Shown piece by piece: positions 1-64,000 of a DNA stretch of 64,000 nucleotides. The notes under the pieces were generated by a model. That model did no database searches. It was given only the letters and a program-made list of their open reading frames with translations, and was not told the origin of the DNA. Every line of letters starts with the position of its first letter. Positions within the stretch are counted from its first letter, which is position 1. Made by a program: the position numbers and the translations under genes. This DNA comes from a bacterium (lineage in GTDB: Bacteria > Orphanbacterota > Orphanbacteria > Orphanbacterales > Orphanbacteraceae), in contig JALGYY010000041.1 of assembly GCA_025782575.1 (NCBI GenBank), positions 44,293 to 108,292 on the forward strand, given 5' to 3'.

Positions 1-992
1 ACCGCCGGAAGTCCTGTGGCAAGTGCCTCGAGGAGAACGGTAGGCAGGGCATCCCTGTTTCCATCCGGCGCGATCCGAGCAGGCAGCACGAATATGTCCG
101 CTTCGTCCATCGCCATTCGAACCTCCCGATCGGTCTGGGGTCCGAGCAGATGAACACAATCCCGAATACCATGCTCGTCCACGAGGCTATCGAGCGAGTC
201 TCTTTCCACACCTCCACCGATGATGCGACACTCGATATCGACTCCCCGGCTGTTGAGGACGGCACACGCATCGACCAATGTGTCGAATCCTTTCTTCGCA
301 ACTAACCGCCCCACACCGAGGAGCTTCAGAGGACCAATCCCATTTCGCTCCCGGAACGATTGGACCACCAGGTCCAGCCCGTTGTAGATACGATGAATCG
401 TTGTGCGAGACGGATAGGATTCCAGAAGATAGTTTCGATTGGCATCGCATACGGTTACGACAAACGCTGCATCATCTATCTTGGTCTGGAGCGCGTTCCG
501 ATCGACCGAATCGTGGTAGATATCCTTCGCGTGGGCAGTAAAACTGAAGGGGATCGAAGTCAGGCGAGAGGCGATTCGAGCAACGGTTGAGGGTACTGTA
601 GCGAAGTGAGCGTGCAGGTGATCGATTCCTCTATTCCGCGCCTCTTTTGCCAGGAACAGCCCGTTCCCGAATTCCCGGAGAGCGGCATGGTTCCCGCTTT
701 CCAACGCGGACCAGAGCAGCTCGCCCAACTCTCTCCTGCCGGATCGGAAGGCCGGCGCATGAGCGAGCAACAGATCCGTGCAGGCCGCAGGAGAGGCGGC
801 AGGGAGATGCACCACATGAGCGGCTACCTGAGCGAGCTTTCTATGAAATCGCCCTTCATTCGGCAGGCGCAGCGAAAATATCGTAACCTGCGCGCCCACG
901 CGCTCCATCTCCAGGATCTCGTTGACGATGAACGTCTCTGACAGCTTGGGATACATTTTCACCACATATCCGATGTGAATACCGGTCATCAT
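1..992 (-). CDS. GT4-family glycosyltransferase, C-terminus cut by window edge
   Basis: Reading the minus strand from the ATG at 992 gives 330 uninterrupted codons to the window edge. The N-terminus (YVVKMYPKLSETFIVNEI) is the acceptor-side signature of WcaL-like GT4 enzymes, and a Rossmann-type second domain follows with GVGRLVAKKGFDTLVDA around residue 215. The last visible segment, DALPTVLLEALATG, is the GT4 E-x7-E donor-sugar region. The start overlaps the stop of the upstream glycosyltransferase as ATGA, so the two are probably translationally coupled. It should transfer a sugar from a nucleotide donor at the cytoplasmic face during surface glycan synthesis. Substrate unknown. Only the last ~60-80 residues expected for the family are missing. 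Confidence 0.85.
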   Translation of the reverse strand, partial: MMTGIHIGYVVKMYPKLSETFIVNEILEMERVGAQVTIFSLRLPNEGRFHRKLAQVAAHVVHLPAASPAACTDLLLAHAPAFRSGRRELGELLWSALESGNHAALREFGNGLFLAKEARNRGIDHLHAHFATVPSTVARIASRLTSIPFSFTAHAKDIYHDSVDRNALQTKIDDAAFVVTVCDANRNYLLESYPSRTTIHRIYNGLDLVVQSFRERNGIGPLKLLGVGRLVAKKGFDTLVDACAVLNSRGVDIECRIIGGGVERDSLDSLVDEHGIRDCVHLLGPQTDREVRMAMDEADIFVLPARIAPDGNRDALPTVLLEALATGLPA

Positions 993-2170
993 CCGGCTGC
1001 CTGCATCTGTGTCAGATCTCTCTCAAAAATATCAGCCGCTCGGTCCAGCCCCCCGAAATCGAGACAGCCGTTGGTATTGCTGTTAGGCGCTGCCAGAAGT
1101 CGATCAATCGTTTCCGCCAGAATCTCCGGTGAGAGTTCATCCGGATGGATCATCTCGGCAATCCCGAGCGCTTTCATGTTCCGAGCGCGGATGAGTTGTT
1201 CCTGACGAGGTTGCACGCGAGGCACCAGTATGACTTTCTTCCTCTGCGCCAGAATTTCACACACCGAGTTATATCCGGCCATTGAGACGACCACATCGGC
1301 GGACCGGAAGAACTCTTCTACCCGATTGGTGAAATCAACCGCGAACACATTTGTTCGGGGGGGCGACATGCGGGCGTGAAGGCGAGCTCTGTCTGCCTGG
1401 GGCATGTCTGGCCCGGTCAGCACGACGCTCGCGAACGCCTCTCGGACGTGCCCCAGGCTCCTTACAAAGTTTTCCAGGAGAAAGTAGCCGTCCTCTCCCC
1501 CGCCCGCGGTAGCAACGACGAGAGGACGACTATCCGACGGCTCGGTCATCGACATCTTTCCGCCGGGTACATCGCGTCTTATGTATCCGCAGAAACTGAC
1601 CTTGGCCGCCACGTCGCTCGGAAAACGGTACTCTCGAATCGGATCGCAGATTTCCTTCATTCCCCACACCAGAATGCGGTCGTAGTAATCGCGGAGAACG
1701 TCGTACAGCCCTTTCGACCTCCAACTCCGAACGACCACATCCGGTTCGTCGAGTATGTCCCGTAGACTGAGCACCACACGGGCTCTCTTTTTCCGACGGG
1801 CATTGGCGATCAGAGAGGGCATCAACTCACCCATCACTCCGGCCGGGTGTTTGTCTGCGACAAAAATGTCCGGCGCGTAATTCTGAAAAGTTTCCAGGAT
1901 GATTCTCGAACGAAGCTGGAAGAGCTCTCCCCCACCCATCTGCAGGTTTCGAGCTTCGTATGAGGAGTTGGCCGTCTTCCGAAGAGAGGGGAGTTTGATG
2001 AAGTCCACGTTTCTAGGAAGTCTAAAAGACTGGATTACAGGGGTTCCTGTCAAAATCAATGCTGTCGAATCGGCAATCGAAGCGATTCTCTCCGCGATCG
2101 CGATCGTGCGCCGGATATGACCGAGCCCGAGCGCGTCATGGGAGTAAAAAAGGATGCGCTTCTTCGTCAC
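989..2170 (-). CDS. MurG/GT28-like predicted glycosyltransferase (COG4671 type)
   Basis: About 393 residues from a GTG at 2170, preferred over the ATG at 2212 because AGGAAGG lies 8-9 nt upstream of the GTG and nothing similar precedes the ATG. The N-terminus (RILFYSHDALGLGHIRR) is the GT-B glycine-rich entry loop typical of MurG-like and COG4671 proteins. The C-terminal half has ATAGGGEDG and the donor-binding stretch SMAGYNSVCEILAQ, followed by PRVQPRQEQLIRA. Members are predicted UDP-sugar transferases, often beside GT4 enzymes. It overlaps the downstream GT4 gene by 4 nt (ATGA). Acceptor and donor cannot be read from sequence. Confidence 0.8.
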   Translation of the reverse strand: MTKKRILFYSHDALGLGHIRRTIAIAERIASIADSTALILTGTPVIQSFRLPRNVDFIKLPSLRKTANSSYEARNLQMGGGELFQLRSRIILETFQNYAPDIFVADKHPAGVMGELMPSLIANARRKKRARVVLSLRDILDEPDVVVRSWRSKGLYDVLRDYYDRILVWGMKEICDPIREYRFPSDVAAKVSFCGYIRRDVPGGKMSMTEPSDSRPLVVATAGGGEDGYFLLENFVRSLGHVREAFASVVLTGPDMPQADRARLHARMSPPRTNVFAVDFTNRVEEFFRSADVVVSMAGYNSVCEILAQRKKVILVPRVQPRQEQLIRARNMKALGIAEMIHPDELSPEILAETIDRLLAAPNSNTNGCLDFGGLDRAADIFERDLTQMQAAG

Positions 2171-2331
2171 TTCGAGTTTCCTTCCTGTTGTGATTGCGGG
2201 GTGTCCGCTCATTGGCGTAGTACGGGATCGAGAGGGGTTTCGTACAGAACAGATGACTTTTCGTCAGTCGAGACTCATAGCCCTTGGTAACAGGAGGAGA
2301 TCTGGCGTCACTCACACGATTGGGAGGAGAA

Positions 2332-2892
2332 ATGAGAAGAAGGATAGTCGTCGTATTGCTGCTTGCCGGTGTCATGCCGGCTCTCGCCGGCAGTGCCGCC
2401 CGCTCCATTGTTCAAATCGAGAAGATCGGCGACATCTATCACGTGGATTGCGAAATCAGGATCGAGGCAGGCAAGGATCTGGTTTGGGAAGTGATCACGG
2501 ATTACGACAATCTGAAGGTCTTCATCCCGGACATGTTAAGCAGCGACTCCCTCGGGGTGGATAGCGACGGACGTATTCTGGTAAATCAGGTCGGTCTGGG
2601 TGGATTCCTCTTTTTCAGCCGCAAGATCCGCATTCTTTTGGTCGTTCGAGAATCTCCCATGCGGAACATCTCCTTCCGGCAGAAGGAGGGGGATTTTGGC
2701 GTGTACGAAGGGAATTGGGTTCTGGAGAGCGACGGAGAGATATCGATTTTGAAATATACGTTGCGGGCAAAACCCGATTTCTTCGTTCCCGGTTTTCTCT
2801 TCCGCGGGAAGCTGCAAACGAAGACAGCAGAGGCCCTGGAGGCAATAGCGCTCGAAGTTTACAGGCGACGGGTTGACCACAAGGAAAATTAA
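2332..2892 (+). CDS. Exported SRPBCC/START-like domain protein
   Basis: 186 residues from the ATG at 2332, chosen because GGAGGAG sits immediately upstream; a TTG 48 nt earlier has no good ribosome site ahead of it. A short basic N-terminus plus hydrophobic run ending LAGSAARS looks like a signal peptide. The mature part resembles the polyketide cyclase/dehydrase (SRPBCC) fold: an opening strand with EIRIEAGKDLVWEVITDYDNL, then FIPDM, several beta strands, and a C-terminal amphipathic helix (KTAEALEAIALEVYRR). Such proteins bind hydrophobic ligands. A periplasmic lipid-binding role is plausible but unproven. It converges on the transporter gene at 2897. Confidence 0.7.
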   Translation: MRRRIVVVLLLAGVMPALAGSAARSIVQIEKIGDIYHVDCEIRIEAGKDLVWEVITDYDNLKVFIPDMLSSDSLGVDSDGRILVNQVGLGGFLFFSRKIRILLVVRESPMRNISFRQKEGDFGVYEGNWVLESDGEISILKYTLRAKPDFFVPGFLFRGKLQTKTAEALEAIALEVYRRRVDHKEN

Positions 2893-2896
2893 AATG

Positions 2897-3376
2897 CTAT
2901 TGACTGAATCTTACCGCCACCCAGTCGCCGACAGAGTGTGTGATCACGATAACAAGAGCGGCAACCAGTAGATGCTCCGCTATCACAGCGATCCGACTCT
3001 TTTTCTGCCTTGAAGCGAGACGATAGCTCAGCGCGGTGAGAACGATCGCTCCCCATCCGATGCTCACCCATATGGCCATGGTCAGCGTAAACAAAAGCAC
3101 GGGAATGAGGAATGTCATGGCCATCAGGAATTTGGTCAGAACCGTCACGATCGTGGCAGTCCAGATCTGTCCCTCTGTGTGAATACCTTCTCCCTCCTCG
3201 GAAATGTGTATACCAAGACCATCGGAGAGCGCGTCAGCAATCGCGATCGTCACAATTGCGCCGATCACTACCAGCCTGGACTCCGTGCCGGCGTGAAGGC
3301 CGACCATGAGCCCCAGTGTGGTGATCACTCCGGAGGTCGTCCCGAATGTAAGACCTGTGGCGATTGATTCTCTCAT
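2897..3376 (-). CDS. VIT1/CCC1-like membrane transporter
   Basis: 159 residues with about five hydrophobic segments. The opening pattern (SGVITTLGLMVGLHAG, then an ADALSDGLGIHISEE segment) matches the first two helices of VIT1/CCC1 vacuolar iron/manganese transporters and their short prokaryotic relatives, which use acidic residues near the second helix for divalent metals. It is at the short end for this family. No strong ribosome site precedes the ATG. It lies downstream of the subtilase gene on the same strand but is separated by 299 nt, so it is probably a separate unit. Metal specificity cannot be inferred. Confidence 0.6.
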   Translation of the reverse strand: MRESIATGLTFGTTSGVITTLGLMVGLHAGTESRLVVIGAIVTIAIADALSDGLGIHISEEGEGIHTEGQIWTATIVTVLTKFLMAMTFLIPVLLFTLTMAIWVSIGWGAIVLTALSYRLASRQKKSRIAVIAEHLLVAALVIVITHSVGDWVAVRFSQ

Positions 3377-3420
3377 AACACGTACAGACTAAGGTGTTTC
3401 AGAGGCCGCCGCCAGTTGAA

Positions 3421-3472
3421 CCATTCCTTGTATCATCTGCAGCACTCGGCCTTACTACTCTGCAAGGAATGG
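3421..3472. repeat. 10-bp inverted repeat in the 3377-3675 gap
   Basis: CCATTCCTTG at 3421-3430 is matched perfectly by CAAGGAATGG at 3463-3472, with a 32-nt loop. It lies in the 299-nt gene-free stretch between the 3' end of the subtilase gene and the start of the transporter gene (both minus strand). No T-run follows, so it is not a textbook intrinsic terminator. It may be a transcript-end structure or a protein-binding dyad. I see no other feature in this gap. Confidence 0.5.
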
Positions 3473-3675
3473 AGCCTTCTTTCCTCAGGGGCAGGGCGGT
3501 CGGGAGGGTTGCCGACAGGACTCGGGAACGGTATCTGCTGCTGCAGCCGATTTCCTCGGTTCTTTACTCACCCGGCTCCCGCCCCGTCTACTCAAATCAA
3601 TTTCCAGGCAAGACAAGAAAATGCGATGAGCTCTCTGCTCACCGCCCAAGTCTACTTCTAATAAATTCCGGTATG

Positions 3676-5343
3676 TTACTTCACTCTGAGAATGGAGCCG
3701 GTCGACACCTGCCCACCCTGTCGACCACGCACCAGATAACGCCCTGCGGCAACAGAATTCCCGCTGTGATCAAGACCGTCCCAATGGGCGACCCGTCTGC
3801 CTGCTCCGCCAGCATCGATCAGTTTCAATTCGCGGACAAGCCGTCCCCGGATATCGAAGACAGCAAGGGAAAGGGCGGAAGCAGCTCTGTTCCCATCCAA
3901 CTCGAACAGGATCGAGGTATTCCCGCGAAATGGATTCGGGGCTGCGAAAATCCGGCTACCCCGGACAGGTATCAGGCCGGTTTCAACGCCGGTGGCCAAC
4001 TCGTTCTGCATGTTGAGGACGGCCTGATAAACACTGAGACGCCCGTCACCGAGACCGCTGTCGTAGGGCTCATTCGCCGGGATCTGATCGATAGGCGACG
4101 CCGATCCGTAGATCATACTTCTCGCATTCTCCAGGCTATCCTGCGGAGCCATTTCACGAAGAAGGGCGAGCGCTCCGGAAACAAACGGCACGGCAAATGA
4201 GGTGCCGCTTCCCTGTGCGTACAGACCACCAGGATAGCTACTGTAAATGCCGTCCCCCGGGGAGACGAGGTTGATCTCGTCGTTGTAGTTACTGAACGCC
4301 GCCTTCACATCGGTCGAATCGACGGCTCCGACTGAAATCACCTTGTTGAAGCTGGCAGGATAAACGATAGAAGTATCGGTATTGCTGTTTCCTGCCGCAC
4401 CGACAAGCATGGCGCCGGCATCCCATGCGCTCTTCCCTGCGAGCTCCAACGGCTTGGCCTGGGCTGAGAGGCCGACGCTCAAGTTGATGATATCGGCCCC
4501 CTGGCTTACGGCATACTCGATCCCCTTGATGAGATTCGCCAGAGTGCCGAATCCATCATCGTCGAGTACCCGGATCGGGAGTATCACCGCGCCCGGCGCT
4601 GTAGCCGCCACGATTCCAGCGACCATCGTTCCATGACCGAACCCTTCATCGATCAGTCCGTCGAGATCCTCATCGATTCCGTTCGAAGTCTCTGTCGGAT
4701 CGGCGTCGTTCTGGACAAAATCATATCCGGCCGGCGACAGTTTTCCCGCAAACAGCGGATGTGCAGGATCGATTCCCGTGTCGAGAATGGCGATGGTCAT
4801 CCCTTGACCCGTACTGATTGTGTGCGCCTGGGGCAAACCGATCCTGTCAAATGCGCCCTGATCGACGTACTCGGTAAAACTGGAGCCGATTGCCACGACG
4901 ATAATGGCACTCTCCGCCTCAGGTGATTCCAGAATGTAATTGGGGTCCGAACCGGCGATGTCAAGATCGAGGTCAAGATCGGCGTCGCAATCGAGGACAG
5001 TGACACCTGCGGCAGGCCGCAACAGATAGGACTCAGGACCGATCTGCTCGATCGTTATAGTTCCCCACGTTGCATTGATCGAATCGATCGACGCACCTGG
5101 CTGAAGTTGGACGAGTACTTGATCAGGAACGAAAGCATCGGCTGCGAAAACCGACGTCCACATGAAGGCGGAACAGATCAGACTGAGGCCCAACTGACTA
5201 AATCTGCGGCACTTAGGCCACGATCGGGCGAACAAAGCTCCGGGTCTCCTCACTGCTGCTGCCAGATGATTCCCGCAAATGGGGCTATTGCGGTTGAAAA
5301 GCATCATACCATTGAGATATAATTGTGTCAATCGATTGAGCAT
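3676..5343 (-). CDS. Secreted S8 subtilisin-like protease with FlgD-like C-terminal domain
   Basis: 555 residues from an ATG with GGGGGAGG 7-8 nt upstream. A long N-region precedes a signal-type hydrophobic stretch (residues ~51-68, ending SVFAADAF). A propeptide-like region spans ~70-165. The S8 catalytic domain follows: Asp188 (AILDTGID), His237 (GHGTMVAGI), oxyanion Asn319 (GAAGNSN) and Ser382 (GSGTSFAVP). An acidic loop before the His (DEDLDGLIDEG) looks calcium-binding. The last ~100 residues form a FlgD-Ig/T9SS-like sorting module starting PNPFRGNTSILFEL and ending in a basic strand. The enzyme should be exported and cell-surface attached or secreted. It is divergent from the choice-of-anchor V gene, which carries the same type of tail. 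Confidence 0.92.
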   Translation of the reverse strand: MLNRLTQLYLNGMMLFNRNSPICGNHLAAAVRRPGALFARSWPKCRRFSQLGLSLICSAFMWTSVFAADAFVPDQVLVQLQPGASIDSINATWGTITIEQIGPESYLLRPAAGVTVLDCDADLDLDLDIAGSDPNYILESPEAESAIIVVAIGSSFTEYVDQGAFDRIGLPQAHTISTGQGMTIAILDTGIDPAHPLFAGKLSPAGYDFVQNDADPTETSNGIDEDLDGLIDEGFGHGTMVAGIVAATAPGAVILPIRVLDDDGFGTLANLIKGIEYAVSQGADIINLSVGLSAQAKPLELAGKSAWDAGAMLVGAAGNSNTDTSIVYPASFNKVISVGAVDSTDVKAAFSNYNDEINLVSPGDGIYSSYPGGLYAQGSGTSFAVPFVSGALALLREMAPQDSLENARSMIYGSASPIDQIPANEPYDSGLGDGRLSVYQAVLNMQNELATGVETGLIPVRGSRIFAAPNPFRGNTSILFELDGNRAASALSLAVFDIRGRLVRELKLIDAGGAGRRVAHWDGLDHSGNSVAAGRYLVRGRQGGQVSTGSILRVK

Positions 5344-5379
5344 CGGTCTACCTCCCCCTGATTGCCTCTGTAATTAAGT

Positions 5380-5407
5380 AGTACGAAACGCCTATTCATT
5401 TCGTACT
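5380..5407. promoter_or_regulatory. 9-bp dyad in divergent promoter region
   Basis: AGTACGAAA (5380-5388) and TTTCGTACT (5399-5407) are perfect inverted arms around a 10-nt spacer. The dyad sits in the 130-nt region between the divergent subtilase and choice-of-anchor V genes, a position expected of a shared operator. The half-site spacing (about two helical turns centre to centre) suits a dimeric regulator. The regulator itself is not identified here. Confidence 0.45.
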
Positions 5408-5473
5408 TCATATTTGCCCCCCTCTTGGACGGGGGCCGCTGAACCCGCCAACCATCTTTTTGGAGGTCTCGCA

Positions 5474-6376
5474 ATGCCCCGGTTACTACTAACGCTTCCA
5501 GTACTCGCTATTCTGTTTCTCGCAGTTTCCACCGCCCTCCTCGCAAACTCCTTCGGACCGATCAACGGCGTGACCGGCGCGCCGGGCGAATTGAACTGCA
5601 GTCTCTCGGGCTGCCATTCAGCTCATCCCGCAAACACGGGAATCGGGAGCGTTACCGTCAACGCCCCCGGCTCCTACGTGCCGGGCGATACTCTTGAAAT
5701 TCAGGTCGAAGTCGAGCACAGCGGCCAGATCCGATGGGGCTTCGAGTCGACGGTACTCGATGGGGCGAATCTACCATCGGGCAGCATTCTGATTACCGAC
5801 ACACTGCGGACGCAGTCTTCGCTCGACACCGTGGTAACCGGTCGGGAGTATGCCAAGCACACCTCGATCGGAACTGACAGCGGTACAGTCAACTCCTCCC
5901 CTGGGTGGAGTTTTTCCTGGATCGCCCCCTCGGCAGGCGGGGGCCTTGTCACTGTCTATGTCGCCGGCAACGCCGCCAATGGTAACGGGGTCAATGACAC
6001 ACTCGACGCCGGAACCGCCGATTGGATTTATACGACATCAACAACGATCGATGAGGCATTTGTTTCCGTAGCGCAGTCGGACGTTCCGATCCCGGCAAGC
6101 GAAGGCTTCGCCCTTCAGGCACGCCCTAATCCGTTCAACCCGGTGACGAGAATCACTTATCATCTGAATGCTCCAGGTGAAGTGAACGTGTCGATCCATG
6201 ACCTGAGTGGACGGCTCGTGCAAAATCTCACGAGCGCCTACCAGACGAGTGGAGATCATGAAGTCATTTGGAACGGTTCCGGGAGGCAAGGAACCATCGC
6301 CGCCTCCGGCTCATACCTCGTATCGATCAAGGCTGCAGGTGAGTCAGAATCAAGAACCATTCGTCTCGTTCGATGA
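5474..6376 (+). CDS. Secreted choice-of-anchor V domain protein with FlgD-like C-terminal domain
   Basis: 300 residues from the ATG at 5474 (GGAGG about 8 nt upstream); an in-frame start 60 nt earlier would add 20 unlikely residues. A signal peptide (residues 1-24, ending STALLANS) precedes the TGAPGE...C...CH motif, the hallmark of choice-of-anchor V domains. Here the motif is CSLSGCH (C-x4-C-H) rather than the common C-x2-C-H. A Reeler-like beta-sandwich follows to about residue 190. A C-terminal module beginning RPNPFNPVTRITYHL and ending in a basic strand is FlgD-Ig/T9SS-like. The protein is probably surface-exposed. Whether the Cys-His motif binds haem or metal is unknown. It runs divergently from the subtilase and converges on the CHAT gene. 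Confidence 0.8.
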   Translation: MPRLLLTLPVLAILFLAVSTALLANSFGPINGVTGAPGELNCSLSGCHSAHPANTGIGSVTVNAPGSYVPGDTLEIQVEVEHSGQIRWGFESTVLDGANLPSGSILITDTLRTQSSLDTVVTGREYAKHTSIGTDSGTVNSSPGWSFSWIAPSAGGGLVTVYVAGNAANGNGVNDTLDAGTADWIYTTSTTIDEAFVSVAQSDVPIPASEGFALQARPNPFNPVTRITYHLNAPGEVNVSIHDLSGRLVQNLTSAYQTSGDHEVIWNGSGRQGTIAASGSYLVSIKAAGESESRTIRLVR

Positions 6377-6380
6377 TGGG

Positions 6381-9254
6381 TCAGGGATTCCCGGTCTTTC
6401 GGCGTTTTAGAAAGCGGAGCGGTTTCGGACTTCCCATGACCTGGAAGGGCGCCCAGAAATAGGGGTGGGGGTGCTTTTTCCGAATCTCTTTTGCCGCGAT
6501 TCCGGCAGCTTCCGGTTTTGTACGGCCATCTCGAAGTGAGCCGTAGAATTGACTCATCCAGTCAGCAGTCACTTCATCCCTCACCCGCCAGAGACTGACG
6601 ACGAGAGATGTCGCCCCCGCCAGCATGAATCCGCGTGCCAGACCGATCAGTTCATCTCCCTTTCTGACGAAACTGCTACCGGTCCTGCACGCACTCAGTG
6701 TCACGAGTTCGGAATTGAGCCGGGCGTCGGACAACTGATAGAGATGGAGATCCTCCGCACCAAGAGCAAGAGACGAGAACGAGGGGTTATCGGCCCGGAA
6801 ACGGCCATGAGTCGCCAGATGAATGAGAGGCGATTCGCTACAGGTATCGATGAAGTCCCGGACTGTCGTGCTGGTCATCGAAATTACATCGTTCCCGACA
6901 ATACCCGCGACCGCCTCTGTTTCCCGCTTGACCGACGCGAGCCCGCCCCCCTCCAGGCCGAGCAGGAATGGTTTGCCCCGATTTCCACGAATCCTTCGAT
7001 TTCTACAGAGCCGATCAATGGTCGCGCTCGGTGCATAGCGAATTCTGTATCGCTCACCGACCGGTAAACGGCCGTCGTCGAGAGCATGAAATGGGAGGGC
7101 ATGCAGGAATCGATGGGGGACCACCAGAACGGATCGGGTCTTGATTTCATTGTCGATCGGCCGCCAAAGGTGATCATAGAGCGCCCTTGTAATTCGAAGC
7201 GCGGATTCGGTGAGATAGTCGATCCTTCTTTCGAGAAACCGATCAGGCAGGGCGAAGTGATCGATCTGTGCCGCGAACTGCCTGAGCAGATTTTCGATTG
7301 TCTCGGATGAAGCATCCAGAGTGACGAGACGCTTCGTGTCCCTGGTGACAAGGAGAGCATAGATTTTCGTGCCGACAATCACGTACTCGACGAGAGTTTC
7401 CGCTCGGGGAAGTGCCGCCCGCATCACGTCGAATGAATCCGGATCAATGGTTTTCAGCCCGGCACCGGATCGTTCGGCCACCACCCTCCTCTCCTCGATG
7501 ATTTTCCGTTCACAAGATCGGATCCCCTTCTTGATACGGGCCAACCTCGATCGGTCAGCCCCCTCCTGCCGAAGCGATTCCTCCTGGAACCGGTTTCGAA
7601 ACCAGCTGAGCCGGGTTTCCTGGCGGGAAAGACGTGAATTGCTGTATGAATTCGAACCGGTCGCCAGCAATTGATCAAGAAGCGAACGTGAACGTCCACG
7701 CTCAGCGATTTCGAAGACCCGCCGCACCCGCGGGGATCTTCCCGACTGCAGGACCAACTGGAGAAGTTCATCATAGAGACCGGCTTGTGTGCCGGAAAAT
7801 GAAACTCGCAGCTCATCGCTCCCCAGCTCCATCCTCATACGCTCGGCGATCTTAGCTGCCGACTCAAATGCGGCCACTCCACGTCTGCCCGCTCCCGTGT
7901 CGGCGTAGGCGCGCCCCATAAGCAACCGCCCCTGAAATCGAAGCCAGGGATCCCCGATCTGCCTTTCCAGTTTCATTGCGTTTCTCAGTTCCGATAAGGC
8001 ACGCTCCGGACGGCCCGCTCTCAACTCGATTGAGGCATGAATCTGAAGGCGCAGCATTTCGATGGAAGTCACGGTCGAACCGCGCAGTAGTTTACTTGCA
8101 TGCTGAAAGGAGAGCCTGGCAGCCTGGATCCTCCCTCGACGTCCCTCGTGTTCGGCAGTTCGAAGGGATGCGAGCCCGGCGCGTATGGGCAGGTCTTCTC
8201 CCTCAAACAGACGGCGGGCCCTTCGAAATCGGGTCAGTGCTTCTGCGTTCCTACCCAGTTCGCTGAGCGCTCGACCCGCAATCACGAGAGACAAGCCTCC
8301 GTCATAACGAAGCCTGTTCTCGAGGAACACCTGGGCCGCGCTGTCTGCAATCGTCGCCGCCTCCTCGGCCAGATGCAACCGGAGATAAACATCCGATCGA
8401 TTGAGATCGCATTTAGCGACCTGAACGGGATCGGGGATTTTCTCAAATGTATCCCGCGCCTCCCCCAGATATCGAAGGGCTTCGTGATGACGAGAGGAGA
8501 GAACATGAAGGTGGCCGATATTGTGGGTGATCTGCGCCTCCAGCGCGAGATAACCGAGATCGTGCGCCGCCGACTTGGCCTCGCCGTAGGTGACGAGGGC
8601 TTCTTCGAACTGGTCCATATAGGTCAGCACCGCCGCACGATTCTGATCGAGTCCGACTACGGCGGCATCCGACACTCCTTCCATCAGAAAGAGCTCGCGC
8701 GCGAGGTTGTACTCTTTGAGTGCATGTCGATAGTCATCGCGGGCGACATGGAGATTGCCCCGGTTCATGTGGTATTTGGCCAGATAGGTGCGGTCATCGG
8801 CACGAGTCAGGATCGGCCGGATCAACCGGGCATCACCGAGGGCCTCATCTCCCCGTCCCAGTAGAGCGAGCAGGCTCATGCGACCCACCATGGTGCGTGC
8901 CATCTCTTCTTTTTCGCCTGCCTCCCGATAGGCCGCGATCGACTGATCGTAGAATCGTAATGCTCGGTGGAGCTTGCCGGAAAAGAAGTGTGCCTCTGCC
9001 TGGGCTCTTCGAGCGATTGCCCGCGCATGAGCCCCTTTGAGCAGCCGCGCTACCTGCCACGCGACAGCAGCCAGCGACAGAGCGTTTGCGGGAGAGGAGC
9101 GCACCAATTGCGCCACTTCGAGCTGGAGGTTTGATAGGTGCTCGATCCGCAGCCGGGATCGGAGTAAACGCAATACTCCGGCACTATGTTCTGAGCCCGC
9201 AAGGGCGAACAATCGGGCCGTCACCGTATCGTGTCGTTTGTCTCCGAATCCCAC
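6381..9254 (-). CDS. TPR-CHAT caspase-like protease
   Basis: 957 residues. The N-terminal ~500 are alpha-helical tetratricopeptide-type repeats, with recurring A-x3-G-x3-A-L patterns (for example YHMNRGNLHVARDDYRHALKE). After a charged coiled-coil-like linker, the C-terminal third is a CHAT domain (clan CD, caspase/separase fold). It has the catalytic His816 in LATHGRF and Cys856 in LSACRTG, followed by GLARGFMLAGA and the end motif YFWAPFQVMG. Both dyad residues are present, so it is probably an active peptidase. It is the last gene of a sigma/anti-sigma-like/CHAT set, 11 nt after the preceding gene, which suggests control by proteolysis. No signal peptide, so cytoplasmic. Confidence 0.9.
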   Translation of the reverse strand: MGFGDKRHDTVTARLFALAGSEHSAGVLRLLRSRLRIEHLSNLQLEVAQLVRSSPANALSLAAVAWQVARLLKGAHARAIARRAQAEAHFFSGKLHRALRFYDQSIAAYREAGEKEEMARTMVGRMSLLALLGRGDEALGDARLIRPILTRADDRTYLAKYHMNRGNLHVARDDYRHALKEYNLARELFLMEGVSDAAVVGLDQNRAAVLTYMDQFEEALVTYGEAKSAAHDLGYLALEAQITHNIGHLHVLSSRHHEALRYLGEARDTFEKIPDPVQVAKCDLNRSDVYLRLHLAEEAATIADSAAQVFLENRLRYDGGLSLVIAGRALSELGRNAEALTRFRRARRLFEGEDLPIRAGLASLRTAEHEGRRGRIQAARLSFQHASKLLRGSTVTSIEMLRLQIHASIELRAGRPERALSELRNAMKLERQIGDPWLRFQGRLLMGRAYADTGAGRRGVAAFESAAKIAERMRMELGSDELRVSFSGTQAGLYDELLQLVLQSGRSPRVRRVFEIAERGRSRSLLDQLLATGSNSYSNSRLSRQETRLSWFRNRFQEESLRQEGADRSRLARIKKGIRSCERKIIEERRVVAERSGAGLKTIDPDSFDVMRAALPRAETLVEYVIVGTKIYALLVTRDTKRLVTLDASSETIENLLRQFAAQIDHFALPDRFLERRIDYLTESALRITRALYDHLWRPIDNEIKTRSVLVVPHRFLHALPFHALDDGRLPVGERYRIRYAPSATIDRLCRNRRIRGNRGKPFLLGLEGGGLASVKRETEAVAGIVGNDVISMTSTTVRDFIDTCSESPLIHLATHGRFRADNPSFSSLALGAEDLHLYQLSDARLNSELVTLSACRTGSSFVRKGDELIGLARGFMLAGATSLVVSLWRVRDEVTADWMSQFYGSLRDGRTKPEAAGIAAKEIRKKHPHPYFWAPFQVMGSPKPLRFLKRRKTGNP

Positions 9255-9265
9255 GGGATCTTCAA

Positions 9266-9865
9266 TCAGGAAAAGTGAATCTCAATGCCCTCGACAGCTA
9301 CTTCGTTGCCGGACAAATGCACTGCAAGCGAATATACACCCTCGGAGATACTCGTGAAGTGGAAGCCGCCAAGATCATCCGTCTTGCCGGACCGGCTCTT
9401 CCCTCCACCGGACAGGATTACCGGAATGCCCTCCAGTTCATCGGTAAGCTGGTCGGATAGAATAATCTGGCCGGCGAGTTCGGCAGTGGATGATGAATCC
9501 TTCGTGATCGTGAGCAGGATCTCAATTTCTCCTGCACGAAACACAAGCCGGCGTTCGTCAAGTGCGGCCTCTCTTTCTGAAGCGACGAGCTGACGTTGAT
9601 CCTCGGAGTCGAACACAATTTCCGCCAGGAGCCTCTCCACCTGGTCCTTACCGATCATCTTCAAAACCATGGCTTCCGCTCTCGCCCTCAATGCATCGGG
9701 CGATTTTCTGAGACGATTCCCTTCGAGTCCCGCCAACAGATCACGGATCATCGCGGCTTTCTCCTCACACATCGTACATCCCTTCCGAAAATGATCCGGA
9801 ACTGTGTCACCGGCGGACTCGCAATGCTCGATCAGTTCTTCCCATGTCAGGTGCTTCTCGCTCAT
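9266..9865 (-). CDS. Anti-sigma-like protein: zinc-finger N-terminus plus beta-sandwich C-terminus
   Basis: 199 residues. Residues 25-33 carry His25, Cys30 and Cys33 in an H-x4-C-x2-C arrangement within a helical N-terminus, close to the H-x3-C-x2-C zinc motif of ZAS anti-sigma factors. Residues ~35-110 are helical and charged. Residues ~125-199 look like a carboxypeptidase-regulatory/CnaB-type beta-sandwich (AGQIILSD...GIPVILSGGG...TDDLGGFHF). There is no transmembrane segment, so it would be a soluble anti-sigma factor. It lies 78 nt after the ECF sigma gene and 11 nt before the TPR-CHAT gene, making it the obvious sigma partner and a candidate CHAT substrate. Both roles are inference. Confidence 0.6.
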   Translation of the reverse strand: MSEKHLTWEELIEHCESAGDTVPDHFRKGCTMCEEKAAMIRDLLAGLEGNRLRKSPDALRARAEAMVLKMIGKDQVERLLAEIVFDSEDQRQLVASEREAALDERRLVFRAGEIEILLTITKDSSSTAELAGQIILSDQLTDELEGIPVILSGGGKSRSGKTDDLGGFHFTSISEGVYSLAVHLSGNEVAVEGIEIHFS

Positions 9866-9943
9866 CCCTTCCCTCTCTCCAAGCAGTCTGTCGGAGGAAT
9901 TTCCCTCAGCTGCTCCATCGAGTAGTAGCTCGAGATGGTCAAC

Positions 9944-10447
9944 CTAATACATGTCATTCCGGTCAATCCGCTCGACAATCCGCCTGAGCTTCTCCAGGCA
10001 TCGTGCCTTGGTGGGGCCGATGCTTCCCATGGCCAGCCCGAATTCCTCGGAGAGCTCTTTATAGGAAGGCTTTTCGGCTTGCATATACAGGCTCTCCAGA
10101 AGCGAGCGGCAGGGCTCACCCAGGTCATCCAGACCGGTCGCTACCAGCCTCCTCTTGTCGAGCTCTTCGTCCCACACTCGCGCCTCTTCATGGTTGACAA
10201 GATCCGGGTGTGCGGCGATCTCTGCTGGTTCAAAAGGTCTTTCGGTAGCTACCTTTCGAATGGCCGCTTTTGTCTGCCGGTAGGCGATGGAGAGTAGCCA
10301 GGATTTGAAACGGGCGCGATCGCGAAGCTGGGAGAGCTGATTCACTACTGCCGCCCAGATGGTTTGAAACACATCTTCAACGGTATGTTCATCAAGTCCC
10401 AGGTTACGAGGAACCGAGTACACCAGATTCCCGTACTCTTCGATCAT
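9944..10447 (-). CDS. ECF-family RNA polymerase sigma factor (start uncertain)
   Basis: From the first ATG the product is 167 residues. Sigma region 2 is visible (YGNLVYSVPRNLGLDEHTVEDVFQ, then FKSWLLSIAYRQ), and region 4 has a helix-turn-helix (SYKELSEEFGLAMGSIGPTK). The frame stays open 43 codons further upstream to a TGA at 10577-10579. Those codons encode family-like sequence (ELLISACLRNEPRAWHV) that belongs to the first helix of region 2, yet contain no ATG, GTG or TTG. The ATG at 10447 therefore probably truncates the protein, and the true start may be non-canonical or obscured by a sequence error. It should direct transcription of its own operon and others, held by the next gene's product. 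Confidence 0.85.
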   Translation of the reverse strand: MIEEYGNLVYSVPRNLGLDEHTVEDVFQTIWAAVVNQLSQLRDRARFKSWLLSIAYRQTKAAIRKVATERPFEPAEIAAHPDLVNHEEARVWDEELDKRRLVATGLDDLGEPCRSLLESLYMQAEKPSYKELSEEFGLAMGSIGPTKARCLEKLRRIVERIDRNDMY

Positions 10448-10615
10448 GACATGCCAGGCGCGCGGCTCATTTCTCAGGCAAGCGCTGATCAGCAGTTCGA
10501 TCGACTTGAATTCGCTTTCGGTCCTGATCGGGGGCCTCCGATTGGTTGATTCGGCAAGATGCTCAGTTCTGACCCGTCAAATTGTACCACGCTGATCGAC
10601 GAGATCGATCCAGGT

Positions 10616-12535
10616 TCAGTTCCCGCCGAGATAGCCGAGGGCGCGGAGCCGTTCACGCGCTCCTCCCGGAAGATCGGCATTGTCGGGCGTCTCTCCTCCG
10701 ACGCCGTCCATTCGCTCATCCAGTTGATGTGCCAGAAGATCGATCAACTCGAAATGGTCGGGGCGGGCAATCAGATTCCGGCTTTCACCCGGATCGGATG
10801 AGAGGTCGAACAGTTCCATCGTGCCGTCTCGATTGCTTCGGATCAGCTTCATCCTACCGACCTGAATCGATGTCTGCCCACCGGCTACCGGCGTGAACCC
10901 GATGTGGGGCTCCCCGCCAGCAGTCTCCTTATGACGCGAAAATATGGGATCGGCGAAGGGGGGATTCAGGATTGCCGCGATCCCCGCATCGCCGATCGCG
11001 CGCAGCCTGTAGCCCCCCCCCTGGTTCGCCGCTACTGAGTGGTCCGGTTCCCGGGGGTCCCTGACAATCAGAGGCACACGCAGCTGCTCATCATGAAGCC
11101 GGGATGTATGTGTCATCACATCGTGGTCGCCCAAACCCTCACCGTGATCGGATATGAGAACCACGCGTGTCCGTCCGGTGAGATGGAGTCGGTCGAGAGC
11201 GCCCATCAGCTCGCCGACCGAGCGATCCGTGTAACTGACTTCAGCCGCGTAGGAGGCGCGGTAGATGCGAAGATCGCCTGCGCTCTCCAGCCTCGCGTAG
11301 CGAGGGATTTCGACACCGGTAATCGGACGGGCCTCTTCGCCGAATTGCCGGGTTTCATACATGCTCGGATATGGTGGCGGCGCTTCATAGGGAGCGTGGG
11401 GATCATAGAAGTGTACCCAGAGAAAGAACGGGGCATCGCCGTTCCGTGTGAGCCAGGCCAATGCACTTGCCGTTACCGCTTCCGCATTTCTCTCCGACAC
11501 CTGGTGTGTGGGAACTCGAAGCCGGAATCGTGATGTAATGGCTCCGAGGGAACCGTATTCCAGAACACGGCCTGCAATCGTCCGAAGGGATAAGCATTCA
11601 AAGTCGTCATCGTAGTGGTCAAAGCCCCGATCGAGCCCGAAGTAGGAGTCCAGCGGAAATGCTGCTACGAAAGCTGCTGTGCCATATCCGGCCGAGCGAA
11701 AACCTTCCTGCAAAAGGGGGAGTTCATCCCGGGGTACGAGTTGGCCGTTATCGGTCAGACCATGGTCGAGGGGATGGACTCCGCTGAGAAGCGTCGTGTG
11801 ACTCGGCAGGGTGATCGGAATGGAGCTTCGCACTTCATCAAATTGAACGCCCTCCCGTGCGAGGCGATCGATGTGAGGTGTTCGAACGACCGGGTTCCCG
11901 TAGCAACCGAGAAAATCGGGTCTCAATGTATCGATTGTAATCAGGAGAAGGTTGATTGGGAGTCTGTCTGATTGAATCGAGCTCCCCCTCGCTGCAGAAA
12001 ACCGATCGCGATCGGACAGTGTCCCAAAAAATGAAAGGAGCAGAATGCCGGCGACCAGCATGATTGCCCCAGTCCCCCAGCTTCGGTTTCGATCCATCAG
12101 CCTGGAGAGAAGACGGCCTGACAGCGTTGAGACGAGAAGAATCGCCAGGATTCCCGCGGCCAGAACTCCGATGCCTGCAGGCGACTTGAGGGAGACACCC
12201 GGTCTTGTGAGGTAGGCCAGCACCGGAAGACCGATGGAGAGGAAGATTGGGACGGACCAATCGGTGGGAAAAGCTCGGCGGTCAGGCGTCTCGTCATCTT
12301 CTTTCTCCCCCCCTCTCCGAGGGACGATCAGGGAGGCGAGTGAAGAAATGATAGCTACTATGACTGCGTGAAAAAGCACGGAGAAAAGGAGCATTGCCCA
12401 GGATTCGGCCCCATCATCGAAGTGGAACGGCGCCAGAAGAGTGCTCCCCCTCGCCTCCCAGATCCCCAGAAGAGCGCCCATGAGGGCTCCTCCCCACGCG
12501 GCACATCTCATTGCATCGATTCTCGATCGGCTCAT
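10616..12535 (-). CDS. Membrane-anchored sulfatase-fold hydrolase
   Basis: 639 residues. About five hydrophobic segments fill residues 12-172. The rest is an alkaline phosphatase/sulfatase-superfamily domain: metal-binding Asp202 in LITIDTLRPDFLGCYGN, SDHGEGLGDH near residue 465, and a C-terminal LRALGYLGG typical of the sulfatase subgroup in FCB and planctomycete-like genomes. The position of the formylglycine Cys/Ser is Thr242 in T-L-P-S-H, so the C-x-P-x-R sulfatase signature is absent. This suggests a phosphodiesterase or phosphotransferase with a Thr nucleophile (as in phosphoethanolamine transferases) rather than a formylglycine sulfatase. It precedes the sigma gene on the same strand and is divergent from arsR. 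Confidence 0.8.
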   Translation of the reverse strand: MSRSRIDAMRCAAWGGALMGALLGIWEARGSTLLAPFHFDDGAESWAMLLFSVLFHAVIVAIISSLASLIVPRRGGEKEDDETPDRRAFPTDWSVPIFLSIGLPVLAYLTRPGVSLKSPAGIGVLAAGILAILLVSTLSGRLLSRLMDRNRSWGTGAIMLVAGILLLSFFGTLSDRDRFSAARGSSIQSDRLPINLLLITIDTLRPDFLGCYGNPVVRTPHIDRLAREGVQFDEVRSSIPITLPSHTTLLSGVHPLDHGLTDNGQLVPRDELPLLQEGFRSAGYGTAAFVAAFPLDSYFGLDRGFDHYDDDFECLSLRTIAGRVLEYGSLGAITSRFRLRVPTHQVSERNAEAVTASALAWLTRNGDAPFFLWVHFYDPHAPYEAPPPYPSMYETRQFGEEARPITGVEIPRYARLESAGDLRIYRASYAAEVSYTDRSVGELMGALDRLHLTGRTRVVLISDHGEGLGDHDVMTHTSRLHDEQLRVPLIVRDPREPDHSVAANQGGGYRLRAIGDAGIAAILNPPFADPIFSRHKETAGGEPHIGFTPVAGGQTSIQVGRMKLIRSNRDGTMELFDLSSDPGESRNLIARPDHFELIDLLAHQLDERMDGVGGETPDNADLPGGARERLRALGYLGGN

Positions 12536-12568
12536 AACAGTAGATTATCAAAAAAACGAGCCGGGGGA

Positions 12569-12597
12569 TTGCGCCGGGATGGATAATCGACTATACT
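12569..12597 (+). promoter_or_regulatory. Predicted sigma70-type promoter of arsR-arsM
   Basis: TTGCGC at 12569-12574, a 17-nt spacer and TATACT at 12592-12597 form a reasonable -35/-10 pair 46 nt before the arsR ATG. The -10 box abuts the first operator-like repeat, as expected for autorepression. Confidence 0.55.
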
Positions 12598-12628
12598 TGC
12601 ATTATAGTGCAATTGTGCATAGGTGCAA
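12597..12628 (+). promoter_or_regulatory. Doubled ArsR-type operator
   Basis: TTGCA-N6-TGCAA (12597-12612) is a perfect dyad. It is followed directly by a second, related 16-mer (12613-12628) that begins TTGTGCA and ends TGCAA. Both lie on or just downstream of the -10 box and upstream of arsR, where an ArsR/SmtB dimer would block transcription. The paired arrangement suggests two bound dimers. Confidence 0.6.
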
Positions 12629-12642
12629 ACCAGGAAATCAGC

Positions 12643-12972
12643 ATGGAAACACTTCGAAATTTCCGGTTCTTCAAGGCGCTGAGCGATCCCACAAGGGGCG
12701 CCCTTCTGGCCCGCCTTCTGGAGACGGGTTGTTCGTGCACAGTGAGCGAAATCGCTGAATGCTGTTCAGTCGATCTCTCCGTCGTTTCCCGCCATCTCGC
12801 CACTTTGCGGCAAGCGGGAATCGTCGAGGCGAAGAGAGACGGCCGCGAAGTGAGGTACTCGGTCTGCTATCCGGAAGTGGTGCGCACACTTCGTGAGCTG
12901 GCGGACCATATTGAAGAATGCTGTCCGGATGAGACCTCGTGTTGCTATGAGATACCGAATCCGGAAATGTGA
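12643..12972 (+). CDS. arsR: ArsR/SmtB-family metalloregulator
   Basis: 109 residues from the ATG at 12643; an in-frame GTG at 12607 lies inside the operator and would add 12 residues. A winged helix-turn-helix is clear: FFKALSDPTRGALLARLL, then SEIAECCSVDLSVVSRHLATLRQAGIV. Cysteines are abundant: Cys30/Cys32 (GCSC), Cys40/41 in the recognition region, Cys75, Cys93/94 and Cys100/101, so a thiolate As(III) site is likely, although the classic ELCVCDL motif is absent. It would repress its own operon and release DNA on arsenite binding. arsM follows 28 nt downstream, supporting an arsenic role. Confidence 0.9.
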   Translation: METLRNFRFFKALSDPTRGALLARLLETGCSCTVSEIAECCSVDLSVVSRHLATLRQAGIVEAKRDGREVRYSVCYPEVVRTLRELADHIEECCPDETSCCYEIPNPEM

Positions 12973-13000
12973 TTAATTGACTTAAATAAGGAATTGAATC

Positions 13001-13849
13001 ATGAATCGTTCAGAGGAAGTAAGAGATCGTGTCGCCGAAAGCTACAAAAAGGCCGTGCAGGATAGTCCTGGAAAGAGCTCGTCTTGCGGATGCGGCGATC
13101 CGGAAGCGAAGGGAATAGCCGCCTCGCTCGCCGGATATTCCAAAGAAGAGCTGAATTCCATCCCCCGTGATGCAGCCGTCAATTCGTTCGGTTGCGGCAA
13201 TCCGGTGGCATTCGGCGAAATCAGTGAAGGCGAAGTTGTCCTCGACCTGGGGTCGGGCGCGGGAATCGATCTTCTTCTGGCCGCGCAGAAAGTGGGCGCT
13301 TCCGGCCGGGTAATCGGAATCGACATGACCGACGCCATGATCGAAAAGGCGGAAGCGAACATTCGGGAAGCGGGCGTCACTAACATCGAGGTCCGCAAGG
13401 GGATCATCGAGGATCTTCCCGTCGAATCGAGCTCGGTCGACTGGGTGATTTCCAATTGTGTGATCAATCTGTCACCGGAGAAATCGAAAGTGTTCGCCGA
13501 GATCGCCCGTGTTTTGAAGCCGTGTGGCAGAATGGTCGTTTCGGATATCGTTCTGGACAGCCCCCCCCAATGGGTACTCGACGTGCAAGGACTTTATGAA
13601 TCGTGTTTGAGCGGCGCCATCTCCGAAAAGGATTACGCAGCAGGCTTGAGAGAAGCGGGTCTCGACGACGTCGATGTGAGAGGCCGACTTGACTACGACG
13701 GTGCTTCGTTGACCGATCTGTTCGGGTCAGCCACGACCGGCGAGAGTTGCTGCGGCACTTCGATTTCCCAGGATATCTCCAAATACGATCTCACCGAGCT
13801 GGAAGGCAAAGTAGCCACCGTTCGGTTCTTCGCCAGAAAGCCGGCGTAA
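13001..13849 (+). CDS. arsM: Arsenite S-adenosylmethionine methyltransferase
   Basis: 282 residues, preceded by AAGGA. SAM motif I is [16 protein letters not shown] (residues ~80-95), followed by GIDMTDAMIEKA. The three cysteines expected for As(III) binding in ArsM are present: Cys65 (FGCGNP), Cys153 (SNCVINLSP) and Cys202 (ESCLSGAI). An N-terminal Cys pair (CGCGDP, residues 29-31) and Cys250/251 may add metal-binding capacity. The enzyme methylates arsenite stepwise to methyl- and dimethylarsenicals in the cytoplasm. It is the second gene of the arsR operon, so arsenite-inducible expression is expected. A second ArsM-like domain occurs in the fusion protein at 25166-27664. Confidence 0.95.
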   Translation: MNRSEEVRDRVAESYKKAVQDSPGKSSSCGCGDPEAKGIAASLAGYSKEELNSIPRDAAVNSFGCGNPVAFGEISEGEVVLDLGSGAGIDLLLAAQKVGASGRVIGIDMTDAMIEKAEANIREAGVTNIEVRKGIIEDLPVESSSVDWVISNCVINLSPEKSKVFAEIARVLKPCGRMVVSDIVLDSPPQWVLDVQGLYESCLSGAISEKDYAAGLREAGLDDVDVRGRLDYDGASLTDLFGSATTGESCCGTSISQDISKYDLTELEGKVATVRFFARKPA

Positions 13850-13869
13850 CGTCGCATGGAACAGAGTGT

Positions 13870-13891
13870 GGGGGAGGGCCTCCCCTCCCCC
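13870..13891. terminator. Terminator-like hairpin after arsM
   Basis: GGGGGAGGG (13870-13878) and CCCTCCCCC (13883-13891) form a perfect 9-bp stem with a 4-nt loop, 20 nt after the arsM stop and just before the 3' end of the convergent small gene. No T-run follows on either strand, so it may act as an RNA-stabilising or factor-dependent end. Confidence 0.45.
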
Positions 13892-13921
13892 GCGCGGCGC
13901 GTGCCGAATCTTAAGCGGCGT

Positions 13922-14104
13922 TCAGCGATCATCGAGTGGATCACCCTTCTTGCGACTTCCACGAGTTCGCTCCCTCACCGCCTGCTGGAGCAGGAATTCG
14001 ATCTGACCGTTCACACTTCGAAAATCGGCAGCCGCCCACTTCTCCAGCTCTTTCCATAGTTCCGGATTGATCCGGAGCAAGAACGCTTTCCGCTTAGCCT
14101 GCAC
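13922..14104 (-). CDS. Small Arc-like ribbon-helix-helix protein
   Basis: 60 residues from a GTG at 14104. [21 protein letters not shown] followed by [15 protein letters not shown] matches the strand-helix-helix pattern of Arc/MetJ-type DNA-binding proteins, close to the small proteins found next to SPFH genes and sometimes named HicB-like antitoxins. The GTG shares its first G with the last base of the TAG stop of the SPFH gene (TAGTG), so it is probably made by termination-reinitiation. The C-terminus is basic and disordered. It may autoregulate the SPFH operon. No toxin gene adjoins it. Confidence 0.7.
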
Positions 14105-14979
14105 TACTGGTAGAGGGTTCCGGCGTTTACAACCGGTGACACCTGCGATTCACCACAAAGGACGACAAGCAGGTTGCTTACCATGGACGCCTTCCGTTCT
14201 TCGTCGAGCTCGATCACGCCCCCCTTGGCAAGCTTCTCGAGTGCGAGATGCACCATGCCGACCGCGCCGTCTACGATCTGCGTCCGCGCCGCTACGATAG
14301 CCGACGCCTGCTGGCGCCGGAGCATCGCTTCCGCGATCTCCGGAGCGTAGGCAAGATGACTGATTCGAGCTTCAATCACCTCGATTCCCGCACGATCAAA
14401 CCGTTCGGACAGCTCCTTCTCGAGCATTTCGTTCACTTGACTGGCGCCGGCCCGGAGAGAGATTGCGTCCTCCTCGGAATCAAAAGTGTCATAGGCGTAG
14501 CTCCCGGCCAAGTGCCGTACCGCCGCTTCGCTTTGTACCACTACGTACTCGTCGTAGTCATCGACATCGAAACTGGCTCTTGCCGTGTCCGATACCTGCC
14601 AGACAACAACCGCGGCGATCTCGATCGGATTGCCCATGTTGTCGTTTACCTTGAGCTTCTGACCGTTCAGGTTTCTGGCCCGGAGGGAGATGCACTTCTT
14701 CACCAGAAAGGGATTGGCCCAGCAGAAGCCGTTAGTCTTTACCGTGCCTTTGTATTTGCCGAAGAGGATCAGAACCCTGGCCTGATTCGGATTGACCACA
14801 AAGAATCCGATCGAGATGAAAATAGAAATGAGCAACAGGATAATGCCGCCGACAATCGGCAGGGCGGCCTTCAGGCCGACGCCGACAATGAAGATCAGCA
14901 CAGCCGCAATATAGAGGATGATGTTGGTGAACAGAACCGCATACCCGGACCACGCGCCGCGTGTTTCTTCCTGAATCAT
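14104..14979 (-). CDS. SPFH/band-7 membrane protein
   Basis: 291 residues. Two transmembrane segments lie at about 14-36 and 40-62. The SPFH (stomatin/prohibitin/flotillin/HflK) domain runs from ~62 ([20 protein letters not shown]) to ~215, with the typical [32 protein letters not shown], and a helical tail follows. Such proteins form ring-like membrane scaffolds that organise microdomains or control proteases. It is translationally coupled to the downstream ribbon-helix-helix gene, a pairing seen in many genomes. The sequence gives no direct hint of the trigger or partner. Confidence 0.88.
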
Positions 14980-15206
14980 TTCCTGCCTCCTTTGTGCTAT
15001 TGAAACGATATCATATTAATACTACGAAAGCAAGAACAGAATGTTACGGAAATTTCAAGCTGTTGAATTCAAATAGAATAGCGCTTCCAGCACCACCACC
15101 CCGACCGGTTCATGCTTGATGAGTGCCGCAATATGGGATAAGTTTTCTGTACGTGCTCCGGCAAGATTTGATTCTCGCGACATGAGCGTCAGCAAGGAGC
15201 GAATCC

Positions 15207-17426
15207 ATGCCGAAGCTCGCCCTGCCGCTGCTCTTAAGCTTTCTGATCTTGCTCGCCTCGTTCAGCAAAAAATCTACCGAACCCGATCCTGAACCTGTCG
15301 ATGATTACACCCTTCAAGCGTCGATTACGATCGGCTCCGATGGAGGGACATTGGAAGCAGACGACTTCTCGCTCACCGTCCCGGAGGGTGCCTTCGACTC
15401 AGAAGTCGATCTGAAACTGTACGCTTCATCCGATGACAGCCCATTCGGTGACAACGGCGTGTCCAAAGTGTTTCGACTGGAAGGGCTTCCGGGGGAGTTT
15501 TCCCAGCCACTGGCAGTAAGTGTGAAATACGATGGAACGCTCTCCGATTCCAGCTTCCTGGCCGTGGGTGAAGAAGCGATGGTGGCCGGTTCGGATGAAC
15601 TGGTCACCTCTTACCGGATGATCCGCGCTGCAGACTCGGACGGGTTTCTCCATTCCGAGCTCTCCGCCGGGGAAGAGGGCAAAGGGCCTTCGAAAGCGGG
15701 GAGCAATTCCCCCGATGCCGCGAGTGACAAGGGTATCAGGATCATCGCGGCGAGCAAGTATTTGACATATTTCGGCAGCAATCCGGTCAGAAACTACACG
15801 GTCTATGTTCCCTGGGGGGCGGCGCTCAACATCGCCGATATCATCGATTACATCGACGAGGCATACCGGATCATCGAAGCGTGGGGTGGCGGTTTCGGTA
15901 TGACCATCTCCTATATCCCGGAGATAGTGGTGCGTAAGTTTGAGACCACAGATTATTGCAGGTTCGTTTATCAGAACAGGACCCAATACGAGTGCCTGGA
16001 GATAAACGCGAAAGAAACGTACATTTCGGACCTCGAAAAACTGAAGATAATGATCGGTAAAGAAGTGCTTCGCACGGTCCTCTTCAGCTATGACCCCAAC
16101 TATCCTGTCATGGTCGGCCCGAATCAGCAGGATCACTACTGGCTGAACGAAGCAATGGTCTCGTGGTGTGAGGAGAAATTCGTAACGGCGGACCTGAGAG
16201 ATCACTATGTGCCCGTCGATTATCCGGGCAATGAGATGGCCCCTTTCAACGGAATGCAAACCGGCATGACATCCGGTACGGGGGACGCCATCACCAAGGC
16301 CAGAAACCATGGACATGGCATGGCAGCTTTTATCAAGTATATCGCTTCGAGCGGTGCTGGGGGCGAAAGCTCTTTTGCCCTGATCTATCGGGAGATCAAA
16401 AAGAACACGCATCCTGTAGAGGCAATCAGAAATGGAACGGTAGCATTCAGCCGTCAGTGGTCCTCTTTTCTCAGCGATTTTCTTGGGGGGGACGTGTACG
16501 ACGTGAACATCAGCACTTTCCTGGGGGGTAACAACCTGGCGGGTGAATTTGACACAGGGACAAGTATCACGGAAACATTTTCAGGGAACTATCCGGATAT
16601 TTCGGCAAAATACTACAAAGTCAGCCTGAGCGACACAACCGTATTGGACAACGCAAAACTGGTGTTCCGAGCCACAAGTCCCACTCTGAACAATCACGAT
16701 GATCTGGATATCTATGCGTACGGATATTCGAAGATGGGGGGCGATGCGTGGGGGGTAGGCCATTCGCTCTCCGCTGATTCTCTTGTTTTTACAAAAGTAA
16801 AAGAGTACTCCCGGCTAGGTCGGGATCTACTGGTAATGGTCGTGAACAAGAGCGCCCACCCGCCGACATACGACACGCAGTCGACAATTGATCTGGATAT
16901 CACTCTTTCGGAGTACCTGGTCGTGGAGAGGCCGCCGTACAATCGGTGCAAGGTATGGTTCGATCTGGATCAGGCATTCTATACTCGCATTGAATCCTCC
17001 CCGCCCGACACCACTATCACATCGCGCGGCTTTTGGCCCAATTGGGAAACCGTGATCGGCTCCTTCAAGAGCGAAACGACCTGGAGCGCGACCTGGGATA
17101 CGGTTGATCGCTATGATCGGCCCTATTCCGGTTCCATGCAGATCGACTTCAGCTCCGACCACACGAAAGTGAATCACTTCTACGTGCAGGCGACTCGTCA
17201 ACCGGAATTCTCGATGCTACAGACGACCACAATCGAGGGAGTCGATCTCTCTCTACAGAACTCCGATTCCTGGTGGGTCAGATATGAGACCAAAGGAACT
17301 GCCGCCTGCACGCAGATAACCACCTTGACCGATCACAGGGACTGGGGTTACGCGGCCGAAGTTCTAGACAGTGTCAGGTGCGATACGGGCAGCTATGTCT
17401 CCATCTACTTGACAGAGGAGGAGTAG
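15207..17426 (+). CDS. Exported ZU5-like protein with degenerate gluzincin-like region
   Basis: 739 residues, with AAGGAG upstream. The N-terminus is signal-like (residues 1-18). Position 19, where a lipobox Cys would follow LAS, is Phe (TTC, one base from TGC). Residues ~38-110 match a ZU5-type module (IGSDGGTLEADDFSLTVPEGAF). Residues ~195-420 resemble an M1/gluzincin peptidase region: where HExxH is expected the sequence is K285-E286-V-L-R289, and WLNEAM (Glu315) stands where the third ligand belongs. The His ligands are gone, so catalysis is unlikely. The remainder is beta-rich, perhaps pre-peptidase C-terminal-like. It is a single gene with 200 nt of featureless DNA upstream. Function unknown. 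Confidence 0.65.
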   Translation: MPKLALPLLLSFLILLASFSKKSTEPDPEPVDDYTLQASITIGSDGGTLEADDFSLTVPEGAFDSEVDLKLYASSDDSPFGDNGVSKVFRLEGLPGEFSQPLAVSVKYDGTLSDSSFLAVGEEAMVAGSDELVTSYRMIRAADSDGFLHSELSAGEEGKGPSKAGSNSPDAASDKGIRIIAASKYLTYFGSNPVRNYTVYVPWGAALNIADIIDYIDEAYRIIEAWGGGFGMTISYIPEIVVRKFETTDYCRFVYQNRTQYECLEINAKETYISDLEKLKIMIGKEVLRTVLFSYDPNYPVMVGPNQQDHYWLNEAMVSWCEEKFVTADLRDHYVPVDYPGNEMAPFNGMQTGMTSGTGDAITKARNHGHGMAAFIKYIASSGAGGESSFALIYREIKKNTHPVEAIRNGTVAFSRQWSSFLSDFLGGDVYDVNISTFLGGNNLAGEFDTGTSITETFSGNYPDISAKYYKVSLSDTTVLDNAKLVFRATSPTLNNHDDLDIYAYGYSKMGGDAWGVGHSLSADSLVFTKVKEYSRLGRDLLVMVVNKSAHPPTYDTQSTIDLDITLSEYLVVERPPYNRCKVWFDLDQAFYTRIESSPPDTTITSRGFWPNWETVIGSFKSETTWSATWDTVDRYDRPYSGSMQIDFSSDHTKVNHFYVQATRQPEFSMLQTTTIEGVDLSLQNSDSWWVRYETKGTAACTQITTLTDHRDWGYAAEVLDSVRCDTGSYVSIYLTEEE

Positions 17427-17490
17427 CCCGCTCTGTTCCCCCGGCGGACGAACGCGCGCGGTCCTGATGATTGCGGAAGCAGAGGCGCGC

Positions 17491-18150
17491 TTACGTCGTT
17501 TGTCTGTCGATCAGAACGGCCCGTACAGGAGCAGCATCCCCCCCTTCAATACGGAGGGGAAGGGCTACAAGCTCGTAAACACCGTCCGGCGCCGACCGGA
17601 GATCAAGATTCTCCAGCCAGACAACTCCCCCATCCAGAAGAACATTATGGGCAGGAAGGTCCTTCGAGTCGACAAGGTCGACGCTGGGAGTATCGATGCC
17701 GACGAGAACGGCGCCGCCTTCTGCGAGGAGTTTCGCCGCCGCCTCGCCGATCGCGGTATAGGGCTCTGGGAATTTCTCGGGGTCGGGATCACTTCCTGTC
17801 CGAAGAAGCAGGCGGGGCGGATCGGCAAGATCGATATGGCGAAGGGAATTCAGGTCGACCATGTTTTTATCAGTGGTGCCGACCGTAACAACACGGGCCG
17901 GCCCGATATATTGTTCGAGCGGGAGATGATCGGCGCCCGCCGCTCCCTCTCTTACATGCCGCGGAGCATCCGCGTGCGTCCCGACATGGGGGCTCAGTCG
18001 CACCACGCTCAGATCGACTGGATCACCATGGGCGATTGCAAGAGTCCACTCCATACTGAGCCGCTCATCACCCGGCCAGGGGGCGGTCCTTGGGGAAAGC
18101 AGCCTCGAAATATCAATAATACGGCGGCCGCCTTTCACTTCACCATTCAA
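17491..18150 (-). CDS. kynB: Kynurenine formamidase-like cyclase-family hydrolase
   Basis: 219 residues from a TTG at 18150 that overlaps the kynU stop as TTGA; a GTG four codons later is an alternative. The family metal-binding motif H-x-G-T-H-x-D is intact (His55, His59, Asp61 in PHVGTHADAP). TIDIS-like opening, GVDTPSVD-like (GIDTPSVD) and the PAHNVLLDGGVVWLENL segment also match KynB. Family members hydrolyse N-formylkynurenine to kynurenine and formate using two zinc ions. Direct coupling to kynureninase supports this assignment. No tryptophan 2,3-dioxygenase is visible in the window. Confidence 0.85.
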   Translation of the reverse strand: MNGEVKGGRRIIDISRLLSPRTAPWPGDERLSMEWTLAIAHGDPVDLSVVRLSPHVGTHADAPRHVREGAAGADHLPLEQYIGPARVVTVGTTDKNMVDLNSLRHIDLADPPRLLLRTGSDPDPEKFPEPYTAIGEAAAKLLAEGGAVLVGIDTPSVDLVDSKDLPAHNVLLDGGVVWLENLDLRSAPDGVYELVALPLRIEGGDAAPVRAVLIDRQTT

Positions 18151-19310
18151 CTATTCGACTCCGCGAGAAGAGCTGCAATTGCATCGAGCGCCCGGTCGAC
18201 TTCATCTTCCGTATTGTAAAAGTGCGGGCCCATCCGGATCCCCGCACCCGGGCGGCAATCGACCATGATTTCCAGATCATCCAGACTTCCGGCCATCGAA
18301 TCCGCAGCCGGAAGGTCAATGCTTACAGTTCCCCCCCGGCTCTCATCGCTCCGGGGAGTGTTCACCTTCCATCCTTCCCGATCAGAGCGATCGATGATCC
18401 TCCCGGTCAGCCGCAAACTCTTCTCGCGAATCGCCTCCACCCCCGCTCTTGTAACGATTTCCAGCCCCGCTTCCGCGGCTCTCATGGCCGGCACGGATGG
18501 CGTTCCCGAAAGAAACCGCCAGCCTCCGTTCGCCCGATCCACAGGCGGGATCTTGAACTCGAACGGAGCGGCATGGGACATCCAACCGGTCAGCCGGGGG
18601 GTCAGCCGCCCGGACAGATCCGGCCTGACGTAGAGATAGGCGTTCCCCGGGCCCCCGCAAAGCCACTTCAGACAGCCACCGACTGCAGCATCCACTCCAA
18701 GCTCCGTCAGGTCGATCGGCACCGTCCCGGCCGACTGATAGATGTCGATCAGAACATGGGCACCAACATGGTGAGCCTTCTCGACAACCGCAGCCACATT
18801 CTGAATGAAACTGCTCCGAAAGAGGACGTGCGAGATATTCACAACCTGAGTCGACTCGTCGATTCTCTCGATCAGACGATCGGTGTCGATGGAAATGCCG
18901 TCTACGCCGGGCACGACAGTAAGCCTGGCACCCTGATCGCGCATGCCGTCCAGGATATGGAGTACGGAAGGGAAGTGGAGTTCAGTCGTTACAATGCCGT
19001 TTCGCGGACCGGCCCAATCGAAAGAGGAAAGGAAAACGGCAGTTGCCAACGTAACGTTCGGCTGCATACTGATGGAGTCGGGAGGCGCTCCGATCAGAGA
19101 ACCGATCGAGTCGCCGATCGAAATCGGAAGTCCCCACCAGTCGTTCCATGCAGCGACCCCCTCATCCATCCACTCCCTCGAATACTGCTCGAGACCTCCT
19201 ACAGCTCCCCGCGGCATGGCGCCGAGGGAGTGACTGACAAGATAGGTCTTCCGCTCCAGAATGGGGAATTGAGCGCGGTACTCGAGGAGTCTTCCGTTTC
19301 GATCACTCAT
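18147..19310 (-). CDS. kynU: Kynureninase-like PLP enzyme
   Basis: 387 residues from the ATG at 19310 (AGGAG 10 nt upstream); a start three codons earlier is possible. The fold-type I aminotransferase core has DIYQSAGTVPID and the Schiff-base lysine in GGCLKWLCGGPGNAYLY (Lys215 from this start), characteristic of kynureninase. WMSHAAPFEF and RFLSGTPSVPAM, which bind PLP phosphate and substrate, are present. The reaction is kynurenine to anthranilate plus alanine, or the 3-hydroxy analogue. The start lies within the stop region of the DUF2779 gene (8-nt overlap) and its own stop overlaps kynB. The three genes form one operon. Confidence 0.88.
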   Translation of the reverse strand: MSDRNGRLLEYRAQFPILERKTYLVSHSLGAMPRGAVGGLEQYSREWMDEGVAAWNDWWGLPISIGDSIGSLIGAPPDSISMQPNVTLATAVFLSSFDWAGPRNGIVTTELHFPSVLHILDGMRDQGARLTVVPGVDGISIDTDRLIERIDESTQVVNISHVLFRSSFIQNVAAVVEKAHHVGAHVLIDIYQSAGTVPIDLTELGVDAAVGGCLKWLCGGPGNAYLYVRPDLSGRLTPRLTGWMSHAAPFEFKIPPVDRANGGWRFLSGTPSVPAMRAAEAGLEIVTRAGVEAIREKSLRLTGRIIDRSDREGWKVNTPRSDESRGGTVSIDLPAADSMAGSLDDLEIMVDCRPGAGIRMGPHFYNTEDEVDRALDAIAALLAESNS

Positions 19311-20772
19311 GATCCGCACGCTCCTTGATCAACTCGAGATAGATATCCACCATCGCCCGCGTATCCTGCCTGCAGTACTCACGAAGATCGACGGCGATCT
19401 GCCGGCGCCTCTCCTCGGATGTTCCCGGCGAGCGGAGTTCGTGGTACGCGACTACAGCCTCCATGCCATCCGAAATCGCCAGGTGATGATAGCTGAGTTC
19501 GGGCGAAAAGACGGGGAGCACATTCTTGATCGAAAACGATCCCCGAAACCCGGGATGGTAGTAGTGCTTGACCACGATTCTAAGCAGGTCGACCAGCCGG
19601 CCTGCGATCGCGCGGAGCTCATGGGCGAGATCGGGCAGCACCTGGCCCAATCGATTCAGCACACGCCGTTCATAATCCGAATACACGATGATGGAGCCCT
19701 CATTCCCGAGCAGTTCGAGCAGCGACTCGGCGAGGGGGCGGCGCGGATCGGAACCGCCCTCCCAGAGAAACTCACGGTGCTTGATCTCCCCGCCCGCCTC
19801 ACGCTGCACATGACAGGACCACTGGAAGGGAATTACATCGTAAGGGGTCTGCTCTTCGTACTCGGGAATCGGAGGCGCGATCGCCTCGAAGTCGAGGAAG
19901 AAAAGAGGATAAACGACGAGTCGCTCGAGCTCCTTTCGCGGTGATCCGGAGAACACGGGCTTTCCCGAGCGGAGAGCGCGAATCTGCCGTTTCTGTACCG
20001 GCCGAAGGGACGTCCCGGGGGGTAGGTCGAGTAAATCCAGGTGCCCCTGCTGGACCAGCTTCTCCACCAGATGCCACCCGCCATCTCCCTGATAGAGGCC
20101 GAAAACGTTCCACTCGGGAAGGTCCGGCCAGCAGCGGTCTCTATAATCGCAACGACCGCACATCCTCTTCATAGGGACATCGGGTTTCGCACCATCCAGG
20201 GCATGCTGCTCGAGGATCCCGATTCGCCGGCGCAGTTCCGGAAGAATGCGGTCCACTTCAGCTTCGAGCGGGATCCTGCGGAAGAACGTGGGGGAGTCAA
20301 TGTTCGCTTCTTTGTCCAGGATGATGAGCCCAGGCGTAACAGGGATCCCGGCAGCCTCGAGTACCAATGACTGTACCGCCAGATCCTCCATGTACTTGTC
20401 TGCGTTGGAGGCGGCTTTCACCTCCCAGAGCCGCCAGGCCCCTTTATGGAGGCGTATCAGTATGTTGGCGCGAATCCGGATTCGATTTTCAAAAAAAGCG
20501 CCTTCGAAAATGACCTTCTCACCACGATCGATCGCCTCGCGGGTCAGGCGGAGGGACTCATCGAAGTTTTCTCCCTCGATGAGGAATCCGTCGGGAAACT
20601 CCGACCTTACTAACTCCCCCACCTGTTCACCAAAGCTGATGCGAAGCCGGGAGACCGCCGACTCGGTCCAGGTGTAGCTCCCCTTGCGGCGGTCCTCGAC
20701 GCGATGGTAGCCCATGCGCATACAGGCTCCCGCATCCTGGATGATCTTCTTGTTGAGGATAAAGTCAGTCAT
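19303..20772 (-). CDS. DUF2779 protein: Cas4-like nuclease fold plus exonuclease-like domain
   Basis: 489 residues. The N-terminal ~210 resemble the Cas4/RecB-type PD-(D/E)xK fold with an iron-sulfur cluster: Cys17 early, and CGRCDYRDRC near residue 205. The acidic residue expected in the RxDIL strand is Asn103 (RANILIR), while E117-V-K119 is kept, so this nuclease centre may be inactive. The C-terminal DUF2779 part looks RNase H-like, with FFLDFEA, VYSDYERRVL and YCRQDTRAMVDI supplying acidic residues of a DEDD-type exonuclease. It leads the kynU-kynB operon, an unexpected partnership. Function unknown; nucleic-acid processing is likely. Confidence 0.7.
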   Translation of the reverse strand: MTDFILNKKIIQDAGACMRMGYHRVEDRRKGSYTWTESAVSRLRISFGEQVGELVRSEFPDGFLIEGENFDESLRLTREAIDRGEKVIFEGAFFENRIRIRANILIRLHKGAWRLWEVKAASNADKYMEDLAVQSLVLEAAGIPVTPGLIILDKEANIDSPTFFRRIPLEAEVDRILPELRRRIGILEQHALDGAKPDVPMKRMCGRCDYRDRCWPDLPEWNVFGLYQGDGGWHLVEKLVQQGHLDLLDLPPGTSLRPVQKRQIRALRSGKPVFSGSPRKELERLVVYPLFFLDFEAIAPPIPEYEEQTPYDVIPFQWSCHVQREAGGEIKHREFLWEGGSDPRRPLAESLLELLGNEGSIIVYSDYERRVLNRLGQVLPDLAHELRAIAGRLVDLLRIVVKHYYHPGFRGSFSIKNVLPVFSPELSYHHLAISDGMEAVVAYHELRSPGTSEERRRQIAVDLREYCRQDTRAMVDIYLELIKERADHE

Positions 20773-20773
20773 A

Positions 20774-20815
20774 ATAAAAAAAGGGCCGGCCTCCTGTTCT
20801 ATGGAGCCCGGCCCT
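20774..20815 (-). terminator. Rho-independent terminator of pepF
   Basis: Read on the minus strand, a G+C-rich stem (20803-20815 pairing with 20782-20794, one mismatch) is followed by eight consecutive T residues and ATTAT. It lies just after the oligoendopeptidase stop and immediately before the DUF2779 start, separating the two co-oriented units. Confidence 0.9.
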
Positions 20816-20837
20816 GCATAGTATCACAAACCACCCT

Positions 20838-22781
20838 CTATGAAGCATCGATGAGGGATTCGAGGCGCGTCACCGCCTGATCGAACGCCCGCATGGCAGC
20901 CTCGACCGGCTCCGGCGTTGTCATGTCCACACCGGCAGCCTTCAGCTGCTCAATCGGGTAGTTGCTTCCGCCATCGGCCAGAAGCTCAAGGAAACGGTCT
21001 TCCGCACCTGGAACACCTTCGACGATTCTCTCCGCAATGGCGAACGAAGCGGCGTAGCTCGTCGCGTACTGATAAACATAGAAATTGTAGAAGAAATGGG
21101 GAATCCGGGCCCACTCATGCACGGTGTGCTCATCGATCACCAAGTCATTGCCGTAGTATTTCTTCAACAGGTCAGCATAGATGGCATCGAGCGATTCCGC
21201 CGTGATCGACTGTCCGCTTTCCGCCGTCTCGTGCATGGCAAGCTCGAACTCGGCGAACATCGTCTGCCGTATCATTGTCCCCATCATGTCCCTGATGAAG
21301 CGATCCAGCATATAGATCTGGGCGTCTTTGTCCTGCCCTTCACTCTCGCTGCTGATCTTGTGCTGAAGAAGCGCTTCGAGTGCGGTCGACGCGACTTCGG
21401 CCACAAAGATCGAGTAGTTGCAATTGACGTAGTCCTGCTTTCGTGATGTATACGTCGTGTGCATCGAATGGCCTGCTTCGTGAGCCAGCGTAAAGGCGCC
21501 GTTGATGTTTCTTCCGTAGTTCATGAGGATATAGGGCATGCTTCCCTTGGTGCCATGTGAATAGGCGCCCGGACGCTTCCCCTCATTCTCGAAGACATCG
21601 ACCCATCCGGCCGCCAGGCCGCTCTTCAATTCGGCAACGAAATCGTCGCCGAGATACGATACGGCATCGAGAACCATTGATACGGCATCTTCCCAGGGAA
21701 CATCGCCCCGGGGGTTTTCGGCGAGGGACGGATAAAGATCGTAATAGTGCAATTCATCGAGACCGAGGGCCCTCTTTCGAAGAGAGACGTAGCGGTGCAC
21801 CGGTCCGATGTTTTCCTTTACCGTCGCGAGAAGATTTCGATAGACCTCCGTCGGGACATTGCCGGCGAAGAGCGCGCGGTCGAGCGATGAATCGAACCCC
21901 CTGGCACGGCTCAGAAAGATGTGGGACTCGACAGCTCCGGCAAGCGCCGCGGCGAGTGTATTGCTCTTTCCCGCGTATGTGGTGAGGACGGCGGCAAACG
22001 CATCCCGTCTTACACGAGGGTCCTTCGATGTACGGTATTTTTCGAATCGGGCCGGCGTCAGCTTCACCTCGATGCCCGCCTCATCGATAATGCTCGGAAA
22101 ATCGCTTCCCATGTCGGCGTTCCGAAGCTGGCCGGCTATCGCGGCGGACGATCCGAGTACTCTCTCCGCCATGGCGATCAGCTCTTCTTCTTCAGTCGAG
22201 AGAATGTGAGGACGCCAACGCACTTTGTTATCGAGATAGTGCCGGTAGGTCTGCAGCCGTGGCTCCTGCTCGATGAACTGTTCCAGTGTCGCCCGGTCGA
22301 TTTCCGCGATCTCGGGTCCTTCCCAGGAGATCGACTCACTACAGCTGCTGCTCAGCTTTTCGCCCCGTGTATCCATGTCCAGGTAGTGACCGACTCGCGT
22401 GTCTTCGTCACTCCTGAGCGATGCGTACATGCCGAGAAGCTCGACCTGCTGCAAAAGAGCGTCTCGTCTTTCAAAATAGTCGGCTAGATTGGAAGCGGAT
22501 TTCGCCAGTGTTCCCTCGAATTCGGGGAGCTCTTCGAGCGCCTCCTGCAATCTCTCGTACTCGTCTTCCCAGGCGTCGTCGTTCGGAAAGAGTGCGGCCA
22601 CATTCCATTTGTACTTGTCGGGAATCTCATCACGGGAAACAGCTGCCACTATAGCTCCGGCTTCATCCTCGGCCGATCCTGATAGTGGTAACGCAACTGC
22701 TGCAATTGCCACGATCAGAATCAGGGATAGAAGTCCGGCTCTGATTCGCTTCCAGTGCCCGGATGTTACTTTTTCCTTCAC
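20838..22781 (-). CDS. pepF: Exported oligoendopeptidase F (M3 family)
   Basis: 647 residues. A basic N-terminus and hydrophobic run (residues ~14-35, ending LSGSAEDE) form a signal peptide, unusual because most PepF proteins are cytoplasmic. The M3 zinc site is intact: His434, Glu435 and His438 in LAHEAGHSMHTTY, with a downstream EVAST Glu as third ligand. The length fits a PepF-type M3B peptidase (about 600 residues) plus the signal. It should degrade short peptides in the periplasm or outside the cell. It is a single gene with a strong terminator after it. Confidence 0.93.
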   Translation of the reverse strand: MKEKVTSGHWKRIRAGLLSLILIVAIAAVALPLSGSAEDEAGAIVAAVSRDEIPDKYKWNVAALFPNDDAWEDEYERLQEALEELPEFEGTLAKSASNLADYFERRDALLQQVELLGMYASLRSDEDTRVGHYLDMDTRGEKLSSSCSESISWEGPEIAEIDRATLEQFIEQEPRLQTYRHYLDNKVRWRPHILSTEEEELIAMAERVLGSSAAIAGQLRNADMGSDFPSIIDEAGIEVKLTPARFEKYRTSKDPRVRRDAFAAVLTTYAGKSNTLAAALAGAVESHIFLSRARGFDSSLDRALFAGNVPTEVYRNLLATVKENIGPVHRYVSLRKRALGLDELHYYDLYPSLAENPRGDVPWEDAVSMVLDAVSYLGDDFVAELKSGLAAGWVDVFENEGKRPGAYSHGTKGSMPYILMNYGRNINGAFTLAHEAGHSMHTTYTSRKQDYVNCNYSIFVAEVASTALEALLQHKISSESEGQDKDAQIYMLDRFIRDMMGTMIRQTMFAEFELAMHETAESGQSITAESLDAIYADLLKKYYGNDLVIDEHTVHEWARIPHFFYNFYVYQYATSYAASFAIAERIVEGVPGAEDRFLELLADGGSNYPIEQLKAAGVDMTTPEPVEAAMRAFDQAVTRLESLIDAS

Positions 22782-23047
22782 GATCGTTATCGCCTCCTAG
22801 CCTGGCGTCCGGCTGCTCGGGGTCAGTGGTTCAAGAAATGATGGGAGTCAGGGGGACTCAAGAAGATCCCACAATCATGGATCTCCCGTCAATGGTGGCG
22901 GTTTTGGGAAGGGAAGGCGCCTCTTGACGCCCACCCCCGGCCGGGCTAACCTTACATTGCCCTTTTGTTCCTGCCGCACAAGCCTGCTCTTGAGACGCAC
23001 CCAGCAGGAGAACCGCCAGTACCCGGAAGTTCAACGAGAGGAAAGAA

Positions 23048-23668
23048 ATGATGATCCGTAGGAGTACTTTGATCAGCGCCGCAACATTCGGATTGGCCGT
23101 CTTGCTCGTATCACCGGTCCTTGCAGGAGATGAGGACCTTGGGAGCGAGGAGGAAATGATGGCCAAATGGATGGAAGCTTCCAGCCCGGGACCCCATCAC
23201 GAGTCCATGAAGGCCGGCGTCGGGACATGGGATATCAAAGGCGAATGGTACACGGAACCGGGCGCCGATCCGATCGCCTGGACCGGAACAGCCACACAGG
23301 AGTTAATCCTCGGTGGCCGATTCCTGACGCAGCACGCGGAGAGCCCGGGAATGATGGGCATGCCATTTGAAGGATACGGCCTCTCAGGGTTCGACATCCT
23401 GGCCGGGAAGCACGTTGATACCTGGATAGATAATATGGGTACGATCATTCTCACATACCAGGGTGAGTGCTCCGATAACTGCGGGAAGATCGTATCCTAC
23501 TCCGATCCGTATGTTGATCCCATGACACGCACGGAAAAGACACAGAGGATTGTGACCGAAAAGACCGGCGACGACACGATGACTGTCACGTTTTTTGAAA
23601 CCGAGGGTGAAGCCGACGAAATCAAGAGGGGTGTGATCTGGTACGCCCGGAGCGAGGGCGAGGGCTAG
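23048..23668 (+). CDS. Exported DUF1579 protein
   Basis: 206 residues. A signal peptide (residues 1-25, ending PVLAGDED) precedes a DUF1579 domain, recognised from GTWDIKGEWYTEPGADP, ATQELILGGRFLTQ, FEGYGLSGFDILAGKHVDTWID and the closing strand FFETEG. The fold is a small lipocalin-like beta barrel of unknown function. It is monocistronic, with a strong terminator 28 nt after the stop. The 266-nt gap upstream, between this gene and pepF, holds no other feature I can support. Confidence 0.8.
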   Translation: MMIRRSTLISAATFGLAVLLVSPVLAGDEDLGSEEEMMAKWMEASSPGPHHESMKAGVGTWDIKGEWYTEPGADPIAWTGTATQELILGGRFLTQHAESPGMMGMPFEGYGLSGFDILAGKHVDTWIDNMGTIILTYQGECSDNCGKIVSYSDPYVDPMTRTEKTQRIVTEKTGDDTMTVTFFETEGEADEIKRGVIWYARSEGEG

Positions 23669-23696
23669 GCCCGGCTCAATCCGACCGAAAAATCAA

Positions 23697-23730
23697 GGCG
23701 GGCGCTCACGTCAGCGCCCGCCTTTTTCTT
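23697..23730 (+). terminator. Rho-independent terminator after DUF1579 gene
   Basis: GGCGGGCGCT (23697-23706) and AGCGCCCGCC (23713-23722) form a perfect 10-bp stem with a 6-nt loop, followed by TTTTTCTT. A classic intrinsic terminator on the plus strand. Confidence 0.95.
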
Positions 23731-23764
23731 TGACTTTCCCGATCGAATCGCTCATTGATTCCCC

Positions 23765-24817
23765 ATGGTTACCAGATCTTTTCCAGCGCCGATCATTCTG
23801 TTCGCGCTGATTCTGCTCGTCTTTTTCTTCTATCTTATCAGCGACCTCGTTGTCGGTCTGCTCCTCGGATTCATTGTCGCGACGTTGAGCATCAAGCTCT
23901 ATGACGGCTTTCTCCGTCTGACAAAGCGCCGCGAAAGCCTTGCCGCCGCCATTTCAGTAGCAGCGATTTTCCTGATCGTTGTCATACCGCTCACGGGCAC
24001 AGGTTTTCTTGTGGCGAGCGACCTGGGCGGTTACCTGGATCCGGAAGGTAAACTGATCCAGGATTTTCTCCCGGCCATCGAATCGCTATGGAATCAGGTA
24101 GTGGCGGAGGAGCAGATCGAGGTCCTCGGCGTACCGGTAAACGTCACGGATATTGGAGAGAAAGTGCAGCAGGCTGCGACCAAAGCGGTCAAGATCATGA
24201 TCTCCCTCTTCACTCGTTCCTTCTCCAACCTGGCCGGCTTCCTGCTCACGCTCGTGACATTTCTTTACAGCCTGTATTTCGGCTATCGGGATGGCAGGCG
24301 GTTCCTCCGCTGGCTGATCGATGTTCTCCCGTTCGAAGACAGCCGAACGAGAGAACTGCTCGATCAGTTCCACTCCACCTCGCTCGCTATTTTTAAGGGG
24401 ACGATGGCGATCGGGATCGTCCAGGGAGGACTCGGCGGCCTGCTCCTCTGGGCAACCGGCGTGCCGACCCCCTTCCTGTGGACCGTAGTCATGGTTTTGC
24501 TGTCAATCATTCCCGGACTGGGAGTGCAGATCATCCTGCTCCCCGCCGGGATCGGTCTCATCCTGAGCGGCCACACGATTTCAGGAGTGATCGTTCTCGC
24601 CACGAGCCTGCTCGTAATCGGCACCGCGGACAATTTACTCAGACCCATTCTGATCGGACGGGGGACGAGTATGCACGAGCTTCTGATATTCGTGAGTACT
24701 GTCGGCGGGCTGCTTGTCCTCGGAGCGCCCGGTCTGATCATCGGCCCTATCGTGGCCGCCCTCCTCCGGACCTCCCTCCGCTACTATCAGGAGGCTAAAA
24801 CCGAGCACTCTGTGTAA
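23765..24817 (+). CDS. AI-2E family transporter-like permease
   Basis: 350 residues with about eight hydrophobic segments and the AI-2E (PF01594, formerly UPF0118) layout: paired N-terminal helices, a soluble stretch (~90-150), then SLYFGYRDGRRFLRWL, a G-rich QGGLGGLLLWATGVPTPFLW, the SIIPGLGVQIILLPAG hairpin and DNLLRPILIG. Members include TqsA and Na+/H+ antiporter-like proteins, so the substrate is not predictable. It lies directly upstream of the arsenosugar-type operon (50 nt), possibly co-transcribed with it, but is not a standard member of such loci. Confidence 0.85.
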   Translation: MVTRSFPAPIILFALILLVFFFYLISDLVVGLLLGFIVATLSIKLYDGFLRLTKRRESLAAAISVAAIFLIVVIPLTGTGFLVASDLGGYLDPEGKLIQDFLPAIESLWNQVVAEEQIEVLGVPVNVTDIGEKVQQAATKAVKIMISLFTRSFSNLAGFLLTLVTFLYSLYFGYRDGRRFLRWLIDVLPFEDSRTRELLDQFHSTSLAIFKGTMAIGIVQGGLGGLLLWATGVPTPFLWTVVMVLLSIIPGLGVQIILLPAGIGLILSGHTISGVIVLATSLLVIGTADNLLRPILIGRGTSMHELLIFVSTVGGLLVLGAPGLIIGPIVAALLRTSLRYYQEAKTEHSV

Positions 24818-24828
24818 GATGCCCCCCC

Positions 24829-24845
24829 TTGATGAGACTCATCAA
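24829..24845. promoter_or_regulatory. Perfect 17-nt dyad at head of arsenosugar-type operon
   Basis: TTGATGAG-A-CTCATCAA is an uninterrupted pseudo-palindrome with 8-bp arms, 23 nt before the zinc-finger gene start. Its position suggests an operator or a short RNA hairpin at the boundary between the permease gene and the arsenic operon. Confidence 0.45.
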
Positions 24846-24867
24846 CCAGGTGGAGGTGTTATTACTA

Positions 24868-25113
24868 ATGTGGTTCATGAATCGAATACTGGGGTCGTGC
24901 AGGAATGTTACCCGGCTCAGCGCGGAGTCCCTCGTCCGCCCGCTCAGCCTTCGGGAGCGGTTTCAGCTCCGATATCACGGCGTCCTCTGCGAGGCCTGCC
25001 GCGTGTACGCGAGACAGCTTGACTGGATCAGGCGAAATGCCCCGACAGGTGATGCTGAGCTCTCATCCGAGTCAGAAGCACGAATCATCAAATCTCTGCA
25101 AAAAAGAAGCTAA
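24868..25113 (+). CDS. Small zinc-finger (zf-HC2-like) protein
   Basis: 81 residues from the ATG at 24868, chosen for GGAGG 11 nt upstream; a TTG at 24829 lies inside the dyad. The central segment is the zf-HC2 pattern of anti-sigma factors: Cys11, then RPLSLRERFQLRYHGVLCEACR with His38, Cys42 and Cys45 (H-x3-C-x2-C). There is no membrane segment and no sigma gene nearby. The next gene starts 52 nt downstream, so it is the first gene of the arsenosugar-type operon. A regulatory or metal-sensing role is possible; the C-terminus is short and charged. Confidence 0.65.
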   Translation: MWFMNRILGSCRNVTRLSAESLVRPLSLRERFQLRYHGVLCEACRVYARQLDWIRRNAPTGDAELSSESEARIIKSLQKRS

Positions 25114-25165
25114 TTCCTATAAGATCGTTCGAATTATGATCGAAACACAAAGGGACCGGAACGCC

Positions 25166-27664
25166 ATGAAAATATCGAGCATTACCAATGAGACCCGCCT
25201 CCGCCTGATCGACCTCGAGAGCAGGAACGGCGGGGAATTAAATATCCTGATCGACCGGGACGGGCCGAACTGGCTTGCGCTCGACGGAAACGCCAAGCAG
25301 ATCCTGGAACGATTCGACGGATCCCGCAATTTCGGCGAAGTCGTGGGTGACTACGCGGGACGAACGGGCTATGAGTTCGCCAAAGCATGGCAGCATGTAG
25401 AAACTCTGACCCGCGATGCGATCAGGCAGAAGGTGCTCGTGCCGGGAACGACCAACGGCGATGCTGACCTCGCGGAGAGCACCGCCTACCCCGGGCGCGC
25501 GACATTTCTATCCGGCGTGTCGCTCAAGGAACTCTGGATCCACACGAACAACTGGTGCAACCTGCAATGCGCCCATTGCCTCGTCTCTTCAGGACCGGAC
25601 GAAGATCGCGGACTCCCGATGGAAAAGCTGATCGACGTCGTACGCCAGGCACGTGACCTCGGGTGTGAGCGATTCTACTTCACAGGCGGCGAGCCCTTCA
25701 TGCGGAAGGACATATTCGAGCTGATTGATGAAGTGCTCTCCGACCAGAATGCGGATCTCGCCATTCTTACGAACGGCATGCTCTTCACTGAGGATCGCCT
25801 CGCCAGGCTTCGAAACTATGACCTCGAACGATTCGCGGTGCAGATCAGTCTGGACGGTTCGACGCCTGAGCTGAATGACCCTATTCGTGGTAAGGGAAGC
25901 TTCGAGAAAATCACCGAGGGAATCCGGAAGGCGGTAGAGGCCGGCCTCAATCCGACGATCACGACAGCCATTACAAAGACGAATGCAGGAGACATCCCGC
26001 GAGTCACGGAGCTTGCAGCGGATCTCGGCGTTAAGAATCATCATCTGCTCTGGCTCCATCGCCGGGGCCGCGCCCTCGATGAGGGCTTTGCCGGGCCGAC
26101 GAATGATGAACTGACAACAGTAGTCCGCGATACAATCAAGATGGGTAGCGAAGTCGGCGTATCGATCGACAACTATGAATCACACAAAACCCGCCTCCGC
26201 TACCCGGCTCACACCAAGCGGGACCTGGCGAGTGCGGGTGTCCAGAATCTCTGCGTCTATTGCGACGGAAAAGTGTATCCATCCGCGGCGATGGCCAACA
26301 TTCCCGATCTCGTATGCGGCGACATTACAGAGGAGAGCCTCGAGGAGATTCTCCGATCGAGCGAGGTCTGTAAGCGCTTCCGCGAAACTTCGGTCGAAAC
26401 GAAAGAGATCTGCCGGACATGCCCGATCAAGTTCATCTGCGGCGGCGGCGATATCGAGCACGCCTACTTCTATGGCGGATCGACTAACGCCCATGACCCA
26501 TACTGCGAACTTCACCAGTCTCTGATCTATGGCGCGATGAACGACCTGGCATCGGAACGGAGCAAACTCGTATCGAATGGTAAATCGGGATACAACGCGC
26601 CCGTTATCATCACCGGCATGGGTGACGGCGGCGCTCACTGCGCGCTGGAAGAGGCGCTCGCCGACGTCATTACGAGCGCGTCCGAGTGTGTCCGATCCTG
26701 GGATCTTGACGCGCCCCGAAAAAAGGTGCGCGAGTTCTACGGCGACGCCGCCGAGGAGCCTCAGGAGGATCTCTGCTGTCCAATTAAACCGAGTGAAGAT
26801 GATCTCGCTCACATTCCGAGCGAGGTGATTGAGCGCTATTACGGTTGCGGTTCACCGATCGAAGTCGCCGAACTCCGGGAAGGGGAGTCGATGCTCGACC
26901 TCGGGAGCGGCGCGGGCATCGATGTTTTTCGGGCGGCCAAAAGAGTCGGTCCTTCCGGACGGGCGATCGGGATCGACATGACCGATCAGATGCTCGAAGT
27001 CGCCGATGAAGCGAAGAGTGTGGTCGCCGGGAATCTGGGTTACGATGTCACGGAGTTCAAGAAAGGCTACCTGGAAGACGTTCCCGTTGAAGATGGAGCC
27101 GTTGATCTCGTTACGTCGAACTGCGTGATTAATCTTTCGCCCGACAAGAAGCAGGTACTCGGCGAAATCTGGCGCATCCTGAAAGACAACGGACGCATGG
27201 TGATTTCCGATATCGTATCGCAGGAAGAGGTGCCGGTCCATCAGCGCCAGGACCCGCGGCTCTGGGGTGAATGTATCAGCGGTGCCCTCACCGAAGAGGA
27301 ACTGATCGCCTATATGGAGCGAGCAGGGTTTTATGGTGTCCAGGTTCTTGCCCGCTCATTCTGGAAAGAGGTGGAAGGCCACAAGTTCTATTCGGTAACG
27401 GTTCGGGGTTACAAGTTCGAGAAGAAGGCGGGCTGCGTATTCAATGGCCAGACCGCTATTTATAAGGGGCCTTTCCGCGGGGTGGCTGACGAGGAAGGTC
27501 ACTGGTTCCCGCGCAACGCACCGGTCGAAATCTGTACGGACACGGCGGCCAAGCTTTCCAGGCAACCGTATGATGGGATGTTCCTGATTACCGATCCCAC
27601 CCGTGAGGCCGATCCCGATTTCAGCTGTTGCAGCCCGGATGACAGCGCAGGAAGCTGCTGCTAG
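25166..27664 (+). CDS. PqqD-like / radical SAM-SPASM / ArsM-like methyltransferase fusion
   Basis: 832 residues from the ATG at 25166 (AGGGA upstream; an ATG at 25136 is possible). Residues ~30-92 resemble PqqD ([17 protein letters not shown]). The radical SAM domain has Cys131, Cys135 and Cys138 (C-x3-C-x2-C) and GGEP at 174-177. A SPASM-type region has Cys363, 366, 384, 402, 416, 419, 425 and 447. Residues ~520-740 are an ArsM-like methyltransferase: SAM motif DLGSGAGID (578-586) and all three arsenic-binding cysteines, Cys561, Cys653 and Cys703. A ~90-residue tail ends in two CC pairs. Downstream genes match arsenosugar loci. Proposed role: methylate arsenic and attach a SAM-derived 5'-deoxyadenosyl group, the ArsM and ArsS steps in one chain. 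This is inference; the ArsS-type DUF3641 tail is not seen. Confidence 0.85.
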
Positions 27665-27720
27665 CAGGTGAGATAAACAACCGGGCCGGCCGGATCGCGC
27701 CGGCTCGACAGAGGATATCG

Positions 27721-28440
27721 ATGGCTGAGGAACCGATACGGGACCGGGTTGAAAACCCGGTCTTTGCCGTGTATTGCAGGAAACCAGTTTTGGGCCGGGT
27801 CAAGACACGACTCGCAGCTGAAATCAGTGATGAGGCGGCACTTCGCTTTTACCAGGGCTGTTTACGGCTCCTGAGAACGGATCTGCTCCCTCTCGCAGAA
27901 ACCCATCGAGTGATCATCTGCCCCTCCGAACAGGCGGACTCGGAATGGGCTGAGCGGGAGTTCCCGTTTGCAACGAAAATCGTGCCCCAGGTAAGCGATA
28001 AGAACCTCGGTGCGCGCCTTGGTGCAACTTACAGCGAACTGGCGGACCTCGACATGAAGCAGGTAATCTTCATCGGCTCCGACTCCCCTTCCCTCCCAAC
28101 CTACTTTCTGACGGAAATCGCCGACATGCTCAATGAATACGACACAGCGTTCGGGCCCTCGCGTGATGGGGGCGTATGGGCTATCGCCACGTCCTGCGCT
28201 CTCCCCCGGCTCGCTCGCATCACCTGGAGCAGTCCGACTGTGTATAATGAGCTGACGGAGGTGTGTCATCGGAACGATCTCTCAGTGGGTGTCGCCCCTG
28301 AGTGGTATGACGTCGATGATCGAGAGACCCTCCGTCTTGCCGGGGATGATCTGATCCGTTCCCCTTCGAGGCAACGCCAGGAATTCGGCACCTGGATTGA
28401 ATCGCTCTTTTTCCGGGCGAAACCCAGGCCTCAAGAGTAG
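27721..28440 (+). CDS. TIGR04282-type arsenosugar-locus transferase (DUF2064)
   Basis: 239 residues. The nucleotidyltransferase/glycosyltransferase-A-like fold shows FAVYCRKPVLGRVKTRLAAE near the start (the KxPxxGxVKTRL nucleotide-binding loop), GARLGATYSEL, IGSDSPSLP and FGPSRDGGVWAI. These are the hallmarks of the CofC-like family TIGR04282, originally named rSAM/selenodomain-associated transferase 1 and now tied to arsenosugar biosynthesis. It lies 56 nt after the radical SAM-ArsM gene and 24 nt before the TVP38-type gene. It probably processes the organoarsenical nucleoside or activates a sugar. Exact reaction unknown. Confidence 0.88.
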   Translation: MAEEPIRDRVENPVFAVYCRKPVLGRVKTRLAAEISDEAALRFYQGCLRLLRTDLLPLAETHRVIICPSEQADSEWAEREFPFATKIVPQVSDKNLGARLGATYSELADLDMKQVIFIGSDSPSLPTYFLTEIADMLNEYDTAFGPSRDGGVWAIATSCALPRLARITWSSPTVYNELTEVCHRNDLSVGVAPEWYDVDDRETLRLAGDDLIRSPSRQRQEFGTWIESLFFRAKPRPQE

Positions 28441-28464
28441 TATCGCGGCCGACTGAGGAAACAG

Positions 28465-29226
28465 ATGAAGCGGTTCCGCGTTCCCATCCAGATCGGACTC
28501 GCCACAGCCCTCCTGCTCGGCATTCTGATCGGTGTGTTCGGCAAGCACCTGGCTATCGGAGCCGAATTTCTGCTCGCCTGGGTGCAATCTCTCGGGCCCC
28601 TCGGCCCCGTCGTAATGGTGCTTTCCTATGTATTGTGCTGCGTCCTCTCGATTCCAGGCACACCTCTCACTTTGGGTTGCGGGTTCCTGTTTGGTCTTAT
28701 GGAAGGAACCCTCGTGGCGGCAATCGGGTCAGCAATGGGCGCGTCGATTGCTTTCTTTGTCGGACGCACGGCGGCACGCGGGTGGATCCGAGCGAAAGTC
28801 GGTCGGAAACAACGTTTCCGGCGACTGGATCGTGCGGCCAAGCACCATGGCTTCACTATCGTTCTCTTGACCAGAATGTCCCCCATCTTTCCATTCAACC
28901 TACTGAACTACATGTACGGCCTCACATCCGTCCGTTTCCGCGACTACCTCGGCGCGACGCTGATCGGAGTTTTCCCGGTATCGCTCCTCTACGTTTACGT
29001 CGGAACGCTCATGAAGACACTGGCAGATGTGGCAGCGGGGCGAATGGACAAGGAGGCGCTTCAACCATGGGTGATGATCGCGGGACTGGTTCTCACAACA
29101 ACGGCGGTCGTCCTTCTCGCCGTTCTGGCCAAACGGATGCTGGACAAAGCGATGGCACCGCTCCCCTCCCGCCTTACTCCCGCTATCGACCCCTTGCCTG
29201 AGGACGATCGGGAATTGAACCAATGA
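28465..29226 (+). CDS. TVP38/TMEM64 (VTT-domain) membrane protein
   Basis: 253 residues with five to six hydrophobic segments. The VTT/DedA-like core has SIPGTPLTLGCGFLFG, GSAMGASIAFFVGR and RMSPIFPFNLLNYMYGLTSVRF, the conserved re-entrant regions of TVP38/TMEM64. Proteins of this group are common in arsenosugar-type loci and may move the product or its lipid form across the membrane; related DedA/VTT proteins act as lipid scramblases or flippases. Its stop overlaps the next gene's start by 4 nt (ATGA). Transport function here is inference. Confidence 0.88.
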   Translation: MKRFRVPIQIGLATALLLGILIGVFGKHLAIGAEFLLAWVQSLGPLGPVVMVLSYVLCCVLSIPGTPLTLGCGFLFGLMEGTLVAAIGSAMGASIAFFVGRTAARGWIRAKVGRKQRFRRLDRAAKHHGFTIVLLTRMSPIFPFNLLNYMYGLTSVRFRDYLGATLIGVFPVSLLYVYVGTLMKTLADVAAGRMDKEALQPWVMIAGLVLTTTAVVLLAVLAKRMLDKAMAPLPSRLTPAIDPLPEDDRELNQ

Positions 29227-29951
29227 CCGTCGGGATTATTGTACCGGTCCTGAATGACGCCGCCGCGCTCGCAGTCCTGCTCACCGATCTGCGTGCGAAG
29301 TTCGGCGACACAGAGATCGTCGTTGTGGATGGCCGGAGCGGTGACGACGCGGAAGCGGTCAGCCTGGCAAACGGGGCGGCGTTCGTTTCGGCCGATCCGG
29401 GGCGGGGTGTTCAGTTGAACGCCGGCGCCGCGATAGCGAAGAGCGAAACGCTCTGGTTCGTTCATGCGGATGCGAGCGTCCACCGGGAGAGTTTGAAGCA
29501 GATTCGGGAGACACTTCTCGATCCGGAAATCGTCGGGGGAGCGTTTCGGTTCTCACTCGTAGGCAATCATTGGTACAAGCCGCTGCTGGAGCTGGGTGTC
29601 GCGATTCGATCCCGCCTCTTTCATCTTCCCTACGGGGATCAGGCCTATTTCGTTCGCCGCCACGTGTTCGAAGAGATGAGCGGCTTTCCGGCGTACCCGA
29701 TCATGGAGGATTTCGAGTTCTACCGAAGACTGAAGAAGCGAGGTCGAACGATCGTCCTCGGTCTTCCGGTCGGCGTGAGTGACCGGCGCTGGGTTCGCGA
29801 AGGGTATCTGGCGGCTACCGGGCGGAACCTGGCACTTGCTATGGCGTACACGCTCGGTGTGAGCCCCAAGCGTCTGGCGAAGTGGTACCGGCCCGCGCAG
29901 CCTTCAAAAGTGAGCAGTGATCTGACGCGACAGGCGGAATCGGGCTGCTAG
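29223..29951 (+). CDS. TIGR04283-type arsenosugar-locus glycosyltransferase (GT2)
   Basis: 242 residues. A GT-A fold begins IIVPVLNDAAALAVLL. The donor and metal-binding segments are EIVVVDGRSGDD, GRGVQLNAGA and VHADASVH, followed by PYGDQAYFVRR and the acidic catalytic segment PIMEDFEFYRRLKKRG. This is the pattern of TIGR04283, rSAM/selenodomain-associated transferase 2, annotated as an arsenosugar biosynthesis glycosyltransferase. It is coupled to the TVP38-type gene by an ATGA overlap and ends the operon. It probably adds a sugar or polyol headgroup to the arsenical; the substrate is not established. Confidence 0.9.
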   Translation: MTVGIIVPVLNDAAALAVLLTDLRAKFGDTEIVVVDGRSGDDAEAVSLANGAAFVSADPGRGVQLNAGAAIAKSETLWFVHADASVHRESLKQIRETLLDPEIVGGAFRFSLVGNHWYKPLLELGVAIRSRLFHLPYGDQAYFVRRHVFEEMSGFPAYPIMEDFEFYRRLKKRGRTIVLGLPVGVSDRRWVREGYLAATGRNLALAMAYTLGVSPKRLAKWYRPAQPSKVSSDLTRQAESGC

Positions 29952-29961
29952 CCCGGGCTAG
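29948..29961. terminator. 14-nt palindrome holding both convergent stop codons
   Basis: CTAGCCCGGGCTAG is a perfect palindrome. The TAG stop of the plus-strand GT2 gene and the TAG stop of the minus-strand HD gene both fall within it. There is no T-run. It could be a minimal bidirectional transcript end, or chance pairing of two TAG stops. Confidence 0.35.
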
Positions 29962-30524
29962 AGTCCTAAGGCGTCCGCGTTCGCCTTCATCGCATCAAGC
30001 ACGAATCCGACATGCTCATCCAGGTCGATGCCGAGTGCTTCCGTACCTTCGACGATCTCCTCCCGGTTGACGCCGGCGGCGAACGCCTTCTGCTTCCACT
30101 TCTTCTTGATCGATTTCACCTTCACGTCGGCGAGCTGTTTCGACGGCCGGACGAGAGCGACCGCGGTGATCAGGCCGGTCAGCTCATCAGAAGCGAACAT
30201 CACTTTCGCCATCAATGACTCGCGCGGCGTCCCCGTGTAATAGGCGTGACCCATTATGGCCTCGCAGATATCTTCCGGGTAGCCTTTCTCCCGCAGAAGC
30301 GCCACGCCCCACGACGGATGTTCTTCAATCGGACTTCGTTCGTCATTCGGATGCATTTCGTAGTCAAAATCATGGAGCAGACCCGTAATTCCCCACCTCT
30401 CGGCATCTTCACCGTACTTCTCAGCGTAGGCCCTCATCACGGTTTCCACGGCGAGCATATGCTTGACCAGGTTTTCGTTCTTGGTGTGCTCTCGAACGAG
30501 AGCGAGCGCATCATCTCGGTTCAC
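29958..30524 (-). CDS. HD-domain metal-dependent hydrolase
   Basis: 188 residues from a GTG at 30524 (AGGGAG 8 nt upstream); a longer frame reaches 30638 but the added residues look non-coding. HD motif residues are visible: His near NLVKHMLAVE, the His-Asp pair in GLLHDFDYE, His in EEHPSWGVALL, GHAYYTGTP, and a late Asp in FASDELTGL. This matches HDIG-type hydrolases of unknown substrate common across bacteria. The C-terminal part is helical, with basic KSIKKKWKQK. It converges on the arsenosugar operon and follows the propeller-like gene by about 90 nt. Confidence 0.8.
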   Translation of the reverse strand: MNRDDALALVREHTKNENLVKHMLAVETVMRAYAEKYGEDAERWGITGLLHDFDYEMHPNDERSPIEEHPSWGVALLREKGYPEDICEAIMGHAYYTGTPRESLMAKVMFASDELTGLITAVALVRPSKQLADVKVKSIKKKWKQKAFAAGVNREEIVEGTEALGIDLDEHVGFVLDAMKANADALGL

Positions 30525-30616
30525 GTAGGACTCCCTTGCAGGCTTGATTGAATATCGGGATGTGGGAGTGGAGTATACGTGCGATGGAGGGATCGGGGGA
30601 AGTCTTCTTGCTTGGG

Positions 30617-31264
30617 CTAGAGGGTGGCCTGCCGCCATTCCCGGCCGTCAAATCGCCAGGCAAGTTCGTCGTTCACTGCGACCCAGACATCGTCGGATGA
30701 AGTGCCCCAGACGGCGCGCAGATCTTCGAACCCCGCGCCGAGATAAAGGGGCTCGATTCGAACGCCGTCAAAGTGGAGCAGCTCCCGGTTGCCGCCCACG
30801 ATGTAAATATCAGTCGAGGAGCTGCCCCAGACGGCGTTGAACTGACCGTATCGATAAGAGCGGTCGAGGGGGACGGGGCTCCAGCCCGCGCCGTCATAAT
30901 GAAGAAAAATTTCATTGTGGCCGACTGCGTAGACGTCACCCCCTGACGTCCCCCAAACACCGAGTAGATTCTCTTTCGTACCGCTTGCTGATGGCTGCCA
31001 GCGCTCTCCGTCATGGATCAGAATCAGACCGCGATCGCCCACGGCGACCCGGCTGCCGTCTTTGCAGGACCAGACGCAGCGAATGTCGGGACGGGAAGTG
31101 GGCGCTTCTTTGATCGTGAGAGCGGGTGCAGGGTTCGTGCCGGGTGCGATCTTCCTTGCCTCGGCATCACAGCCGCGACCGATAGCACCGCCGAACAATC
31201 CGGTCAGAACGAACAGTGCGATAACCGCCCGTCCCAACGTCTCTTTTCTATTCTGGTCGCTCAT
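30617..31264 (-). CDS. Exported propeller-like repeat protein, probable lipoprotein
   Basis: 215 residues. A hydrophobic N-terminal segment (14-27) ends in GAIGRGC with Cys32, a poor but possible lipobox. The mature part holds four ~41-residue repeats with Trp at 65, 104, 146 and 187: VWSCKDGSRVAVG, VWGTSGGDVYAVG, VWGSSSTDIYIVG and VWGTSSDDVWVAV. Each is followed by a [IL]xH-DG strand. This is the WGxSxxDVYxVG blade repeat of beta-propeller proteins in myxobacteria and FCB genomes. Four blades are fewer than a normal closed propeller, so it may oligomerise or be shortened. Function unknown. Confidence 0.7.
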   Translation of the reverse strand: MSDQNRKETLGRAVIALFVLTGLFGGAIGRGCDAEARKIAPGTNPAPALTIKEAPTSRPDIRCVWSCKDGSRVAVGDRGLILIHDGERWQPSASGTKENLLGVWGTSGGDVYAVGHNEIFLHYDGAGWSPVPLDRSYRYGQFNAVWGSSSTDIYIVGGNRELLHFDGVRIEPLYLGAGFEDLRAVWGTSSDDVWVAVNDELAWRFDGREWRQATL

Positions 31265-31399
31265 GCCGGGTTCCCCTCTCCCATCAAGGTTTCACCCGAC
31301 TTATCGTGGTCTAATCAGGAAGGTTGCTTAGGCAGGCTGGGTTTTTATGGGTCAGGACTACGTCCGCCGCCAGTCCAGCAGTTAGGTGAGAAACATGAT

Positions 31400-32011
31400 A
31401 TGATGGTATGTAAGGATTGCAGTTTCGATCGAGGATGCGAACTGATCATGTCTGGTCATGGAAAATGCCCGCGAATTCTTTGGCTACCGGCACTCGCTAT
31501 TCCTTTGATGTTCGGCGAGGCGAACGGCCAGGTTAGCGGCGAACTCGATCTCGACGGCGTGGTCGGCAACGGCCCTGATACGATTCAAGTGGCTGTCGGA
31601 GAGATTATTTCTGTCGATGTATGGGTTCTTGGTCCCACGCCAATCATTTCTGCAGGAATTACGCTCTGCAATATCGATGGAGCTCTGGAGTTTCAAGGGG
31701 CCGCCAGTAACTTGCCGGCGACTTGGACAGTGAGCCCTATGTGGGTTCCAGGGCCTTGCAAGAGTCTCAGTGCAACGGACTTCTCCTTCTCCAACCCTGT
31801 GAGCTTGCCCCGGCTGTTTCATACATTTACCTATCATGCCGCTGTCGACCAAGCCTTGGCGAGTATACGGCTCGACTTGAATCTATCCGGCTGGATGAAT
31901 TCCAGTCTCGAGTCCGGTCTGTTCAGCAGCTCAGTGGACGGATCTGTCCAGATCGGTTCAACGGGGATAAGCAGGATCGGATGGGGCAAGATCAAGAGCC
32001 TGTTTCGATGA
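31400..32011 (+). CDS. Secreted hypothetical protein, cohesin-like beta-rich domain
   Basis: About 203 residues from the ATG at 31400 (GGTGAG 9 nt upstream). An ATG at 31448 would begin directly at a cleaner signal peptide (PRILWLPALAIPLMFGEANG). The mature protein is beta-rich: VSGELDLDG, VAVGEIISVDVWVLG, ISAGITLCNIDGALEFQGA, and strands near the end before a basic tail. The pattern of an opening strand, hydrophobic V-x-V-x-V strand and later short strands recalls cohesin-like domains of surface proteins, but the match is weak. It is divergent from the propeller-like gene and converges on the outer-membrane barrel gene. Function unknown. Confidence 0.5.
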   Translation: MMVCKDCSFDRGCELIMSGHGKCPRILWLPALAIPLMFGEANGQVSGELDLDGVVGNGPDTIQVAVGEIISVDVWVLGPTPIISAGITLCNIDGALEFQGAASNLPATWTVSPMWVPGPCKSLSATDFSFSNPVSLPRLFHTFTYHAAVDQALASIRLDLNLSGWMNSSLESGLFSSSVDGSVQIGSTGISRIGWGKIKSLFR

Positions 32012-32030
32012 GTGCAGAGCGAGTTCCCGC

Positions 32031-32789
32031 CTAGCGAAAAAATCCGGCAGTAAAAGTGATGGCCCGGTTTCGCATTTCCAGGTCATCGGATACGGGGCCC
32101 CATTCTTCGAGGTCGAGCTGTTTGTCGACGATGTTTTCGAGGCTGACGACGGCGGAAAATTCGATGAATCCGGTGTGGGATCCGGCGGGGAACTCCAGGC
32201 CGACGCCGAGCCGGGCGCCGTAGTCGACACCACGCAGCATCGATCGAGTATCTTCGGTCCCGGATGATCCGATTTGCCCCCCTCCTACTGTCGGCTCCAC
32301 CAGATTGAACTCCCTCTCCGCCGACTGCAGGAAACCGAGTTCACCCCCGAAAGAGAGAAATGGCCGGGCTCGCTCCTCTCCGAATATCATCTTTAGATGA
32401 AGGGGAATCACGAAATATTGCAGTGACCAGGTCTCGATCAATTGCCCGAGGCCTGTGGAGCCCGCCGTTCGTTCCGAGTTGAGGTTGGTGCCCCGGCTAT
32501 CGAACCGAAGACCGCTTGTGAGAGAAATGACGGCGCCGGTATTGCGTGCGATCACCCGTTCCATCAGAAGGCCGCCCGCAAATCGGGATCGATTGGAGAA
32601 TTCGAAGTCATCGGGGACTTCGTTCGGATTGAGACGGGCCGCGTTCAGTGAGAGAGACAGACCCCATCGGACCGCAGGTGAGGGCGGCCCTGTAGTATCG
32701 GTCCCGTCCGCATGCGCGGCCCCCACCAACACCGACGCCGGAAACAAGACCATCAGCAGCACACCGGCCATCGCGCCCCAAGCCTTCAT
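32031..32789 (-). CDS. Outer-membrane beta-barrel protein
   Basis: 252 residues. A signal peptide (1-27, ending AAHADG) precedes alternating beta strands typical of an eight-stranded PorT/OmpW-like barrel: WGLSLSLNAARLN, SLTSGLRFDSRGTNL, WSLQYFVIPLHLKMIF, RPFLSFGGELGFL, ARLGVGLEFPAG, and a C-terminal strand ending in aromatic Phe-Phe-Arg (ITFTAGFFR). It starts inside the phzF-like stop (ATGA overlap), so the two are coupled. It supports a Gram-negative envelope. The role is unknown; such small barrels are often structural or adhesive. Confidence 0.75.
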   Translation of the reverse strand: MKAWGAMAGVLLMVLFPASVLVGAAHADGTDTTGPPSPAVRWGLSLSLNAARLNPNEVPDDFEFSNRSRFAGGLLMERVIARNTGAVISLTSGLRFDSRGTNLNSERTAGSTGLGQLIETWSLQYFVIPLHLKMIFGEERARPFLSFGGELGFLQSAEREFNLVEPTVGGGQIGSSGTEDTRSMLRGVDYGARLGVGLEFPAGSHTGFIEFSAVVSLENIVDKQLDLEEWGPVSDDLEMRNRAITFTAGFFR

Positions 32790-33670
32790 ATCGTTACCTC
32801 GCCCCGCACGATGGTCACGGCAGTTCCGCCGACTCGCACAGTCTCAATGGAATTCCGGTCGCCCACCACCTCGACAAACGCCCGGCCGGGACGGTTCATG
32901 CCGTGACCCTGTTCAGCCACAATTACAGGTTCGCGGATGACTCCGTAATGCCAGAGCCATGCCCCCATATTTCCTGTCCCCGACCCGGTAAAGGGATCTT
33001 CGAACGGCAATGGAGGGGGAACGAAGTGCCTCGCGAAAGTGTGGCCCTCTTCGGTCGCCCCACCGAGACAGAAAACATGAGCACTGAAAAAGTCGCCGTT
33101 TTCTTTGAGCCGGGCGAGCCCGTCCCAGTCGACACGTACTCGTCTCACTTCATCGATCGTGCGGACCGGTATCATGATCTGAGGAGTTCCTGTGCTCACC
33201 GTTTGAATGGGAACACCGGGAAGGGCGGCATCCGGCTCCAGCCCAAACGTTGGGAGCACATCCTCCGGAGGATATTCTCTCAGAAACTCCGGGCTCCTCT
33301 GTTCCATGGTGATTCGAACCGGCGCCGGCCCATCGATATCAATCCGGATCGGTCCATCCTGAAGTTCGAGCGTGAAGCTCGTCCGCTTAATCCCAATCGA
33401 CAGCCGCCCCGAGTCGATCAGCGCCCACGTGGTTGCAATCGTCGGATGACCGGCGAGGGGAATCTCGGCAGAGGGAGTGAAATAGCGCGCCCGGAAGTCG
33501 GCTACATTCGACCGCTGAACGAAAGAGGTCTCCGAGAGATTCATCTCCTGAGCGACCGCCTGCATGATCTCCGCGCTCATTTCTTCCGTGTCGAAGAGAA
33601 CGGCGCAGGGATTTCCCTGAAGCGGGCCGGCGGCAAAAGCGTCTACCAGATAAAAGGGATAGGTTCCCAT
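32786..33670 (-). CDS. PhzF-family isomerase/epimerase-like protein
   Basis: 294 residues. PhzF fold signatures: FYLVDAFAAGPLQGNPCAVLF at the start with the GNPxAV motif, QEMNLSETSFV, RYFTPSAEIPLAGHPTIAT, and a C-terminal GSGTGNMGAWL. Family members isomerise DAHOL in phenazine synthesis or act on amino-acid-like substrates, using the Glu in the NLSETSF motif as general acid/base. No phenazine genes are nearby, so it is a generic PhzF-like enzyme of unknown substrate. It leads a two-gene unit with the outer-membrane barrel. Confidence 0.88.
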   Translation of the reverse strand: MGTYPFYLVDAFAAGPLQGNPCAVLFDTEEMSAEIMQAVAQEMNLSETSFVQRSNVADFRARYFTPSAEIPLAGHPTIATTWALIDSGRLSIGIKRTSFTLELQDGPIRIDIDGPAPVRITMEQRSPEFLREYPPEDVLPTFGLEPDAALPGVPIQTVSTGTPQIMIPVRTIDEVRRVRVDWDGLARLKENGDFFSAHVFCLGGATEEGHTFARHFVPPPLPFEDPFTGSGTGNMGAWLWHYGVIREPVIVAEQGHGMNRPGRAFVEVVGDRNSIETVRVGGTAVTIVRGEVTI

Positions 33671-33737
33671 TCTACCTCCTGCAAGAGGGGATACTATCTC
33701 TGACGACTGAATGTTACCATCTGCGAAGGAGGATCAG

Positions 33738-34109
33738 ATGATGGAACGGTTCTTTATTGTTACCGGTGGGGCGTTCGCTTTTCTCGCTGTTGCCGCCGGT
33801 GCGTTCGGCGCCCATGCGCTCAAAGGAAAACTCACCACAGATATGCTCGCCGTGTTTGATACGGCGGTACGTTACCAGATGGCACACGCTCTCGCTATCC
33901 TGCTGACGGCACTCCTGGCCAGTCGCCTGGCCGCCCCCTGGCCCGCTTGGGCGGGAGGACTCTTCACAGCCGGCATTCTGCTCTTTTCAGGAAGCCTCTA
34001 TGCCCTTGTATTTACCGGGGTACGCGCCTTTGGCGCTATTACCCCCCTCGGCGGGATGGCATTTCTCGCAGGATGGCTCGCTATTCTCATCGGAGCACTT
34101 CGATCCTGA
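33738..34109 (+). CDS. DUF423 membrane protein (YgdD/YwdK-like)
   Basis: 123 residues from the ATG at 33738 (AAGGAGGAT upstream; tandem ATG). Four transmembrane helices with family landmarks: FFIVTGGAFAFLAVAAGAFGAHAL, RYQMAHALAILLTAL, SGSLYALVFTG and ITPLGGMAFLAGWLAILIGA. DUF423 proteins are small inner-membrane proteins of unknown function, conserved from bacteria to animals (TMEM256). It lies 54 nt before the methyltransferase that opens the glycan operon and may share its transcript. Confidence 0.9.
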   Translation: MMERFFIVTGGAFAFLAVAAGAFGAHALKGKLTTDMLAVFDTAVRYQMAHALAILLTALLASRLAAPWPAWAGGLFTAGILLFSGSLYALVFTGVRAFGAITPLGGMAFLAGWLAILIGALRS

Positions 34110-34162
34110 AGATTGTCATCCTTCCGCCCGATCATTAGAATCGGAAGGGAATGGAGAGGAAT

Positions 34163-34906
34163 ATGACTGACCAGGCGTCCCCTGATATCAAGCAGAAACT
34201 GTCGGCCCGAATCGAGCCTTTCGATTCCTATTGGCAGGCTCCGGAAAACGTTGAAAAGGGTTACAGCTCTTTCTATCAATATTATAGGGTCAACATCCTG
34301 CCTCATATCCCGGGCCAAAAAGATTCCGATATTCTGGTGGTGAGCTGCGGGCCGGGCTATCTGGTAAAACTGCTCGGTGACCAGGGATACACGTCTGTTC
34401 TCGGCATCGATTCCGACCCTGACAAGATCAAGCACGCGGAAAAGCGGAGCCTTCCCTGTCGCGTAGAGGAAGCGTTCCCATTTGTGAGCGGGAAAGCGCA
34501 GGCGTTCGATGTCATCATCTGCGAGCAGGAGTTGAATCACCTGACCAAAGGAGACCAGATCGAGTTTCTGAAACTCTGTCATCTGGCGATGCGGAAGAAC
34601 GGCACATTGATCGTCTATGGATTGAACGGGGCGAACCCGATTACGGGCGCCGAAGCGCTCTCCCAGAATATCGATCACTTCAATACGTTTACCGAGTACA
34701 GCCTCAAACAGACTCTGGAGCTTGCCGGTTTTCGCGAGATCCGTCCCTTCCCGCTCAAGCTCTATGTGTTCTATGCCAATCCATTGAACTACGTCGGCCT
34801 CGCCGTTACGGCCATTCTTGAATTTTCGTTCCGGATTCTATTCAAACTCTATGGGAAATCGGCATCCATCTTCACTAAAAAGATAGGCGCAGTTTGTCGC
34901 AAGTAA
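34163..34906 (+). CDS. Class I SAM-dependent methyltransferase
   Basis: 247 residues from the ATG at 34163 (GGAGAGGAAT just upstream); an in-frame ATG at 34151 lacks this. SAM motif I is ILVVSCGPGYLVKLL with VLGIDSDPDKI as motif II, and the post-motif FDVIICEQELNHL. Unusually, the C-terminal ~45 residues hold a hydrophobic helix (NYVGLAVTAILEFSFRILF) and a basic tail, suggesting membrane association, as for methyltransferases acting on lipid-linked glycans. It opens the 34-47 kb glycan operon and overlaps the SDR gene by 13 nt. Substrate unknown. Confidence 0.82.
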   Translation: MTDQASPDIKQKLSARIEPFDSYWQAPENVEKGYSSFYQYYRVNILPHIPGQKDSDILVVSCGPGYLVKLLGDQGYTSVLGIDSDPDKIKHAEKRSLPCRVEEAFPFVSGKAQAFDVIICEQELNHLTKGDQIEFLKLCHLAMRKNGTLIVYGLNGANPITGAEALSQNIDHFNTFTEYSLKQTLELAGFREIRPFPLKLYVFYANPLNYVGLAVTAILEFSFRILFKLYGKSASIFTKKIGAVCRK

Positions 34907-35892
34907 TGATCACCGGCGGTACGGGGTTCCTGGGCTCCTCTCTCGCCCTTCGCCATCTGGAATCAGGGGATCGTGTGCGGGTCCTCGCCAAAGAGGCGAC
35001 CGATCTGGAATCGGCGAACAGCAGAGCGATTGCCGCGAAAGGGGCGGAGGTAATTGTCGGCGACGTGACGAACAGCGAGATGTGCAGGAAGGCGCTCGCT
35101 GGAGTCGATCTCGTCTACCATATTGCCGCGGCCATGCGGGAAGCGAACGTCCCGGACTCCCACTTCCGGGAGGTAAACGTAAGCGCCACGGAGCGCCTGC
35201 TCGAAGCGGCCCGCGAAGAGGGTGTCTCCCGTTTTGTTTATTGCAGCACAAGCGGCGTGGTCGGCCCCCATCACGGCCGAACCACCGATGAAGACTCGGA
35301 ATGCCGGCCCAAAGACATCTATCAGAGGACCAAACTGGAGGCTGAAAAGCTGGCTCTCCAGTTCGCCCGACAGCATGACTTTCCCCTTTCAGCCGTACGA
35401 CCTTCCGCAGTGTACGGACCGGGAGACGGCCGGCTTCTTAAGCTCTTTCGCATGGTCAAGAAAGGGCGCTTTCTGATTGTGGGGAGCGGAACGGGTCGCC
35501 ACGATCTCGTTCATATTGCCGACATGGTGGACGGATTCCTGCTGGCGGCTACGAAAGAGCAGGCGATCGGCCGAGTCTATAACATTGCCGGCGGCGAACC
35601 GATTGCTTTAAACGATCTGGTCGACGAGCTGGCCAGGCAACTCGGCACGACATGCAAGATCATCCGAGTGCCGTTTCTTCCGATGAATATTCTCGCCATG
35701 GTACTCGAGTTCACATGCAAACCACTGGGAATCCAGCCTCCGCTCTATAGGAGGAGACTCGATTTCTTCCGGCATGACGAGCACTTCGATATTGCCCGTG
35801 CGAGTAACGAACTCGGCTATCAGCCGAAGTTCTCCCTGGCCGGGGGAATCGCGAATACGATAGAAGGTTATCGAGCAGAAGGATTGCTTTGA
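34894..35892 (+). CDS. NAD-dependent epimerase/dehydratase (extended SDR)
   Basis: 332 residues from a TTG at 34894, kept because it places the glycine motif TGGTGFLG at the usual distance (residues 7-14); an ATG at 34906 (TAATG overlap) would start too close to it. Other SDR marks: VGDV, YHIAAA, VYCSTSGVVG, and the catalytic Tyr-x3-Lys in IYQRTKLEAEKLA. The C-terminal part (RPSAVYGPGD, HIADMVDGFLLA) fits a nucleotide-sugar epimerase/dehydratase or 3-beta-HSD-like reductase. Substrate unknown. It overlaps the methyltransferase upstream and the GT4 gene downstream (TTGA). Confidence 0.88.
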   Translation: MSQVMITGGTGFLGSSLALRHLESGDRVRVLAKEATDLESANSRAIAAKGAEVIVGDVTNSEMCRKALAGVDLVYHIAAAMREANVPDSHFREVNVSATERLLEAAREEGVSRFVYCSTSGVVGPHHGRTTDEDSECRPKDIYQRTKLEAEKLALQFARQHDFPLSAVRPSAVYGPGDGRLLKLFRMVKKGRFLIVGSGTGRHDLVHIADMVDGFLLAATKEQAIGRVYNIAGGEPIALNDLVDELARQLGTTCKIIRVPFLPMNILAMVLEFTCKPLGIQPPLYRRRLDFFRHDEHFDIARASNELGYQPKFSLAGGIANTIEGYRAEGLL

Positions 35893-37046
35893 AGATTCTG
35901 GCGATCAACTATGAATACCCCCCGCTCGGCGGTGGAGGGGGCGTCGTATTCAAAGATATTTACGATGAACTCGCCAAGACTCATGAAATCACGATAATAA
36001 CGACTCATTTCAAGGGCCTCGATCGATACGAGCAAGTTGGAAACCAGAAGATCTACCGAGTACCTGTCCTGTTTCGAAAAGAACTGGCCACGGCAACGAT
36101 CCCTTCGCTCCTGACATATTTTCCTGCCAGCCTCCGAAAAGCGAAGCAGCTCATGAAGGCGAATCGGTTCGACCTGATCAACTCCCACTTCGCCGTTCCC
36201 TCTTCACCGAGCGCGGACATTGTCGCGCGGAAGTACGGCGTACCCCACGCGCTCAGCCTGCATGGTGGCGACCTCTACGACCCTTCCAAGGGACTGTCAC
36301 CTCACAAGCTCCCCGTGGTGCGGGGGATGGTGCGCCGATTGCTGCACCGGGCCGATCGGTTGCTGGCCCAGTCACAGAACACCGCGGAGAATGCCCGCAA
36401 ATACTATGGTGTGGAACGTCCCATCGACGTGATTCCACTCGGGATCGTCCCTCCGGAAGTGAACGAAATTCCGCGCAAGCAACTTGAGATCGGTGATGAT
36501 CGTTTCGTGATGATCACCATCGGCCGTCTCATTCCACGGAAGGGGCTCGAAGGGTTGATTGAAAGTCTGAAGAAGATGAATGATCCCCGGGACCTTCTCG
36601 TGATCGTCGGTGACGGCCCGCTTCTCGGTGAACTGGGAGACATGGCCCGTCGCATCGGCGTGGAGGATCGGATCATGCTGACCGGTTTTGTGACCGACGA
36701 GCGGAAGTATCAGCTACTCGCCGCCTCCGATATCTATGTCTCGACAACTCTGCACGAAGGATTCGGACTTGTCTTTCTCGAGGCGATGCATTGCGGTCTG
36801 CCGATCGCATGCTACGACAACGGCGGTCAGACCGATTTCCTGGAAGACGGGAAGACCGGGGCGCTCGTCCCCCTCGGAGACCTTGATCAATTCGTGGGAT
36901 CGGTCGAAAAGCTGAAGGTGGATGACGGATGGCGGCGAGAATGTTCCGGCTTCAATCTCCGGCACGTCCGGGAGTACTATGTCGATCGATGCGCCGAACG
37001 GCACCAGGAGATCTTCGAGGAAATGATTCGCGGGAGAACCTCTTGA
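35889..37046 (+). CDS. GT4-family glycosyltransferase
   Basis: 385 residues from a TTG at 35889 that overlaps the SDR stop (TTGA). The N-terminus ILAINYEYPPLGGGGG is the glycine-rich acceptor loop of GT4 enzymes. SLHGGDLYDPSKG lies near residue 125, the second Rossmann domain begins ITIGRLIPRKGLEGLI, and the donor-binding EGFGLVFLEAMHCGLPI gives the E-x7-E pair. It should be cytoplasmic and peripheral, adding a sugar to a lipid-linked acceptor. It is coupled to the GlpD-like gene by another TTGA overlap. Confidence 0.92.
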   Translation: MKILAINYEYPPLGGGGGVVFKDIYDELAKTHEITIITTHFKGLDRYEQVGNQKIYRVPVLFRKELATATIPSLLTYFPASLRKAKQLMKANRFDLINSHFAVPSSPSADIVARKYGVPHALSLHGGDLYDPSKGLSPHKLPVVRGMVRRLLHRADRLLAQSQNTAENARKYYGVERPIDVIPLGIVPPEVNEIPRKQLEIGDDRFVMITIGRLIPRKGLEGLIESLKKMNDPRDLLVIVGDGPLLGELGDMARRIGVEDRIMLTGFVTDERKYQLLAASDIYVSTTLHEGFGLVFLEAMHCGLPIACYDNGGQTDFLEDGKTGALVPLGDLDQFVGSVEKLKVDDGWRRECSGFNLRHVREYYVDRCAERHQEIFEEMIRGRTS

Positions 37047-38764
37047 AAAGGGATGTGAGCGGACTGGAATCGAATGAGTTCGACCTGCTCGTAATCGGCG
37101 GGGGAATTTTCGGCGCCTGTGCCGCGTGGGACGCGGCACAGCGCGGGCTCTCGACCGCGCTTATCGAACGGCAGGACTGGGCCTCGGCGACATCCGCCCA
37201 CTCCTATAAGATGGTCCACGGAGGCATCCGTTATATTCAGCATGGGGATGTTTTTCGCGTCCGACAGTCAAGCGCGGAACGTCGGGCCTTTCTACGGATC
37301 GCCCCCCATCTCGTTCAGCCGTTACCTATCGTCATTCCAACCTACGGGCACGGCCTTAGGGGCAAGGCATTTCTCCGCACCGGGATGGCGCTCTACGATC
37401 TTCTGACTCTCGATCGGAACCGGGGTATTCGTTCCGCCGAACGGAAAATCCCGAACTGTCGCTCCATGAGCCGGGATGAAACGCTCGAGCTATTTCCCGG
37501 CTTGAAACCGGACGGACTGACAGGCTCCGCCGTCTTCTGTGACGGCCAGATGTACAACCCTACCCGACTCGTTCTCGGAGTAGTTCGGAGCGCTTTCGAT
37601 GAGGGTGCCGTGGTTGCGAACTACGTCGAAGCGCTTTCATTCGTGCAGGATGATGACCGGATCAAAGGAGCGAGGGTGCGGGACTGTCTCACAGGTGACG
37701 AGTTCGAAATACGGGCAAAATGCGTGATCAACGCTGCCGGCCCCTATTCCGAACATCTGCTGAAAAGAGGTCTCGAAAAGGAATCGGCCCCCGTCGGGCC
37801 TTACTCGCGAGACGCCTGTTTCGTCATCGGGAGACGGCTTTTCAAACACGATTTCGCTGTGGCGGTTCAGGGGGCGACGAAGGACCCCGAGGCGATCGTC
37901 GGCCGGGGTGAACGGCACCTGTTCCTCGTGCCCTGGCGGAACTACACGCTGGTCGGTGTATGGCACAAGGTCTATCAAGGTGACCCCGACTCGCTCGAAA
38001 TGAGCGCCGAGGATCTCCACGGTTTTCTGGATGAGATCAACGGCGCCTATCCTGATCTCAAACTGACGATTGGCGACGTGACCAGGGTAAACTGCGGGCT
38101 CGTCCCCTTCGGTGAAAATGAGGATGACGCCGTCAATCTGAAATACGGCCACCGATCGCAGCTCATCGATCATGGGGCAAGGGATAGATTGCAGGGGTTG
38201 ATCACACTGATCGGTGTGCGTTACACCACAGGTCGTTTCGAGGCCTGCCGGGCCGTTAATCTGGCATGCAGGAAACTGGGTGTCCGCTCGCCCGCCTGCC
38301 GGACCGATCGGACACCGCTCCCCGGTGGAGACATCGAGAGCATGGAATCATTGCTCGTAACGGCCCGGTCCCAATGCCCACCCGAAATCCCGGACGAGAT
38401 ACTCCGGTCCCTGGTTCGAAACTACGGGACGGAGTACGGCGACCTGCTCTCCTATCTCGATGAAGATCCGACGCTTGCCATGACGCTCGGGACGAGCAGA
38501 ACGATTCAGGCTCAGGTCGTTCATGGTATACGCCACGAAATGGCCATGAAACTGACCGATCTACTCTTTCGGCGGACCGATATCGGAACAGGCGAAGATC
38601 CCGGAATCGATGAAATCATGACGTGTGTCAATCTGATGGCGGTGGAACTCTGCTGGGATGAGAAACGGGTGGAAGACGAAGTGCAGGAGGTGCTGGAACT
38701 CTCCACTGCAGCCGCCCTCGAGAGGAGCGAAAACCTCCGATCTCCGCACAATATCACGAATTAG
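37043..38764 (+). CDS. FAD-dependent glycerol-3-phosphate dehydrogenase-like protein
   Basis: 573 residues from a TTG at 37043 in a TTGA overlap with the GT4 stop; the frame extends further upstream only through the GT4 gene. The FAD-binding LLVIGGGIFGACAAWDAA (~14-31) is followed by SATSAHSYKMVHGGIRYIQ, the GlpD substrate-loop signature. RDACFVIGRR, FLVPWRNYTLVGVWH and GVRYTTGRFEACRAV continue the family pattern, and a helical C-terminal DAO_C-type domain is present. Position inside a glycan operon suggests oxidation of glycerol phosphate, or of a glycan-linked phosphate polyol, for lipid or polymer precursors. That role is inference. Confidence 0.85.
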   Translation: MKRDVSGLESNEFDLLVIGGGIFGACAAWDAAQRGLSTALIERQDWASATSAHSYKMVHGGIRYIQHGDVFRVRQSSAERRAFLRIAPHLVQPLPIVIPTYGHGLRGKAFLRTGMALYDLLTLDRNRGIRSAERKIPNCRSMSRDETLELFPGLKPDGLTGSAVFCDGQMYNPTRLVLGVVRSAFDEGAVVANYVEALSFVQDDDRIKGARVRDCLTGDEFEIRAKCVINAAGPYSEHLLKRGLEKESAPVGPYSRDACFVIGRRLFKHDFAVAVQGATKDPEAIVGRGERHLFLVPWRNYTLVGVWHKVYQGDPDSLEMSAEDLHGFLDEINGAYPDLKLTIGDVTRVNCGLVPFGENEDDAVNLKYGHRSQLIDHGARDRLQGLITLIGVRYTTGRFEACRAVNLACRKLGVRSPACRTDRTPLPGGDIESMESLLVTARSQCPPEIPDEILRSLVRNYGTEYGDLLSYLDEDPTLAMTLGTSRTIQAQVVHGIRHEMAMKLTDLLFRRTDIGTGEDPGIDEIMTCVNLMAVELCWDEKRVEDEVQEVLELSTAAALERSENLRSPHNITN

Positions 38765-38795
38765 CCCGTTCGATCCCTTGAGAGGCCTCCTCCCC

Positions 38796-38826
38796 ACGCC
38801 GATAGGTAGTATGGTAGGATCGGCGT
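38796..38826. repeat. Hairpin between GlpD-like gene and gmd
   Basis: ACGCCGAT (38796-38803) and ATCGGCGT (38819-38826) form a perfect 8-bp stem with a 15-nt loop in the 102-nt intergenic gap. No T-run follows. It may partly attenuate transcription or mark a promoter region for gmd; no clear -35/-10 was found. Confidence 0.4.
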
Positions 38827-38866
38827 CGTTGGATCGGGACAGCTGTCGACCGGAAAGGGACCATTA

Positions 38867-39850
38867 ATGGCAATCAAGAAGGCATTGATTACGGGGATCA
38901 CGGGGCAGGACGGTTCCTATCTCGCCGAGCTTCTCCTCGAAAAGGGTTATGAGGTTCATGGTGTGGTCCGACGGGTGGCGCTGGAAGACCCGCAGCACCG
39001 CATGTACAGAATCCGGCACATCGCTGATCGCCTCAAGCTTCACGCCGCTTCGCTCGAAAGTTACGCCAGCGTGTTCAAAGTCGTCGAGACCGTCCGGCCG
39101 GACGAATGCTACCACCTCGCAGCACAAAGTTTCGTCAGCTACTCTTTCGAAGACGAGTTTTCGACTATCGAAACGAACATCAACGGCACCCACTACATAC
39201 TCTCGGCCATCAAGCAGAACACGCCCGACTGCCGGCTCTACTTTGCAGCGTCAAGTGAGATGTTCGGCCTCACGCGGGAATCGCCCCAGGACGAAGATAC
39301 GGTCTTTCACCCCCGGTCGCCTTATGGGATATCCAAAGTGGCCGGCTATCATCTGACTCTGAATTACCGCGAAGCGTATGACCTGTTCGCATGCAGCGGC
39401 ATTCTCTTCAATCATGAGTCACCTCGCCGGGGTTATGAATTCGTGACGCGCAAGATCACGAATTTCGCCGCCCAGATCAAGCTCGGCCTTGCAGACAAAC
39501 TCCCCCTCGGGAACCTCGAAGCCAAGAGAGACTGGGGCTTTGCCGGTGACTATGTAGAGGCCATGTGGCTCATGCTGCAGCAGGACGCGCCCCGGGACTA
39601 CGTCATCGCCACCGGTGAGACGCGGACCGTCCGTGATTTTGTAAAGACGGCATTCGAATGCCTCGACATGGATTGGGAGAAGCACGTCATTCTCGACGAA
39701 GATCTCTTTCGCCCGGCGGAGGTGAACGAGCTTCGCGGGAATTGCGCGCGGGCTCACGCCGATTTCGGATGGGAGCCTGAGATTCGTTTCTCCGAACTCG
39801 TTGACATGATGGTCAAGAGCGACCTCGAGAGATTGAAGCGCGGAGCCTGA
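38867..39850 (+). CDS. gmd: GDP-mannose 4,6-dehydratase
   Basis: 327 residues. The Gmd signature ALITGITGQDGSYLAELLLEKGYEVHG opens the protein (TGxxGQDGSYL motif), followed by YHLAAQSFVSYSF, FAASSEMFG and the catalytic Tyr-x3-Lys in SPYGISKVAGY. FNHESPRRGYEFVTRKIT and NLEAKRDWGFAGDYVEAMW are Gmd-specific substrate and NADP contacts. It converts GDP-mannose to GDP-4-keto-6-deoxymannose, the precursor of GDP-fucose, rhamnose or perosamine types. No fucose synthase follows, so the final sugar is unclear. RBS AAAGGGA upstream. Next gene is 28 nt away. Confidence 0.95.
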   Translation: MAIKKALITGITGQDGSYLAELLLEKGYEVHGVVRRVALEDPQHRMYRIRHIADRLKLHAASLESYASVFKVVETVRPDECYHLAAQSFVSYSFEDEFSTIETNINGTHYILSAIKQNTPDCRLYFAASSEMFGLTRESPQDEDTVFHPRSPYGISKVAGYHLTLNYREAYDLFACSGILFNHESPRRGYEFVTRKITNFAAQIKLGLADKLPLGNLEAKRDWGFAGDYVEAMWLMLQQDAPRDYVIATGETRTVRDFVKTAFECLDMDWEKHVILDEDLFRPAEVNELRGNCARAHADFGWEPEIRFSELVDMMVKSDLERLKRGA

Positions 39851-39877
39851 AACGACGTCGCGGAAGCCGGCTTCATT

Positions 39878-40795
39878 ATGAGTCCATTCGCAATCCGGAT
39901 CCGGAACATCTGGGAAAAGAACTGGCCTGAGGTGCGTGCCGCTCTCAGCGGGGGGATGCCCCGGTTCATCAAGGGGGCCGATCCCGACGATCTGGGGACG
40001 TCAGTACCGGCATTCTGCTTTCATGTGATCGATCCTGACCGGTTCGAAGAGGATCTCCGGTTTCTCGAGAACTCCGGCTACACGACAATCGATGCCGACA
40101 CGCTCCTCCGCCACATGACCGGTGAGAGCCCTGCCCCGGAACGATCGGTCGCGATCACCATCGATGACGGCGCCCGGAATCTTCATGAGGTCGCCTGGCC
40201 TCTCCTTCGTAAGCATAAGATGAAGGCGATTGCATTTGTGGCGACCGCGTTCCATCTTGACGAAGTGGTGAGAGAGGGATGCCCGTTATCGTGGGCGCTG
40301 ATTCGGGAGATGCATGAATCGGACACGATCGACTTTCAGGCTCATACTCACGAGCATCGCTATATTCCGCGATGGCCGGAACCTCTCGATCTCGAAGGAT
40401 CGGATGGACCGACAGTGAGAGCGCTCCGGGGCGAGGGGATGTCCATCGAAGATGATCTTCGAACGGCGAAAGAAATACTGGAAGGGAAGCTCGGTAAAAC
40501 TGTGAACCATCTCGCCTTCCCTAAATTCGACGGGACCGATCGCGCGATCGAGGTGGCCGAGGAATGCGGATACAAGGCGTTCTGGTGGGGAGTGCTCCCG
40601 CGCATTCCCATGAACGTGCCCGGAGGTTCGATCCGAAGAATCGTGCGGATCGACGGCCGGTATGTCAGGCGCCTTCCCGGCATGAACCGCAAACCTCTCA
40701 GTCGGATACTTGCCGAGCGCTACAAGGGATCGGGAGGCCGCCTGGCGAAAGGGCTCCAAGCAGGGGGAGCCGGGAGAGGAGAAGCAATCCGTTGA
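39878..40795 (+). CDS. NodB-type polysaccharide deacetylase
   Basis: 305 residues, no signal peptide. The NodB homology domain has the metal/catalytic Asp pair in AITIDDGARN (residues ~88-97; usual TFDDG is here TIDDG), the His pair in QAHTHEHRYIP (H-x3-H type), and a late helix with AFPKFDGTDRAI in place of the RxPxG-like region. It removes acetyl groups from N-acetyl sugars of a nascent glycan or a sugar-lipid; the lack of a signal suggests a cytoplasmic intermediate. It ends in a TTGA overlap with the acyltransferase gene. Confidence 0.82.
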   Translation: MSPFAIRIRNIWEKNWPEVRAALSGGMPRFIKGADPDDLGTSVPAFCFHVIDPDRFEEDLRFLENSGYTTIDADTLLRHMTGESPAPERSVAITIDDGARNLHEVAWPLLRKHKMKAIAFVATAFHLDEVVREGCPLSWALIREMHESDTIDFQAHTHEHRYIPRWPEPLDLEGSDGPTVRALRGEGMSIEDDLRTAKEILEGKLGKTVNHLAFPKFDGTDRAIEVAEECGYKAFWWGVLPRIPMNVPGGSIRRIVRIDGRYVRRLPGMNRKPLSRILAERYKGSGGRLAKGLQAGGAGRGEAIR

Positions 40796-41265
40796 CTCTT
40801 TCTCAAAAAGCAAAAGAGCTTTGCATTTTTTTCTCGACTCATTGCCCCCACCCCAGGTGGAGACTCTGGCTTCTACGGAAGGGGGGCATCGAGGTCGGAG
40901 AAAAGACCGTGATCAGCTACGGCATGCACGTCATCATGCCGTGGGAAGGGCGGATTACCATCGGGAATCGGTGCGCCATCGGCCATGGAGTTGTCTTGAT
41001 CGGAGAGTCACATCCGAACTGGTCATTACTGGCCAAGCACTTTCCAATGACTGCCGGCCACCTCGATATTCGAGATGACTGCTGGGTCGGAGTAAACGCG
41101 GTGATCTACCCCGGAGTCACGGTCGGCCCGCAATCGGTCGTCGCGCCCGGGGCTGTCGTCACCAGGGATGTGCCCCCTTATTCCATCGTTGCCGGTGTTC
41201 CGGCGAAGAAGATCAAGGACCTGCCTCCGGTCAATCCGCCCGGCGAAAAAGCGGCCGCCGGCTGA
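40792..41265 (+). CDS. Hexapeptide-repeat (left-handed beta-helix) acyltransferase
   Basis: 157 residues from a TTG at 40792 overlapping the deacetylase stop (TTGA). After a short basic N-terminus the sequence shows hexapeptide repeats: ITIGNRCAIGHGVVLIGES, then LDIRDDCWVGVNAVIYPGVTVGPQSVVAPGAVVTRDVPPYSIVAGVPAKKI, the WbbJ/LacA-type acetyltransferase pattern. It should O- or N-acetylate a sugar. Directly after a deacetylase, it may re-acylate the freed position, but that is inference. It is shorter than typical (~180-200), with the N-terminal helical region reduced. Confidence 0.88.
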   Translation: MTLSQKAKELCIFFSTHCPHPRWRLWLLRKGGIEVGEKTVISYGMHVIMPWEGRITIGNRCAIGHGVVLIGESHPNWSLLAKHFPMTAGHLDIRDDCWVGVNAVIYPGVTVGPQSVVAPGAVVTRDVPPYSIVAGVPAKKIKDLPPVNPPGEKAAAG

Positions 41266-41270
41266 AGACG

Positions 41271-42404
41271 ATGAGCCCCCCATTCACCATCGAAGAAGTC
41301 TCCTCTGAAGAGGAATTCCGCCGGCTCCGGCCCGAGTGGAGTGATCTGACCGACCGGGATCCACGGGCGACCGTATTCCAGACATGGGAGTTTCAGTTCG
41401 GCGGCTGGATGTTGTCGCGGGATCGCGTGAGGCCGGTCATTCTTCTCGTACGGGATGGGACCGGACTGCTTGTGGGGTGCGCCCCGTTCGGGGAAATCCG
41501 TTGGAAGCTGGGACCGATCTCCGCATCTATTCTCGGTTTCGGCTGTATCAAATACTGTGACTATAATGACCTGATTCTGGATGACGGTGTGAGCCATGGT
41601 GTGATCGAGAAGATCGCCGGCTGGCTCAGGGATCACCGGAATCGCTACGATGTCATCCATCTGCGGCAGGTCAGGGAAGATGCCTGGCTCATAGATGGCG
41701 GGGGATACTTTGACCCGGATTCCGGTCAGGTCGAAAAGAGGGAAACCGACACTGCTCCCTATCTTGCGATCGACCGATCATGGGAGTCCTGGGAGAGTCT
41801 GTTGTCCGGCAGGAAGGCTAGGGCCATGCGGTACACGTTGAAGCGCCTCACGAAAAAACTGGGCTCAGACTTCCGGACCGCCGCACAAGGGAATGAATTG
41901 ACGCAGCCGCTAGACGACTTTATGGATCTCCATCAGTCCCGCATGGGAGAGAAGAACCAGTCAGGTATTTTTGCAGAATCTCATGTGCGCAAGGGTTTCG
42001 GGGAGATGATCCGACTGATGAGTGAGCGGGACCTTGTCGAGATCCACACGATGAGCGGCGAAGGACGTACGATCGCCGCCGTCTGCACATTCCAGTACCG
42101 GGGGGTCGTTTCGTTCTACCAGGGAGGCTTCGATCCTGCGCTGAACCGGCTCAGCCCGGGAAAGGCGATTCAGACACTCTGCGTAGACCGGGCGATCAGG
42201 CAGGACGTTAAAGAGTACGATTTCCTTACGGGAGACGAGCCATACAAGTACACTTGGGCGAATAAAGAACGGAAGCTGTTCGACATCGAATTTCGCCGCC
42301 GTTCCTGGAAGGGGTCGGTCTATCGTACGGCTCTTCGGTGGCGCGAGAAACTGTCCGAATCGGAGCGCCTCCGCCGCCTGTATCTGAAACTGAAGGGAAA
42401 CTGA
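41271..42404 (+). CDS. FemAB/CelD-like GNAT-fold protein
   Basis: 377 residues. The pattern is that of the CelD/BcsL-like acetyltransferase-6 family: FQTWEFQFGGWMLSRDRVRPVILLVRDG near the start, FGCIKYCDYNDLIL, the central SGRKARAMRYTLKRLTKKLG with basic residues, a second GNAT-like half with GIFAESHVRKGFGEMI, and C-terminal SFYQGGFDPALNRLSPGKAIQTL and DFLTGDEPYKYTWANKERKLF. Such proteins occur in many exopolysaccharide and exosortase loci and probably attach an acyl or aminoacyl group to a glycan. The substrate is unknown. It is co-directional and 5 nt after the acyltransferase. Confidence 0.82.
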   Translation: MSPPFTIEEVSSEEEFRRLRPEWSDLTDRDPRATVFQTWEFQFGGWMLSRDRVRPVILLVRDGTGLLVGCAPFGEIRWKLGPISASILGFGCIKYCDYNDLILDDGVSHGVIEKIAGWLRDHRNRYDVIHLRQVREDAWLIDGGGYFDPDSGQVEKRETDTAPYLAIDRSWESWESLLSGRKARAMRYTLKRLTKKLGSDFRTAAQGNELTQPLDDFMDLHQSRMGEKNQSGIFAESHVRKGFGEMIRLMSERDLVEIHTMSGEGRTIAAVCTFQYRGVVSFYQGGFDPALNRLSPGKAIQTLCVDRAIRQDVKEYDFLTGDEPYKYTWANKERKLFDIEFRRRSWKGSVYRTALRWREKLSESERLRRLYLKLKGN

Positions 42405-42417
42405 GGAGAGCTCAATC

Positions 42418-44526
42418 GTGAAGGTCGGCATCATCGGCGGAGGGTTAATCGCCTACAACCACGGCCCGGTTATCGCATCCATCCCCGGAGCGCGTATCGT
42501 CGGCATTGCGGACCGGGATCTCGCCCGGGCGCGCACGCTGGCGACCCATTTGAGTGTCCCCCACATATACGATGACGCCGCCAAGATGATCGATCAGGAG
42601 AGTCCCGATGTGGTGCATATTCTTGTGCCGCCGGCGCTTCATGCAGACTTGAGCGTGATGGCCCTCGAACGGGGGTGCCATGTGCTCGTGGAGAAGCCGA
42701 TGGCGCTCTCCCTGGCTGACGCCGATCGAATGATCAAGGCAGCCGACCGGAACAACGTGCGAATCTGTGTCGATCATAATGCCGTCTTCTACCAGGTCGT
42801 TCAGGATGCGATTCGGATGACCCGCGAAGGACTGATCGGCGACATCGTTTCGGTCGACTCGTATCAGGCATACGATCCCAACCGAAACCCCGTGATCGTG
42901 GAAGAAGGGGCCGAGTTCATCCACTGGTCCTACAGGTTGAACGGCGGAATTCTACACGATCTGATGCCTCATCCCGGTTCGCTTCTGATGGAGTTCCTCC
43001 CTGACATTCTGAATGTTTCGGTCATGGGGAAAAATCGAGGCGTTCTCCCGGAAGGATGGCAGGATGAAATTCGTGTGCTTATCGAGTCTTCGGGACCTCT
43101 CGGGTATATCAGTATCAGCCTGAATGAGAAGCCGGACACAACGACCTTGACCGTGAAGGGAACCCGAGGACAACTCCACATCGATATCGCCTGTCATTCG
43201 ATGATTGCCCAATTGGATTCTCCACTACCTAAAGCGGCAACCAGGGGACTCTTCGGATTCAAGCAGGCTTCGCAACATCTGAAAGGGGCGTTTGCCAACG
43301 TCTACCGATTCGCCTTCAACAAGATGGACAAGACTGCCGGAATCGGACCGGTGGTCAATGGGTTCTATAAGGCGATCGAAAACGGCGGAGAAGCGCCGAT
43401 TTCGGTGGACAAGAGCTTGCGGGTTGTCGAACTGCTAGAACGGATCTGGCCTGAACCGCTAAAGACTGTCGAGGCCATGCCCGCCCAGGAGTCAGGGGCT
43501 GTGGCTTCCCCGTCTTCGACTCCCCCTGAAGTACTGATTACGGGAGCAAGCGGGTTCATCGGCACCCATCTGCTACGAAGCTTTCTCGCCGATGGCGTGA
43601 GAGTACGCGCTCTCGTACGAGCGAACAGCATGCATGCCGGACGGCTCCGCGGGCTGGATGTTGATCTGCTGATTGGCGACCTGTCCGATCCGGATCTGAT
43701 CGATCGGGCCACCGAAGGCATTCGTACGATATTCCACGCAGGTGCAGCGGTGTCGAACGACTGGCGCGAGAACGAAGAGATCACCGTTAACGGCACCAGG
43801 CGACTGATCGACGCGGCACTCGCCGGCGGCACGGAGCGATTCGTGCACTTCGGCACACTGGCGATCTATGATGTGCACACGCTGAAGAACAGTACGCGGA
43901 TCGATGAGAAGACTGACCCGCCTGAAGACACTCGTTCACTCGGCGCCTATAGCTGGTCGAAACTCGCGACAGAAAAACTGGTTCTCGATGCGGCGCGCGA
44001 GCGAGGGCTGGGAGCTTCTGTTGTTCGTCCGGGCATTGTGATCGGCCCGCTCGGAAATACTTTCCCCCCCCACCTGGGGTATCGCCTGAAAGACCGCGTG
44101 TTTCTGCTTCTTGGGGGCGGAAGAAATATGCTTCCGTTGACCTATGTCGAAAACACAGTAGATGCCATTCGTCTTGCGGCCGAAGTCCCCGAGGCGATCG
44201 GTGAAGTCTTCAATCTCGTTGATGACGGGCTCATCACTTCGCGCGAGTTCGTCGCAAAATATATTCGATACACCGAAGCGGACGCCAAAATGGTGTCGGT
44301 GCCCTACTTCCTGCCGTACCTGGCTACCGCTGCGTACGAGCTGGTGGCCAGAACAGGCCTTATCAGAAAGGGAATCACTTCCCTGTCAGGATTACGAACG
44401 AAGCAGGCATCGGTCCGGTACGACAATACCAAGGCGAAACAGGTTCTCGGCTGGGAGCAGAGGTTCTCTCTCGAAGAAGGCCTGGAGAAAACTTTCGACT
44501 GGTACGTCGCCCGATTTCGCCGCTAG
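42418..44526 (+). CDS. Gfo/Idh/MocA oxidoreductase - SDR epimerase fusion
   Basis: 702 residues in one uninterrupted frame. Residues 1-~350 are a Gfo/Idh/MocA oxidoreductase: nucleotide-binding VGIIGGGLIAYNHG, the EKP motif at 92-94, and GGILHDLMPHPGSLL with the catalytic-region His. A Pro/Ser linker (~355-371) leads to a second enzyme, an extended SDR with EVLITGASGFIGTHLLRS (~371-388), HFGTLAIYDVH, and the Tyr-x3-Lys of GAYSWSKLATEK. The two activities, usually separate proteins acting on nucleotide sugars, are joined, suggesting sequential redox steps on one sugar. It lies between the GNAT-like protein and two GT4 genes. Confidence 0.88.
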   Translation: MKVGIIGGGLIAYNHGPVIASIPGARIVGIADRDLARARTLATHLSVPHIYDDAAKMIDQESPDVVHILVPPALHADLSVMALERGCHVLVEKPMALSLADADRMIKAADRNNVRICVDHNAVFYQVVQDAIRMTREGLIGDIVSVDSYQAYDPNRNPVIVEEGAEFIHWSYRLNGGILHDLMPHPGSLLMEFLPDILNVSVMGKNRGVLPEGWQDEIRVLIESSGPLGYISISLNEKPDTTTLTVKGTRGQLHIDIACHSMIAQLDSPLPKAATRGLFGFKQASQHLKGAFANVYRFAFNKMDKTAGIGPVVNGFYKAIENGGEAPISVDKSLRVVELLERIWPEPLKTVEAMPAQESGAVASPSSTPPEVLITGASGFIGTHLLRSFLADGVRVRALVRANSMHAGRLRGLDVDLLIGDLSDPDLIDRATEGIRTIFHAGAAVSNDWRENEEITVNGTRRLIDAALAGGTERFVHFGTLAIYDVHTLKNSTRIDEKTDPPEDTRSLGAYSWSKLATEKLVLDAARERGLGASVVRPGIVIGPLGNTFPPHLGYRLKDRVFLLLGGGRNMLPLTYVENTVDAIRLAAEVPEAIGEVFNLVDDGLITSREFVAKYIRYTEADAKMVSVPYFLPYLATAAYELVARTGLIRKGITSLSGLRTKQASVRYDNTKAKQVLGWEQRFSLEEGLEKTFDWYVARFRR

Positions 44527-44553
44527 CACAATAACTCCGGAGGAGCGGTTCGC

Positions 44554-45735
44554 ATGCGGATCGGTATCGATGGCACGGGATTCGCCGAGCTCGACGAGGG
44601 AGCTCCGAGCGGCATCATCAACTACGCGCTCGCGGTTACGAATCACCTTCTGGAGATTGACGGCGAGAACGAGTACATCATCTATTGCCGGAACCGGGTC
44701 CCTCATGACCTGCTTCGCCTTTCACCGCAATCCTCGACCAGAATTCTGCGAAGCGACAATCGAAAAATACTTCAGCTCTTCGGGCTTCCACGAGCGTCGG
44801 CGGAGGACGGCGTCGAGCTACTCTTCTTTCCGTTCAATTCGGCCTCCCTGTTCTGCCCATGCCGGAGTGTCGTGACCATTCATGACCTGCATCCCTTCGT
44901 TGTGCAGGAGCAGTTCGATCGCGCCCACAGCGCCGAAGTACACGGCGGAGGAATCAAATCCAGGATCAACAGACACTACTGGCGCCTCATGCTCCGGCTG
45001 GCGGCGCGCAAGGATCGTGTAATCGTTCCCTCGGAGGCGACGAAGAGGGACATGGTCAACGTATTCGGCACGAAGCCGGACAAGATCGACGTGGTCTACG
45101 AAGGGGTAGATATCGAGCAGTTCCGGTTCAGCGGATCCGATGAGGATCTCGCCCGATTCCGAAGCGGATACGGACTGAGCGATCCGTTCATTCTCTGTGT
45201 CGGCTCGCATGCCTACAAGAATCTCCCCGGGGCGATTCGCGCGTTCTCCAGGGCGCGGAAGAAGATGGAAAAGCGCCTTCTTCTCGCGATTACCGGAAAC
45301 AAAGCAGCCGTAACGAGCGACATACGAACGGCCATTCGTAAAGAGGGACTGGAAGACGAAGTGATCTTTACCGACTTTGTGCCCGACGGTGAAATGAAGC
45401 TGTTTTACCGTGCGGCGGAAATGCTTCTTTTCCCGTCTTTCTACGAGGGATTCGGCTTACCGGTTCTCGAGGCCTTCGCCAGCGGCACACCCGTGGTTGC
45501 TTCCAATGCCGGCGCGCTTCCGGAGGTCGCCGGTGACGCAGCCATTCTCGCCGACCCCGAGGACCTGGACGGACTTGCCCGGGCGATCCTGTGCTTCATG
45601 ACCGACGACCAAAAGAGGGCGGAAAAAGTCCGGCTCGGCCTCGCCCGCGCGGATCAATTCAGTTGGACGGAGACGGCGACAGGAACGCTGGCTGTGTTTC
45701 GCAGGCTGGAGGAAGCTCATGCGCATCGGAGTTGA
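44554..45735 (+). CDS. GT4-family glycosyltransferase, first of tandem pair
   Basis: 393 residues, RBS GGAGGAG. N-terminal domain begins MRIGIDGTGFAELDEGAPSG; VVTIHDLHPFV is mid-domain. The donor domain starts ILCVGSHAYKNLPGAIRAF and ends with PSFYEGFGLPVLEAFASGTPV, giving the GT4 E-x7-E motif. It is clearly paralogous to the next gene: the first residues, the DLHPFV motif, VGxHAFKNL-type segment and the whole donor site align. The pair probably adds two similar sugars in succession. It overlaps the following gene by 17 nt. Confidence 0.92.
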   Translation: MRIGIDGTGFAELDEGAPSGIINYALAVTNHLLEIDGENEYIIYCRNRVPHDLLRLSPQSSTRILRSDNRKILQLFGLPRASAEDGVELLFFPFNSASLFCPCRSVVTIHDLHPFVVQEQFDRAHSAEVHGGGIKSRINRHYWRLMLRLAARKDRVIVPSEATKRDMVNVFGTKPDKIDVVYEGVDIEQFRFSGSDEDLARFRSGYGLSDPFILCVGSHAYKNLPGAIRAFSRARKKMEKRLLLAITGNKAAVTSDIRTAIRKEGLEDEVIFTDFVPDGEMKLFYRAAEMLLFPSFYEGFGLPVLEAFASGTPVVASNAGALPEVAGDAAILADPEDLDGLARAILCFMTDDQKRAEKVRLGLARADQFSWTETATGTLAVFRRLEEAHAHRS

Positions 45736-46876
45736 TGCCACCGGTGTCAAGCTCCTCTCCGGCATCAACGTCTATACGATCAACCTCGTCAACCACATCC
45801 TCCGGGCCGATTCCGGAAACGAATATGTGATCTATTGCATGGGACAAGTTCCGGACGGCATGACGGTTCACCCCTCCCATGCGCGGTTTGAAGTGATCCC
45901 GGCCGGAAACCGTAAGCTCTGGCAGCAGATTGGGCTTCCAAGAAGGGCAAGAAGAGACGGTCTCGATCTCCTTTTTTTCCCATCCAATTCGGTCGCACTT
46001 CGAGCCCCCTGCAAAACAGTTGCTACCATTCACGATCTGCACCCCTTCGTCCATCCTGAACCGTTTCGGAATGTGCACACAGCGAAACTGCATAAGGGAA
46101 TCATTCAGGCGACTCTGAATCACTATTACTGGAAGAACATGCTCCGATGGGCGGCTCGAAAGGACCGTATCATTACTGATTCCAGAAATACGGCGGACGA
46201 TGTCATGAACCACTTCGGTGTTTCCGATGAGAAGATCGATGTGGTTCTCCTGGCAGTGGACCGTGACAGGTTCGCTGCCGGGGATGAGCCGGGAGGGCGT
46301 GAATCATTCCTGGCCAGGCACCACCTCCCCCCCCACTACGTCCTCTGCGTAGGTACACATGCGTTCAAGAATCTGGAAGGGTCGATCCGCGCATTTCACG
46401 AGGCGAGGCTGGAGTCGGATTTTCCGGTCAAGCTCGTGATCGCGGGGAGCAAATCCGGTGTGAGCGATTCTTTGTATGGACTGGTCCGGGAACTGGACAT
46501 CGAAGAGCACGTCCGATTCATCGGGTTCTTTCCCGATGAAGATCTTCCCGGGCTCTACCGTCAGGCGGTGTGTCTTCTGTTTCCTTCATTCTACGAGGGA
46601 TTCGGCTTTCCGATTCTCGAAGCGTTTTCGTGCGGTACACCCGTACTCACTTCAAACTGCAGTTGCATGCCGGAAGTGGCCGGCACGGCGGCGCTTCTCG
46701 CCGATCCCCACGACCCGCAGGATATCGCCGCAAAGCTCGCGCTCCTCCTGAACAGTTCGAGCCTTCGGGCGGAGAAGATTCGGGAGGGCCTGGAACAGGC
46801 ATCACAATTCAGCTGGGAGAAAGTGGCGCGGGAAACGATCGCCAGCTTCCGGAAGGTGATGGAACAGCCGGGTTAG
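45719..46876 (+). CDS. GT4-family glycosyltransferase, second of tandem pair
   Basis: 385 residues, starting within the 3' end of the preceding gene with GGAGGAA 5 nt upstream of the ATG. It parallels its neighbour: MRIGVDATGVKLLSGINVYT, TIHDLHPFVHPE, CVGTHAFKNLEGSIRAF, and the donor site PSFYEGFGFPILEAFSCGTPV. It is probably a gene duplicate that has diverged in the acceptor half. It is the last plus-strand gene of the 34-47 kb operon, and the small Tat-type gene converges on it 4 nt later. Donor sugar unknown. Confidence 0.92.
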   Translation: MRIGVDATGVKLLSGINVYTINLVNHILRADSGNEYVIYCMGQVPDGMTVHPSHARFEVIPAGNRKLWQQIGLPRRARRDGLDLLFFPSNSVALRAPCKTVATIHDLHPFVHPEPFRNVHTAKLHKGIIQATLNHYYWKNMLRWAARKDRIITDSRNTADDVMNHFGVSDEKIDVVLLAVDRDRFAAGDEPGGRESFLARHHLPPHYVLCVGTHAFKNLEGSIRAFHEARLESDFPVKLVIAGSKSGVSDSLYGLVRELDIEEHVRFIGFFPDEDLPGLYRQAVCLLFPSFYEGFGFPILEAFSCGTPVLTSNCSCMPEVAGTAALLADPHDPQDIAAKLALLLNSSSLRAEKIREGLEQASQFSWEKVARETIASFRKVMEQPG

Positions 46877-46879
46877 CTA

Positions 46880-47284
46880 TCAGGCTCGACCGGCTGCCAG
46901 CGCTGCGACGGCACAGAGGTCCGCTTCGGTCCTGGAGAGACACCACCCGTCTACTGAAACCGTCCGACTCGTTGCAAAGTCTTCTCTGATTTTCAGGCGC
47001 AGATGAGAAAGGATGTCCCCCTTCTTCGGCGACGAAAGCGACTGAACGAGCTCGGAGAGATCCGGGCGAACAGGTGTCGCATCAAGGTAATACCGGCCCA
47101 CTTCAGCCGCACTGTTTCGATTCGTGAAGATCTTCGCCAGCTTCTCGGCACGCGCTTCGATAGACAGGCCGGCGGCCGGTTCCGTATCGCCGAACAGCCG
47201 GGAAGGTCTGACAAAAAAAATGCCCATAACTGCAGCCAGAGATCTCACAAACAGGCGACGGCTCATATTTCCCAAGCGGATCAT
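46880..47284 (-). CDS. Small Tat-exported partner of GMC oxidoreductase
   Basis: 134 residues. The ATG at 47284 overlaps the GMC gene's stop (ATGA); an internal Met at residue 7 begins a twin-arginine type signal, SRRLFVRSLAAVMGIFF. The mature region is helical and ends VDGWCLSRTEADLCAVAAL, a pattern seen in small secreted subunits placed beside GMC dehydrogenases, analogous to gluconate dehydrogenase subunit 3. The GMC protein itself has no signal, so it may be exported with this subunit through the Tat system. That is inference; no cytochrome subunit is present. Confidence 0.6.
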   Translation of the reverse strand: MIRLGNMSRRLFVRSLAAVMGIFFVRPSRLFGDTEPAAGLSIEARAEKLAKIFTNRNSAAEVGRYYLDATPVRPDLSELVQSLSSPKKGDILSHLRLKIREDFATSRTVSVDGWCLSRTEADLCAVAALAAGRA

Positions 47285-48909
47285 GCCAGTTCCTTTCTCA
47301 AATGGTCCGACAATCTCAGTGACAGAGCTACGATGGTGAGCGTGGGATTGGTGTACCCGCTCGTCGGAAATACCGAACTACCGGCAACGTAGAGATTGGA
47401 AAGATCATGGACCCGGCAGTCGGGATCGACTACCCCTTTTTTCGGGTTTTCGTGCATGCGGGTGGCGCCCATCTGATGCCAGCCCCCACGCATGCCGGGA
47501 GGCCAGCCGGTTTCGCCCTGCGCACCGCTCGAAAAAACACGCTCATCATCGAAGTAAGCGTTGTCCCTGATCTCCCTCGTCCTTCCTATGCCCGCCAGGG
47601 CGAGCTCTTCCGCGATGATCTGATTAGCCCGCCGAAATGTCCGCTTCTCCCGATCGCCGAACTTCCAGTGAAGCTGAACACGCCGCAAACCGAGCTCATC
47701 CCGATCCTCGCCGAGCACGATGCGACTCTCCCGGTCCGGCACCTGCTCGATATGATTGTACAGATAGAATATCGGCACATCGTCCCGATCGGGCTGGAAA
47801 AACTTTCGATAGTTGAACATCGCCACGTCATCGATATCGCCGATCACACTACGCAGGTGGCCCGCGAAATCGACCTCCCGATTCCCGCTTCGAAGCGATT
47901 CCAGAATCGTATCCGCTGAACCGACCCCTTCCGATGTGTAGAGAAGCGCCTCCCGATCCTTCATGGAACTTCTGCTGAAAAACGCGCGGATGTTCACGAG
48001 CTCTTCGTCGCGTAGAGTATTCTCGGAAAGCGTCAGATATCCGAATCCGGTCTGCCCACCCTGCCTGACCCCTCCATAGAAGTTCGCATTCAACTCCGGG
48101 TCGGAGGGAAGAAGAATGGAACCAGGAACCGAGAGGTGCTCCATGAAGTAGCGCCCCACGAGATCGTGCCTGTTTCCGATGCCCCCCGAATGCCCCGACC
48201 TCGATTCGAGCATGATCCTCGGATTCTCCACACCGCCGGTCGCCAGAACATAGATCCTCGCACGAGCACTGAATCTCTTCTTGTCCAGCGTGGAGAGTGA
48301 AAGAGCCGAGACACTTTCACCCCCTTCGTCCGTTTCAATCTCGATGACATTCGCCCAGAGAAAGCACCGGATATTCTCCGCCTCTGCGATTTCCTCTTTG
48401 TATTCCTGCCCGAAACGGAGAGCTCTGGTTCGGAACATCGCCGTGATCGCCCGGTCTCCATCAATCGGAAGCAGAGGGTGTTTGTTACTTCCCCATTTGG
48501 CGGGATCATAGTCGTACTCACCGATCTGGCAGACTTCGTGCGCACGTTCATAGAACGGATCGAGGTGAGCCTTGTCGAACGGCCAGCCGCTATCGGGCAC
48601 GGCGTCTCGCTTTTCGAAATCAATCGGGTCGAGGGGACGACATGCGCCCGCCCATCGATTCGTAGTTCCGCCGAAATATCGTGTGCGAAGTTTGTCGAGT
48701 TCGTAGTAGGGAAAGCCGGTGTTTTCGCCGTCGTAGAGTGCCTGCGTGCGCTCATCGAATTCGAGGCCGCCGCTCTCCAGCAGAATGATCCGGATCGGGG
48801 ATCCGATGAACTCACGGGCAATCGCGATACCGGCGGCACCGGCCCCGACAATACAGATATCGGCTTCGATCAATACACCGGAGGGAAGTGTGCGGGCATC
48901 GACGATCAT
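47281..48909 (-). CDS. GMC-family FAD oxidoreductase
   Basis: 542 residues from the ATG at 48909; a TTG at 48945 is possible but less natural. FAD-binding GxGxxG is in CIVGAGAAGIAIAREF, LLESGG follows, and the GMC ring region is TRYFGGTTNRWAGACRPL. The C-terminal half carries GGWHQMGATRMHENPKKGVVD, the GMC catalytic His signature, then YVAGSSVFPTSGYTNPTLTIVAL. Substrate is probably an alcohol or sugar. It leads a two-gene operon with the small Tat-signal protein (4-nt overlap) and converges on the glycan operon. Confidence 0.9.
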   Translation of the reverse strand: MIVDARTLPSGVLIEADICIVGAGAAGIAIAREFIGSPIRIILLESGGLEFDERTQALYDGENTGFPYYELDKLRTRYFGGTTNRWAGACRPLDPIDFEKRDAVPDSGWPFDKAHLDPFYERAHEVCQIGEYDYDPAKWGSNKHPLLPIDGDRAITAMFRTRALRFGQEYKEEIAEAENIRCFLWANVIEIETDEGGESVSALSLSTLDKKRFSARARIYVLATGGVENPRIMLESRSGHSGGIGNRHDLVGRYFMEHLSVPGSILLPSDPELNANFYGGVRQGGQTGFGYLTLSENTLRDEELVNIRAFFSRSSMKDREALLYTSEGVGSADTILESLRSGNREVDFAGHLRSVIGDIDDVAMFNYRKFFQPDRDDVPIFYLYNHIEQVPDRESRIVLGEDRDELGLRRVQLHWKFGDREKRTFRRANQIIAEELALAGIGRTREIRDNAYFDDERVFSSGAQGETGWPPGMRGGWHQMGATRMHENPKKGVVDPDCRVHDLSNLYVAGSSVFPTSGYTNPTLTIVALSLRLSDHLRKELA

Positions 48910-48996
48910 GTGCGGCACTCTACCCCTGGCTTCGTGAGGTGTCAACAGACCGGCGGCGGAGGGGCTCGCAGCCTACGTGCGATCCCGCTATCCCCG

Positions 48997-50802
48997 TTAG
49001 CGCCCCCGCATGGATCGACGGATATCGTTCCTGACTTTGCGGGCGGACTCGACGAGATTGGGGTCATCCGCATCTTTGATCACCCGCCCCAGAAGCTTGA
49101 CCGCCCCCTCCCGATCTCCCGAGTTGGCCAGCTCGATCGCTCGATTGTATCGATCCACATTTTGCCTCGCTTCCATGTTGGATCGGAGAGAGTTGCTCCA
49201 GCGGGTCAACCGCTCCTTCCTCAGATGGTCTGACGTCTCGCGCGCCACATGATCGATGAGCGCAAGTGCCTCTTCTCTACGATCCTTCTCCAGCAGATGC
49301 TCGGCGCGATCGATGTCATCCAGAAGAATCGCTTCTTTCACGATCCGGTTGTATTCGGGATCATTCAGAGGTATGAAGTATGTCGCCTGGAGTTCTTCCG
49401 CCCCCTCCCGGTCACCACGCTCCAGAAGAAGGACCAGCAGATTGTACGCCACTGATTTCTCGTGGGGCATCAGATCATGTGCGTACAGGAGCGCCTGGAT
49501 ACCCGGCACGGTCTCCGTTTCGCCATACATGTAACTGAGACCGAATCCCGAATAGGCGTAGGGAAAGCCGGGGTTGAGATCCATGCACCGCTGGAAGGAC
49601 TCACGCGCTTCGAGAACGTCCGGCGGTACGGAGTCGAGTCTGGCGCTCCCGGCGCTCTTCTCTCTGAAATTATCGAGCAGACTCTTGCCGAGAAGGTAGT
49701 GCGTCCGGTAGTCACTCCCCTCGATCGCGATCGATCTCCGGAAGAATTCGGCCGCCTCTTCATACATTTCCTCCTGCAGACAGACGAAGCCGAGCCCCGC
49801 CTCGGCGCCGGCATGTTCCGGAACGAGGGCGCGCAATGTCTCGTAATGCTCCCGAGCCTCGCTCTCCTCGCCATTCTTGTGGGCAAGGAAATCACCCAGA
49901 CGATGCAGAACTTCGGTGTATTCCATTCGCCTTGCCTGAACGGTTTCATCGATCTCGATCTGATCGAAAGTATATGTGGTGAATGAAAACGAGTTCCTCC
50001 CGACGTATTCCTCGAGGCGAGCCATCAGTTCCACTTCATCCATGGCGAATGCCCGTGAGATCGCCTTGACGACTGTTTTCTCCTCTTCCAGATACCGGAC
50101 GAACTCGTCAAGACGACTACGGAGCTCCTCGTTCGACAGAATCATGTGCATCAGAGCCCACGACTGGGCGTAGAATACCCCCCGTCTCTCACCTTCGTTG
50201 TAGGCACTTGAGGAGTGATTGATCCGGAACAGTTGATAGAGTGGGATCAGGGGGTGGGTACGAAGGAAGTATATGTGCCCCTCCACAGGGAGACCGATCT
50301 TCACTTTGTTCTTATCCACCTGAAATGCCTCATAGTACTCGGCAAGTCCTTCGTCGAACCAGACAGGAAGATTGAAATCGAGATTGTTGTGCACGAAGTA
50401 GTGGAAATACTCGTGATACATGATGCGCATGGGACTCCATCCGGCATCCCCGTTGATACCGACATAGTTCCCTTCCGTACTTTGCATGTAGATTCCGGCC
50501 GTCGGATGATCGGGGTCCTTGCTGACCACATACCGCTTTAATGACTTCTCGTTCTTGAATACGAAGATATGGATCGGAACGGGCGACCTGACTTCCATTT
50601 TCTCGAAAAGGAGAATGAGACTTCTTCGCAGACGTTCCAGGTCGAGACCGATCTCTTTGACATGGCGCTCTTTGGCATCTGAGTAGAGAACGAAGTTGGC
50701 GGTGCGAACTTCGATCCACTTCTCCTTTTCCCTTGGAATTCCATCGGCCGGTCCGGCGCATAACAGGGCGACAACAAGTATGGCGAACCTGATTCGAGCC
50801 AT
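48997..50802 (-). CDS. Exported TPR metallopeptidase-like protein (DUF1570/gluzincin)
   Basis: 601 residues from the ATG at 50802 (GGGAGGACC upstream); an earlier ATG at 50838 would extend the signal. Residues 1-21 form a signal peptide. The gluzincin site is intact: His130, Glu131 and His134 in MYHEYFHYFVH, with WFDEGLAEYYE (Glu151/155) supplying the third ligand. From ~residue 300, TPR-like repeats follow (EHYETLRALVPEHAGAEAGLG; EAAEFFRRSIAIEGSDYRTHY; ARESFQRCMDLNPGFPYAYS), ending in a charged helix. The product is probably periplasmic or surface peptidase with protein-binding repeats. Its position next to the GMC pair gives no clear substrate. Confidence 0.82.
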   Translation of the reverse strand: MARIRFAILVVALLCAGPADGIPREKEKWIEVRTANFVLYSDAKERHVKEIGLDLERLRRSLILLFEKMEVRSPVPIHIFVFKNEKSLKRYVVSKDPDHPTAGIYMQSTEGNYVGINGDAGWSPMRIMYHEYFHYFVHNNLDFNLPVWFDEGLAEYYEAFQVDKNKVKIGLPVEGHIYFLRTHPLIPLYQLFRINHSSSAYNEGERRGVFYAQSWALMHMILSNEELRSRLDEFVRYLEEEKTVVKAISRAFAMDEVELMARLEEYVGRNSFSFTTYTFDQIEIDETVQARRMEYTEVLHRLGDFLAHKNGEESEAREHYETLRALVPEHAGAEAGLGFVCLQEEMYEEAAEFFRRSIAIEGSDYRTHYLLGKSLLDNFREKSAGSARLDSVPPDVLEARESFQRCMDLNPGFPYAYSGFGLSYMYGETETVPGIQALLYAHDLMPHEKSVAYNLLVLLLERGDREGAEELQATYFIPLNDPEYNRIVKEAILLDDIDRAEHLLEKDRREEALALIDHVARETSDHLRKERLTRWSNSLRSNMEARQNVDRYNRAIELANSGDREGAVKLLGRVIKDADDPNLVESARKVRNDIRRSMRGR

Positions 50803-51037
50803 GATCGGTCCTCCCGGAGAGAGATCAGAGGGAGCCATGTTCCATGGATGCTAGACTGAACCGGACCACCGGCTCAACTGTTTCCGCAGCCGGGAGGGGG
50901 TTTCTCGCTCGACTGGAGCTCCCACTTATGATCTAATTACCGGCAGTAACCTTCGTCGGGCCCGTGACCCCCTGCCCCGGATCCTCCGGTTCACCGGTCC
51001 CCTTTCGTATTCTGCAAAATTAATCGGCGGGGAATTC

Positions 51038-52075
51038 ATGCGACTGGCGCACCTGTCGTGGGTTTACGCGTTTCTGGCGTTCATCAATCTCCGAGCCAAG
51101 CTATGGGCGACGTCCGCCTGGCGCGACGGCACTCTCTCCGGTAACCACCAGCTGCTCCTTGACTTTCAATACGGGAACAATGAGCAGTCCCGCCTTCTCC
51201 AGTGGATGATCCCTGAAGCGATCCATCGATTTCTAGGGACTTCGATTCAGAACGCCTATCTACTGCAACGTTGGTTTTTTGTCTTTCTGGCGTTTGTCGC
51301 CTTCCACGCATTTCTTCGAAGGTGGTTCGACGACAAGATCGCCTTTGCGGGCGTCGTTTTTCTTTCTGCTGTCATGCCTCTTACCTACATGAATTACCTG
51401 CAGGAAAGTGCGCCGCTCCTCATGGTCACATTTCTGCTCGCGCTCTGGGCGATTCGAGATCATAGACCGGTGATCTACGCCGGGATTCTTCTGCTCGGGA
51501 CATTGAACAACGAGACGATGCTCGTGCTTCCTGCCGTGTTCTTCTTTTACAACTTCGAAGGATTCCGCTGGGGTCATCTACTGAAACTCGCGGGCCGCAC
51601 GATCGCCACCTGTCTTCCGGCATATGCTGTAGCCGCCTCGATCCGCATCTACAACATCGAGAGGCCCCATCTCGGGGGAGCGTGGCATCTTCCGGATAAC
51701 TGGAACGGCATTATGGAAGGGATCCAGCGATCGCCGTTTGAATACTGGAACGCCACCTACCTGTACGTATTCTTCTTGTTCGGTGCGTTCTGGGTGTTCG
51801 CTCTGCTCCGCTTCAAGGAAAAGCCACTCTTCCTGCGGCGCGCCTGGATGATGATCCCGCTCTACTTCATCTCCCATATGTTGACAGGCATTATCAGCGA
51901 ATCGAGACAGATGATCCCGCTCAGCTTCATCATCATCCCCATGGCCCTGACTTATCTGTTCAGTGAACGGGCGGAGCCGGCATATGATCTGCGAAAAGAG
52001 AGGAGCGAGCCTCCTCCGGAAGACCCGCTCCCTGTCGTCGTGCCTGTCGTGTCCGACGATAGCGTGACCGAATAG
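51038..52075 (+). CDS. Polytopic membrane protein of unknown function
   Basis: 345 residues with about eight or nine hydrophobic segments, for example FVFLAFVAFHAFLRRW, FAGVVFLSAVMPLTYM, APLLMVTFLLALWAI and YLYVFFLFGAFWVFALL. The first third holds conserved-looking polar loops (WRDGTLSGNHQLLLDFQYGNNEQSRLLQWM), and the C-terminus ends in a Pro-rich, charged tail. The layout suggests a GT-C or Wzy-like membrane enzyme, but no diagnostic motif is certain. It sits between glycan blocks, alone on the plus strand and convergent with the ABC exporter. Best called unknown. Confidence 0.5.
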   Translation: MRLAHLSWVYAFLAFINLRAKLWATSAWRDGTLSGNHQLLLDFQYGNNEQSRLLQWMIPEAIHRFLGTSIQNAYLLQRWFFVFLAFVAFHAFLRRWFDDKIAFAGVVFLSAVMPLTYMNYLQESAPLLMVTFLLALWAIRDHRPVIYAGILLLGTLNNETMLVLPAVFFFYNFEGFRWGHLLKLAGRTIATCLPAYAVAASIRIYNIERPHLGGAWHLPDNWNGIMEGIQRSPFEYWNATYLYVFFLFGAFWVFALLRFKEKPLFLRRAWMMIPLYFISHMLTGIISESRQMIPLSFIIIPMALTYLFSERAEPAYDLRKERSEPPPEDPLPVVVPVVSDDSVTE

Positions 52076-52081
52076 CGCCCC

Positions 52082-53875
52082 TTACCCGATCAACTCCTCC
52101 AGTTCGTACTGATGGTAGATCTGGGCGTACTCTCCTTTGCGCGCGATCAGATCCCGATGGTGTCCGCTTTCGACGATTCGCCCGTCGACCAGCACAAAAA
52201 TCTGATCCGCCCTTCGAAGAGTGTCGGGCCTGTGGGTAATCAGGATCGAGGTCGTCCCCGGCATGGCCTCGTGCAGCTTTTCCCATAGCCGCGACTCAGT
52301 GCGCGCATCGAGCGCCGAGGTACAATCATCCAGAATCAGTATCTTCGGGCGTCCCGCGAGCGCCCTTGCGAGCGCCAGCCTCTGTTTCTGTCCGCCAGAA
52401 ATCGCCATGCCCCTTGTTCCGACTTCCGTATCGATTCTGTTCGGGAACGCATCCACCTCACTCAGGAACTGGGAGACATCGAGCGCCCAGGCCAGTCGCT
52501 CATCATCAAACGACTCTCTTCCCAGTTCGATGTTCCTCCGAATGGATTCACTGAAAAGTATGGGATCCTGGGGCACGAAGCCGATCGCTCCTCGGAGGGC
52601 CCCGAGCTCGTACTCGCGCAAATCCTTTCCATCAAGAGTGATTCTCCCTGAACCGGGATCGACCAGGCGGGGTACCATGTTGGCCAGCCAGCTCTTCCCT
52701 GATCCGATCCTTCCGACAAATGCGACTGTCTCGCCCGGTTCGATCGCGAGCGTGACGTTGTCGATCAGATTCCGATCGGCGCCGGGCAGAGTAAAACTGA
52801 CGTTCTCAAAACGGATATGTCCTTTGATTTCGCCATTTCCGCCGCAAAGTCCTTCGTCTCGAACAAGCGGAGGGACGTCTTCCAGTTCTCTCAGCCGGCC
52901 GATCGATACAGCTGATTGCCGTGACTTGACTAGAAACTGGCCGACATCGAACATCGGAAAGACAAGCCATACGACATAATAGATAAAGGTCGCCATCTCA
53001 CCGAGCGAGAGGCCGCCATGAGCCACTTTCCAACCGCCCGCAAACAGTACGATCACCACACCGAATTGCCAGATCGAGTTGTAAAGCGAATCGATAACGG
53101 CTGTCGCTTTTGCCGATCGGATCTCAGATGCACGGCGGGAACGGGCCGCCGCTTCGAATTTCTTTTCCTGAGCCGACTCCCGCACATAAGCCTTGACCAC
53201 GCGAACTCCGGAAAAGCAGGCCTCCATCGTATCGTTCACGCGGGAAATCCTCTTCTGGAGATGATCATACCGGTGGTCGAGCATAGACGAACTCCGGAAA
53301 AAGATGACCACCAGAATCGGGAGTGGCCCCGCCGTCCAGAGTGTCAGCCAGGGATCGATGCTCGCCATCATGATCGTTATGAAGAGAATCGCCATCAGCG
53401 CCTCGTAAAGACGAAATATGCCCGAGCATGCGAACCAGGAAAGTTTTTCCCCCACATCGTCGGTCATGCGCGTGACGAGATCTCCGGTCCGGAATCTCTG
53501 AAAGAAGTCGGGACCCTTCGTAGTGATCCTGTCGAACGCCTTCTGCCGGAAGAGCCACTCGAGCCGCACGTTCATCCACGCCCGTACTGACTGAAAAGAG
53601 CCGTACACAGTGAATGAGGCGGCGCCGAGAACTATGAAGCAGACGCCGAATGACGTTGCAGGGCCGATCGAAAACCTCTCGCCCCAACCGGTGACTATCC
53701 GGGCGATGACATGATCGGCTACGCTCCCTGTCCGCAGGTAGTCAATGGAGAACCCGACGAGCCTCGGTCCGATCACTTCGATCGCCGCCTGGAGCGGTGT
53801 GAGCAGCATTAGAATCAGGATGACGCCCGGGTAATCTTTGTAGTACTCCCAGAGCCATTTCACATTCTTACGCAC
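52082..53875 (-). CDS. ABC exporter half-transporter (type IV), consensus-signature partner
   Basis: 597 residues from a GTG at 53875. Six-helix exporter domain (~1-320), then a nucleotide-binding domain: Walker A VGRIGSGKS, signature SGGQKQRLALARAL, Walker B ILILDDCTSALDA, and H-loop LITHR. The residue after the Walker B Asp is Asp, not the catalytic Glu, while the signature is canonical. In the partner gene the reverse holds. This is the classic heterodimeric ABC exporter arrangement, with one active and one degenerate ATP site. It starts within the 3' end of the partner gene (8-nt overlap). Location between glycan blocks suggests export of a lipid, glycolipid or drug-like molecule. Confidence 0.93.
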   Translation of the reverse strand: MRKNVKWLWEYYKDYPGVILILMLLTPLQAAIEVIGPRLVGFSIDYLRTGSVADHVIARIVTGWGERFSIGPATSFGVCFIVLGAASFTVYGSFQSVRAWMNVRLEWLFRQKAFDRITTKGPDFFQRFRTGDLVTRMTDDVGEKLSWFACSGIFRLYEALMAILFITIMMASIDPWLTLWTAGPLPILVVIFFRSSSMLDHRYDHLQKRISRVNDTMEACFSGVRVVKAYVRESAQEKKFEAAARSRRASEIRSAKATAVIDSLYNSIWQFGVVIVLFAGGWKVAHGGLSLGEMATFIYYVVWLVFPMFDVGQFLVKSRQSAVSIGRLRELEDVPPLVRDEGLCGGNGEIKGHIRFENVSFTLPGADRNLIDNVTLAIEPGETVAFVGRIGSGKSWLANMVPRLVDPGSGRITLDGKDLREYELGALRGAIGFVPQDPILFSESIRRNIELGRESFDDERLAWALDVSQFLSEVDAFPNRIDTEVGTRGMAISGGQKQRLALARALAGRPKILILDDCTSALDARTESRLWEKLHEAMPGTTSILITHRPDTLRRADQIFVLVDGRIVESGHHRDLIARKGEYAQIYHQYELEELIG

Positions 53876-55736
53876 CGCGGCTCACCTCCATCCTGTCCTG
53901 GTCCATAACCCCATCGTCCTGCAGATCACCAGGCTCTATCCGGCTGCCGAACTGCAACCGGAAAAGCTTGGCATAGTAACCATCCTGAGTGACTAACTCC
54001 GAATGGCTTCCCGTCTCCACGATCCGGCCCTCCCGGATCACCAGAATCCGATCGACATGAAGAATCGTGGACAGCCTGTGGGCGATGATGATCGACGTCC
54101 TCCCCTTCATGAGGCGGGTCAGCGATTTTTGAATCGTCCGTTCCGTTTCAGGATCCACCGAACCGGTCGCCTCATCAAGAATGAGAAGATCCGGGTCGAC
54201 CGCGAGAGCGCGGGCAAAAGAGAGCAATTGCCTTTCCCCGCGGCTGAAGTTCGCCCCGTTCTCGGAAACTACCGTCTTGTAAGCTCTCGGCAGGCGGCGA
54301 ATGAACTGATCGGCGCCCACAATTCGAGCCGCCTCTTTCACGCGGTCACTCTGAATTGCCTCGGATTCAAGCGTGATGTTCGACTCCACATCACCGGGAA
54401 AGAGTAGAATATCCTGGAGCACCAGAGCGAATCGACGTCGCAGGTCGGCGGTGGCGATCTCACGAATATCGATGCCGTCAATCGTGATGCGTCCCCGCTG
54501 CGGATCGTAGAGCCGGAGCAGGAGTGAAATAATCGTCGATTTCCCTCCCCCCGTAACACCGGCAAGCGCAATATGAGAACCGACGGGCAGCTCAAAGCTC
54601 ACATCTTTCAGTACCCAGTTTTCGTCGTTCGAGTATGAGAACCAGACGTTCTCAAATCGAATGCCCTTTTTGATTTCTGACCAGGAAACCGGTTGCTCCG
54701 GCTCCTGGAGAGACGGTTTCACGGAGAGAAGCGAGAAGATCTTCCTCGCTCCCGCTACCCCTTTCTGGAAGCTGCTCAGCTGATCCGCCGTCCGCGCGAT
54801 CGGCTCGAACTCCTTCCAGATCAGCAGGATAAAGAGGACGGTTACGCCGGGAGTCACGTGCCATAGTGATCCAAGCAGAAGCACGAGGCCGATCTTCAGA
54901 AACTCAAAGAAAAAGACGGTGTTAAAAAGCACACAGACGGCAACTTCGGCATACGCCTGCACCTTGAACTTCTCTTCGTTTACCTGGCGCAGTTTCTCGC
55001 GGACATACTCTCCCCTGTGAAAGATCTGTATGATCGCTATGCCGTGCAGGAACTCCGTCAACGTCGCTGTTACTTCCGCCATCCTGGTCCGGACGGCGAG
55101 AAACCGGGGGGTCGTGATCCGGTGGAACACATAAAGCGTGAGCGCCGTTATCGGGTAGAGTGACACGAGCGCCGCAGCGAGTCTGGCATGTGTGGCAAAC
55201 ATGAGCCCGGCAATCCCGACCATGAGAAGCAGATCACCGATGACGAGGATCACCACATTCGTAAAGAGCAGCCGGAGCGACTCCGTGTCCGATTCAACCC
55301 GCGCCATGAGCCGGCCCACGGGTTGACGATCGAAGAAGGAAACATCCTGGCGCAGAACGTGGCCGAACAGCTTCGTCCGGAGGCCGAGCATGATATCCTG
55401 ACCGATCGTTTCCAGGTTGACCCGCTGCACATATTGCAGGTAGACGGTCACCGCCTGAATGAAGAACACGGCGAGTCCGAGCAGAATGAGCGGGGCCCAA
55501 TCGAACGCCGATCCCCCATTGGCCACCCCCTCTGAAAGCGGCCCGTCAATCGTCCGCTGCACGAGGAGCGGCCACGCAATCGATCCGAGCGTAACGAGCA
55601 GAAGGAGACCGAAGCTGAAGAGAAGCCTCTTCCGGTGCTTCAGCAGGTGAGGCGTCAGCCTGCGGAAGGCCTCGCCGCCACCGATCAGCGTTTCAGTGCT
55701 CTCATTTTCTTTGTCGTCGCTAAGAGTGGTCGACAT
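53868..55736 (-). CDS. ABC exporter half-transporter, degenerate-signature partner
   Basis: 622 residues from the ATG at 55736 (AAAGGAGGAG upstream); a longer frame to 55862 runs through the terminator region and is rejected as a start. Six transmembrane helices (~25-330) precede the nucleotide-binding domain: Walker A AGVTGGGKST, signature FSRGERQLLSFARAL (SRGE replacing SGGQ), Walker B LLILDEATGSVDPETE with the catalytic Glu, and H-loop IIAHRLSTI. It pairs with the downstream gene so that its intact Walker B faces the partner's intact signature. Its leader carries a hairpin terminator and a 15-codon ORF. Substrate unknown. Confidence 0.93.
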   Translation of the reverse strand: MSTTLSDDKENESTETLIGGGEAFRRLTPHLLKHRKRLLFSFGLLLLVTLGSIAWPLLVQRTIDGPLSEGVANGGSAFDWAPLILLGLAVFFIQAVTVYLQYVQRVNLETIGQDIMLGLRTKLFGHVLRQDVSFFDRQPVGRLMARVESDTESLRLLFTNVVILVIGDLLLMVGIAGLMFATHARLAAALVSLYPITALTLYVFHRITTPRFLAVRTRMAEVTATLTEFLHGIAIIQIFHRGEYVREKLRQVNEEKFKVQAYAEVAVCVLFNTVFFFEFLKIGLVLLLGSLWHVTPGVTVLFILLIWKEFEPIARTADQLSSFQKGVAGARKIFSLLSVKPSLQEPEQPVSWSEIKKGIRFENVWFSYSNDENWVLKDVSFELPVGSHIALAGVTGGGKSTIISLLLRLYDPQRGRITIDGIDIREIATADLRRRFALVLQDILLFPGDVESNITLESEAIQSDRVKEAARIVGADQFIRRLPRAYKTVVSENGANFSRGERQLLSFARALAVDPDLLILDEATGSVDPETERTIQKSLTRLMKGRTSIIIAHRLSTILHVDRILVIREGRIVETGSHSELVTQDGYYAKLFRLQFGSRIEPGDLQDDGVMDQDRMEVSRGA

Positions 55737-55761
55737 CTTCCACTCCTCCTTTGATGGAAAC

Positions 55762-55803
55762 AGAAAAACCCCGCCGGTGACTGAAAGGCCGTCCGGCGGG
55801 GTT
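55762..55803 (-). terminator. Intrinsic terminator in the leader of the ABC exporter operon
   Basis: On the minus strand, an 11-bp perfect stem (CCGGCGGGGTT at 55793-55803 pairing with AACCCCGCCGG at 55767-55777) with a 15-nt loop is followed by TTTTTCTGTTT. It lies 26 nt before the ABC start and downstream of the 15-codon leader ORF. It could end an upstream transcript or act as an attenuator of the exporter operon. Confidence 0.8.
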
Positions 55804-55834
55804 GGAGAATCAAAAGGGTTCGGTTCTTTAGAAG

Positions 55835-55882
55835 CTACCCTTTCCCGCCGAAGAGCGCACATGGCGACGCGTATGGCATCAT
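55835..55882 (-). CDS. Putative 15-residue leader peptide before attenuator
   Basis: ATGATGCC... opens a 15-codon frame (MMPYASPCALFGGKG) ending TAG, with AGGA 5 nt upstream of the first ATG. Only 31 nt separate its stop from the terminator stem ahead of the ABC gene. It contains no run of one amino acid, so classic amino-acid attenuation is not obvious; ribosome stalling by an exported compound is another possibility. It is close to the shortest ORF one can argue for, so confidence is low. Confidence 0.35.
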   Translation of the reverse strand: MMPYASPCALFGGKG

Positions 55883-56017
55883 TCGATTCCTGATCATCGA
55901 GCCGGCTCCTCTTTCGGGTTCGGGTTTACTTGGCTTCTGCTCTCTACAAGAGATCCACAGACTACATGCCCCGTATGATCCTGGCAAGAAGAATTTCGCT
56001 CCCTCATATCAAGGGGG

Positions 56018-56386
56018 TCAAGCACCGCCCAGCGTTCTCCGGAACCAGGCGCCGATCAGGCCGCCCATGCAACCGGTGACGAGTATGGCGACCGCCTGGA
56101 TAGCAGGCAGCCATTCCGAAACGCCATTCGCAAGAAATGAAAAGCACGCGAAACCGAGAAAGAGCCAGAATGCCGATGTTACCCCTATGCCCCATCGCCA
56201 CGACAATGATGGCCAGATTACGGCAAACCCGCCGCCGAGAATGAGACAGAGGCCGAGTGCAAATGGGAAGGGGTTATCATCGGCGAAATCAAACTGCAGA
56301 ATAGTGAGCAGAAACAGACCGAGCGCACCTGCGCCCGCCAGGAGGGCGAGCAGATGGGCGATCCACGGCGTTGATTGCGTACTCAT
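56018..56386 (-). CDS. Small integral membrane protein
   Basis: 122 residues from the ATG at 56386 (AGGGGAG upstream); an earlier ATG at 56413 is less likely. Four hydrophobic helices: HLLALLAGAGALGLFLLTIL, FALGLCLILGGGFAVIWP, SAFWLFLGFACFSFLA and AIQAVAILVTGCMGGLIGAWF. No recognisable family motif. It lies upstream of the ABC exporter operon on the same strand, separated by the leader and terminator; the terminator may belong to this gene's transcript. Function unknown. Confidence 0.6.
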   Translation of the reverse strand: MSTQSTPWIAHLLALLAGAGALGLFLLTILQFDFADDNPFPFALGLCLILGGGFAVIWPSLSWRWGIGVTSAFWLFLGFACFSFLANGVSEWLPAIQAVAILVTGCMGGLIGAWFRRTLGGA

Positions 56387-56527
56387 ATGACACTGCTCCC
56401 CTCGTCCGTCCATTCTGGTCGGTACGGCCGCGAAGTCAAGCCGGTTTCACTACCGATACTTTGGCAGTGGAGTGGTAAGATCCGGCGAAGAATCTAAATT
56501 CGATACGTCCAGGGGAGTGGTCCGGCG

Positions 56528-57991
56528 TTGAATAGGCAGCAACAGGCGCGAAGAATCTTCAGAAACTTCAGCTTTCTCGCATCGGGGAAAACGCTGGGTG
56601 ATCTATTCACGTTTCTGTTGTTCGTCGCCCTCTCACGAGCCTACGGCCAGGAAGGGATCGGGCGTTATTCCTTCGCCGTCGCGTTTACGGGCATGTTCAC
56701 TGTAATAGCGGACTTCGGCCTCTACGGTTACTCCATCAAGGACCTGAGCCGCCTGGACGGCCCGCTCGGAAAACCGTTCGGGCGTTTCTACACTCTCCGC
56801 GGATTTCTATCGGCCGGAGTTCTGATCATACTGCTCCTCACCATCCCCTTCCTCCCCTTCCCGGCTGAAACGAAGCGTATCATTGCCCTCGTCGGGGCCT
56901 ATCAGATATTCCTCCGGTTGGCGGAGGGGCTCGGCGCACTTTTTATTACGAGAGAAGAGACGCACATATCGGGCGGACTCGACGCCGCGCTCCGGCTCGC
57001 CACCATGCTGGCAGGACTCGCCGTAATCGCTTCGGGCGGCCCCCTCGTTCTCGTGATCGCCGCCATGCCGATTCTGGCATCTGTTCAAATCATCGTGGCC
57101 TACGGACTTGTCACCAGAAAGTATGGCCGCCCCGAAATCGTTCTTGATCCGGCCGTTTTGAAGACGACATTTCGAGAGGCGCTTCCGTTTGCGTTTTCTC
57201 TCATTCTCTATCAGCTCTACTCTCGTATTGACGTCGTATTTCTGGGGTTTTTCTCCGGCGAAGCCGCTTCGGGAATCTACAACGTAGCCTACCGGATCGT
57301 ATTCCTGGTGCTCTTCATCCCGCACTTCGCCGCTGTTTCTATTTTCCCTCTCGCGTCCCGCCTCTTCGTAGAATCGAGAGAGAAGCTATCGAAACTATAT
57401 GTAAAGGCGCTCCGCATGTGCGCGCTCACCGGCATACCGGCAGCAGCGGGGATCTGGTTGCTTGCGCCCGGCCTCATCAGGGTGATCTACGGCGACGCCT
57501 TCGTGGAGTCCGCCGAGGTTCTTCGCTATCTTGCGTGGCTTGTGGTGATTTTCTTCATCAGCAGGATGCTGGTTACGATCCTGACGTCATGCGATCTCCA
57601 GGCGACCGCCACCAGAATGCAGTGGATCACCGCCGGGGTAAATGTCGCCGGCAACCTGATTCTGATCCCACGATTCGGCGTCAAAGGAGCGGCAGCGGCG
57701 ACTCTGATATCAGAATCACTTCTCGCCATTCTGCTGCTCAGCCGTATCCGCCCCCTGCTCGGACCTTCTCGTCTCCTCTCTCGTTTCGTAATCGGCGGGG
57801 TCGGGGCGGCCGCGTTCGCCATCCCCTTTTCCATCTGGGGGCCGGCTCATCTCCTGATCGCGATCCCCGCATCCGCCGTCATCTACGGAGCAGTCATCTA
57901 CCTCGTCCCCACCACGAGGCGGGACGAGTGGAATCTACTCACCGGGCTTCTCCGGGCTGGCGGGGAAACGCCGGAACCGAAAGGACCGTAA
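56528..57991 (+). CDS. Wzx-like oligosaccharide flippase
   Basis: 487 residues from a TTG at 56528 (AGGGGAG upstream, spacing a little long). Twelve to fourteen hydrophobic segments in MOP-superfamily order: NFSFLASGKTLGDLFTFLLFVALSRAYGQEGIGRY at the start, IADFGLYGYSIKDLSR, then SLILYQLYSRIDVVFLGFFSGEAASGIYNVAYRI in the middle, and RFGVKGAAAATLISE near the end. These are hallmarks of RfbX/Wzx flippases that move lipid-linked glycan units across the inner membrane. It opens the second glycan block with the carbamoyltransferase and GT4 genes. Confidence 0.9.
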   Translation: MNRQQQARRIFRNFSFLASGKTLGDLFTFLLFVALSRAYGQEGIGRYSFAVAFTGMFTVIADFGLYGYSIKDLSRLDGPLGKPFGRFYTLRGFLSAGVLIILLLTIPFLPFPAETKRIIALVGAYQIFLRLAEGLGALFITREETHISGGLDAALRLATMLAGLAVIASGGPLVLVIAAMPILASVQIIVAYGLVTRKYGRPEIVLDPAVLKTTFREALPFAFSLILYQLYSRIDVVFLGFFSGEAASGIYNVAYRIVFLVLFIPHFAAVSIFPLASRLFVESREKLSKLYVKALRMCALTGIPAAAGIWLLAPGLIRVIYGDAFVESAEVLRYLAWLVVIFFISRMLVTILTSCDLQATATRMQWITAGVNVAGNLILIPRFGVKGAAAATLISESLLAILLLSRIRPLLGPSRLLSRFVIGGVGAAAFAIPFSIWGPAHLLIAIPASAVIYGAVIYLVPTTRRDEWNLLTGLLRAGGETPEPKGP

Positions 57992-58130
57992 GGATTTCCG
58001 TCATCGGGCCGAAAAGTGGGATGGTGGGAATCTCAGGGCCGAATGGTACTCTTCCCCCTTGGAAATTCACCCCGATCGATGCCAAACTACTTCCTGATCG
58101 GTATGAATCCGGAAGGAAAGGGAACAGTCT

Positions 58131-59912
58131 GTGAGAGTACTCGGGATCAGTGATCACATCATCAGCGGCGCCGCCGTGGTCGAAGAGGGGCGCGTCATTT
58201 CAGCGATCAACGAGGAACGGCTCGTCCGCAAGAAGATGCTGATGGGTTTCCCGAGAAAGTCGATCACCGAGGTCCTCCGAATCGCCGGCACGGACGCCAA
58301 AGATCTTGATTACGTCGCGGTCGCATCCGAGTGGGGTCACTTCCTCGACGACTACGTCGAGTTCGGCGGAGGGGTCTTCGCCGTTGATGAAGGGGCGATA
58401 AAGAATCTCTTTTTGGCGCTCGGCTCGCAACTCAGCTTCCTGCGGAGTAAGATCCCCTTTCTGGAACCACTCTACTACAAACTGAGAGAACCGGTCTTCG
58501 CCAAGCGCCGCCGCCGGATTCGCGAGGTCCTTCGCGAAGAGTACGGCATTACATGTCCTGTGGAATTCGTCGATCACCACTACGCCCACGCTGCCGCAGC
58601 TTACTACGGAAGCGGCTACGACGATTCGCTCGTTGTGACGCTCGACGCTTCAGGCGACGGCCACTCCTCTCATGTCTACGATGTAACCGCCGGTTCATGG
58701 GAACGTAAGCACGCCGTACCCGCCTTCGACTCGCTCGGCAGTTACTATGCGTACGTCACCCATCTCTGCGGCTTTACCGCCGGCAAGCACGAGGGGAAGA
58801 TCACGGGACTCGCCGCCTACGGTAAGCCGGAGTATCGGGAGATTCTCGACCGGTTCATTGCCTACCGTGACGGATCGATAGTCAATGTGGGGGATGCGTT
58901 CCGTATGGTGGCGGTCGAGAAGCTACGAAAGGCCCTTCCGCCGGACTTCAGCAAGGAAGACATCGCCTGGTCGGTTCAGGAACTATCGGAAGACATCTGC
59001 ACGCAGTACGTACAACATTGGGCGAAGAAAACCGGCAAAAGAAATATCGCGCTCGCAGGTGGTGTAGCGGCAAACGTCAAAATCAATCAGCGGATTCATG
59101 AAATTCCCGAGATCGATTCAATCTTCATCTGCCCGGCCATGTCGGATGAAGGTCTTTCCGCGGGCGCCGCGCTCATCCTGTCGAACGAAAAGAAGCCGGA
59201 GCTTGCCATGACGGGCAGGAAGGCATTCGATCATGTCTATCTGGGCCCCGAGTATTCCGAGAAGGAGATCGCAGCCGCGCTCGACTCCGCGGGAATGGAG
59301 TACGCGGCGTCGGAAACAGTCGAGACGGATGTGGCGCAAATGATCGCGGACGGGTACGTGGTCGCCCGCGTGAACGGCCGCATGGAATGGGGGCCGAGGG
59401 CCCTCGGCAATCGATCCATTCTCTACCGGCCGGACGATCGATCCGCGAACGACTGGTTGAACAAGCGACTGAAGCGCACCGAGTTCATGCCCTTCGCGCC
59501 GTCCACACTCGCCGAAGAAGCGTCCGGGTCCTTTAAGGGGATGAGCGGTGCCGTGGATACCGCGCACTATATGACGATCACGTTCGACTGTACGGACGAA
59601 ATGAGCAGGAACTGCGACGGCGTCGTTCATGTGGACGGCACGGCGCGCCCCCAGCTCGTGAGCGAGGAAATCAACCCGAGCTACCATCGGATCATCAAAG
59701 AGTTTCACAAGATAACCGGGCTCTCCAGCATCGTGAATACCAGCTTCAACATCCACGAAGAGCCGATCGTCTGCACACCTGAAGACGCGATCCGCGCTTT
59801 TCAGGTCGGCCATCTCGACGTCCTGGCCATCGGCCCCTTCATCGCGCGGAATCCAAATGCGGACGAAAGAGTGAAGGGGATGAGTGCAGGCAAAGTCGAG
59901 ACAGGTTCCTGA
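58131..59912 (+). CDS. NodU/CmcH-type carbamoyltransferase
   Basis: 593 residues from a GTG at 58131 (AAGGAAAGGGA upstream). The N-terminal Kae1/TsaD-like domain starts VLGISDHIISGAAVVEEGRVISAINEERLVRKK and contains DHHYAHAAAAYYGSGYDDSLVVTLDASGDG with the metal-binding His pair. LAGGVAANVKINQRI and the C-terminal EWGPRALGNRSIL follow, the signature of carbamoyltransferases such as NodU and TobZ. It transfers carbamoyl from carbamoyl phosphate, via carbamoyl-AMP, to a sugar hydroxyl. It probably decorates the glycan made by this cluster. The GT4 gene starts 3 nt after its stop. Confidence 0.95.
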   Translation: MRVLGISDHIISGAAVVEEGRVISAINEERLVRKKMLMGFPRKSITEVLRIAGTDAKDLDYVAVASEWGHFLDDYVEFGGGVFAVDEGAIKNLFLALGSQLSFLRSKIPFLEPLYYKLREPVFAKRRRRIREVLREEYGITCPVEFVDHHYAHAAAAYYGSGYDDSLVVTLDASGDGHSSHVYDVTAGSWERKHAVPAFDSLGSYYAYVTHLCGFTAGKHEGKITGLAAYGKPEYREILDRFIAYRDGSIVNVGDAFRMVAVEKLRKALPPDFSKEDIAWSVQELSEDICTQYVQHWAKKTGKRNIALAGGVAANVKINQRIHEIPEIDSIFICPAMSDEGLSAGAALILSNEKKPELAMTGRKAFDHVYLGPEYSEKEIAAALDSAGMEYAASETVETDVAQMIADGYVVARVNGRMEWGPRALGNRSILYRPDDRSANDWLNKRLKRTEFMPFAPSTLAEEASGSFKGMSGAVDTAHYMTITFDCTDEMSRNCDGVVHVDGTARPQLVSEEINPSYHRIIKEFHKITGLSSIVNTSFNIHEEPIVCTPEDAIRAFQVGHLDVLAIGPFIARNPNADERVKGMSAGKVETGS

Positions 59913-59915
59913 TCG

Positions 59916-61034
59916 ATGAAAATCGGAATCATGCTCCGCCACCTCGAGGAACACGGAGGTGGTGTTGCTGTTTATACTCGGAATCTTCTTCGAGAGATGC
60001 TGAACCTCTATACGCCGCACGAATGGGTCCTGATTTATCCGGACGATCGTTATCTCGGCACCTACAGCAAGCACTCCAACGTAACTGAAGTGGTCGTGAA
60101 AGCGCCCCACGTCTTTCTATGGGATCAGTTTGCAGTGAAGAAGGTTGAAGCGCGCGAGAAGCTCGATCTCATCTTCAACCCGAAATACTCCGTCCCCCTC
60201 CGCGCCGGATGTCCCAGCGTGTTCGTATCACACGGTCTTGACTGGTACGTCATGCCTTGGGGTTCGAGATTCCTCGACCGCCTGAGCCACAAGTACCTGT
60301 TTCCCCGTTATGCAAAAAAAGCGAATGCGATTATCGCAGTATCAGATACCACAAAAGAGCATCTGATCGAGTATCTCGGAATTGAAGAGGAGCGGATTCA
60401 CACGGTTTACCATGCCGTGGGAGACATGTTCCGCAAAGAGATCCCGAAAGAAAAGATCGAATCCGTCCTGCGGCAATTCAGGCTGCCCAATCGATACTAC
60501 CTTTATGTAGGTCAGATCTATCCGCCGAAGAACTTCGGCCGGCTCCTCCGCGCGTATGCGCAGGTCGGTCCGGATCAGGGGATTCCGCTCGTTGTAGCCG
60601 GCGAACACACCTGGATGAGCGGCGATGAAATCGCACTCATTAATGAACTGAAACTACAGAAGTGGGTCGTCTGGACTCACTGGGTAGAACATGACAAGCT
60701 TCCGGCAATCTATCGAGGCGCGGAAGCGCTGCTGCTCCCCTCGCTCTATGAATCGTTCGGGATGCCCATTCTCGAGGCGATGGCGTGCGGATGTCCCGTG
60801 ATTACCTCGAATCGATTCGGGACGCTCGAGGTGGCGGGAGATGCGGCCGTGCTGGTCGACCCGACCGATGTAGCGAGCATTGCGGGGGGTATGCGCCGTG
60901 TTCTCTTCAACCATGATGAGCGAGCCCGTTTGATCGAAGCGGGGCACAAGCGGGCCGATCAGTTTACATGGAAGAGTGCGGCCGAGGGGACGCTTCACGT
61001 TCTCGAAAGCGTACTCGCTCGATCGGTCAGCTGA
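59916..61034 (+). CDS. GT4-family glycosyltransferase
   Basis: 372 residues. Opens MKIGIMLRHLEEHGGGVAVYTRNLL with a glycine-rich acceptor loop; VFVSHGLDWYVMPWG mid-domain; the donor domain begins YYLYVGQIYPPKNFGRLL and ends with LLPSLYESFGMPILEAMACGCPV, the GT4 E-x7-E donor motif. It follows the carbamoyltransferase by 3 nt, forming a tight pair, and overlaps the 3' end of the convergent sulfotransferase-like gene by 8 nt. Donor and acceptor are unknown, but an alpha-mannosyl- or rhamnosyl-type enzyme is plausible given the gmd gene earlier in the window. Confidence 0.92.
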   Translation: MKIGIMLRHLEEHGGGVAVYTRNLLREMLNLYTPHEWVLIYPDDRYLGTYSKHSNVTEVVVKAPHVFLWDQFAVKKVEAREKLDLIFNPKYSVPLRAGCPSVFVSHGLDWYVMPWGSRFLDRLSHKYLFPRYAKKANAIIAVSDTTKEHLIEYLGIEEERIHTVYHAVGDMFRKEIPKEKIESVLRQFRLPNRYYLYVGQIYPPKNFGRLLRAYAQVGPDQGIPLVVAGEHTWMSGDEIALINELKLQKWVVWTHWVEHDKLPAIYRGAEALLLPSLYESFGMPILEAMACGCPVITSNRFGTLEVAGDAAVLVDPTDVASIAGGMRRVLFNHDERARLIEAGHKRADQFTWKSAAEGTLHVLESVLARSVS

Positions 61035-61752
61035 TTGTTTCTTCTGCGAGTTCGCCCTTGCCCGTCCCGTACCCTGCGATCATGCCCGGCTTCATCCCAT
61101 TTACCTGCTCTGGATCAAAACAATGAGTAATGGCGAAGTAGTCCGGCCGATCGACATCCAGAAACTGACAGATCTCACCGGACACTTTAACCGGATCGTT
61201 CATCAGACGATCGAATGACAGGTCCAGCACCGATAGCCCGGACCACTTCAGAACGTCATAGCCGAACTGGCGCCACCGGAGCACATAATCGATCACATAG
61301 TCCCTCGATGCACACCGCCGAACCAGATCATCCGACCCGCTCCATACACGGAGAATCGACGAGACCTGGTCCCCCAGATTCCTGGTGAGATTGAGCACAC
61401 GGATGTCAAACTCCCGTTCCATCTGCTTCAGGAATGGAATCGTGAGGAACCACTGGGATTTTACAGCGGCGGGAAGACGCGATCCGAGAGTGCCGGCAAT
61501 GAGACTCCTGTATTCGGCCCCTGACGCAGCTCCGATTAGATCGACAGTCTCCATGCAGGGTGGAATGGCGATCTCCGGGTAGATTCCTTTGTACGTGTTC
61601 CTCAAGAACAATTGCTGCTCGGGCAGATCGAAACATCCTCGCGGATCATCGCCCGGATCAAAGCCCGCAATCCGGAGGAGTCCCATAAGGGCGGTTGCCC
61701 CGACACGGCCGACCGGATAGGCGACGACAGCCAGCTTTTCTTTGTGCTCCAT
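61027..61752 (-). CDS. Sulfotransferase-fold protein
   Basis: 241 residues. VVAYPVGRVGATALMGLLRIAGF near the start is in the position of the PAPS 5'-phosphosulfate loop, and IRVLNLTRNLGDQVSSILRVW matches the 3'-phosphate-binding Arg/Ser region of sulfotransferases. LDLSFDRLMNDPVKVSGEICQFLDVD is the helical segment found near the C-terminus in the family. The first loop is a divergent version (GRVGAT) of the usual RSGTT, so PAPS binding is not certain. It would add sulfate to a glycan or lipid. It is downstream of asnB on the minus strand. Confidence 0.7.
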   Translation of the reverse strand: MEHKEKLAVVAYPVGRVGATALMGLLRIAGFDPGDDPRGCFDLPEQQLFLRNTYKGIYPEIAIPPCMETVDLIGAASGAEYRSLIAGTLGSRLPAAVKSQWFLTIPFLKQMEREFDIRVLNLTRNLGDQVSSILRVWSGSDDLVRRCASRDYVIDYVLRWRQFGYDVLKWSGLSVLDLSFDRLMNDPVKVSGEICQFLDVDRPDYFAITHCFDPEQVNGMKPGMIAGYGTGKGELAEETIS

Positions 61753-61859
61753 TTAGCCTGCATTCCCCGATTGTGTGAATCGTTCTGAATTGACCTCTTC
61801 CATATGGGAATGATCGGCATGGGCGGGAGCTCACTTGATCCGACGCAAACGGCAGGAGA

Positions 61860-63782
61860 TCAGCCGGCGGCCTTCTCGAAAGCTTCGTGCATTTCGTCGG
61901 TGGATTTTCCCTCGATAAACATGCGGTACCAGATCTCGGCATTACAGAGGAGCCAGAGACGCTGACCATGATCGCGCCGGCCGGAAAGATGATCTTCCAG
62001 GAGTGACCGGATCCCCTCGGGCCGCAGTATCCCTTCCCGAACGAGGGATGAGTCCGTCAGCAACGCTCGATAGAGAAAGCGGAATTCGTCAGCCAGCAGA
62101 TAGGTGAGGGGCGAGGAGAAGCCTTGCTTGCCCCGATTCAGAACCTCAGCGGGAACGTAACGCTCCGCCAGCTTCTTCTCGATGTGCCGGAGCTTTTTTC
62201 CCCGTACTTTGAATGAGGGAGGCAGCCCGGCACAGAACTCGGCGAGTTTGTGATCGAGAAACGGCGAGCGGGCTTCCAGGCCGTGGGCCATGCTCATCCT
62301 GTCGAGAATCATAACCGGATGATCGGGCATACGCACCATGCTGTCCGAGTGAAGCATTCGATCGATGGGTTCTTTCGCATTCGCCCCGTCAAACTGTTCT
62401 TTGACCGCCACCTCCGGATCGAAATCCCTGACAGCCCGCCTGAACCGCCCGGTTAGGAGATCATTGCGATAGCTATCCGAGAAATAGAAATAACCGAGGC
62501 TTTTCGCGTAACGCTCAGCACCTTCATAGAATGAGAGACTGTGCATCCATTTCAGTTTGTGGGCGCGACTCCGATACCAGCCGCCGTCGGACTGAGCGCC
62601 AAGCAATGGGCCGAGAAGTCCCCGGCGCAGAAACCGGGGAATCGCGGCGTAGTACCCGACGTAGAGATTGCCGAAATAACGGTCGTAGCCACCGAAGAGC
62701 TCGTCGCCGCCGTCGCCGCCCAGAACGACCTTCACTTCCGACCGCGCCAGTTCGGCAATATGATAGAGACAGAGCGAGAGTGGATCGGACGGCTCGTCCA
62801 TATGACGAACGATCTCGGGAAGCGTACGCACCAGAGTCGGCTTGATTTCCTGCCTGAAAATCTCCGCTCCGCACCGCTTCGCCATGCGGGCGGCGTAAGG
62901 ATATTCGCTGTACTCGCCGTAGGGAACATCACCACTGAACGCCTTGATCGGCTCGTCCCGCATTCCGCTCATCATTGAAACGATCAGACTCGAGTCGATC
63001 CCACCGCTCAGGAATGCCCCGACCGGGACATCGCTCACCAGATGATATTTTACCGCAGCTTGAACTTCGTCGTCCAGACGGCCCAGAAGGTCATCGAACC
63101 CACCTGTCAGTTTCGGCTCGAACGAGAGCCGCCAGTAAGGCTCCACACGGATCTTGCCATTTTGGAATTCCAGATAGTGGCCGGGGGGAAGCTTTCGAAT
63201 CCTCCTGAACATCGACCGGGGAGGGGCGATAATCCTGAGGGTTAAGTATTCATAGAGCGCGTTCTCATCAAGCTCAGCCAGACCCGGGTCGAGCGCCAGC
63301 AGCGCCTTGATCTCGGAAGCGAACGCGAATCGGTTGCCGTCGTGCCAGTAGTAGAGCGGTTTCTGGCCGAAATGATCGCGCGCCAGTAACAGCTTCTTCT
63401 CGCGCCTGTCATAAATGCCGAATGCGAACATGCCCCTCAGTCGACTGAGAAGCTTCTCTCCCTCCTCCTCATACAGGTGAAGCAGCACTTCCGTGTCGCC
63501 TGCAGTCCGGAAGGAATATCGCCCTGCCAGCTCCGGCCTGAGTTCTTCATAGTTATAGATTTCGCCATTAAATGTAATCCAGACGGATTCGTCCTCGTTG
63601 CTCATCGGCTGCCGGCTCCCCTCGAGATCGATGATCGAGAGCCTCCGATGACCGAGGCCGACACCGTCGCCAAGCCAGACGCCCGAATCGTCCGGGCCCC
63701 GATGGGCAATTGCATCGATCATACGGGTGACGGCTTCTTCCGTTACCCCCTCTGGTTGGATCAAACCGGCGATTCCACACAT
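61860..63782 (-). CDS. asnB: Asparagine synthetase (glutamine-hydrolysing)
   Basis: 640 residues. The N-terminal class II glutaminase domain is intact: Cys2 nucleophile (MCGIAGLI), AIAHRGPDDSG, GLGHRRLSIIDL and FNGEIYNYEEL. The C-terminal ATP-PPi domain carries the PP-loop SGGIDSS at 259-265, VVLGGDGGDELFGGYDRYF, and the late MSMAHGLEARSPFLDHKL. It makes asparagine from aspartate, glutamine and ATP, or amidates another carboxyl in polysaccharide clusters, where such AsnB paralogs are frequent. It is divergent from whatever lies beyond the right edge, with a 107-nt gap to the sulfotransferase-like gene. Confidence 0.95.
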   Translation of the reverse strand: MCGIAGLIQPEGVTEEAVTRMIDAIAHRGPDDSGVWLGDGVGLGHRRLSIIDLEGSRQPMSNEDESVWITFNGEIYNYEELRPELAGRYSFRTAGDTEVLLHLYEEEGEKLLSRLRGMFAFGIYDRREKKLLLARDHFGQKPLYYWHDGNRFAFASEIKALLALDPGLAELDENALYEYLTLRIIAPPRSMFRRIRKLPPGHYLEFQNGKIRVEPYWRLSFEPKLTGGFDDLLGRLDDEVQAAVKYHLVSDVPVGAFLSGGIDSSLIVSMMSGMRDEPIKAFSGDVPYGEYSEYPYAARMAKRCGAEIFRQEIKPTLVRTLPEIVRHMDEPSDPLSLCLYHIAELARSEVKVVLGGDGGDELFGGYDRYFGNLYVGYYAAIPRFLRRGLLGPLLGAQSDGGWYRSRAHKLKWMHSLSFYEGAERYAKSLGYFYFSDSYRNDLLTGRFRRAVRDFDPEVAVKEQFDGANAKEPIDRMLHSDSMVRMPDHPVMILDRMSMAHGLEARSPFLDHKLAEFCAGLPPSFKVRGKKLRHIEKKLAERYVPAEVLNRGKQGFSSPLTYLLADEFRFLYRALLTDSSLVREGILRPEGIRSLLEDHLSGRRDHGQRLWLLCNAEIWYRMFIEGKSTDEMHEAFEKAAG

Positions 63783-63946
63783 GGCCTTCTATTGTCCTGA
63801 AATGAGCACGCCCCTCACCGGGGCCGTTTGAAACGATCGGGCCTCTCCGATTATCGGCGAATGATTGGCGCACTGCAAGAGATGGCGAACGGGCGACCCC
63901 GGCGTACACCGCTGATCTCCCCGACAGGATGCGCTACCTCCCCCCC

Positions 63947-64000
63947 CGCCAGACGGCCCTCATCCCGCTTCAGCCTGCCGGGGAGGAGGGCCGTCTGGCG
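63947..64000. repeat. 14-bp perfect inverted repeat at right edge
   Basis: CGCCAGACGGCCCT (63947-63960) is matched exactly by AGGGCCGTCTGGCG (63987-64000), with a 26-nt spacer. The right arm ends at the window's last base, so it may extend further. It lies 165 nt upstream of the asnB start. C-runs flank the left arm, and no T-run follows on the minus strand, so it is not a simple intrinsic terminator. It may be an operator, an RNA structure or the edge of a repeat element. The rest of the 63783-64000 gap shows nothing else. Confidence 0.6.

Follow-up and report, generated by a model that had tools for sequence, protein, structure and literature searches.

The DNA analysed here (hereafter the window) is a stretch of 64,000 nucleotides, in which a forward-strand frame from 25166 to 27664 codes for 832 residues without interruption. 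Its start at the ATG at 25166 is backed by homologues; an alternative in-frame ATG upstream, at 24905, would run into the preceding gene. According to the open frame, to Pfam and NCBIfam matches and to an AlphaFold model (mean pLDDT 88.4, pTM 0.88), the protein is a fusion composed of a PqqD/RRE-like domain, a radical SAM core, a SPASM-like domain, a linker and an ArsM-type methyltransferase.

The neighbouring genes lie on the same (+) strand. Two precede the fusion gene and code for an AI-2E family transporter (23765..24817; PF01594, 1e-40), probably the first gene of the transcript, and for a small anti-sigma-factor-like protein (24829..25113; NF052368, 56 bits, cut-off 50), a possible regulator. 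Downstream are genes for a TIGR04282-type glycosyltransferase-like protein (DUF2064; 27721..28440; 4e-34, 118 bits, below the cut-off of 134), a VTT-domain membrane protein (28465..29226; PF09335, 6.5e-31), homologues of which are also found beside ArsS, and a TIGR04283 'arsenosugar biosynthesis' glycosyltransferase (29223..29951; 216 bits, cut-off 182). In order from the AI-2E gene, the gaps are 11, 52, 56 and 24 bases, followed by a 4-base overlap of the VTT and TIGR04283 genes. Based on this spacing, the six genes, with the fusion as the third, probably form one transcript that starts after a terminator-like stem-loop of 12 pairs (23695..23724, +), a pattern match that may bound the operon upstream. 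The TIGR04282, VTT and TIGR04283 proteins encoded downstream of the fusion bear out the arsenosugar-type operon proposed in an earlier, sequence-only reading of this DNA. The TIGR0428x families are arsenosugar glycosyltransferases by NCBIfam naming; we know of no experimental test of their function. Near other fusion loci, pairs of sigma and anti-sigma genes were observed (e.g. L065, L067, L074, L076 and L089), hinting at extracytoplasmic-stress-type regulation.

The PqqD/RRE-like domain corresponds to residues ~11-93 (25196..25444, +). The fusion protein's own sequence has no Pfam match to PqqD at E<0.1; PF05402 matches 20 of the 50 family members (best 1.4e-7), and the model aligns to CteB from residue 15 onwards. 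The radical SAM core (residues ~119-330; 25520..26155, +) is matched by PF04055 over residues 128-272 (3e-29) and harbours the CxxxCxxC motif (C131, C135 and C138; 25556-25579, +) and a GGEP motif at residues 174-177. It is followed by the SPASM-like domain (residues ~353-450; 26222..26515, +), with a PF13186 match over residues 359-420 (1.3e-8), the auxiliary-cluster Cys set C416/C419/C425/C447 and an invariant Cys, C363. The linker (residues ~475-510; 26588..26695, +) is family-specific and was delineated by Cys conservation; it contains the invariant C508, and short strands are predicted in the AlphaFold model at residues 481-484 and 501-503. The ArsM-type methyltransferase occupies residues ~516-816 (26711..27613, +), with a Pfam methyltransferase match over residues 571-719 (5e-32). 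Lastly, a Cys-rich tail (residues 821-832; 27626..27661, +) ends in Cys-Cys, C831 and C832 being found in all 50 members.

Residues 15-465 of the model superpose on CteB (5wgg; Z 32.4, rmsd 4.5, 413 aligned residues), the best fold match; TigE is a further match of the N-terminal half (Z 26.9), and the C-terminal half superposes on CmArsM (4fr0; Z 27.2). In the CteB structure, an RRE/PqqD-like domain stands ahead of the radical SAM and SPASM domains. Thus, the domain matches, the PqqD hits among relatives and the fold matches confirm that PqqD, radical SAM, SPASM and ArsM parts follow each other in one protein, as had been claimed. The Cys-rich SPASM-like region of the sequence-only reading is present as well, albeit with a single complete cluster Cys set (C416, C419, C425 and C447).

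To determine how widespread this architecture is, 84,980 species genomes were scanned with two peptide patterns, both located inside the radical SAM half, which yielded 60 loci. The possibility, raised in the sequence-only reading, that the frame is split in other genomes did not materialize: all 49 genes that are complete on their contig code for the same fusion, with the passage into ArsM at one common position. Because of this conservation, the fusion is not due to chance, and a gene misprediction or an assembly join is ruled out. The relatives share 46-69% identity, the nearest named one being from a Candidatus Eisenbacteria genome (locus L044, 69%), probably also the lineage to which the window belongs. 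They come from at least 12 phyla. The deep branches of the family tree, in which 12 named groups of phylum level are represented, partly track these groups. The fusion is therefore a widespread family and not a local oddity. One further fusion gene (locus L048, 8258-11021) has a single in-frame TAG in its radical SAM part, at the position of S228, which might represent a sequencing error, decay or recoding. In full-text literature searches, in which the key ArsS papers were reached via papers that cite them, we found no description of an ArsM-radical SAM fusion. The enzyme family is thus real, widely conserved and undescribed in the literature searched, and it is predicted to be bifunctional.

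Several lines of evidence identify the C-terminal half. It matches the NCBIfam arsenite methyltransferase model PRK11873 (1e-66; 225 bits, below the cut-off of 263, which is set for the whole protein) and the AsSugarArsM model (1e-50, covering positions 4-316 of 321), as well as the CrArsM structure 5evj (4e-44). C561, C653 and C703 line up with the three equivalent arsenic-binding Cys residues of CmArsM. By its sequence, the C-terminal half belongs to the ArsM family. The model matches, together with the presence of these three Cys residues and of CC537/538 in 50/50 members, agree with the earlier proposal of a complete ArsM half predicted to be competent for arsenic.

In a tree of ArsM proteins, the fusion's half clusters with the long ArsMs that ArsS loci encode, away from the short detoxification ArsMs, although a FastTree phylogeny with midpoint rooting makes this a weak statement on descent. 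Two of the ArsMs at ArsS loci bear a similar Cys-Cys tail. The short-ArsM group includes the second ArsM of the window (13001-13849). The gene of this protein follows that of a separate ArsR-like regulator, and the two (12607-13849) form a typical detoxification pair located 12 kb from the fusion.

As established for the family, ArsM is commonly a detoxification enzyme. The fusion might then serve detoxification only, in which case the ArsM activity would be what counts and the radical SAM half would be attached for redox or regulatory purposes. We consider this very unlikely. The window has its own ArsR-like and short ArsM pair, as expected for detoxification, the fusion's ArsM half is placed in the tree among the long, ArsS-associated ArsMs, and all the radical SAM residues, CxxxCxxC and GGEP, are invariant in the 50 family members.

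The Cys residues found in 50/50 aligned proteins are C131, C135, C138, C363, C508, C537, C538, C561, C653, C703, C790, C831 and C832. The auxiliary-cluster set C416, C419, C425 and C447 is kept in about 40 of the 50 members. It is lost in nine, which have Asp at position 419 and mostly Tyr at position 447; this loss requires two events on the family tree. The members concerned (L075, L080, L082, L083, L086, L093, L095, L096 and L099) have kept the other invariant Cys residues. Judging by motif spacing, the first auxiliary site appears to be degenerate, the usual partners of C363 being replaced (S373 and D429). C363 stays invariant even in the members missing the second Cys set. The auxiliary cluster is thus probably not essential, and our hypothesis is that C363 and C508 more likely serve to bind arsenic or the substrate through their thiols.

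The N-terminal 465 residues have the same fold and domain order as CteB and related sactipeptide maturases. Unlike these maturases, the fusion has an ArsM domain at its C-terminus, a degenerate first auxiliary-cluster site and no conserved precursor peptide gene within 2.5 kb. The latter point comes from an all-against-all comparison of 292 small ORFs located within 2.5 kb of about 50 fusion genes, in which none was common to more than two loci. A carrier peptide presented by the PqqD-like part, as had been proposed, is therefore not supported over that distance, although a distant peptide is possible. The domain order and fold of the RRE-rSAM-SPASM maturases, to which CteB and TigE belong, would be compatible with a RiPP-type enzyme, in which the PqqD/RRE domain would capture a leader peptide for modification by the radical SAM-SPASM part, and ArsM would methylate this peptide or load it with arsenic. 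Nevertheless, with no shared small ORF around the fusion genes, one auxiliary site degenerate and the other lost in 9/50 members rather than the two-cluster SPASM complement of such maturases, the ArsM arsenic-binding Cys residues invariant and an arsenosugar-like context, such a function is highly improbable.

We then compared the radical SAM half with ArsS. The fusion protein scores 54.5 bits against the ArsS model TIGR04167, whose cut-off is 300, and the highest score within the fusion family is 78.5 bits, which rules out membership of the ArsS family. The best NCBIfam models for this half are Rv1681-like, NirJ2, WgkB and PqqE-like, all far under their cut-offs. By its fold, the radical SAM half is of the RRE-rSAM-SPASM type, and it belongs to another subfamily than ArsS. 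A profile search with TIGR04167 found no ArsS in the window's own draft genome. Among the 50 fusion genomes, 46 are likewise without ArsS and four have one above the cut-off.

A true ArsS (410.7 bits, cut-off 300) fused to ArsM was found in genome G081 (L121:9018-11000), in one frame of at least 660 residues that meets the contig end. The sequence-only reading had stated that ArsM and ArsS are separate proteins in known arsenosugar loci, which needs correction in light of this case. PiT, oxidoreductase and VTT genes are located near it. The G081 protein and the family described here thus have in common a radical SAM part followed by ArsM in one chain and the same accessory genes nearby. The former has a true ArsS half and no PqqD domain; it therefore represents a separate, convergent fusion. 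The two activities have been fused on at least two occasions, each time with a different radical SAM scaffold, and this repeated, independent fusion is an argument for their sequential action on one substrate.

We analysed the co-occurrence of the fusion with the TIGR0428x families, using as background 98 genomes, 13 with ArsS, 4 with the fusion and 81 with neither. TIGR04283 proteins above the cut-off are encoded in 40/50 fusion genomes and in 10/13 ArsS genomes, versus 10/81 genomes with neither (Fisher p = 4e-15, or 2e-11 without the anammox clade, values that are indicative only since the genomes are related). All four fusion-bearing background genomes have TIGR04283; many of the ten fusion genomes that lack it above the cut-off are draft MAGs. 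Similarly, TIGR04282 (E 1e-20) is present in 44/50 fusion genomes, 11/13 ArsS genomes and 12/81 genomes with neither (p = 3e-17, also indicative only, as the genomes are not phylogenetically independent).

The genetic environments of 56 fusion loci were compared with those of 17 ArsS loci and of 20 control radical SAM loci from fusion-bearing genomes, the flanking genes being grouped by clustering and then named by Pfam. None of the following was found near the controls (0/20 in each case). PiT-type phosphate transporter genes are located nearby in 33/56 fusion and 5/17 ArsS loci, FAD-disulfide (pyridine nucleotide-disulfide) oxidoreductase genes in 20/56 and 8/17, TIGR0428x glycosyltransferase genes in 17/56 and 7/17, and VTT genes in 11/56 and 8/17, respectively. 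The PiT transporters may bring in arsenate as substrate. Gene orders at ArsS loci include ArsS-VTT-oxidoreductase-TIGR04283 and ArsM-PiT-ArsS. These common accessory genes indicate that the fusion occupies the place of ArsS and ArsM, and with the co-occurrence data they support the proposal that its radical SAM half takes over the part of ArsS.

In anammox bacteria, the neighbours also include a cellulose-synthase-like GT2, a DUF3179 protein and a polytopic membrane protein without Pfam match, which we read as a GT87-type mannosyltransferase. The operons of Scalindua (L057, L058, L060, L062, L070, L084, L088 and L098) have the order PiT, cellulose-synthase-like GT2, DUF3179, membrane glycosyltransferase-like protein and fusion, which hints that anammox bacteria make a further glycosylated product. 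In two sister genomes of the window's family, G002 (L154) and G005 (L155), TIGR04282, VTT and TIGR04283 are kept without the fusion or ArsS. Thus, these three proteins may have another partner or role.

Based on these data, we find it reasonably probable that the fusion is a bifunctional, non-orthologous replacement for ArsM and ArsS, responsible for the first two C-As bond steps of arsenosugar-type biosynthesis. By gene context (ArsM, TIGR04282 and TIGR04283) it would work like ArsM plus ArsS, while falling outside the ArsS family. ArsS is reported to work with ArsM in Synechocystis (PMC8552651), and the radical SAM adenosylation of arsenic by ArsS in oxo-arsenosugar biosynthesis is mentioned in PMC12159101, which cites Cheng 2021. 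The likeness between the fusion and the Synechocystis-type pair, whose ArsS defines TIGR04167, consists in an arsenic methyltransferase combined with a radical SAM enzyme, a long ArsM with a Cys-Cys tail, co-occurrence with TIGR04282/TIGR04283, and PiT, FAD-disulfide oxidoreductase and VTT neighbours. Unlike that pair, the fusion is one polypeptide, whose radical SAM half is not TIGR04167 and has RRE/PqqD-like and SPASM-like domains. As a whole, the sequence-only interpretation is retained for the architecture, the ArsM half, the operon and the stand-in for ArsS, whereas the carrier-peptide role of the PqqD-like part found no support within 2.5 kb of the gene.

In the mechanism that we propose, the three Cys residues of the ArsM half would bind As(III) for the SAM-dependent methylation expected of an ArsM family member, presumably to dimethylarsenite. 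The methylarsenical, bound to cysteine thiols, would then move to the radical SAM site, a hand-over for which the genome context leads us to propose the invariant C363, C508 and Cys-Cys tail. By analogy with ArsS, on the grounds of the same context, reductive SAM cleavage in the radical SAM half would generate a 5'-deoxyadenosyl radical that adds to the methylated arsenic. Finally, the glycosyltransferase-like products of the downstream genes would convert the resulting adenosyl-arsenical into an arsenosugar or an arsenosugar glycoconjugate, a product to which the gene neighbourhood points.

Several observations speak against the replacement of ArsM and ArsS. The ArsS score far below the cut-off, combined with a fold resembling that of peptide-modifying enzymes, means that the reaction could differ. 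Furthermore, 4/50 fusion genomes also hold ArsS, ten of the 50 have no TIGR04283 above the cut-off, and the sister genomes G002 and G005 keep TIGR04282, VTT and TIGR04283 in the absence of both the fusion and ArsS. The radical step might instead form another C-As bond or modify the methylarsenical in another manner, giving a non-ArsS organoarsenical with the same glycosyltransferases next. The assignment of the radical SAM half to another subfamily than ArsS is in keeping with this, and several arsenic chemistries do exist, since ArsL moves a 3-amino-3-carboxypropyl group to arsenic (PMC8552651). We nonetheless deem a different radical step unlikely: the gene context is not a new one but is common with ArsS loci, and TIGR04282 and TIGR04283 accompany the fusion as often as they do ArsS, which makes the same product the simplest reading. 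ArsL and ArsM of arsinothricin biosynthesis resemble the fusion in that one pathway combines a radical SAM enzyme with ArsM, both working on arsenic (PMC8552651); they are, however, separate proteins, their pathway has arsQML and not glycosyltransferases, and ArsL transfers the above-mentioned group.

In broader terms, there is an even chance that the fusion represents a second class of enzymes for biological C-As bond formation, with an evolutionary origin of its own. In this class, an RRE-rSAM-SPASM scaffold recruited from peptide chemistry and fused to ArsM would methylate and radically alkylate As(III) in one chain, with the auxiliary cluster dispensable in some lineages. Anammox planctomycetes, Acidobacteria and many uncultured phyla would thereby make either a precursor of arsenosugars or another organoarsenical that has not been described. 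If the replacement of ArsM and ArsS by the fusion is true, ArsS-keyed surveys would overlook arsenosugar-type biosynthesis in a dozen or more bacterial phyla, anammox bacteria and groundwater lineages among them. This would also be a case of convergent recruitment, in which ArsM was joined to two unrelated radical SAM scaffolds for the same intermediate. The fusion offers a single polypeptide for studying C-As bond formation, in which C363, C508 and the Cys-Cys tail are mutation targets for the hand-over of arsenic inside the chain.

We also inspected 13 regions in genomes that have the glycosyltransferases and neither ArsS nor the fusion. A broken ArsS was found in one of them (G092). In the remaining ones, no clear ArsM-radical SAM pair is located beside the glycosyltransferase, except for a partial case, L166 (G037), where genes for a methyltransferase and a TIGR04282 protein lie together with a radical SAM fragment truncated at the end of the contig, possibly in another, unfused arrangement. 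Lastly, the region of the window downstream of the arsenic operon (34894-63782) harbours a long series of sugar-nucleotide epimerase, glycosyltransferase, polysaccharide flippase, carbamoyltransferase and asparagine-synthase-like genes, which by eye we read as a surface glycan cluster.
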